Below, piece by piece: positions 1 to 32,022 of a stretch of DNA of 32,022 nt. The translations under genes and the position numbers were made by a program. The notes under the pieces were generated by a model that saw only the letters and a program-made list of their open reading frames with translations, had not been told where the DNA came from and did no database searches. The stretch is from the NCBI GenBank assembly GCA_022545545.1, contig JACZQV010000012.1:1-32022 (forward strand). Direction: 5' to 3'. This DNA is from Pseudomonadota bacterium. Its GTDB lineage: Bacteria; Pseudomonadota; Alphaproteobacteria; SMXQ01. Each line of letters opens with the position of its first letter. Within the stretch, counting starts at the first letter, position 1.

Positions 1-2
1 CG

Positions 3-1040
3 ACCGAGGAGGTCGCGTTCATCGTCGGGCGCTGGACCGGGATCCCGGTCCAGCGCATTCGACAGACCGAGTCCGAGCGTCTCGTGCGGATGGAGGACGC
101 GCTCCACGAGCGCATCGTCGGTCAGCAGGACGCCATCGAGGCGGTCAGCCGCGCGATTCTCCGGAGCAGGGCAGGCCTCAAGGACCCCCGGCGCCCGATT
201 GGATCGTTCATCTTCTCCGGGCCCACCGGCGTCGGCAAGACCGAGGTGGCGCGTCAGCTCGCCCGCGTCATGGCGATCGAGCTCACCCGCTTCGACATGT
301 CGGAATATATGGAGCGCCACACGATATCGCGGCTCATCGGCGCGCCGCCGGGCTATGTCGGCTTCGATCAGGGCGGCCTGTTGACCGACGCCATCGACCA
401 GCACCCCCATTCGGTGCTGCTGCTCGACGAGATCGAGAAGGCGCACCCGGACCTGATCTCCATCCTCCTGCAGGTGATGGATTACGGCAAGCTCACGGAT
501 CACAACGGCAAGATCGTCGATTTCCGCAACGTCATCCTGATCATGACCACCAACGCCGGCGCCGCCGATCTCGCCAAGCCGGCCATCGGCTTCGAGCGCA
601 CGGACCGCGTCGGCGAGGATGACGAAGCCATCAAGAGGATGTTCTCGCCGGAATTCCGCAACCGCCTCGACGCCACCATCCAGTTCCGGGCGCTGTCGCC
701 CGAGGTCGTCTCCCGGGTGGTCGACAAGTTCGTCATCGAGGTCGAGGAGCAGTTGGCCGACCGCAACGTCGCCATCGAGCTCACCAAGGAGGTCCGCCAG
801 TGGCTGGCCAGGAAGGGCTTCGACAAGGTGTTCGGCGCCCGCCCCCTCGGCCGGGTCATCCAGGAGCACGTCAAGCGCCCGCTCGCCGACGAGTTGCTGT
901 TCGGCCGCCTCGCCAAGGGTGGCGTCGTCAAGGTCACGGTCAAGGACGGGGCGCTCGATTTCGAGCTCAAGGAAGCGCCCAAGAAAGCGCCCAAGAGCGC
1001 CAAGCCGAAGCGTCCCAAGGAACCCGCCCTGGTCGAGTGA
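3..1040 (+). CDS. clpA: ATP-dependent Clp protease ATP-binding subunit ClpA, 3' part (5' end outside window)
   Basis: This is the C-terminal part of ClpA, the AAA+ unfoldase that feeds substrates to the ClpP peptidase in the cytoplasm. The frame is open from base 3 upstream of the track's Met, and it reads a typical pre-D2 segment (VAFIVGRWTGIPVQRI), so the gene is cut by the window edge. The second AAA+ module is complete: Walker A GPTGVGKTE, Walker B VLLLDEIEKAHPD, sensor 1 TTNAG, an arginine-finger region FSPEFRNRLD and sensor 2 GARPLGRVI. The IGF tripeptide after sensor 1 (KPAIGFER) matches the ClpP-binding loop, which ClpB lacks. GFDQGGLLTDA is also ClpA-like rather than ClpC- or ClpB-like. 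The protein ends in a Lys/Pro-rich tail (KKAPKKAPKSAKPKRPK). clpS would be expected upstream but is out of view. Confidence 0.95.
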   Translation, partial: TEEVAFIVGRWTGIPVQRIRQTESERLVRMEDALHERIVGQQDAIEAVSRAILRSRAGLKDPRRPIGSFIFSGPTGVGKTEVARQLARVMAIELTRFDMSEYMERHTISRLIGAPPGYVGFDQGGLLTDAIDQHPHSVLLLDEIEKAHPDLISILLQVMDYGKLTDHNGKIVDFRNVILIMTTNAGAADLAKPAIGFERTDRVGEDDEAIKRMFSPEFRNRLDATIQFRALSPEVVSRVVDKFVIEVEEQLADRNVAIELTKEVRQWLARKGFDKVFGARPLGRVIQEHVKRPLADELLFGRLAKGGVVKVTVKDGALDFELKEAPKKAPKSAKPKRPKEPALVE

Positions 1041-1141
1041 GGCGTTGACGGCTCCTTTGAAGGTCTTGTCCAGACGCGCCCCCTGATCCTTGCCGACGAT
1101 GCCGGGGAATACCGACGGCCGATTAAGCGGGAGGCGGAAAG

Positions 1142-1549
1142 TTGTTATCCCTGGTAACTCTCCAGGTCGATTTCATCAGGGCGATGGCCGCCAATCTGGC
1201 GGCCCCGTGGCGGGCATGGGTGGGCGCGCTTCTCGCCGCCAATTTGGTGGCGCCGCTGTTCTTCCTCGAAACCATCGAAGCACGGCTGGTCCTGGCGGCG
1301 CTCTTCATCGGCGCCGCGATCCAGATGATCATCTTCAAACGCAGGGGCTGGGTCCGGTTGCTGGGCCTCGGTCATATCCTGTGGCTGGCGATGGTGCCGT
1401 GGCTCGTCATGCGGCTCGACTGGGCGGCGCTCGACACACCGTTCTCGCAGTGGATGGCGGCGGTGATCGCGCTCAACGCCGCGTCGCTCGTCATCGATAT
1501 CGTAGACGTATTCCGATACTTCGCGGGGGAGCGCACAAGCGCCTCGTGA
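1142..1549 (+). CDS. small four-helix integral membrane protein, unknown function
   Basis: This 135-aa protein has four hydrophobic segments at about residues 25-42, 47-65, 72-90 and 103-123, so it is probably an inner-membrane protein. I do not recognise the family. The start is a TTG preceded by GGGAGG at 1129-1134, seven bases upstream, which is the best ribosome site in the area; the first internal ATG is 14 codons later. It lies about 100 bp after clpA on the same strand and converges on the FemAB-like gene. The overlapping 1090-1800 ORF in another frame is Arg/Gly-rich and looks like a shadow. No catalytic motif is visible. A membrane-facing accessory or a small DUF family is possible, but nothing in the sequence fixes a role. 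Confidence 0.7.
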   Translation: MLSLVTLQVDFIRAMAANLAAPWRAWVGALLAANLVAPLFFLETIEARLVLAALFIGAAIQMIIFKRRGWVRLLGLGHILWLAMVPWLVMRLDWAALDTPFSQWMAAVIALNAASLVIDIVDVFRYFAGERTSAS

Positions 1550-1631
1550 AACGGCGGCCAGCCGGTGTTACGCGGCGCGGCGCGAACGGTTGGTCTTTTA
1601 AAGCGGTCCCTTCTGGGGGTTTCCGCCCGCC

Positions 1632-2828
1632 TCACATCTCCTCTTCCGGCTGGCCTCCCTTCGGCCCCGGGCCCTCCTGGCGGAAGGGGCCGTGGCGCGT
1701 CAGCACGTGGCGCTCGAAATCGACCTCGCGGCGCTCCTCGTCGAGGAATCGTCCGACCACCGCGCGGAAGTGCGCGTCCCTTATCCAGTGGGCGGAATAG
1801 GTCGGCTGGGGAAGATAGCCGCGCTGGACCTTGTGCCTGCCGCCGGCGCCGGCCTCGACGCGCGCCAGCCCGGCCTCTATCGCGAAGTCCATGGCGCGGT
1901 AATAGCAAAGCTCGAAATGGAGGAACTTGTGGTCCTCCAGACACCCCCAGTTGCGGCCGTAAAGCGCATCGGCGCCGCGCAGATTCAGGGCGCCCGCGAT
2001 CTCCCTTCCGTCGCGCGCCGCCATGATCAGCACCACCTTATCGCCAAGCGTCTCGCCGAGCCGGGCGAAGAAGGCGCGGCTCAAATACGGATGCCCCCAT
2101 TTGCGGCTCACCGTGTCGATGTAAAACGCATGGAAGGCGTCCCAGTGACGGGGCTTGATGTCGGCGCCGGTCAGGGTCTCGATGGTGATGCCGGTGCCGA
2201 GCGCCCCGCGCCGTTCCTTGCGGATGGCCTTGCGCTTGCGCGACGCCAGCGTCGCCAGGAAATCATCGAAGGTCCCATAGCCCGGGTTCAGCCAGTGGAA
2301 CTGCTGGCCCTGGCGCAACAAGAAGCCCCGCTGGCCCAACAATTCCCACTGCTCTTGGGTCGGGAAGGTGACGTGGAGCGAGGAGACACCGAGACGCGAT
2401 GACACCTCCACCATGCCGGCGATCAGCGCGTTCGCCACCCCTGGCTCGGGCGCCGGGCCGCGAAGCAGCAGGCGCGGGCCGGTGACAGGGGTGAAGGGGA
2501 TGGATGCCTGGAGCTTGGGGTAATACTTGCCGCCGGCCCGCTCATAGGCCTCGGCCCAGCCCCAGTCGAAGACATATTCGCCGTAGGAGTGGGTCTTGAG
2601 ATACATCGGCGCGGCGCCGATGAGGCGGCCCGCTTCGTCCTCGATCGCCAGGTGGCGGGGCAGCCAGCCGGTAACCCTCGATGCGCAGCCGGTCTCCTCC
2701 AGCGCGCTCAGGAAGGCGTGGGAAACGAAGGGGTTGTCCGGCCCGGCGCAGGCGTCCCACTCGGCGGCGGCGATCTCATCGACGCCTGAAAGCACCTTGA
2801 CGGTGACCGGTTCGCTGCCGTCGGGCAT
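1632..2828 (-). CDS. FemAB-like / GNAT-fold acyltransferase (DUF482 family)
   Basis: This 398-aa protein resembles the FemAB-like family (PF04339, formerly DUF482), annotated as GNAT-type N-acyltransferases of unknown substrate. Supporting segments are the N-terminal NPFVSHAFLSALEE, the GAAPMYLKTHSYGEYVFDWGWA stretch (read in two parts) and a central HVTFPTQEQWELL. A basic FLATLASRKRKAIRKERR segment and AGALNLRGADALYGRNWG follow, and the C-terminal half carries FHFELCYYRAMDFAIEAGL-like sequence. The family is usually cytoplasmic, and links to peptidoglycan or peptide acylation are inferred only from the fold. The ATG at 2828 lies only six bases from a 263-bp inverted-repeat element, so the native ribosome-binding site seems to have been displaced. 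The nearest SD-like AAGG lies inside the element, too far upstream to be ideal. Function beyond acyl transfer is unknown. Confidence 0.85.
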   Translation of the reverse strand: MPDGSEPVTVKVLSGVDEIAAAEWDACAGPDNPFVSHAFLSALEETGCASRVTGWLPRHLAIEDEAGRLIGAAPMYLKTHSYGEYVFDWGWAEAYERAGGKYYPKLQASIPFTPVTGPRLLLRGPAPEPGVANALIAGMVEVSSRLGVSSLHVTFPTQEQWELLGQRGFLLRQGQQFHWLNPGYGTFDDFLATLASRKRKAIRKERRGALGTGITIETLTGADIKPRHWDAFHAFYIDTVSRKWGHPYLSRAFFARLGETLGDKVVLIMAARDGREIAGALNLRGADALYGRNWGCLEDHKFLHFELCYYRAMDFAIEAGLARVEAGAGGRHKVQRGYLPQPTYSAHWIRDAHFRAVVGRFLDEERREVDFERHVLTRHGPFRQEGPGPKGGQPEEEM

Positions 2829-2834
2829 GGTCTT

Positions 2835-3097
2835 ATACCAAAGGTCCTTGATAATGACCCCTAGAGATCGGGCAGGCGATCCGCCGGGTAGGAGGGGAGC
2901 CGCCGGCGATGCGGCGCATCGTCAAGGTTTTCCGACGCCCGCCGGCGGTTCGCATGCCCGACCGGAACGGCGGTTTCCCAAGGCTTTCGGACGGCGTCGC
3001 GCATGGCTTCCGATGTTTCACATCGCCGCGCCACGCGCTCCTAGCCGAAAACCTTGGGAAACCGTCTCTAGGGGTCATTATCAAGGACCTTTGGTAT
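2835..3097. mobile_element. 263-bp MITE-like element with 33-bp perfect terminal inverted repeats
   Basis: The left arm (2835-2867) and right arm (3065-3097) are exact reverse complements over 33 bases, starting ATACCAAAGGTCCTTG and ending CAAGGACCTTTGGTAT. The inside holds further nested pairs. Bases 2972-2990 match the reverse complement of 3045-3063 at 18 of 19 positions, and there are short hairpins at 2907-2921 and 3011-3025. No transposase-sized ORF is present, which fits a non-autonomous element. If the ends are CCAAAGG and CCTTTGG, the flanking dinucleotides are TA on both sides (2836-2837 and 3095-3096), consistent with the TA target duplication of IS630/Tc1-type elements; that last step is inference. 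It fills the gap between the FemAB-like gene and coq9, and its right end supplies part of the coq9 stop codon. Confidence 0.8.
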
Positions 3098-3825
3098 CAG
3101 CCCCGGCCGCCGGGCGGGCCCTGGCGCCGGCCAAAAGGCGTCGGAATGTTGGCCAGGATGGCGCCGAGGCGCCCGCCCACCTTGCCGATCGTCATGACGT
3201 CCGCGATCCGCCGGTCGAGGAAGGCGAAGGTCTTCTCGTAACCTTCGGAGTCGTCGTTCAGCCAGTAGAGCACGGTGGTGCCGAAGACGCCGGCCAGCGT
3301 CGCCCGCTTGGTATAGAAATTGAAGTCCGTCGCCGTATCGCCGGCGGCGTGCCACATGGCGTCCACCGTGCGATAGAGGCATTTGAGCGCCACCGGCGCG
3401 TTGGTGGGCAGCGCCAGGTACGACAACAGATGGCGCAGCGCCTCGCGGTGCTGGGCGTTCTGCTCGAGGCGGACGCGGACGGCCAGCGTTATGCGGTCAC
3501 GCACCTTAAGCTCGCCGACCTTGCGCTTTTCCAACTCCGCCATCATGCGCCTGTCGGCGAGGGTGCTGAAATGCACCGCCACTTCCGCCATGCCGCCGGG
3601 GAAGGCAAGGGGGGCGGCGGACGGATCAAACCCCGCATCCGCGAGGCCCGCCGTCAGCGCCTTGGTGGTCCAGCCGTCGAACGGGACATGGGGAAGCATG
3701 GCCTCGACGATCCTGTCGGCATCGAGCGCTGCCGGCTTCTCGCGGCCTTTTGCCTTGCCCTTGCCGGCGGTCTTGCCCTTGCCCGGCGCCTTCTTCGCCG
3801 TCTTGGCCTGGGGTTTCTTCGCCAT
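3097..3825 (-). CDS. coq9: COQ9 family ubiquinone-biosynthesis lipid-binding protein
   Basis: This is a COQ9 homologue (TIGR02396, long named 'rpsU-divergently transcribed protein'). COQ9 proteins bind lipids and present ubiquinone intermediates to COQ7-type hydroxylases at the membrane. The protein is 242 aa from the chosen ATG at 3825. It opens with a Lys/Ala-rich tail (MAKKPQAKTAKKAPGKGK), then shows family-typical segments: VPFDGWTTKALTAGLADAG, VRDRITLAVRVRLEQNAQHREALR, and a C-terminal TDFNFYTKRATLAGVFGTT followed by SEGYEKTFAFLDRRI. The track's start at 4020 would run back through def out of frame and is rejected. The gene starts five bases after the def stop, with a GAGGGG ribosome site inside the end of def, so the two form one operon. 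The divergent rpsU neighbour supports the call. Confidence 0.93.
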   Translation of the reverse strand: MAKKPQAKTAKKAPGKGKTAGKGKAKGREKPAALDADRIVEAMLPHVPFDGWTTKALTAGLADAGFDPSAAPLAFPGGMAEVAVHFSTLADRRMMAELEKRKVGELKVRDRITLAVRVRLEQNAQHREALRHLLSYLALPTNAPVALKCLYRTVDAMWHAAGDTATDFNFYTKRATLAGVFGTTVLYWLNDDSEGYEKTFAFLDRRIADVMTIGKVGGRLGAILANIPTPFGRRQGPPGGRG

Positions 3826-3830
3826 GTCGA

Positions 3831-4502
3831 TCAACCCCTCTTGGCCGCGACCTTGGCGGTCTCCGGGCCGGTCTCCGGGCCGGTCTCGGGCGCCTCGTCC
3901 TCGCCCGGCGGTTCCTCGGCCTCGATCACCAGCCGGTAACGATCCAGCTCCTCCTCGAAGCCCAAGAGCGAGAGGTCGGGCATGCGCATCGGATAGAGGA
4001 TGCCGTCGAGGTGGTCGCATTCATGCTGCACGACACGGGCGTGAAAGCCCGATGCGGCGCGCTCGACCCGGGCGCCTTCGCCGTCGATCCCGCGGTAGCG
4101 TATGGTGGTGAAACGCGGCACCAGCCCGCGCAGGCCCGGCACCGACAGGCATCCCTCCCAGTCCATCGCCATTTCCTCGCCCTCGGGCTCGATGACGGGA
4201 TTGATCAGGACCTCGGGCGGCGCGGGCGGCGGTTCCGGCGGCGGGCGGGTGGCCTCTTCCGCCCCTTCGTCGGCGCCCTCGTCGGCGCCCTCGGGTGGCC
4301 CCTCGGGCGGGATATGAAAGATGATGACGCGAAGCGGCTGATGGACCTGGGGCGCCGCCAGACCGGCGCCGCCGGCGTCCGCCAGGGTCGCCATCATGTC
4401 GGCGATCAGTCGCTGGATCTCGGGCGCGCCCGGATCGGCGATCTCCGCCGCTTTGCCTCTTAAAACCGGGTGCCCCATGCGGGCGATCTTGAGAATGGCC
4501 AT
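3831..4502 (-). CDS. def: peptide deformylase with low-complexity acidic/proline insertion
   Basis: Peptide deformylase removes the N-formyl group from new proteins at the ribosome. All three metal and active-site motifs are present: GAGLAAPQ (residues 45-52), EGCLS (116-120) and HECDH (160-164, HExxH). The family core is about 170 residues, but this protein has 223. The extra length is an insertion at about 65-97, made of Pro/Glu/Ala repeats between two core strands, and a 29-residue acidic tail with ETGP repeats. Both stretches are encoded by short in-frame DNA tandem repeats. The start at 4502 has AGGA five bases upstream. It precedes coq9 in the same operon and is divergent from rpsU. A second def beside fmt elsewhere in the genome is likely, so this may be a specialised paralogue; that is inference. 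Confidence 0.93.
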   Translation of the reverse strand: MAILKIARMGHPVLRGKAAEIADPGAPEIQRLIADMMATLADAGGAGLAAPQVHQPLRVIIFHIPPEGPPEGADEGADEGAEEATRPPPEPPPAPPEVLINPVIEPEGEEMAMDWEGCLSVPGLRGLVPRFTTIRYRGIDGEGARVERAASGFHARVVQHECDHLDGILYPMRMPDLSLLGFEEELDRYRLVIEAEEPPGEDEAPETGPETGPETAKVAAKRG

Positions 4503-4594
4503 GTTCCTAATATGAGGGCCGGGGCCTCGGGGGTAAAGCCGAAACCGGGCCGTTAATGAGACCTAAACTTCTTTCGTTTTAACTGTCGAGAGCC

Positions 4595-4623
4595 TTCACA
4601 AGCCCGCAAACGTGTGATAGAAC
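4595..4623 (+). promoter_or_regulatory. candidate sigma-70-type promoter for rpsU
   Basis: TTCACA (4595-4600) and TAGAAC (4618-4623) are separated by 17 bases, which matches -35/-10 geometry with 5/6 and 4/6 agreement to consensus. Transcription would begin near 4630 and give a leader of roughly 80 bases before the TTG start of rpsU. The call rests on sequence match only. Confidence 0.45.
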
Positions 4624-4641
4624 GCCGGTCCCTGCGGATTC

Positions 4642-4663
4642 CGGGGCCCCGTTTTGGGCCCCG
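4642..4663 (+). other. GC-only hairpin in the rpsU leader
   Basis: CGGGGCCC and GGGCCCCG form an uninterrupted 8-bp stem around a CGTTTT loop in the proposed 5' leader of rpsU. There is no U-tract after the stem, so it is not a standard terminator. It could be an mRNA stability or autoregulatory element, but this is speculative. Confidence 0.5.
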
Positions 4664-4708
4664 CGTGTGGAGGAGAACCCTATCGACGGAAAGGAGCGAA
4701 GCGGAAAA

Positions 4709-4912
4709 TTGCAGGTACACGTTAAAGACAACAACATCGATCAGGCCCTGCGCGTATTGAAGAAGAAGATGCAGCGCGAGGGCGTATACAGAGAAATGAA
4801 GATGCGCCGATCCTACGAAAAACCCTCGGAGCGCCGCGCCCGCGAGAAGGCGGAGGCCGTGCGCCGCCACCGCAAGCTCATGCGCAAGCGGATGGAGCGG
4901 GAGGGCTACTAG
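4709..4912 (+). CDS. rpsU: 30S ribosomal protein bS21
   Basis: The 67-aa product is ribosomal protein bS21 of the small subunit, which helps translation initiation. It begins [20 protein letters not shown] after the start and continues with the hallmark [21 protein letters not shown] and a basic C-terminus ending KRMEREGY. The ORF track extends it 14 codons upstream to a GTG at 4667. The family always begins at the (M)QV position, so I choose the TTG at 4709. AAGGAG at 4691-4696 lies 12 bases upstream, a little far but the only SD-like site. It is divergent from def-coq9, a gene arrangement that gave COQ9 its older bacterial name. A rho-independent terminator follows. Confidence 0.96.
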
Positions 4913-4964
4913 GGAAGGTGCCACCGGGTGGGATGCGCCCGGCCAAGCGAGAACGGGTCAGCCA

Positions 4965-4996
4965 AGCCGCCTCCGCATCGCCGGAAGCGGCTTTTT
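4965..4996 (+). terminator. rho-independent terminator after rpsU
   Basis: AGCCGC...TCCG pairs with CGGA...GCGGCT around a short loop, with one C/A mismatch, followed directly by TTTTT (4992-4996). It is placed about 50 bases downstream of the rpsU stop on the same strand. Confidence 0.8.
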
Positions 4997-5082
4997 CACG
5001 GGCTTTTGGCGATCACATCGCCGAAGCCCCGACATCCCAAGCGCCGGGAAGCCCAAATCCCTTCCCTCTGGCCGGATAGCGC

Positions 5083-6477
5083 TCAGCCCAGCGCCTTGAC
5101 GATGCCGTCGCACATCACCTTGGCGTCGGAGAACAGCATCATGGTGTTGTCGCGGTAGAACAGCTCGTTATCGACCCCGGCATAGCCCGTCGCCAACGAG
5201 CGCTTGACGAACAAAACCGTCTGGGCGTTCTCCACGTCCAGCACCGGCATGCCGTAGATCGGGCTCGCCGGGTCGGTCTTGGCCACCGGGTTGGTGACGT
5301 CATTGGCGCCGATGACGAAGGCGACGTCCGATGCCGCGAAGTCCCGGTTGATGTTGTCCAACTCGAAGACCTCGTCATAGGGCACGTTGGCTTCCGCCAG
5401 CAAAACGTTCATGTGCCCCGGCATGCGCCCGGCCACCGGGTGGATGGCGTAGCGCACATCGACCCCTTCTTTTTTGAGCAGATCGGCAATTTCCCGGAGC
5501 GCGTGCTGGGCCTGGGCCACCGCCATGCCATAGCCCGGCACGATGATGACGGAGCCGGCGTTCTTGAGGATGAAGGCGGCGTCATCGGCGCTGCCGGCCT
5601 TGACCGGCTTCTCGGCCGCCGCCGCCGCCACCTGGGCGTCGCCCCCTTCGGTGCCGAAGCCGCCGAGGATGACGTTGAAGATCGACCGGTTCATGCCCTT
5701 GCACATGATGTAGGAGAGGATGGCGCCCGACGAGCCGACGAGGGCGCCGACGATGATCAGGAGATCGTTCCCAAGGGTGAAGCCGATGCCACACGCCGCC
5801 CACCCGGAATAGGAGTTCAGCATCGAGATCACCACCGGCATGTCGGCGCCGCCGATGGGAACGATGAGCAGGAAGCCGAGCGCGAAGGCGAGACCCGCCA
5901 GCGCCCAGAAGGCGGTATAGGATTCGCTCATGGCGAAAGTGACGGTCAGCGCCACGAGGCCGATGGCGATCAGGGCGTTCAGCGGGTGCTGGCCGGGAAA
6001 GACCAGGGGAGAACCGCCGACCAGGCCCTGCAGCTTGGCGAACGCCACCACCGAACCGGTGAAGGTGATGGCGCCGATCGCCGTGCCGATGCTCATCTCG
6101 ATGAGCGAGACCGCCTTGATGTGGCCGACGGTGCCGATGCCGTAGGCGTCGGGCGCGTACAAGGCCGCCGCCGCCACCAGCACCGCCGCCATGCCGACCA
6201 GGCTGTGGAAGGCGGCGACCAGTTGCGGCAGCGCCGTCATCTGGATGCGCAGCGCGATGAAGGTGCCGACGGCGCCGCCGATGACGACGCCGGCGAAGAT
6301 GGTGCCGTAACTCAGCACATCGGGCAGAAGCAGGGTGGTGCCGATGGCGATCACCATGCCGATGACGCCGGATAGGTTGCCGGCCCGCGACGATTCCGGC
6401 GACGCCAAGCCCTTGAGCGCCAGGATGAAGCAGACGGAGGCGGCGAGATAGGCGAACGCCGCGAGGTTGTCGGTCAC
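5083..6477 (-). CDS. pntB: NAD(P) transhydrogenase subunit beta
   Basis: PntB carries the NADP(H)-binding domain III and most of the membrane domain II of the proton-translocating transhydrogenase, which drives NADH + NADP+ to NADPH using the proton gradient. The 464-aa length is normal. Many membrane helices fill residues 1-260, with typical segments [34 protein letters not shown] and [16 protein letters not shown]. The C-terminal third has the Rossmann-like NADP site, including [37 protein letters not shown] and [11 protein letters not shown]. The start is GTG at 6477, overlapping the pntAB stop as GTGA, so translation is coupled. It is the last gene of the pntAA-pntAB-pntB operon. Confidence 0.97.
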
Positions 6478-6827
6478 TGCCCTGCCTCCCGCGGTTCCTT
6501 TTTCTTGAACATCTGCAGCATGCGATGGGTGACGATGAAGCCGCCGAAGATGTTGACCGAGGCCAGCACCACGGCCACCAGGCCCATGACCTTCGAGAAG
6601 TTCAACTCGGCCGGCCCGGCGGCGATCAGGGCGCCGACGATGATCACCGAGGACACCGCGTTGGTCACCGACATCAGCGGCGAATGCAGCGCCGGGGAGA
6701 CCCGCCAGACCACGTGATAGCCGACGAACACCGCCAGCACGAAGACGGTGAAGCCGAGGACGAAGGGATCGAGACCGCCGGCGGCGGCGCCCATCCCGGC
6801 GTCCTTAACGGCAGTTGCAGGTTCCAT
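6474..6827 (-). CDS. pntAB: NAD(P) transhydrogenase subunit alpha part 2 (membrane segment)
   Basis: This small 117-aa membrane protein corresponds to the C-terminal membrane part of E. coli PntA. The split arrangement is known from Rhodospirillum rubrum and other alphaproteobacteria. It shows three to four hydrophobic helices and conserved segments: [39 protein letters not shown] and [20 protein letters not shown]. The track's longer ORF (to 7199) is a shadow of pntAA in another frame. The true ATG is at 6827, giving [11 protein letters not shown]. Its A overlaps the pntAA stop (TGATG), and its own stop overlaps the pntB GTG, so all three subunits are translated in tight coupling. Confidence 0.95.
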
Positions 6828-7987
6828 CACCCATCCCCTTCCTCGGCTGGCGCCCCATGGACGACCTTGCCGTCGCGGGTCAGGAGCGCGCCCTTGATGA
6901 TCTCGTCCTCCCAGTCGATGTTGAGCGTCTTGGTCTCCTCGTCGATCAGCGGGGTGACGAAGTTCAAGAGATTGCGGGCATAAAGGGCGCTCGAATCGAC
7001 GGCGATGCGGCTCGGCACATTGGCGTGGCCGACGATCGTGACGCCATGTTTCTTCACCACCTTGCCCAACTCGCTGCCCTCGCAGTTGCCGCCGGCCTCG
7101 ACCGCGAGATCGACGATGACCGAGCCCGGTTTCATGCCCTTCACCATCTCCTCCGTGATCAGCACCGGCGCCGGCTTGCCCGGGATCAGCGCGGTGCAAA
7201 TGGCGATGTCCTGTTTCTCGAGGATCCCCCGGATCACCTTGGCCTGGCGGCGCTGGTACTCTTCGCCCATCTCGCGGGCATAGCCCGCCGCCGTCTCGCC
7301 TTCCTCCCCCTCCTCGGGCGGGACTTCGATGAAGGTGGCGCCGAGGCTCTCGACCTGCTCCTTGACGGCGGCGCGCACGTCGAAGGCGGAGACGATGGCG
7401 CCCAGACGCTTGGCGGTGGCGATGGCCTGCAGCCCGGCGACGCCGGCGCCGAAGACGACGACGCGGGCCGGCGCCACGGTGCCGGCGGCGGTCATCATCA
7501 TCGGAAAGGCGCGGCCGAATTCGAAGGCGGCGTCGATCACGGCGCGATAGCCGGCGAGGTTGCTTTGCGACGACAGCGCGTCCATCGACTGGGCGCGGGT
7601 GATGCGCGGCAGGAGCTCCATGGCGAAGGCGGTGACGCCGTGGCGGGCGTAGGCGTCGGCGTCGGCGCGGTTGGCGAGGGGCGCCAGCAGCCCGATCAAC
7701 AGGCAGCCCTGTTTCATCAGGGAAAGCTCATCGGGCTCCTCGGCGTCGCCGAACAAGGGGCGCTGGACCTTGAGAACGATATCGGCGTCGCCGAGCGCGG
7801 CGGCTTCGTCATCGGCGATGGCGGCGCCGGCCCCGGCGAACACCGCGTCGGCGATCGAGACGCCGTCGCCGGCGCCGGTCTCGATGACGACCTCGAGGCC
7901 AAGCGCGGCGAACTTCTTCACCGTATCGGGCGACGCCGCGACCCGGGCCTCGCCGGGGCGCCGTTCCTTCGGTATGGCGATCTTCAT
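6827..7987 (-). CDS. pntAA: NAD(P) transhydrogenase subunit alpha part 1 (NAD-binding, soluble)
   Basis: PntAA is the soluble NAD(H)-binding domain I, related to alanine dehydrogenase, which docks on the membrane part and passes hydride to NADP. The 386-aa length is standard. It starts [17 protein letters not shown], has the [18 protein letters not shown] segment, and then the Rossmann GAGVAG within [20 protein letters not shown]. It ends with [18 protein letters not shown]. Upstream lies a leader of about 300 bases carrying three 18-bp tandem repeats. An AGGA sits 11 bases before the ATG. It heads the transhydrogenase operon and lies beside the ABC1 kinase gene, which reads the same way but ends 295 bp upstream. 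Confidence 0.97.
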
Positions 7988-8042
7988 GTCGGGTTAATCC
8001 TGGTGACGGTCTATTGCATTTGCTGACGCGGAGCGAGACTGT

Positions 8043-8096
8043 TCGAGAGGCGAGTCTTGGTCGAGAGGCGAGTCTTGGTCGAGAGGCGGGTCTTGG
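8043..8096. repeat. three 18-bp tandem repeats in the pntAA upstream region
   Basis: The unit TCGAGAGGCGAGTCTTGG occurs three times head to tail at 8043-8060, 8061-8078 and 8079-8096, with one A-to-G change in the third copy. Read on minus, the frame gives a repeated PLDQDS peptide in shadow ORFs, but no gene with a plausible start contains it. It lies 56 bases upstream of the pntAA start, so it is part of the leader or the promoter area. Confidence 0.9.
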
Positions 8097-8171
8097 CGGC
8101 AGGATGCCGCCTTCGGGCCGGTTTGCCAAGTGCCCGGTGGGTGCATTGCAGCGAATATCGGTGAATTTTCC

Positions 8172-8528
8172 ATGAACGGCCGGATACCCGTCCTGATGCT
8201 GGTAATCTGCGTCCTCGCCCTGACGCCACTCCTTTCGCCGGCGGGCGCGTCGGCGGCCATCCCGCCGACGGCCTTACGGCTTCACCGGGCCTCGGGCACG
8301 CCGGTCCGCTTGAGCGCCGCCTTCTGGCGGCGGGCGAGTTTGCCGGCGTCGAAATCCTCGATCAGGCCGTGGAACAGTTGGTGCCAGTTGATCTCGGCCT
8401 TGAGGCGGGTGAACACCGAGCCGAGCCCGATGGCGGCGCGGTCCATGAGGACGAATTCGCGCGGCGGGGTGACGCCGCCAAGCCGCCTGAGTTCCCGGTG
8501 GACCTTCTCCGCCACCGTCGCCCCGTAA
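8172..8528 (+). other. possible signal-peptide ORF or gene remnant overlapping the ABC1 kinase 3' end
   Basis: An ATG at 8172 opens a 118-codon frame. Its first 28 residues (MNGRIPVLMLVICVLALTPL, then LSPAGASA) look like a textbook Sec signal peptide with an AxA cleavage site. After about 36 codons the frame runs antisense through the end of the ABC1 kinase gene and becomes Ser/Arg/Pro-rich, typical of shadow translation. No clear SD precedes it. It may be the 5' stump of a broken secreted-protein gene, a very short secreted peptide read into the antisense region, or chance. No family is recognisable. Confidence 0.25.
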
Positions 8529-9700
8529 ACGCTGCCCTCGGTGTCCTGGATGCGCCGCACCTTGTCGTCCATCAGCGGCGCGTAGACGAACTTGGCCCAG
8601 AGGTTGAGCACGTCGATGACCTCGCGGGTGAGGTTCTCGAAGCCCCAGGTCTCGTAGGCATGGACCGCGAGATCCTCCTCGCCCCGCGCCAGCGCCCAGT
8701 AGAGGTCGATGACGCCGGCGACGAACTTCGGCTCGAACACCCGGATGCAGCCGAAGTCGAGCAGGTTGAGGGTGTGATCGGGCCTCGCCGTATAATTGCC
8801 GAGATGGGGATCGCCGTGGATGATGCCGTAACCATAGAAGGGCACGTACCACGCCAGGAACATGTTATGCGCCAACTGGTTGCGGCTTTCGATATGGGCG
8901 TCGGCGAAGGCCAGCAGCGGCTCGCCCTCGAGCCAGGTCATGCTCAAAAGCCTGCCGGTCGAAAGTGAGTCGACCGGCACCGGCACGTGCACGCCGTCCT
9001 CGCCTTCGAGCATCGACGTATAAAGACGCATGTGCAGCGCTTCGCGCCCGTAGTCCAGTTCCTCATGCAGGCGTTCGACGATCTCGGCGTGGATTTCGCC
9101 CGTGGAGATGGTGGGGTCGATGCGCTCGTATATGGCGAAGGCGAGCCTGAGTTGCCTGAGATCGGCATCGACCACCGATTTCATGTCCGGGTATTGCAGT
9201 TTGCAGGCAAGCCTCGTGCCGTCGTGCGCCAGCGCTTTGTGCACCTGGCCGAGCGACGCCGCCCGCGCCGCGACGTGTTCGAATTCGGCGAAGCGTTGCC
9301 GCCAATCGGGCCCCAGTTCCGCCGCCATGCGCCGCTTGACGAACAGCCAGCCCATGGACGGCGCGTCGGCCTGCAAATGCCCGAGTTCCGAGGCGTATTC
9401 CGACGGCAGGGCGTCGGGCACGGTGGAGAGGAGCTGCGCCACCTTCATCAGCGGCCCCTTGATGCCGCCGAGCGCGGCGCGCAACTCCGCCGCGTGGCGG
9501 GGCCGGTCGAGCTTGAGGCCGAGATAGCGCGCCCCGGCAAGGCGCACGGCGAGCCCGCCGACCGTGGTCGAGACCTGGGCGTAGCGGCGGAGGCGCCGGG
9601 TTAGCCGCGAATCCTCCCCTCCGCCCGCCTTGGCGGTTCCCTTAGGTTCGGCCGCGACCTCCGATTTAGAAGTTTGGGCCGATTTAGGCGCTTGGGCCAT
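8282..9700 (-). CDS. ABC1 kinase family protein (UbiB/COQ8-like, KxAQ variant)
   Basis: This 472-aa protein belongs to the ABC1/ADCK atypical kinase family, whose best-known members (UbiB, COQ8) support ubiquinone biosynthesis. The defining N-terminal motif is KVAQLLSTVPDALPSEY at about residues 87-103, with Ala where COQ8 has Gly (KxGQ). Then come the Ala-rich loop ARAASLGQVH, the nucleotide-binding Lys in ACKLQYPDM, the catalytic loop HGDPHLGN and a DFG in LLDFGCIR. The N-terminal 35 residues are Ala/Lys-rich and disordered. Unlike UbiB, it lacks an obvious pair of C-terminal membrane helices. It starts eight bases after pepF and is probably co-transcribed with it. A role in lipid or quinone metabolism is inferred; substrate is unknown. 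Confidence 0.92.
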   Translation of the reverse strand: MAQAPKSAQTSKSEVAAEPKGTAKAGGGEDSRLTRRLRRYAQVSTTVGGLAVRLAGARYLGLKLDRPRHAAELRAALGGIKGPLMKVAQLLSTVPDALPSEYASELGHLQADAPSMGWLFVKRRMAAELGPDWRQRFAEFEHVAARAASLGQVHKALAHDGTRLACKLQYPDMKSVVDADLRQLRLAFAIYERIDPTISTGEIHAEIVERLHEELDYGREALHMRLYTSMLEGEDGVHVPVPVDSLSTGRLLSMTWLEGEPLLAFADAHIESRNQLAHNMFLAWYVPFYGYGIIHGDPHLGNYTARPDHTLNLLDFGCIRVFEPKFVAGVIDLYWALARGEEDLAVHAYETWGFENLTREVIDVLNLWAKFVYAPLMDDKVRRIQDTEGSVYGATVAEKVHRELRRLGGVTPPREFVLMDRAAIGLGSVFTRLKAEINWHQLFHGLIEDFDAGKLARRQKAALKRTGVPEAR

Positions 9701-9708
9701 GGCATCGC

Positions 9709-11556
9709 TCAGTCAAGCTCTTCAAGCTCCTCGATTAGGGAGGAAATCATCCCCAGCCCGCGGTCCCAGAAGGCGGGGTCCGTGGCGTCGAGGCCGAAGG
9801 GCGCCAAAAGCTCCCGGTGCCGCTTGGTTCCCCCGGCCTTGAGCATATCGAGATACTTGTCCTTGAACGTCCCTTTCAGATCCGCGGCTCCCTCCCATTC
9901 CCGATAGGTGGCGTAGAGCGAGTTCACCAGGCAATCCCCGAAGGCGTAGGCGTAGACGTAAAAGGGCGAATGGATGAAATGGGGGATGTAGATCCAATAG
10001 AACCGGTAATCCCCTTCGAGGTCGATCGCCGGACCGAGGCTTTCGCGCTGCACCTCGAGCCAGATCTCGCAAAGCCGCTCGGCCGGCACCTCGCCCTTTT
10101 TGCGCTCGCCATGAACCTTGAGTTCGAAATCGTAGAAGGCGGTCTGGCGCACCACCGTGTTCAACATGTCCTCGATCTTCCCCGCCAGCATGACGCGCCG
10201 GCGGGGAACGTCGGTCTCATCGGCGAGCAGCGCCCTAAACGTCAGCATCTCGCCGAATACGGATGCGGTCTCGGCCAAGGTCAGCGGCGTGTCCGCCAAC
10301 AAATGTCCCCTGGGCGCGGCGAGAACCTGGTGGACGCCGTGGCCGAGTTCATGCGCGAGCGTCATGACGTCGCGCGTCTTGCCCTGGTAGTTGAGCAGGA
10401 TATAGGGATGCGCGCTCGGCACCGTGGGATGGGAAAAGGCGCCCGGGTCCTTGCCCGGGCGGACCCCGGCGTCGATCCAGCGGCGATCGAAGAATTTCCG
10501 CGCCGTCGCTTCCATCTCGGGCGCGAAGGCCCCATACGCGCCGAGCACCTTATCGCGCGCCTCGTCCCACGGGGTCTGCCTGTCGTCGTCCTCGGGCAGG
10601 GGCGCGTTGCGGTCCCAATACCGGAGCCGCTCGACGCCGAACCAGCGGGCCTTGAGCGCGTAGTAGCGGTGCGAAAGCTTCGGGTAGGCGCCCTTGACCG
10701 CCGAGATCAAGGCGTCCACCACCTCGTCCTCGACGAGATTGGAAAGGTTGCGCGCCGAGGTCGGGCGGGGAAATTTGCGCCAACGGTCCTCGATCTCCTT
10801 GTCCTTGGCCAGGGTGTTGGTGATCAGGGCGAAGACCGGCGCGTTTTCGCCCAGCACCTTGCCGAGCGAGAGCGCCGCCGCTTCGCGCACCTTGGCGTCG
10901 CTGTCGGAAAGCAGATGCAGGACCTCGGCGCTGGTGAGATCCTTGCCGTCGACCGGGAAGCGCAGCCGCGCCATGGTCTCGTCGAACAGCCGCACCCACG
11001 CCGACCGGCCCGACACCGCCTTCTCGCGCAAGATCTTCTCGAGATCCTCGTCCAACTGGTGGGGACGGAGGACCCTGACGTCCCGGATCCACGGCGCGTA
11101 ACGGTTCAACCTCTCCGCCTTCAGCTTGTCCGCGATCTCCCCGTCTTCGATAAGGTTGATCTCGAGGGTAAAGAACACGAGATCGGTGGAGATCTCGGTG
11201 ACCCGCTCCTGGAGGGTCTGGTAGAACCCGGCGACCTCGGGGTCCGAGATGTTGCCGGCATATATCAGTTGGGCGTAGCTCATCAGGCGCGAGAGCGTCT
11301 CGTCGATGTCCTCGTATTCGGCGACGGCTTCGCCCAGCGCATCGCCGTCGAGGCCCGCGACCTTGCCGTGGTAGCGGTGCTTGAACGCCTTGGTCCGATC
11401 TTGCGCCGAGGTGAGGTCGCGTTTCAGCGCCGCCGATTCCGTTCCGGGGTAGAGGTCGCTGAGGTCCCATTCCGGCAGAGGGGGACCGGCGGCATCGCCG
11501 CGCGCGGGTGCGGCGCCGGAGGCTTCGGCTTGTCGGGCAAATTCCGGGTCGGTCAT
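9709..11556 (-). CDS. pepF: M3 family oligoendopeptidase F
   Basis: This is a zinc metallopeptidase of the M3B oligoendopeptidase F family, cytoplasmic enzymes that cut short peptides. The 615-aa length is usual. The N-terminal part is helical (LPEWDLSDLYPG is a common opening). The zinc site is HELGHGVHQVL at about residue 400, with the downstream zinc glutamate in TLAETASVFGEML. FDRRWIDAG and AHPYILLNYQGKTRDVMTLA are typical flanking segments. The first 25 residues are Ala/Gly-rich. AGGAG lies seven bases before the ATG at 11556. It is divergent from the acyl-CoA ligase gene across a 129-bp gap and leads the pepF-ABC1 kinase pair. Confidence 0.95.
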   Translation of the reverse strand: MTDPEFARQAEASGAAPARGDAAGPPLPEWDLSDLYPGTESAALKRDLTSAQDRTKAFKHRYHGKVAGLDGDALGEAVAEYEDIDETLSRLMSYAQLIYAGNISDPEVAGFYQTLQERVTEISTDLVFFTLEINLIEDGEIADKLKAERLNRYAPWIRDVRVLRPHQLDEDLEKILREKAVSGRSAWVRLFDETMARLRFPVDGKDLTSAEVLHLLSDSDAKVREAAALSLGKVLGENAPVFALITNTLAKDKEIEDRWRKFPRPTSARNLSNLVEDEVVDALISAVKGAYPKLSHRYYALKARWFGVERLRYWDRNAPLPEDDDRQTPWDEARDKVLGAYGAFAPEMEATARKFFDRRWIDAGVRPGKDPGAFSHPTVPSAHPYILLNYQGKTRDVMTLAHELGHGVHQVLAAPRGHLLADTPLTLAETASVFGEMLTFRALLADETDVPRRRVMLAGKIEDMLNTVVRQTAFYDFELKVHGERKKGEVPAERLCEIWLEVQRESLGPAIDLEGDYRFYWIYIPHFIHSPFYVYAYAFGDCLVNSLYATYREWEGAADLKGTFKDKYLDMLKAGGTKRHRELLAPFGLDATDPAFWDRGLGMISSLIEELEELD

Positions 11557-11685
11557 GGGTTACTCCTACGGTCCACAGGCGGTATATGTGTCTTAAACGA
11601 ACGATGGAAAACACCCAGGGAACGAATAGCTGTCCTCGGGGGGCAAGATTAGGACGTTTCGGGCCTGAGTGAAACGGCGGCAACC

Positions 11686-13476
11686 ATGATAAAATCCGAC
11701 ACCTGGCCGACCCTGACGGCGATGTTTTTCGACCAGGCCGAACGGCTTGGCGAGCGTGCGTTCCTGTGGGCCAAGGAGGATGGCCGCTACCGGGCGCTGA
11801 GCTGGGCCGAGACGGCCGAAAGGGTGCGGGCTCTCGCCCAGGGTTTGCGCTCCCTTGGCCTCGAGCCCGGCGACCGGGTGGTCCTGGTATCGGAGAACCG
11901 TCCCGAATGGCTGATCGCCGATGTCGGCATCATGGCCGCGGGCGGCATCACGGTGCCGTCCTACACCACCAACACGGCTGACGATCATCTCCACGTGCTC
12001 GAGGACAGCGGCGCCCGGGCGGCGATCGTGTCGACGGCGGCGCTGGCGAAGCGGCTGCTGCCGGCGGTGGCGCGGGCGGCGAAGGTGGAATGGGTGATTA
12101 CCATCGAAACCCCAACCATCGGCCAGGCAAGCGGCGCCAGCCTCCATGGCTGGGACGAGGTGATGGAGTTGGGACGGGGCCAGATCGACGAAGGCAACGA
12201 AGGCACCACTGATGTGAAGCGCTCCGACACCGCCTGCCTGATCTACACCTCGGGCACCGGCGGTAAGCCCAAGGGGGTGATGCTCAGCCACGGGGCGATC
12301 CTCGGCAACGCCGCCGGCGCCGAGCACGTCTTCAGGGACTTGGGATTCAAGGACGCGGTGTTCCTGTCCTTCCTGCCGCTGTCCCATGCCTACGAGCACA
12401 CGGCGGGGCAATTCTTTCCCATGGCGATCGGCGCCGAGATCTACTACGCCGAAGGCGCCGATACCCTGGCGGCGAACATGGCGGAGGCCCGCCCGACCCT
12501 CATGACCGCGGTGCCGCGCCTTTACGAGACCCTGCATCTGCGCATCCTTCGCGCCGTCGCGCGCTCGGGCGGGCTCCAGAAAAAGCTGTTCGCGAGGACG
12601 CTGGCGCTGGGAACGCGGAAGTACGAGACCCCGGGCGCGCTCTCGATCGTCGAGCGCATGACCGACCGGGCGCTCGAGGTCTTGGTGCGGCGCAAGGTGC
12701 GCCGGCGCTTCGGCGGCAGGTTGAAGGCCATGATCTCCGGCGGGGCGGCGCTCAATTACGACGTCGCGCTGTTCTTCACCGCCCTTGGCGTCAGGATCCT
12801 GCAAGGCTACGGCCAGACCGAGGCCGCCCCGGTGGTCAGTTGCAACCCGCCCGGTAAGGTGAAGCTGGCGACGGTCGGACCGCCGCTCGACGGCGTCGAG
12901 GTCAGGATCGCGGACGACGGCGAGATCCTGGTCAGGGGCGAGCTCGTCATGCAGGGCTACTGGAACAATGAGAAGGCCACCTTTGAGGCCTTGCGCGAGG
13001 GTTGGCTGCACACGGGTGATATCGGCGCCATCGATGAAGATGGCTATCTCGAGATCACCGACCGCAAGCGAGACATCATCGTCAATTCCGGCGGCGACAA
13101 CGTCTCGCCCCAGCGTGTCGAGGGCATCCTCACCGTGGCGCCGGAGATCGCCCAGGCCATGGTCTATGGCGACGCCAGGCCCTATCTCGTGGCGCTGGTC
13201 GTGCCCGACGAGGAGACCCGGAAGCGCTGGGCCAAGGATGCGGGAAAGCCGGCCGATCTTGGTGTCCTTGCCGATGATGCGGCGTTTGCCGCCTTCCTCG
13301 GCGAGGTGGTGGAGCGGGTCAACGCGACGCTGTCGCCGGTCGAACGGGTGCGCCGGTTCCATATCGCTCCTGAGCCCTTCACCATCGCCAGCGGAGAACT
13401 GACGCCGACGCTCAAGCTGCGCCGCCACGTGATCGGCGAAAAATACGGGGCCGCGCTGGAGGCGCTTTACCGGTAG
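11686..13476 (+). CDS. long-chain acyl-CoA synthetase (AMP-dependent synthetase/ligase)
   Basis: This enzyme of the ANL superfamily activates fatty acids to acyl-CoA through an acyl-AMP intermediate. The 596-aa protein carries the P-loop motif YTSGTGGKPKGVMLSH (from about residue 187), the adenine-binding GYGQTEAAPVVS, the HTGDIGAIDEDGYLEITDRK hinge block and the NSGGDNVSPQRVE region. The C-terminal catalytic Lys is probably in GELTPTLKLRR. It resembles FAA1-type long-chain ligases (COG1022) rather than acetyl-CoA synthetase, because of its length and its HAYEHTAGQFFPMAIGAEIYYAE-like middle. I see no SD before the ATG at 11686. It is convergent with the epimerase gene across a palindromic repeat element. 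The exact acyl chain preference cannot be told from sequence. Confidence 0.93.
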   Translation: MIKSDTWPTLTAMFFDQAERLGERAFLWAKEDGRYRALSWAETAERVRALAQGLRSLGLEPGDRVVLVSENRPEWLIADVGIMAAGGITVPSYTTNTADDHLHVLEDSGARAAIVSTAALAKRLLPAVARAAKVEWVITIETPTIGQASGASLHGWDEVMELGRGQIDEGNEGTTDVKRSDTACLIYTSGTGGKPKGVMLSHGAILGNAAGAEHVFRDLGFKDAVFLSFLPLSHAYEHTAGQFFPMAIGAEIYYAEGADTLAANMAEARPTLMTAVPRLYETLHLRILRAVARSGGLQKKLFARTLALGTRKYETPGALSIVERMTDRALEVLVRRKVRRRFGGRLKAMISGGAALNYDVALFFTALGVRILQGYGQTEAAPVVSCNPPGKVKLATVGPPLDGVEVRIADDGEILVRGELVMQGYWNNEKATFEALREGWLHTGDIGAIDEDGYLEITDRKRDIIVNSGGDNVSPQRVEGILTVAPEIAQAMVYGDARPYLVALVVPDEETRKRWAKDAGKPADLGVLADDAAFAAFLGEVVERVNATLSPVERVRRFHIAPEPFTIASGELTPTLKLRRHVIGEKYGAALEALYR

Positions 13477-13523
13477 CGGCGTCCTCGGATCCGCGGCGGC
13501 TCATCCGGTCCCGGCGATGTGTG

Positions 13524-13611
13524 AAGGGGTCAAGTCTTGACAATTATCATTTAAACAGGGAATGCGGCAGAGAGTCGGCTTAAATTGATAATTGTCAAGA
13601 CTTGACCCCTT
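13524..13611. repeat. 88-bp palindromic element with 26-bp perfect inverted repeats (REP/MITE-like)
   Basis: Bases 13524-13549 (AAGGGGTCAAGTCTTGAC, then AATTATCA) are the exact reverse complement of 13586-13611, and the match extends about five bases further inward with one extra T. Each arm also contains its own small palindrome, GTCAAG/CTTGAC. The centre (about 36 bases) has no coding potential. AT-rich arms in a GC-rich genome and the GGGGTCA-type end recall the sequences that flank REP-associated tyrosine transposases of the IS200/IS605 group, but that link is from memory and not tested. It sits between two convergent genes and could also serve as a bidirectional terminator. Confidence 0.8.
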
Positions 13612-13635
13612 TTACGCCGCCCCAACGGGGCCGGG

Positions 13636-14619
13636 TCACGAGACGCCGTGATAATCCTTGTACCAGTCGACGAATTTGGGGATGCCGGCATCGATGGTGG
13701 TCGAGGGATTGAAGCCGATATCCTTTTGGATCGCGGTGATGTCGGCGTAGGTCTCCTTGACCTCGCCCGGCTGCATGGGCACGAGCTCGGTCTTCGCCTG
13801 GCGCCCCGCCGCTTTCTCGATCACCTCGATGAAGCGGAGCAGCGGCTCGGAGCGGTGATTGCCGATGTTGTAGAGCCTGTGCGGCGGGTCATCGCCATCG
13901 CCGGTGGGCGCTTGATCGAGGCAGGCGATCACGCCCCGGGTTATGTCGTCGATATAGGTGAAATCGCGTTTCATGTCGCCGCGATTGAACACCCGGATGG
14001 TCTCGCCGTCGAGGATCGCCCGGGTGAAGAGATAGGCCGCCATGTCGGGCCGGCCCCAGGGGCCGTAGACGGTGAAGAACCGCAATCCCGTCGCCGCCAG
14101 CCCATAGAGCCGGCTGTAGGTGAAACTCATCAATTCGCCGCACCGCTTGGTGGCGGCATAGAACGAGACCGGTCTATCCACCCGGTCCTCGACGGCGAAG
14201 GGCAGCTTGACGTTGCCGCCATAGACCGATGAGGTCGAGGCGTAGACGAGGTGGCTGAGCCTGTCCAAGCGCCGGCACAGCTCGAGGACGTTGAGATGCC
14301 CCGACACATTGGCCTCGACATAGGCGTGGGGATTGACCAGCGAATAGCGCACTCCCGCCTGGGCGGCGAGATGGAGGACCCGCTCGATCCCCTTGTTGGC
14401 ATTGGCGAATCCCTCCATGGCGCCGCGATCGGCGATGTCGAGGCGGTGGAAGGTGAAATTCCTGAAACGCTCGAGCAGCGCGAGGCGCGCCTTCTTCAGC
14501 TCGACGTCGTAATAGGCGTTGAGGTTGTCGATGCCGATGACCGCGTCGCCGCGCTCGAGGAGGGCCTTGGCGGCGTGAAAGCCGATGAAACCGGCCGCGC
14601 CTGTGACGAGAAAGCTCAT
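13636..14619 (-). CDS. NAD-dependent epimerase, UDP-glucuronate 4-epimerase-like
   Basis: This extended short-chain dehydrogenase interconverts nucleotide sugars, most likely UDP-glucuronate and UDP-galacturonate, for surface polysaccharide. The NAD-binding GAAGFIG is at residues 7-13. The catalytic motif YAATK follows a Ser/Thr-rich STSSVYGG, and RFFTVYGPWGRPDMA is strongly typical of the UDP-glucuronate 4-epimerase group. The C-terminal half has RDFTYIDDI and HRLYNIGNH. The 327-aa length fits. It is a lone gene here, with no glycosyltransferases around it; the next genes on either side read toward or away from it. A dTDP-glucose dehydratase or UDP-glucose epimerase is less likely from the SSVYGG-N-K-PF pattern. 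Confidence 0.9.
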   Translation of the reverse strand: MSFLVTGAAGFIGFHAAKALLERGDAVIGIDNLNAYYDVELKKARLALLERFRNFTFHRLDIADRGAMEGFANANKGIERVLHLAAQAGVRYSLVNPHAYVEANVSGHLNVLELCRRLDRLSHLVYASTSSVYGGNVKLPFAVEDRVDRPVSFYAATKRCGELMSFTYSRLYGLAATGLRFFTVYGPWGRPDMAAYLFTRAILDGETIRVFNRGDMKRDFTYIDDITRGVIACLDQAPTGDGDDPPHRLYNIGNHRSEPLLRFIEVIEKAAGRQAKTELVPMQPGEVKETYADITAIQKDIGFNPSTTIDAGIPKFVDWYKDYHGVS

Positions 14620-14896
14620 ATTTTACAACCAGTCATCCTTAGATAACGCACCCATCGAATTGATTCCTATCACCCAAGAACCGCTCTCGGTCCGCCAAGA
14701 GATTGCCCAATGGCCCCAAGGGCGGTAATCCTATCAGACTGGATTCCAAACTCGGAGACAAACTCTTGGTGCGCGCCGCTCGCCTGCGTAACGATCACGC
14801 CGTCCCTGTTTCCGGCCCTGTCGCCGGACGCATGTCCCGCGCCGTCACCCGGCCACCCGGGTGGTTGGTTGGCCGGGCGCATGCCCGGCGGGCACC
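14620..14896. other. 277-bp intergenic region between epimerase and MFS genes
   Basis: This divergent gap holds no gene I can support; the short ORFs on both strands (14670-14882 minus, 14703-14900 plus) match nothing I recognise and lack good starts. Near its right end are two GC-rich palindromes: CCACCCGGGTGG (14853-14864), and GCCGGGC/GCCCGGC around GCAT (14872-14889), just before the MFS start. They may form leader hairpins or an operator. Confidence 0.5.
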
Positions 14897-16144
14897 ATGA
14901 AGAAACCCTCGGGCTTCGACGGCATCGTCGAAATCCTCAAAAACCCCAGCTACAGAAACTATACCATCGGCAGCTCGTTCTCGCTGGTCGGCACCTGGGT
15001 CCACCGGGTGGCGGCCGGCTGGCTGACATGGCAACTGACCGAGTCCGGGGCGTGGCTCGGCATCATCGCCTTCGCCGATCTGTTCACCATGGTGCTGCTC
15101 TCGCCCTTCGCCGGGGCCATCGCCGACAGGGTGGACCGGCTGTGGCTTTTCAAGCTGTTCCAGTTGCTGAGCCTGTTCCAGGCGGTGGCGATCGCCATCC
15201 TCGTTTTCACCGGCCTTATCACCATAGAGCTTCTGCTCGGCCTCACCATATATCTCGGCGTCTGTCACGCCTTTCATACCGCCGCCAGGCACGCGCTGGT
15301 GCCGACCCTCGTGCCGCACGAGGGGATCGGCGCGGCGATCGGCCTCAGCTCCTTCATCTTCAATCTCGCGCGCTTCATCGGCCCCGCCGTCGCCGGCATC
15401 ATCATCGTCACCGCCGGCGTCGGCCCGGCCTTCGCTTTCAACGCGCTGAGCTTCACCATCTTCCTCGTCGTGCTGATGCGCGTCGAGGTGGTCCGCCGGG
15501 ACGCCATCGACAAGACGGGCGGCGGCATCTGGAGCAATATCGCCGATGGCTACCGCTATACCGTGGCCCATCCCGCCATCGGTCCCTTGTTGCTGCTGCT
15601 GATCGTGTCGTCGTTCGCGGCGCGCTCCATCGTCGATCTTCTTCCCGGGTTCGCCGAGGACGTGTTCGCCCGCGGCGCCGCCGGCCTTGCGTGGCTGACA
15701 TCGGCGATGGGGCTCGGCGCCACCTTGGCGGGCCTGTGGCTCGCCCGGCGCCAGAGCCTCGTCGGCTTGACCGGGGTGGTGCTGGCCCAAGTGGTGGTGA
15801 TTGCCGCGGCGTTGATCGCCTTCGTCGCCACCGACATCTTCTGGGTCGCCATCCCCGCCCTGATGCTGTCGGGCTTCGCCATGATCATCAACGGGGTGGG
15901 GTCGCAGGTGCTGATCCAATCCACCGTCGCCGGCGCCATGCGCGGGCGGGTGATGTCGCTTTTCACCCTCATCCTGCAGGGCAGCCCGGCGTTCGGCACC
16001 CTCATCATCGGCGTGGTGTCGGAAAGCATCGGCCTGCGCATCCCGGTCGCCGTCGCCGCGGTTCTGTGTCTGGCAGCCTGGTTGTGGATGGTGCCGAGGG
16101 CGGCGGCCGTATCGCGGGCGTTCGAAGGCGAAAGACCGGGATGA
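14897..16144 (+). CDS. MFS exporter (EntS/MFS_3-like), first of tandem pair
   Basis: This 415-aa inner-membrane protein has about 12 hydrophobic helices and belongs to the major facilitator superfamily, nearest to the MFS_3/EntS type that exports siderophores and other small molecules. It opens with IVEILKNPSYRNYTIGSSFS. The loop between helices 2 and 3 reads GAIADRVDR, the usual MFS motif A position. AMRGRVMSLFTLI is conserved near the C-terminal half and is shared word for word in part with the next gene. The start is ATG 14897 (MKKPSGFDG), 12 codons inside the track ORF; the upstream part is GC-rich palindrome sequence. SD is weak. The stop overlaps the next ATG (ATGA). Substrate is unknown. 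Confidence 0.9.
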   Translation: MKKPSGFDGIVEILKNPSYRNYTIGSSFSLVGTWVHRVAAGWLTWQLTESGAWLGIIAFADLFTMVLLSPFAGAIADRVDRLWLFKLFQLLSLFQAVAIAILVFTGLITIELLLGLTIYLGVCHAFHTAARHALVPTLVPHEGIGAAIGLSSFIFNLARFIGPAVAGIIIVTAGVGPAFAFNALSFTIFLVVLMRVEVVRRDAIDKTGGGIWSNIADGYRYTVAHPAIGPLLLLLIVSSFAARSIVDLLPGFAEDVFARGAAGLAWLTSAMGLGATLAGLWLARRQSLVGLTGVVLAQVVVIAAALIAFVATDIFWVAIPALMLSGFAMIINGVGSQVLIQSTVAGAMRGRVMSLFTLILQGSPAFGTLIIGVVSESIGLRIPVAVAAVLCLAAWLWMVPRAAAVSRAFEGERPG

Positions 16145-17409
16145 CCCAGTCACCCCGTGGCGAAGCCCCGGGCTTCGGTCTCGGCGGCGTCAGGCGCGCC
16201 CTTCGCCACCGCAATCACTTCCTGTTCTCGGCCGGCATGGCGCCGTCGCTGATTACCCTATGGATGCAGCGCCTCGCCGTCGGCTGGCTGACATGGGAGC
16301 TCACCCACTCTCCCGCCTGGCTCGGCATCATCGCCTTCGCCGATCTGTTTCCCGCCGTCGTGCTCAGCCCCCTTGCCGGGGCGCTTATCGACCGCGTCGA
16401 CCCGATGCGGCCGATGATCCTGTCCCAGGCCGTCTTCCTGGTTCAGGCGCTTATCCTCGCGGTGCTGAGTTTCGCCGGCCTCCTCACCATCGAAAGCCTG
16501 CTGGCGCTGGCGATCGTGCTCGGGCTCACACATCCCTTCAATACGGCGTCGCGCCATACCATCCTGCCTTCCCTGGTCCCCCGCGAGGACCTCTCGGCGG
16601 CGATCGCCATCAACTCGTCGCTCTACAACGTCGCCCGCTTCATCGGCCCGGCGGCGGCCGGCGCCGTCATCGTCACCGGCGGCGTCACCTGGGCCTTCGC
16701 CTGCAACGTGCTCGGTTATCTGGTGTTCCTCCTCGCTCTCTTTCGTATGGACGTCGCCCCGCCGGAGCGGCGACCGAGGAGCGAGACCACCCTGTTCGGT
16801 GAGGTCGCCGAAGGGTGGCGCTACACCGTCGCCCATCCCGGTATCCGCCCGGTGCTGGTGCTGCTCGTCATCACCGCCGTGGTCTCCCGCCCGGTGGTCG
16901 ATCTCCTGCCCGGATTCGCCGGCGACGTGTTTCACCGGGGCGCCGGGGGCCTCGCCTGGCTTACCGCCGCCATGGGTCTGGGCGCCATGCTGGGCGCCCT
17001 GTGGCTGGCCTTGAGGGGCGTGCTCGCCGGTTTGACCACGATCACGGTCTCGGCGGTCCTGGTTCTCGCCCTCGCCTTGGGGGCGTTCACCGCGATGGAT
17101 CATTTCTTCCTCGCGCTTCCGTTCCTCGCCATCTCCGGCTTCGCCATGGTGGTCAACGGCATCGGCTCCCAGACGCTCATTCAGTCGTCGGTGGCGCCCG
17201 CCATGCGCGGCCGGGTGATGTCGCTCTACACCCTGATCTACCGGGGCATGCCGGCGCTGGGCGCCGTCGTCATGGGGTGGCTGGCGGAAGGGTTGGGGTT
17301 GCCCGCGACGCTTGGCGGCGGCGCCGTGCTGTGCCTCATCGCCTGGGGCTGGGCCGCCCGGCGCCGGCGGGGAATGGCCGTGGCGCTGGAGGAAAAAGGC
17401 GCCGACTGA
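16141..17409 (+). CDS. MFS exporter (EntS/MFS_3-like), second of tandem pair
   Basis: The second MFS protein (422 aa) is clearly paralogous to the first. Both contain WLGIIAFADLF, a DRVD motif-A loop, NxARFIGPA-xAG, a YTVAHP segment, DLLPGFA-DVF-RGA-GLAWLT, NG-GSQ-LIQS and MRGRVMSL-TLI in the same order. It starts with ATG at 16141, sharing ATGA with the end of the first gene, so it is translationally coupled. The 2700-base track ORF beginning at 14710 is an artefact: its first half is a shadow of gene one, and the real protein starts at MTQSPRGEAPGFG. About 12 membrane helices are visible. The pair could act as a heterodimer or handle two related substrates; neither is shown. Confidence 0.9.
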   Translation: MTQSPRGEAPGFGLGGVRRALRHRNHFLFSAGMAPSLITLWMQRLAVGWLTWELTHSPAWLGIIAFADLFPAVVLSPLAGALIDRVDPMRPMILSQAVFLVQALILAVLSFAGLLTIESLLALAIVLGLTHPFNTASRHTILPSLVPREDLSAAIAINSSLYNVARFIGPAAAGAVIVTGGVTWAFACNVLGYLVFLLALFRMDVAPPERRPRSETTLFGEVAEGWRYTVAHPGIRPVLVLLVITAVVSRPVVDLLPGFAGDVFHRGAGGLAWLTAAMGLGAMLGALWLALRGVLAGLTTITVSAVLVLALALGAFTAMDHFFLALPFLAISGFAMVVNGIGSQTLIQSSVAPAMRGRVMSLYTLIYRGMPALGAVVMGWLAEGLGLPATLGGGAVLCLIAWGWAARRRRGMAVALEEKGAD

Positions 17410-17416
17410 CGGGGCG

Positions 17417-17437
17417 CCGATCGGTTGGGCCGATCGG
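17417..17437. terminator. palindromic hairpin between convergent MFS and DUF1244 genes
   Basis: CCGATCGG occurs twice (17417-17424 and 17430-17437) around a TTGGG loop. Because the unit is itself palindromic, the two copies form an 8-bp stem. It fills the 40-bp gap between two convergent stops, the usual place for a bidirectional terminator, but no clear T-run follows on either strand. Confidence 0.5.
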
Positions 17438-17449
17438 TCCGATTGTGCT

Positions 17450-17755
17450 CTATTCGTGGCCCGCCCGCGCGCTCGCTATCTTGTGCTTGGCCATCTGCTC
17501 CGGGGTGGCTTCGGTCTGGTACTTGGCCTTCCAATCGTCATAAGGCATGCCGTAGACGATTTCCCTGGCCTCGTCATAGGACATGTCGATGCCCTTGTCC
17601 TTGGCCGCCGCCGCGTACCATTTCGACAGGCAGTTGCGGCAAAAGCCGGAGAGGTTCATGAGGTCGATGTTCTGCACGTCGACGCGTTTGCGAAAATGCT
17701 GAACCAGCTGGCGGAAGGCCGCCGCCTCCAGTTCCGTTCGGGTGTTATCGTCCAT
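17450..17755 (-). CDS. DUF1244 family protein
   Basis: This 101-aa soluble protein matches DUF1244 (PF06844), a small family of unknown function common in alphaproteobacteria. The core contains ELEAAAFRQLVQHFRKRVDV and the Cys pair in GFCRNCLSKWY (Cys39 and Cys42), followed by GIDMSYDEAREIVYGMPYDDW and KYQTEATPEQ. The Cys pair might bind metal, but only two ligands are seen, so this is a guess. I chose ATG 17755 because GGGAGGAG stands just upstream and the family begins there; the track's extension is Arg-rich shadow. It follows the GCS2-type ligase gene by 87 bases on the same strand, and probably shares a transcript with it and the FGase. Confidence 0.88.
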   Translation of the reverse strand: MDDNTRTELEAAAFRQLVQHFRKRVDVQNIDLMNLSGFCRNCLSKWYAAAAKDKGIDMSYDEAREIVYGMPYDDWKAKYQTEATPEQMAKHKIASARAGHE

Positions 17756-17842
17756 GCCTGTCTCCTCCCATCTTCTTCGTTCCATCGGCCCAGCGCCGGG
17801 GTCGGTGCCTCGTGCCACCCCTCGGCGGGCGCGACGCCCGGA

Positions 17843-18979
17843 TTATATATCCTTTGTCGTTTCCTCGACCAGCAGATCGACGACGGCCTTGAGCGCCTCC
17901 TCCTCGTTGCCCCCGGCCGCCAGCATATCGTCGTAGACCTTGACCTGGCGGTGGGCGCTGGTGCCTTCGGCGATGATGGTCCGCGCGCGGCTGATCTCGC
18001 TCTCGCATTTCAGGGCCTCGGCGTCCTCGGCCACCAGCTCCAACAGCTCCTCCATCAGTTCCGGATAGGGGACGATTTCTCCCTTGCCGAAATCGACCAG
18101 CCCGTCGTCGACGCCGTAGCGCTGGGCCCGCCAGCGGTTCTCGTTGATCAGCATGCGCGGGTAGGTGCGCCAGCGCTGGTTGGTGATCCTGAGCCGGTAA
18201 AGCATGCGCAGTATGCATTGATAGAGCGCGGCGACGCACGCGGCGTCGTCGAGGTAGGTACAGACGTCGGTCAAGCGCATCTCCAGGGTCGGGAAACGGG
18301 CGGAGGGGCGAACGTCCCACCACAGCTTGGTGGCGTCCTCGATCAGCCCGGCTTCCACCATGACGGCGACGAGGCGCAAATATTCCTTGTAGCTGGCGAA
18401 TCTCTCGGGCAGCCCGGTACGGGGCAACTCGTCGAACACGCAGATGCGGTACGACATCAGCCCGGTATTGTCGCCGCGCCAGAACGGCGATGAGGTGCTG
18501 AGCGCCAGCAGGTGGGGGAGGAAGTAGCTCACCTGGTTCATCAGGTCGATGCGAAGCTCGTCATCCTCGATGCCGACATGGACGTGCATGCCGCCGATCA
18601 GCAGCCGCCGGGCCACTCCCTGGAGGTCGTCGGCGAGGATATTGTAGCGGTCCTTGTCGGTGTGGCGCTGTTCGCCCCAATGGGCGAAGGGGTGGGTCGA
18701 GGCGGCGATCGGCGCGAAGCCGTACTTCTCGGCGATCTCGGCCACGGTGGCGCGCAAGTACGACAGATCGGCGCGGGCCTCGGCCACCGTCTCGCAGACC
18801 CGCGTCGCCACCTCGATCTGGGATCGCAGGAACTCGGCGCAGACCTGGCCGCGAAGCAGGGCCTGGCAGTCGGTCATCATGGATTCGGGAGGCTCGGTGG
18901 CGAGATCCCGGGTCTCGCGGTCGACCAGCAGATACTCTTCCTCGATGCCGACGGTGAATTTCGGCTCGGTCGCTGCCAT
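17843..18979 (-). CDS. carboxylate-amine ligase, GCS2 / YbdK type
   Basis: This 378-aa enzyme belongs to the GCS2 family (PF04107), which includes weak gamma-glutamyl-cysteine ligases such as YbdK and various ATP-dependent carboxylate-amine ligases with a glutamine-synthetase-like fold. The opening KFTVGIEEEYLLVDRETRDL carries the metal-binding Glu cluster (residues 13-15). GGMHVHVGIED holds the conserved His pair, and the substrate-binding area includes WWDVRPSARFPTLEMRLTDV. The ATG at 18979 has GGAAAGG just upstream, and the 97-residue extension in the track is out-of-frame shadow of the FGase gene. It begins 11 bases after the FGase stop and so is in its operon. The actual acid and amine are unknown; glutathione synthesis is not implied. 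Confidence 0.88.
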   Translation of the reverse strand: MAATEPKFTVGIEEEYLLVDRETRDLATEPPESMMTDCQALLRGQVCAEFLRSQIEVATRVCETVAEARADLSYLRATVAEIAEKYGFAPIAASTHPFAHWGEQRHTDKDRYNILADDLQGVARRLLIGGMHVHVGIEDDELRIDLMNQVSYFLPHLLALSTSSPFWRGDNTGLMSYRICVFDELPRTGLPERFASYKEYLRLVAVMVEAGLIEDATKLWWDVRPSARFPTLEMRLTDVCTYLDDAACVAALYQCILRMLYRLRITNQRWRTYPRMLINENRWRAQRYGVDDGLVDFGKGEIVPYPELMEELLELVAEDAEALKCESEISRARTIIAEGTSAHRQVKVYDDMLAAGGNEEEALKAVVDLLVEETTKDI

Positions 18980-18990
18980 TCGCCTTTCCC

Positions 18991-19815
18991 TCAGTAATGC
19001 TCCACCCGGTAGAGGCCGGGATCGTCGAGGATGCCGCCAAGCGCGTCGGCGAGGAGGCTGGCATTGCGTTCGGCGCCGGCGTCGGTCTCCACCAGGTCCT
19101 GGCGAATCTCGATCAGCGCATGGGGCAGGCCGCGGCTCTCGGCATGGGATTCGATGGAAATGCCGTGGTCGTTCCCTCCCGAATAGGGCTGGTTGTCGCC
19201 GACGCAGATTCCGGCGTTGGCGCCGAGCCGTTCCATCAGGGGCACGGCGATGCGCGGATCGCGGCGCCACAATATGCCGAAGTGCCAGGGCCGGTCGTAG
19301 CGGTTGAGCGACGTGGTGAAGCTATGGAGCGAGATGATCGCCGGGGCGACGCCCCGCTCCATCAATTCGCCGCTGAGCCGGTCGATGGTCTGGTGATAGG
19401 GACGATAGATGTTCTCGATCCGCTGCGCCTTGTCCTCATTCGTGATGTTCCGGTTGCCGGGAACGATGGCGCCGTCGCTGATGACCGAGATCAGGGTGGG
19501 GTCGTCGAGACGGCGGTTGACGTCGATCACCAGCCTCGAATAGCCCGCCAGCACCAGCGGCGCATCGAGCATCGCACTCAGCGCCCGGCCGACCTTGGCG
19601 ATGCCGATGTCGTAGCAGATGTGCCGGCCAAGCTCGGCCGGATCGAGGCCGAGGGTGCCAAGCGCGGCCGGCATGGCGGCGCTGGCATGATCGCAGGTGA
19701 GGATGACCTTGGCCGCGCCGCCTTCATTGACGACCTCGACAGGGGGCGGGTCGGCCTCGCCGATCAGCGAATCCGGGGCCTGGACCGGCTCGCTCGCCTG
19801 GGGGTTTTCGAACAT
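18991..19815 (-). CDS. N-formylglutamate amidohydrolase family protein
   Basis: This 274-aa protein belongs to the FGase family (PF05013), zinc-dependent amidohydrolases that split N-formylglutamate to formate and glutamate or act on related acyl-amino acids. The motif LTCDHASAAMPAAL (about residue 39 on) supplies metal and substrate residues, LVIDVNRRLDDP holds the conserved Asn-Arg pair, ISLHSFTTSLNR the catalytic His-Ser region and NQPYSGGNDHG a late conserved block. No hut genes are nearby, so it is unlikely to be the histidine-degradation HutG. It leads the FGase-GCS2 ligase-DUF1244 group, suggesting an amide is made by one enzyme and cleaved by the other. A TATAGT box lies just before the ATG with no SD. 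Confidence 0.9.
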   Translation of the reverse strand: MFENPQASEPVQAPDSLIGEADPPPVEVVNEGGAAKVILTCDHASAAMPAALGTLGLDPAELGRHICYDIGIAKVGRALSAMLDAPLVLAGYSRLVIDVNRRLDDPTLISVISDGAIVPGNRNITNEDKAQRIENIYRPYHQTIDRLSGELMERGVAPAIISLHSFTTSLNRYDRPWHFGILWRRDPRIAVPLMERLGANAGICVGDNQPYSGGNDHGISIESHAESRGLPHALIEIRQDLVETDAGAERNASLLADALGGILDDPGLYRVEHY

Positions 19816-19827
19816 GGCGGCACTATA
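19815..19827 (-). promoter_or_regulatory. candidate -10 box placed for a leaderless FGase transcript
   Basis: TATAGT on the minus strand (19827-19822) ends only six bases before the FGase ATG, and no SD is present. If it is a true -10, transcription would begin at or next to the A of the start codon. A -35 is poor (CTTAAA at the right distance), so the call is tentative. Confidence 0.35.
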
Positions 19828-20008
19828 ACCTAAATTTCAAAGCTTTTAAGGGTTCCAGGTTTCTCAGTATTCGAAAAGTGTTTACCGTTTCCAAACAAGG
19901 CGCCGTCGGGTAAATGGCCTGGACTGGGGAAATCCTTGCATTCCGGGATCGCCCACGGCGCGGAAGGCCCGGCGACAGCCCGCCGTTCCCCTCGATCCCG
20001 CCTTCCCC

Positions 20009-20022
20009 TATAAAACCTATCC
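20009..20022 (+). promoter_or_regulatory. candidate -10 box placed for a leaderless EamA transcript
   Basis: TATAAA at 20009-20014 lies eight bases before the ATG of the EamA transporter gene, with no SD between. The predicted start of transcription coincides with the start codon. The -35 position (TTCCCC) is weak. Together with the FGase side, this 207-bp divergent gap may drive two leaderless mRNAs. Confidence 0.35.
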
Positions 20023-20949
20023 ATGAGCAATTCCGACGCGGGCGGGGTCCCGGAAAATGGCCCGGAAAATGGGCGGACGGCAAGGGTTGCCTTCATCGCC
20101 CTGCTTTCGGGCGCCATCGGCATCGCCTTCGCCCCCATCTTCGTGCGCCTGAGCGAGCTCGGCCCGAGCGCCACGGCTTTTCACCGTCTATTGCTCGCGG
20201 CGCCGTTCCTGTGGCTGTGGATGGGCCTCGATCGCCGCCGCGCCGCGGGCACGGGGCGCAAGCCCGCCACGGCCCGGGATTTCGGCTGGCTCGCCCTGGT
20301 CGGCCTGCTGTTCGCCGCCGATCTCGGCCTCTGGCACTGGTCGATCCGGCTTACCTCCGTCGCCAATGCGACGCTGCTGGCCAACGCCGCGCCGATCTTC
20401 GTGACCCTCGCCGGCTGGCTCGTCTTAGGCCAACGCTTCACGCCGGTGTTCCTCGCCGGCATGGCGGTGGCGCTCTTGGGCGCGGTGTTGCTGATGGGAT
20501 CGAGCGTCACCCTCGGCCTCGATCATTTGCTGGGCGACGGCCTGGGCCTGGCGACGGCGGTGTTCTACGCCGGCTACATGCTGGCGGTCAAAAAGGTGCG
20601 GGCCGATTTCTCGACCGCCACCGTCATGGCCTGGAGCGCCGCCGCCGGCGCCATCGCCCTTCTGCCCTTGGCGCTGGTTTCGGGCGAGAGCATCATCGCG
20701 ACGACGGCCACGGGCTGGGGGGTGCTGCTGGCGCTGGCGCTCCTCTCCCATGTCGGCGGCCAGAGCCTCATCGCCTACGCGCTGGCCCATCTGCCCGCCG
20801 CCTTCTCGTCCGTCAGCCTTCTGCTCCAGCCCGTCGCCGCGGCCCTCTTGGCGTGGCTGATCCTGAGCGAAGCCCTCGGCCTGCTGCAAGGATTGGGCGG
20901 CGCCGTCGTCCTCGCCGGCATCGCCATCGCCAGGCGCGGCAGCGGGTGA
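20023..20949 (+). CDS. DMT superfamily transporter, EamA type
   Basis: This 308-aa inner-membrane protein has ten hydrophobic helices in two EamA repeats, the pattern of drug/metabolite transporters such as RhtA and EamA that export amino acids and other metabolites. The first repeat starts FIALLSGAIGIAFAPIFVRL and contains TSVANATLLANAAPIFV, the usual EamA signature region. The second starts near DGLGLATAVFYAGYMLAVKK and ends with FSSVSLLLQPVAAALLAWLI, another family hallmark. The first 20 residues are Gly/Asn-rich and outside the membrane. It is divergent from the FGase group and convergent with glcF. The substrate cannot be told; an amino-acid derivative made by the neighbouring group is possible but not supported beyond proximity. 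Confidence 0.92.
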   Translation: MSNSDAGGVPENGPENGRTARVAFIALLSGAIGIAFAPIFVRLSELGPSATAFHRLLLAAPFLWLWMGLDRRRAAGTGRKPATARDFGWLALVGLLFAADLGLWHWSIRLTSVANATLLANAAPIFVTLAGWLVLGQRFTPVFLAGMAVALLGAVLLMGSSVTLGLDHLLGDGLGLATAVFYAGYMLAVKKVRADFSTATVMAWSAAAGAIALLPLALVSGESIIATTATGWGVLLALALLSHVGGQSLIAYALAHLPAAFSSVSLLLQPVAAALLAWLILSEALGLLQGLGGAVVLAGIAIARRGSG

Positions 20950-20979
20950 AGACGCGCCGGGGCCTCAGATCGCCTTGCC

Positions 20980-22281
20980 CTAGCCCCCGGCGGCGTCGAT
21001 GAGGGCCTCGGGCTTGGGCCCGCCGGTCGCCCAGTCGAGGAGCTCCACCGTGTGCACCACCGGGATGGCGGTGCCGCCGCCGATCTGGATCTGGCAGCCG
21101 ACGTTGCCGGTGGCGATGACCTCGGGCGACACCGATTCGATGTTCTGCACCTTGCGCGCCAGGAGCTGTCTGGCGATGTCGGGCTGCAGCAAATTGTAGG
21201 TGCCCGCCGAGCCGCAACACAGATGCCCCTCGGGCACCGTGCCGACCTCGAAGCCGGCCGCTTCGAGCAGCGCGATGGGCGCCTTCTCCACGCCTTGGCC
21301 GTGGCGGAGCGAACAGGCGGACTGGTAGGCCACCTTGAGGCCCGGCAGGTGCATCGGCGGGGCGAGACCGATTTCGGCGACGAACTCGCCGATGTCCCTG
21401 GCCAGCGCCGACACCGCCTCGGCCCTGGCGGCCCAGCTTGGGTCCTCGCGCAGGATGAAGCCGTAATCCTTGACCATGGTGCCGCAGCCCGACGCGTTGA
21501 TGATGATGGCGTCGAGGCCTTCACCCTCCGCCTCCGCCGTCCACGCCCCGATGTTGGCCTTGATCGCGCCAAGCGCGTCCTTCTCCCGGCCGAGGTGATG
21601 GCCGATGGCGCCGCAACACCCGGCCCCCTTGACGATCAGCACCTCGCATCCGTGGCGCCGCAAGAGCCGGATGGTGGCTTCGTTGATCGCCGGCGCCAGG
21701 GTGCGTTGGACGCAGCCCGCCAGCAGGGCGACGCGCTTCTTCCGCTCGCCCTCGGCGGGGTAGGACCCGGGCCCGCCCGGCCCGGACGGTTTCGGGATCT
21801 TCGCCGGGACCAGTTCGAGAACGCCGCCGAGCGGTCCCGACACCAGCCCTGCCAGCGGACGGAAGAGGCGCGCGAGATGAAGGAGGGGGCGGAACAGCCA
21901 GGGCGTCGGCAGCACCAGGGCAAGGGCCAGGCGCAACGCCCGGTCGGGCCACGGCCGGCGGTAGGTCTCTTCGATATAGCGGCGCCCGTGATCGACCAGA
22001 TGCTGGTAATGGACCGCCGACGGGCAGGTCGTCATGCAGGCGAGGCAGGACAGGCATCTGTCGATGTGCTTCACGACCTCGGCGGTGGCTGGCTTCTCCT
22101 TCTCCAGCATCTCCTTGATCAAATAGATACGCCCGCGCGGGCTGTCGAGCTCATCGCCGAGCAGCACGTAGGTCGGGCAGGTGGCGGTGCAAAAGCCGCA
22201 ATGGACGCAGGCCCGCAGGATCTTCTCCGACTCCCTGACGTCGGCATCGGCAAGCTGGGCGAGGGTGAAGTTGGTCTGCAT
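20980..22281 (-). CDS. glcF: glycolate oxidase iron-sulfur subunit
   Basis: GlcF is the electron-transfer subunit of glycolate dehydrogenase, passing electrons from the flavin of GlcD toward the quinone pool. The 433-aa protein has two [4Fe-4S] clusters: CVHCGFCTATCP (Cys25, 28, 31 and 35) and CLSCLACMTTCP at about residue 74. Two CCG-type domains follow, with GCCGAIGHHLGREKDAL, then CSLRHGQG and LCCGSAGTYNLLQP. GGGAGGG lies five bases before the ATG at 22281. It is the last gene of glcD-glcE-glcF, with 12 bases between glcE and glcF. It converges on the EamA gene over 30 bases. Confidence 0.96.
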   Translation of the reverse strand: MQTNFTLAQLADADVRESEKILRACVHCGFCTATCPTYVLLGDELDSPRGRIYLIKEMLEKEKPATAEVVKHIDRCLSCLACMTTCPSAVHYQHLVDHGRRYIEETYRRPWPDRALRLALALVLPTPWLFRPLLHLARLFRPLAGLVSGPLGGVLELVPAKIPKPSGPGGPGSYPAEGERKKRVALLAGCVQRTLAPAINEATIRLLRRHGCEVLIVKGAGCCGAIGHHLGREKDALGAIKANIGAWTAEAEGEGLDAIIINASGCGTMVKDYGFILREDPSWAARAEAVSALARDIGEFVAEIGLAPPMHLPGLKVAYQSACSLRHGQGVEKAPIALLEAAGFEVGTVPEGHLCCGSAGTYNLLQPDIARQLLARKVQNIESVSPEVIATGNVGCQIQIGGGTAIPVVHTVELLDWATGGPKPEALIDAAGG

Positions 22282-22293
22282 GCGCGCCCTCCC

Positions 22294-23553
22294 TCAGACG
22301 CCCGCGTACATGCGCCCGGCATTGAGGATGCCCTTGGGATCGAAGTTCTCCTTCACCCGCCGGGTCAGGCCGGCGAGGGCGTCCGGCTGGGGCTGGAACA
22401 CCGGAACGGTCCGGCGCGTCTCGGCGTCGGCCTTAATGAGCGTGCCGTGGCCGCCGGCATCCCCGATGGCGGCGCGCACGATGGCGGCGCGCGCGCTGGC
22501 CGCCATGTCTTCTAGCGCCCCAATCGCCAGCCAGATCAAGCCGCCGCCCCAATCATAGAAGGCCAGCGTCCGGAGGTTCTTGGAGATCCGCTCGGTGATG
22601 GCGGCGGCCTCGGACGGCGGCGCGGAGATCCGCCACACCTCGGCCGCCGGGCCCAGGTGTGGCGGGGAAACCAGCGGATGCACGTCGCGAATTTCCCGCC
22701 ACAGGGCGCGCGTATCGGCGTGCGCCAACTCGCCTGCCGTGCCGAGACCGGCGAGGCCCTTACCAAGGCCCTCGGCGCGGGCGGCGACCGAGGGCGCCGG
22801 CCCCTCGAGCCTCATGACGGTGGCGGCATTGGCGCCGGCGATCCGCGCCACCCAGGATCGCTGGGCGAGGGGCTTTGGCAGATGGGCCGCGGCGGTGACC
22901 TCCCAGGGCCCGGTAAGCGCCGTGGTCATGGCGGCGAGCGCCGCCCGATCGTCGAGGCCCGGGATCACGACGGTGCGGCTGTCCTCGGGCGCCGGCAGGA
23001 CCTTGAAGGTCACCTCGGTCAGCACCGCAAGGGTCCCGAAAGAGCCCGTCAGCAGCTTGGACATGTCGTAGCCGGTGACGTTCTTCACCACCCGGCCGCC
23101 GGACTTGAAGGCTTCGCCCCGTCCGCTGACGGCCTTGACGCCGAGGATATGATCGCGCGCGGCGCCGGCGGCGATCCGCCTCGGCCCTGAAAGGTTGCAG
23201 GCGAAGATGCCGCCGATGGTGGCCCCGCCGGCCTCCTCTCCACCTTCCGCGCCCTCCAGCAGGGGGCCGTAATCGGCGGGCTCGAACGCCAACTGCTGGC
23301 CGTTCTTATCGAGGCTCGCCTCGATTTCGGCAAGCGGCGTGCCGGGCCTGGCGGTCATCACCAGCTCGTTGGGCTCGTACATGGTGATGCCGGCGAGGCG
23401 CGAGAGGCTGAGGGTCCGCTCGGCCTCGGCGGGCCGGCCATAGGTCCTCTTGGTGCCGGCGCCGAGGACCTCGAGCGGCGTCTCCTCGGCGAGCGCCTCG
23501 GCCACCGCGTCGAGGACCTCTTCCGGGGTGCCGGGCGTTATCTCGTTTTCCAT
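22294..23553 (-). CDS. glcE: glycolate oxidase FAD-binding subunit
   Basis: GlcE is the second FAD-binding subunit of glycolate dehydrogenase. The protein is 419 aa and shows the FAD_binding_4 core: GAGTKRTYGRPAEAERTL, PNELVMTARPGTPLAEIEA, GQQLAFEPADYGPLL, GGATIGGIFACNLSGPRR and the VKAVSGRGEAFKSGGRVVKN block with NVTGYDMSKLLTGSFGTLAV. It ends FDPKGILNAGRMY, the usual C-terminal signature of this flavoprotein family. It lies 18 bases after glcD and 12 before glcF, in the standard operon order. SD is weak, so translation may depend on coupling with glcD. Confidence 0.96.
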   Translation of the reverse strand: MENEITPGTPEEVLDAVAEALAEETPLEVLGAGTKRTYGRPAEAERTLSLSRLAGITMYEPNELVMTARPGTPLAEIEASLDKNGQQLAFEPADYGPLLEGAEGGEEAGGATIGGIFACNLSGPRRIAAGAARDHILGVKAVSGRGEAFKSGGRVVKNVTGYDMSKLLTGSFGTLAVLTEVTFKVLPAPEDSRTVVIPGLDDRAALAAMTTALTGPWEVTAAAHLPKPLAQRSWVARIAGANAATVMRLEGPAPSVAARAEGLGKGLAGLGTAGELAHADTRALWREIRDVHPLVSPPHLGPAAEVWRISAPPSEAAAITERISKNLRTLAFYDWGGGLIWLAIGALEDMAASARAAIVRAAIGDAGGHGTLIKADAETRRTVPVFQPQPDALAGLTRRVKENFDPKGILNAGRMYAGV

Positions 23554-23571
23554 CGGGCCGAACCCTGCCGG

Positions 23572-25059
23572 TCAGAACCGGGGCAGGTCGGGGTGGCGCA
23601 TCCGCCCGCGATGGATGTGCACGCGGCCGAGTTCGGCGCAACGATGCAGCGTCGGAAACACCTTGCCGGGATTGAGCAGTGATTTTGGATCGAAGGCGCA
23701 TTTCAGGCGCTGCTGGTGCTTGAGGTCGTCCTCGTTGAACATCTCGCCCATGAGGTCCCGCTTCTCGACCCCGACACCGTGCTCGCCGGTCAGCACGCCG
23801 CCGACCTTGACGCACAGCCTGAGGATCTCGGCGCCGAACTCCTCCGCCTTCTCGAGCTCGCCGGGTACGTTGGCGTCGTAGAGGATGAGGGGGTGGAGAT
23901 TGCCGTCGCCGGCGTGGAACACGTTGGCGACGCGAAGGCCGAAGCGCTTCGACAGCTCGGTGACGCCGGTCAGGACCTCGGGCAGCCGGCCCCGGGGTAT
24001 GGTGCCGTCCATGCAGTAGTAGTCGGGGGAGATCCGCCCGATCGCCGGGAACGCGGCCTTGCGCCCGGCCCAAAACGATAGCCGCTCGTCCTCATTGGCG
24101 CTGACCCGCACCGAGTCGGCGCCGTTGTCCTCGGCGATCCGCTGCACCCGCCCGATCAGGTGATCGACCTCGGCCTCGACGCCGTCGAGTTCGACGATCA
24201 GCAGCGCCTCGGCGTCGCGCGGATAGCCGGCATGGACGAAGTCCTCGGCGGCGTGGATCGCCGGTCTGTCCATCATCTCCATGCCGCCCGGGATGATGCC
24301 GGCGGCGATGATGTCGGCGACGCATTTGGCCGCCGCTTCGATGGTCGCGAAGCCGAGGAGAAAGGCGCGCGCGGTCTCGGGCTTCCTGAGGATTCTGACG
24401 GTCACCTCGGTGATGACGCCGAGCAGCCCCTCCGAGCCGGTGAGCACGCCCATGAGGTCATAGCCGTCGGCGCCGACATGCTTGCCGCCGAGCCGGATCA
24501 CCTGGCCGTCGATCAGCACGACTTGAAGCCCCAGCACGTTGTTGGCGGTCAGCCCGTATTTCAGGCAGTGCACGCCGCCAGAGTTCTCGGCCACGTTGCC
24601 GCCGATGGTGCAGGCGATCTGGCTCGAGGGGTCCGGCGCATAGTAGAATCCCTTGTCCTCGACCGCTTCGGTGATGGCGAGGTTGGTCACCCCCGTCTGG
24701 GCGACGACGCAGCGGTTGTCATAGTCGATATCGAGGATGCGGTTGAACTTGCCGAGACCGAGCGTCACCGCGTCGGCGAGCGGCAAGGCCCCGCCCGAGA
24801 GCGAGGTGCCGGCGCCGCGGGGCACCACCTTGATACCGTTGGCGAGGCAATAGGCGAGCACCTTCGAGACCTGCTCGACGGTGGCCGGCAGGACGACGAT
24901 CAGGGGCAGTTCGCGATAAGCGGTGAGCCCGTCGCATTCATAGGCCCTGAGCTCGTCCGCTTCGTCGATCACGCCTTCGCCCGGCACGATATCGCGCAAC
25001 GCTCCGACGATCTGCTTTCGCCGGGCGATGACCTCGGCGTCGGGCTTGGGCATCTTCAT
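23572..25059 (-). CDS. glcD: glycolate oxidase catalytic FAD subunit
   Basis: GlcD oxidises glycolate (and often D-lactate) to glyoxylate using FAD. The 495-aa length is normal. FAD-binding blocks are VVPRGAGTSLSGGALPL (from residue 78), APDPSSQIACTIGGNVAENS and LKYGLTANNVLGLQVVLIDG. The C-terminal FAD-oxidase domain has VANVFHAGDGNLHPLILYD and GGVLTGEHGVGVEKRDLM, and CAFDPKSLLNPGKVFPT near the end. AAGGGAG stands nine bases before the ATG at 25059. It heads glcDEF and is divergent from pyruvate kinase. The leader carries two 33-bp tandem repeats and a candidate promoter. No glcC regulator is in the window. Confidence 0.97.
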   Translation of the reverse strand: MKMPKPDAEVIARRKQIVGALRDIVPGEGVIDEADELRAYECDGLTAYRELPLIVVLPATVEQVSKVLAYCLANGIKVVPRGAGTSLSGGALPLADAVTLGLGKFNRILDIDYDNRCVVAQTGVTNLAITEAVEDKGFYYAPDPSSQIACTIGGNVAENSGGVHCLKYGLTANNVLGLQVVLIDGQVIRLGGKHVGADGYDLMGVLTGSEGLLGVITEVTVRILRKPETARAFLLGFATIEAAAKCVADIIAAGIIPGGMEMMDRPAIHAAEDFVHAGYPRDAEALLIVELDGVEAEVDHLIGRVQRIAEDNGADSVRVSANEDERLSFWAGRKAAFPAIGRISPDYYCMDGTIPRGRLPEVLTGVTELSKRFGLRVANVFHAGDGNLHPLILYDANVPGELEKAEEFGAEILRLCVKVGGVLTGEHGVGVEKRDLMGEMFNEDDLKHQQRLKCAFDPKSLLNPGKVFPTLHRCAELGRVHIHRGRMRHPDLPRF

Positions 25060-25099
25060 CGCGTAACTCTCCCTTCGGCGCCAAAACGCCCTTGACTCA

Positions 25100-25164
25100 A
25101 TTTAGGCGTTTTTCGCCGCCCTCACTATAGCGATTTAGGCGTCTTTCGCCGCCCTCACTATAGC
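25100..25164. repeat. two 33-bp tandem repeats in the glcD leader
   Basis: Bases 25100-25131 and 25133-25164 are the same 32-base sequence apart from one T/C difference, spaced at a 33-base period. Each starts ATTTAGGCGT and ends CTCACTATAGC. Each holds a small hairpin, GGCG/CGCC around a T-rich loop, and on minus a TATAGT that looks like a -10 box. They stand between the candidate glcD promoter and its start codon. Confidence 0.9.
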
Positions 25165-25186
25165 CGGCCTCGCCGGTCGGTTTCAA
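25157..25186 (-). promoter_or_regulatory. candidate glcDEF promoter
   Basis: On minus, TTGAAA (25186-25181) and TATAGT (25162-25157) are 18 bases apart. The -10 is the start of the upstream 33-bp repeat copy, and the second copy would offer another TATAGT 33 bases downstream without a comparable -35. Transcription would start near 25150. Confidence 0.45.
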
Positions 25187-25195
25187 ATGTCCGCG

Positions 25196-25232
25196 CTTGT
25201 CAAAGCAACTATTGGCACCCGTCATTGACAAG
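25196..25232. promoter_or_regulatory. 8-bp inverted repeat upstream of pyk
   Basis: CTTGTCAA (25196-25203) and TTGACAAG (25225-25232) are perfect reverse complements, 21 bases apart, in the glcD-pyk divergent region. The right arm overlaps the AAGGAG ribosome site of pyk (25230-25235). The centre-to-centre distance is 29 bases, close to three helical turns. It may be an operator or an mRNA hairpin that affects pyk translation. Confidence 0.4.
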
Positions 25233-25247
25233 GAGTAGTGTCCGCCT

Positions 25248-26666
25248 ATGCGCCGCCACAGAAACGCCAAGATCGTCGTCACCTTGGGACCGGCGACCTC
25301 GAGCCCGCAAACCATCGAGGAGCTGTTTCAAAACGGCGCCGATGTCTTTCGCCTCAACTTCAGCCACGGCGACCACGAGACCCACGCCAAGGCCATCGAG
25401 GCCATCCGGGCGCTGGAAAAGAAATGCGACCGTCCGATCGGCCTGTTGATGGACCTTCAGGGGCCGAAATTGCGCCTCGGCGAGATCAGGAACGGCACGG
25501 TCCGCCTCGAGAAGGGGGCAAGGTACCGCCTCGATCTGTCGCCCGAGCCCGGCGACGCGCGCCGCGCGCCGTTGCCCCATCCGGAAGTGTTCGCCGCGAT
25601 CAAGCCGAAACAGGAGCTGCTGATCGATGACGGCAAGGTGCGGCTCGAGGTCGAGGAGTGCGGCGAGGATTTCGCCGACACCAAGGTCATAACCGGCGGT
25701 GAGATCTCGGACCACAAGGGGGTGAACGTTCCGGACGTCGTGTTGGCGGTCGCGGCGCTGACGGAAAAGGACCGCGGGGACCTCGAATTCGCCCTCGACA
25801 ACGGGGCGGACTGGGTGGGGTTGTCCTTCATCCAGCAGCCGGACGACGTCGCCGCCGTCCGCGACCTTGTCGACGGCAGAATTGCTATCTTGGCCAAGCT
25901 GGAGAAACCGATGGCGATGGCCCGTCTCGACGACATCATCGAGCTGTCGGATGCCGTCATGGTGGCGCGCGGCGATCTCGGCGTCGAGATGGCGCCCGAG
26001 GAGGTGCCGAGCCTGCAGAAGCGAATCATCCGGGCCTGCCGCCTGGCCGGCAAGCCGGTGATCGTGGCGACCCAGATGCTCGATTCCATGGTCCATGCGC
26101 CCAGGCCGACCCGGGCCGAAGCATCGGATGTCGCCACCGCCGTTTATGACGGGGCGGACGCGGTGATGCTGTCGGAGGAAACCGCGACAGGGGACTATCC
26201 CGTCGAATCGGTGGCGATGATGGAGCGGATCATCAAACGGGTGGAAGCCGACCCCCTTTACCGCACGATCATGGACGCCGACCACCCCGGGCCCCAAGCC
26301 ACCACGTCGGACGCCATTACCGCCGCCGCGCGTCAGGCGGCCGAGACGGTCTCGGCGGTGGCCATCGTGACCTTCACCACTTCAGGCTCGACCACGCTCC
26401 GCGCTTCGCGGGAACGCCCCGGAGTGCCGATCCTGGGCCTGACCGGCAACATAGCGACGGCCAGGCGTCTGGTGCTGGGCTGGGGGGTCCATTCGGTCCA
26501 CACCGCCGACGTCGAGAGTTTCTCCGATATGGTGGAAAAGGGCGTCCACATCGCGTTTCGCGAGGAATTCGCCGAGACCGGAGGCCGTCTGGTGATCACC
26601 GCCGGTGTACCCTTCGGTATTTCGGGAACGACCAATATCCTCCGGATCGCCGAAGTCAAGGCGTGA
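25248..26666 (+). CDS. pyk: pyruvate kinase
   Basis: Pyruvate kinase makes pyruvate and ATP from phosphoenolpyruvate and ADP in the last step of glycolysis. The 472-aa protein starts NAKIVVTLGPATSSPQTIEE and continues VFRLNFSHGDHETHAK and LMDLQGPKLRLG, the substrate and K+ site. The catalytic Lys signature is AILAKLEKPMAM, followed by VMVARGDLGVEM and VIVATQMLDSM. The C-terminal domain is complete, ending NILRIAEVKA. ATG 25248 gives the usual N-terminus, with AAGGAG 12 bases upstream. It is divergent from glcDEF and convergent with rpmJ; a pyk-rpmJ neighbourhood is common in alphaproteobacteria. Confidence 0.97.
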   Translation: MRRHRNAKIVVTLGPATSSPQTIEELFQNGADVFRLNFSHGDHETHAKAIEAIRALEKKCDRPIGLLMDLQGPKLRLGEIRNGTVRLEKGARYRLDLSPEPGDARRAPLPHPEVFAAIKPKQELLIDDGKVRLEVEECGEDFADTKVITGGEISDHKGVNVPDVVLAVAALTEKDRGDLEFALDNGADWVGLSFIQQPDDVAAVRDLVDGRIAILAKLEKPMAMARLDDIIELSDAVMVARGDLGVEMAPEEVPSLQKRIIRACRLAGKPVIVATQMLDSMVHAPRPTRAEASDVATAVYDGADAVMLSEETATGDYPVESVAMMERIIKRVEADPLYRTIMDADHPGPQATTSDAITAAARQAAETVSAVAIVTFTTSGSTTLRASRERPGVPILGLTGNIATARRLVLGWGVHSVHTADVESFSDMVEKGVHIAFREEFAETGGRLVITAGVPFGISGTTNILRIAEVKA

Positions 26667-26800
26667 GGCGGGCTCCTCGACGCGCATCCCCGGGACGGGC
26701 GCCCGCGGGCGGTTCACCGAGGTCCTTTGATGGGCCAGGCCCACATGCATGGCGCCGGCTCCTATAGGACCAGTCGACGAATCGGATCGCTGAACGGAAG

Positions 26801-26822
26801 CGGCCCCGGGAAGCCGGGGCCG
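26801..26822 (-). terminator. GC-rich hairpin after rpmJ
   Basis: CGGCCCCGG and CCGGGGCCG form a perfect 9-bp stem with a 4-base loop just after the rpmJ stop. On the minus strand the following bases are CTTCCGTTC, only partly T-rich, so it is a weak-tailed terminator. It may also end pyk transcripts coming from the other side. Confidence 0.65.
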
Positions 26823-26824
26823 GA

Positions 26825-26950
26825 TCAACCTTGGCGCGCCTTGAGGCGGGGATTGCGCTTGTTGATGACGTAAATGCGGCCGCGCCGGCGCACGATCCGG
26901 CACGACTTGTCCCGGCGTTTGGCTGATTTCAGGGAATGCAAAACTTTCAT
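26825..26950 (-). CDS. rpmJ: 50S ribosomal protein bL36, zinc-free type
   Basis: This 41-aa gene is too short for the ORF track. It reads [20 protein letters not shown], then [21 protein letters not shown], which is bL36 of the large ribosomal subunit. Only one Cys is present, so it is the 'C-minus' form (like E. coli YkgO) that does not bind zinc; many alphaproteobacteria have only this form. The C-terminal [12 protein letters not shown] is diagnostic. The SD is poor (a run of G before GTGAC). It is followed by a GC hairpin and is convergent with pyk. Confidence 0.95.
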
Positions 26951-27082
26951 GTCACGGGGCCCTTGAAAACGCGCTGTGGCTCGCCCGCCGTGGCGAGGCC
27001 GGGAAAATAGGGGGCCGGGCGCGATCTGTCAATGCCTGGGCGGGCAGAAGTGCGCCGAGGGCGCCAAAGGAGGCCCGGGCGA

Positions 27083-28342
27083 TTACTTCTTGGGTTTGAG
27101 GGCATAGATCCGGTACATGCGGATATTGCCACTGTCGAGCGCGGCGACACGGCGGGCCCAATGCTCGGCCTCGTCGACCAGGCTCGGTACCAGTTCATCG
27201 GGGATGCTGCCGGGTTCGTGGGTGTCGATGAACTTCTGCCAACCTTCGAAAATTCTCCGCCGCGCGGCCTTTGTGATGTCCTCGACGACGCGGATATCGA
27301 AGGTGAGGCGTTTGAGATAGGCTTCTGTCCGATCCGGGGACCAGAGGTGGGGCTGAACCGGTTCGTGTTCTATCCAATCCTTGACCGCTTGGGACTCGGC
27401 GCCGCGCTCGCGCACCATGTAGTCGGTGAAGACGAACTGACCTTCGTTCTTCAGCGCCGTGAAGACCATCTTGAACAGGTGCTCCTTGTCGGCGACGGTG
27501 AAGAGAGCCTCCTTGGAGAAGACCCGGTCGAAGAAATTGGGCCGTAGTTCGATGGTCTCGAAGTCGGTGTGATTGACCGGCGCTTTCTTTGACATGCCGG
27601 CATTGACGGAACGCTCCATGCCGGCGGCGGCGAGGGCATCGGAGCCCTCCATGCCCGTCAGCCAGGCCTTGGAGTCCTCCGCGATGGCGCGGGCAGGCCC
27701 GCCGAGTCCGGCGCCGAGATCGAGCACGTTCATCGACGAGTTCATACCGAACGGCCGGACCAACTTGAGGACCTGCTCGCTACCGCCAGGGCCGATGAAG
27801 CCGGGGCCCCAAATGGTTTCCACGATCTTGATGCGCTCCGCCGGCCAGTTCTTGTCGGTTATTTCGGGGGCGGCTTCTTCCGCCTTGAACTCGAGGCTCG
27901 CGACCCCCGGGAGGGTTTTCTTCGCCAGGGTTTCCTTGAGGCTTTCGTCGTCGGAGCCGGGTTCAGCCGCTACGTCCTCGGAGTTTTTCCCTTGCCACCA
28001 CGCCAGGAAGCGGACGCGGAAGGAGAAATTGGTTTCACCGGACTCGTCAGATTCGTCGGCTTCTTCGGCCTCCCGGATCGTTTGCGCCAGTTCCTCGGCG
28101 TCATACCCATCCCACCAGGCCTTGAGGCGGATGGAGTAGGGGAGCTTTCCCTCCTCTTCCCCCTCGGACTCGTCCCCCTCGGCGTCCTCCCGGTCGGGGT
28201 CATCGCCCTCGCCGTCTTCGTCTCCCTCAGGAGTCTCGATCAGCGTTCGAGGGTCTTCCCCCGCCCACCAGGCCTTGAAGCGGACGCCAAAAGGAATCTC
28301 GGGGCCATCCTCTTCGGAGGAGGAGGGCCCAAAGGGAATCAT
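27083..28342 (-). CDS. SAM-dependent methyltransferase with three N-terminal 'AWW' repeats
   Basis: The C-terminal half is a class I methyltransferase: motif I VLDLGAGLGGPARAIAE at about residue 203, then FDRVFSKEALFTVADKEHLF and GQFVFTDYMVRE. WPAERIKIVETIWGPGFIGP, just before it, is like the lead-in of UbiE/PMT-type enzymes. The N-terminal third is unusual: three copies of a [IL]-P-x-x-[IV]-R-x-K-A-W-W-x-G-like motif at residues 16-34, 67-85 and 106-124, joined by acidic linkers (Asp/Glu/Gly-rich). The track starts at a TTG (28432), but that lies inside the CtrA-type site and has no SD, so I prefer ATG 28342 (419 aa, MIPFGPSSSEEDG). SD there is also weak. It is probably cytoplasmic; the methyl acceptor is unknown. 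Confidence 0.85.
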   Translation of the reverse strand: MIPFGPSSSEEDGPEIPFGVRFKAWWAGEDPRTLIETPEGDEDGEGDDPDREDAEGDESEGEEEGKLPYSIRLKAWWDGYDAEELAQTIREAEEADESDESGETNFSFRVRFLAWWQGKNSEDVAAEPGSDDESLKETLAKKTLPGVASLEFKAEEAAPEITDKNWPAERIKIVETIWGPGFIGPGGSEQVLKLVRPFGMNSSMNVLDLGAGLGGPARAIAEDSKAWLTGMEGSDALAAAGMERSVNAGMSKKAPVNHTDFETIELRPNFFDRVFSKEALFTVADKEHLFKMVFTALKNEGQFVFTDYMVRERGAESQAVKDWIEHEPVQPHLWSPDRTEAYLKRLTFDIRVVEDITKAARRRIFEGWQKFIDTHEPGSIPDELVPSLVDEAEHWARRVAALDSGNIRMYRIYALKPKK

Positions 28343-28424
28343 GCGCCGAAATGTGGCCGCGATTTGCAATAGCCTGGCGTCGATCGTTTCAGAATCACTT
28401 AAGTTAAACTTTACGCTGCAATGC

Positions 28425-28450
28425 TTAATCAACGCTTAATCAACGCTTAA
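28425..28450 (-). promoter_or_regulatory. tandem CtrA-type binding site (TTAA-N7-TTAA-N7-TTAA)
   Basis: TTAA occurs at 28425, 28436 and 28447, each pair exactly 7 bases apart, and the spacers are identical (TCAACGC). TTAA-N7-TTAA is the established binding pattern of CtrA, the cell-cycle response regulator of alphaproteobacteria, and TTAACC at the right end fits the extended form. It lies about 85 bases upstream of the methyltransferase ATG. More TTAA words stand at 28399 and 28404, and a TTAACC at 28490. The rest of the 344-base gap back to 28686 holds no gene I can support. Confidence 0.6.
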
Positions 28451-28686
28451 CCAATTGGCCTTGGTAATCAACATTCGACAAACAATAAATTAACCTTCCA
28501 ATACTTGCAGCGCTATTTCCCGCATATGAATCGTGGGGTGGACCGGTAAGTTCACCGTCGGTTCGGCGTCCGACCGTAGTCGTCTCCGAATGACCCGATC
28601 GCTTTCACGGCCGGCCAAGGCGCGCCGGCGCGGAATCGCCAGCGGCGGCGGCCAAGCGGTCCGTCTCCCGAGAACCAAGCCGGTTC

Positions 28687-30930
28687 CTATTCGATGACGT
28701 AGATCGGGCTCGACCAGACCTGGTGCCCGTCCTCCTGGGTCAGGCAGACATAAAGGGCGTCATCGGCGCCGGATTTGAGCGCGATCCGGCGTTCCACATC
28801 GAGCCTCATGGCCCCGTTATCGTCGGGCAGGCGAAAGACGCGGACCCGGCGGCCGATGCCGCCGGCCTCGAATTTGCTGTCCTCGAGGCCGATGTCGGAG
28901 ATCTCCAGTTGGCATTGGACCAGGGCCGTCTCTATGCTGAGCGAACCGGCGTCTCGGTCGGCGAGCCACAGATCGAAGCCGACGAAACCGCCGGTCGTCA
29001 GCGCCTTCCAGGAGAGCGTCGTGTCGTCCGGTTGATCCACCGTCTTCTCGAGATTGTAGAAGTTGATCGGCTGGAGCCGCTCGATACGGTTGCCACTGAG
29101 TTTGGCGCCGCCGTCCCAGATGGTCTGGCGTCCGCGGCCCCGGTATTCGGAGCCCTCGAAGATCACCCGGATGCGATTGCCGAGATCGGCCTCCCCGTAA
29201 GGGCGCACGGTTTCCAGGGTCTCGACGCCGTTGCGGATCTCCATGCGCTCTATCGGCGCCGATGTCACCGCCTCGACGGCGAACGTGACCTCGCCATCGG
29301 CGCATCTGACGATGTCGCCCATCATCGCTGCGGACACCTTTCGGCTTCCGCCGGCGCCGAGCGCGGGGTCCTCATCGAACCGCTCGGCGCCATCATCGAA
29401 GCGGGCGCGGACATCCAGGATCATGCGGCATCCCGTCGTCGCGTAATGGTGGCGTTTGCGCAACGACTCGATGAGCCCCTCGCGGCTCAACTCCCTCGCC
29501 AGCATGCAGGTCAGGCCGCCATAGGCGCCGAACAGGGTGGCGCCGGGGTAACTCGCGCCGGGGCGTCCCTTGTGGCCGTCGCTGTTGGCGACGATGCCGA
29601 CGCGATAGCCCTGCTCGAAGGCGTCATGGACGATCCATTCGAAGGTGCCCCAGGCCGAATGGACCTCGACCGCGCGCTCGAGGCGGACATCATGGGCCAT
29701 GACAATATCGGCGTAGCGCCCGCCGACATGGGCGAAGACGACGCAGTCCTCATTGGCGAGGGATTCGAACAGCTCCCTCGCCGAATTGGCGTCGGTCCCG
29801 ATGTCGGAAAGATCGTCGACGAGGGCGTGGGAGGAGCGGCGGATTTGCCGTCCCTCTTCCATGAACAAGACGTTGCGGTCGCCGCCGAGCCCGGTGTTGC
29901 CCGACCATTCGTAGCCGGGAAAGACGACGAACCGGCCGTCCTCGTTGAACTCTTCGCTGAGCTCGTTGAGGTGGTTCCAGAAGCCGGTGGTGATCTGGAA
30001 ATCGTTGCCCTGGTGACAGCAGGCGTCGAGGTACGCCCTGTCGCGGGCGAAGGCGAAGTAATCGCGCGCCGAGTTGGTGCCGATGGTCTCCTCCGACTGG
30101 CCGTGCAGATCGCCCCAGAAGGGGAGGAGCCGGGGCTGGGCTTCGATGCGCAAGGGATTGGACCGGCAGAGCAGCTTGCCGTCCGCATCGACCATCTCGA
30201 CGCGCACGTCCCCGGGTGTGGAGGCACCGAGACCTTCGATGGTGCGGGAGAATTCGCCGGGGCTGAAGGTGACGCTTTCGGGCAGGCCGGTGAGGGGCCC
30301 ATCGGCCCGGAGCCTGAACGTGCCCTCGCACCTGTCGCTCGGATTGCCCCACTTGTCCTCGCCCTTGAGCCTGAGTTCGAAGGGCTCGCCGGCCGGCTTG
30401 AGCGTCGGCAGCACCGCCTTCCAGACGGCGGGCGGTCCCGGCACGATGGCGATCACCGGTGATCCCGGCAACTCGACGTAATTGTAGGTGGCGATGGCGT
30501 CGACCAGCACCCGGAACTCGAAGGTGTCCTCGCAGAAGGTCTGCAGGCGGATGCCGGGCGATCCCCGGCGCATGTCGCCGTAGCGGACGACGATCCTGTC
30601 TCCCTCCCGGAGGAACCCTTGTACCACCTTGATATACAGGGTCTTATCCCACGGGCGGATGTTGTGCTTGATGTCGTAGCGGACGTCGAGCACGGCCTGG
30701 TTCGAGGCCTCGACGGTGACGTAGTTGGGCGCCTCGGGGTCGTCGAACTGGGTCCTGCCCATGTCGCTGGCGAAGCGATGGACGATCTTGATGCTGCCGG
30801 TGTCATCGATGCCGAAAAGCCCGGCCGTGTAGGTGAGGGTGAAGGAGGCGAAGGATCCGGCCTCGAAGGCGCCTTGCGGCTCGATGACGGCGGTCCCCAT
30901 CTGTTCCGGAAGGTAGGTCGAATGCGGCAT
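28687..30930 (-). CDS. DUF3604 domain protein (PHP-like)
   Basis: This 747-aa protein matches DUF3604 (PF12228), whose members have a polymerase/histidinol-phosphatase-like metal site and unknown substrates. The motif LPFWGDLHGQSEETIGTNSA, in the middle of the protein, supplies the HxxS-like metal residues, and FVVFPGYEWSGNTGLGGDRN and GIVANSDGHKGRPGASYPG are further conserved blocks (the latter with DxH). The N-terminal third is beta-rich with no signal peptide, so it is probably cytoplasmic. AGGAAC precedes the ATG at 30930. It lies 96 bases after the SDR gene on the same strand and may be co-transcribed. A hydrolytic role on an organic substrate is inferred only. Confidence 0.85.
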   Translation of the reverse strand: MPHSTYLPEQMGTAVIEPQGAFEAGSFASFTLTYTAGLFGIDDTGSIKIVHRFASDMGRTQFDDPEAPNYVTVEASNQAVLDVRYDIKHNIRPWDKTLYIKVVQGFLREGDRIVVRYGDMRRGSPGIRLQTFCEDTFEFRVLVDAIATYNYVELPGSPVIAIVPGPPAVWKAVLPTLKPAGEPFELRLKGEDKWGNPSDRCEGTFRLRADGPLTGLPESVTFSPGEFSRTIEGLGASTPGDVRVEMVDADGKLLCRSNPLRIEAQPRLLPFWGDLHGQSEETIGTNSARDYFAFARDRAYLDACCHQGNDFQITTGFWNHLNELSEEFNEDGRFVVFPGYEWSGNTGLGGDRNVLFMEEGRQIRRSSHALVDDLSDIGTDANSARELFESLANEDCVVFAHVGGRYADIVMAHDVRLERAVEVHSAWGTFEWIVHDAFEQGYRVGIVANSDGHKGRPGASYPGATLFGAYGGLTCMLARELSREGLIESLRKRHHYATTGCRMILDVRARFDDGAERFDEDPALGAGGSRKVSAAMMGDIVRCADGEVTFAVEAVTSAPIERMEIRNGVETLETVRPYGEADLGNRIRVIFEGSEYRGRGRQTIWDGGAKLSGNRIERLQPINFYNLEKTVDQPDDTTLSWKALTTGGFVGFDLWLADRDAGSLSIETALVQCQLEISDIGLEDSKFEAGGIGRRVRVFRLPDDNGAMRLDVERRIALKSGADDALYVCLTQEDGHQVWSSPIYVIE

Positions 30931-31026
30931 GGACGTTCCTATCGGTCGTGGTTCCTATCGGTCAAAGCGCCGGCGGGGTCAGGGGCAGGCCCCTGGGGAT
31001 GCGCAGGCTTAATGGGTGTGCGGTCC

Positions 31027-31815
31027 TCAGTCGAAGGCGCCCATGATGGTCTGGTCGAAGTCGACCAGCGCCCCGGTCATGATCCCGGAAGCGGCGCCGA
31101 GCAGGAAGAGGCAAAGCGCGGCAACGTCCCTGGTCTGGACCAGCCGGCCGAAGGGCAGGTCGGCCCCGGCCTTGACGAGCCAGTCCTCAGGTCTTCCTTC
31201 GGCGCGCTGGACCCGGTGCTCGGCCGGCGTGTCGGTCCAGCCGAGATTGACGCCGTTGACGCGGATGCGGTCGTAGCGCACCGCATGGGCGACGTTCTTG
31301 GTAAGGATCGCGAGCGCCCCCTTGGAAGCGGAATAGGGCATCAGCTTCGGCTGCCCGCCGTAACTCGACATGGTGATGATGTTGACGATGGCCCCGGCGG
31401 TGCCTTCGCGCTTCATCAGCTTGATGGCGTCCTGCATGAGGATGAAAGGCGCCCGGGTGTTGATCGCGAACATGCGGTCCCAGAACTCGACGGTGGTGTC
31501 CTCGATGGTGCCCCGGTCCGTACACCCGGCGGCGTTGAGGAGCCCGTCGATGCGCCCGAAGCGCTGATCTGTGGCGGTAATGACCTTGCGGCAGTCCTCG
31601 GGGATCTCGAGATCGGCCTCGACGAACTCGGCCTCGGCGCCCTTACCCTCGAGCGCCGCCTTGACCCGGGCGCCGTTCTTGTTATTGCGCCCGCAGATCA
31701 CGATGCCCGCGGCACCCGCATCGGCGAGCGCGGACGCCACCGTCTCGCCGACACCCTGGGTGCCGCCGGTGACGGTGAAGATGCCGCCCGCGATCCCGTC
31801 GTTCGATTCGCCCAT
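31027..31815 (-). CDS. SDR family NAD(P)-dependent oxidoreductase
   Basis: This 262-aa protein is a classical short-chain dehydrogenase. The cofactor motif TGGTQGVG (TGxxxGxG) is at about residues 16-23, NAAG follows in [11 protein letters not shown], and the catalytic Ser-Tyr-Lys triad is in [36 protein letters not shown] is the usual post-catalytic segment. AGGAGG stands seven bases before the ATG at 31815. It is the first gene of a likely two-gene unit with the DUF3604 protein. The substrate is unknown; an alcohol or ketone formed or used by the DUF3604 enzyme is a possibility, not shown. Confidence 0.92.
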
Positions 31816-31869
31816 CCCGGTGCCTCCTGCTCGCCTCCCCGGCCCGGCGCGCGCCCGCGGACGGCGCCG

Positions 31870-31943
31870 GCCTGCCTTCGCCGTAGCGACCTGCCCTCCG
31901 TATGACTTCGGGAGGTGGGAGCGACGGCTTCGCGCAGGCAGGC
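31870..31943. repeat. 74-bp imperfect palindrome upstream of the SDR gene
   Basis: GCCTGCCT (31870-31877) is the reverse complement of AGGCAGGC (31936-31943), and the inside continues as a broken stem around CCTCC/GGAGG. Shadow frames across it read Arg/Gly-rich peptides. It looks like an intergenic repeat unit. The flanks to 32022 hold no gene I can support on either strand. Confidence 0.45.
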
Positions 31944-32022
31944 GACCCTGGTAAAGCCCGACCGATACCGGATACTGTAGCGAAGTGCCAATCGGCGAAC
32001 CACCGCAAAAACGGGATTGCGA

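Follow-up and report, generated by a model that had tools for sequence, protein, structure and literature searches.

A tryptophan-pair peptide found three times before a methyltransferase core belongs to an apparently undescribed enzyme family of Alphaproteobacteria

Why should a methyltransferase carry three copies of a short tryptophan-pair motif at its N-terminus? The question is raised by a gene in the window, the whole 32,022-nucleotide stretch of the alphaproteobacterial contig JACZQV010000012.1 (assembly GCA_022545545.1) that was analyzed. The preliminary description read the protein as three AWW repeats on acidic linkers in front of an ordinary SAM methyltransferase, and proposed that the repeats tether the enzyme. 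The repeats are real and tethering is a plausible role for them, but that reading missed two things: a single copy of the motif is the hallmark of a larger protein family, and the core is of the phosphoethanolamine-methyltransferase type.

The open reading frame lies on the minus strand at 27083–28342 and encodes 419 amino acids counted from the ATG at 28342. The real start is probably a TTG at 28369, nine codons upstream of this ATG, because relatives from the same taxonomic family have an ATG at the equivalent place; the gene would then span 27083–28369, stop included. The ATG-started N-termini of three such relatives are MNVASALMKVLPF, MDISASLKRIFP and MSLTTALKKFLPI, and their counterpart in the window is (M)QIAATFRRMIPF. 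The stretch added by the TTG start (28331–28369, minus strand) is short and amphipathic, probably forms a short helix, and recurs among single-copy members of this taxonomic family. The congener retains it as well, with synonymous changes only, in the last 16 codons. The three motif copies follow, all on the minus strand: PFGVRFKAWWAGED at residues 17–30 (28253–28294), PYSIRLKAWWDGYD at residues 68–81 (28100–28141) and SFRVRFLAWWQGKN, the copy closest to the core, at residues 107–120 (27983–28024). They are spaced 51 and 39 residues apart, and the linkers between them are indeed rich in Asp and Glu, which make up 51% of the linker between copies 1 and 2 (28142–28252) and 45% over most of the length of the linker between copies 2 and 3 (28025–28099). 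The methyltransferase core occupies residues 165–419 (27086–27850).

The statement that no named domain matches the repeats is borne out by Pfam and NCBIfam. Searched up to an E-value of 1, the window protein matches these collections only in the core, and nothing is found across residues 1 to approximately 165–180; a known repeat domain is thereby ruled out for the AWW units. Homologues that were not found through the motif give the consensus P-[LFW]-[RK]-x-[RK]-[LFV]-x-A-W-W-[ED]-G-x-[DE]. In the 79 WW-bearing members of this kind, R or K occupies position −4 in 75, A position −1 in 64 and G position +3 in 74. The tryptophan pair is present in the N-terminal stretch of 101 of 118 locus entries, a few of which are duplicated, and some of the 17 entries without it still have one W in comparable surroundings. 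The only invariant columns in an alignment of 53 rows are W115, W116, G214, D307 and W395; this alignment was partly selected through the motif, which inflates the motif conservation, and the figures for the 79 members are free of that bias. A motif that is unconserved and merely drifts along with the acidic linkers, an outcome that the preliminary description named as refuting its reading, is not what the homologues display: the motif is strongly conserved in them.

The motif is also exclusive. The strict pattern AWW[DE]GY[DE], searched at the DNA level in 385 genomes of the class, has 22 matches, while the reversed control has none, and all 22 matches are N-termini of the AWW methyltransferase family. 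The genome of the window contains 24 DNA sites that could code for AWWxG, and beyond the three copies no translation of these sites continues into the remainder of the motif. A general docking motif used by many proteins is ruled out by these two results. A literature search did not find the string AWWEGY. The analysis confirms that the motif exceeds chance and is a real element rather than acidic drift. It is the usual single N-terminal element of the family, multiplied in the window protein and not defined by its repetition.

One copy is the norm, and most family members have no more. Three copies are seen only in the window species and the one congener sampled, which is 85% identical, and two copies are found in the groups f60 (L164), f88 (L165 and L173) and f126 (L186 and L202). 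On a quick tree of the cores, the sister group of the three-copy pair consists of single-copy members from its own taxonomic family, with support of 92 for their joint fork and 99 for each set; the two-copy members fall in other clades. Two copies arose separately in about three other lineages. The two copies in L164 are nearly identical, which marks this duplication as recent. The triplication predates the split between the window species and its congener, because the copies resemble their counterparts in the congener more than they resemble each other. Across the six copies of the two species R, A, W, W and G never vary, though flanking residues have changed. The full 12-residue units, however, are 81% identical between the two species and the linkers 78%, a slight difference that restricts how far selection on every copy can be claimed.

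The core belongs to the class I SAM methyltransferases (Pfam Methyltransf_11, E = 4.8e-10) and its SAM site is intact: G214 of the glycine-rich loop is kept in 94 of 96 members, and E or D at position 232, the acidic ribose ligand, in 95 of 96. The best match of the family core, by both profile and fold, is to the phosphoethanolamine N-methyltransferases (PMTs) of Plasmodium, plants and nematodes. The family profile matches AtPMT2 at E = 6e-43, a Foldseek search matches PfPMT at E = 8e-20, and the best 20 Foldseek matches of the single-copy homologue L095 are all PMTs, with a target TM-score of up to 0.82. PMTs and the family share the [WF]G-x-x-[FY]-x-[SP]-x-GG entry, the SAM glycine loop and the TDY strand; the AWW tail is an addition of the family. 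The two differ in the active site. The catalytic dyad of PvPMT is Y16/H129 (PMC4357015), equivalent to Y19/H132 in PfPMT. The tyrosine position of the dyad corresponds to W166, a tryptophan in 78 of 96 family members, and the histidine position to T282, which is unconserved (T in 29, A in 13, R in 11 and L in 9 of 96). The phosphate-binding set of PvPMT (Y24, Y157, Y178 and R176) is mostly absent: only the position of the TDY tyrosine is largely retained (Y in 56 and F in 34 of 96), and the family residues aligned with the Arg/Tyr phosphate loop are unlike those of PMTs. Since neither the dyad nor most of the phosphate ligands are kept, the family is of the PMT structural type but would act on a substrate other than that of PMTs. 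Membership in the phosphoethanolamine methyltransferases is ruled out by the active-site residues, despite the fold. The best NCBIfam match is to the DVU_1556 family methyltransferase (NF045667; residues 184–361, E = 2e-14), whose cut-off of 155 bits excludes the window protein at 53.5 bits.

A profile search of the 385 genomes of the class finds matches at E < 1e-20 in 152 of them. The family is present in approximately 114 (about 30%) at E < 1e-45, and matches weaker than this may be other methyltransferases. All six matches below 1e-40 in 299 genomes from across the phylum fall in the same class, Alphaproteobacteria. The AWW proteins are apparently an undescribed alphaproteobacterial methyltransferase family. 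If this is right, a widespread enzyme of the class has been hidden under the label "methyltransferase domain protein", with a private invariant peptide tag and a conserved tie to CtrA, which regulates cell cycle and motility in this class. A further sequence feature is seen at the opposite end of some members: twelve proteins from several families (L002, L003, L086, L087, L098, L108, L147, L149, L154, L155, L172 and L182) end in S-[DN]-W, mostly as L-[LM]-S-[DN]-W, directly before the stop codon, and the window protein lacks this ending.

The CtrA-type site reported upstream of the gene is found to be a pair. Two overlapping TTAA-N7-TTAA sites lie within 28425–28452, at 28425–28439 and at 28436–28450, the latter followed by CC; they stand at least 56 bases before the TTG start, and the congener retains one. 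The association extends through the family, well beyond the genus. We scanned the 400 bases preceding the first WW and found the exact TTAA-N7-TTAA in 22 of 112 family genes, distributed over 13 GTDB-type families, where approximately one gene is expected from the density of sites in the loci; the counts are sequence matches and ignore kinship. Exact TTAA pairs with spacers of 2–6 and 8–15 occur in 0–2 genes, compared with 22 at spacer 7, and when one mismatch is allowed, spacer 7 yields 59 members and the other spacers 6–24. Alphaproteobacterial genes controlled by CtrA have TTAA-N7-TTAA(C) upstream, and the family is like them in having such a site, conserved in relatives. The presence of the site upstream of many members makes the enzyme a probable part of the CtrA programme, which covers motility, surface and cell cycle, and we infer that CtrA controls it in cells. 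The genome of the window encodes a CtrA homologue (C164:19422–20096), 59% identical to Caulobacter CtrA. A TTAA-N7-TTAAC site (C164:20171–20186) lies approximately 75 bases before this ctrA homologue, as autoregulation would predict. In the literature searched, no methyltransferase of the AWW family beside glcDEF is named as a CtrA target, and CtrA, glycolate oxidase and methyltransferase were not found joined. Few CtrA targets are known to be common to many families. If true, the presence of the family enzyme among shared targets would be a lead to the role of CtrA outside model species.

The AlphaFold model of the window protein has the repeats as short helices between disordered acidic linkers: the AWW helices span residues 18–27, 69–77 and 108–116 with pLDDT of approximately 65–85, and the linkers are largely below 50. 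A short helix at the motif is also predicted in a single-copy homologue (pLDDT of approximately 70–75), and the predicted cores exceed 95. The reading that we tentatively favor, without holding it firmly, is that AWW is a linear docking peptide for a conserved partner, with additional copies adding avidity and the enzyme acting in the CtrA programme. A class I SAM methyltransferase core, a disordered linker and a 14-residue helical peptide would be combined in one protein; the conserved partner would recognize the peptide and so recruit the enzyme to the place where it acts, and avidity would strengthen the binding where acidic spacers separate two or three copies. We infer docking and avidity because the peptide is strict, sits on a flexible linker, is confined to one family and has been multiplied in several lineages. 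Doubtful, in our estimate, is the more far-reaching version: AWW would be a new docking motif used throughout the class and recognized by a receptor of its own, the enzyme of the CtrA programme would methylate a new substrate at one particular place in the cell, and copy number would tune the tethering. The 14-residue tag could serve as bait for a receptor, and the natural one-, two- and three-copy variants allow tests of avidity.

The main rival to docking, which we regard as rather unlikely, is a membrane-interface helix that would place its Leu/Phe/Trp face in the bilayer surface and its Arg/Lys residues on lipid head groups, bind more tightly with extra copies, and hold the methyltransferase beside a lipid or a membrane-bound substrate. 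Membrane-targeting amphipathic helices on linkers are familiar from proteins of the FtsA and MinD type, and the AWW element resembles them in being a short helix that bears cationic and bulky hydrophobic residues and sits on a disordered linker. The ten-residue helix has a mean net charge of +1.3, and its hydrophobic moment averages 0.60 over the family with a median shuffle rank of 0.13; in addition, same-family members have the further short amphipathic stretch at the N-terminus, and the closest solved relatives of the core produce phospholipid head groups. The window copies, however, are weakly amphipathic, with shuffle ranks of 0.19–0.39, the linkers are strongly acidic, and both tryptophans and the glycine are kept far more strictly than interface helices usually require. 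The restriction to a single family likewise sets AWW apart from helices of the FtsA and MinD type.

We rank below this an action in cis, improbable in our assessment, whereby the motif folds onto its own methyltransferase as a lid or a dimer-swap element, which would make any extra copies redundant. A motif as strongly conserved as the catalytic residues and exclusive to one family would be expected of such an element, and most single-copy members have a linker short enough for it. Linker length is nevertheless highly variable, up to approximately 140 residues in L107, and the models suggest no firm docking of the AWW helix onto the core, given the moderate confidence of the motif helix and the low confidence of the linker next to a core above 95. 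The multiplication of copies in several lineages suits multivalent binding better than the lid of a single active site. The extra copies might instead have accumulated neutrally, by tandem expansion of the disordered acidic tail, with only one copy that matters. The similar divergence of units and linkers between the congeners, and the recent duplication in L164, are consistent with such an expansion; the five residues left intact in all six copies amid flanking changes argue against it, and we consider it improbable too.

Against the docking reading, no co-conserved neighbor beyond rpmJ and glcDEF points to a partner. Downstream of the methyltransferase, on the same minus strand, the window has rpmJ (ribosomal protein L36, 41 aa; 26825–26950), glcD (23572–25059), glcE (22294–23553) and glcF (20980–22281). 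Among 114 loci, glcD lies within the stretch read in 50, always downstream and on the same strand, and is mostly followed by glcE and glcF. The gap between the methyltransferase and glcD in these relatives measures approximately 250–700 bases, and rpmJ is inside nearly all of the 34 gaps examined; a small partner gene in this gap is ruled out, the conserved small reading frame being rpmJ. A functional tie to glycolate oxidation is possible, but a shared old gene order explains the neighborhood equally well, and the tie is weakened by the intervention of rpmJ between the methyltransferase and glcD. The order methyltransferase–rpmJ–glcD–glcE–glcF (20980–26950 in the window) is itself conserved across many families. 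In the window pyk is located between the methyltransferase and the glc genes on the opposite strand, and it is nearby on the other strand in approximately 20 of the 114 loci. Two more genes of the window may be mentioned. An 899-aa reading frame at 14710–17409 has an MFS transporter as its C-terminal half, and its first 500 residues are without a Pfam match. Upstream of the methyltransferase, on the same strand, 28687–30930 encodes a 747-aa protein with similarity to DUF3604 and the CehA/McbA metallohydrolases, and the congener has it in this position too.
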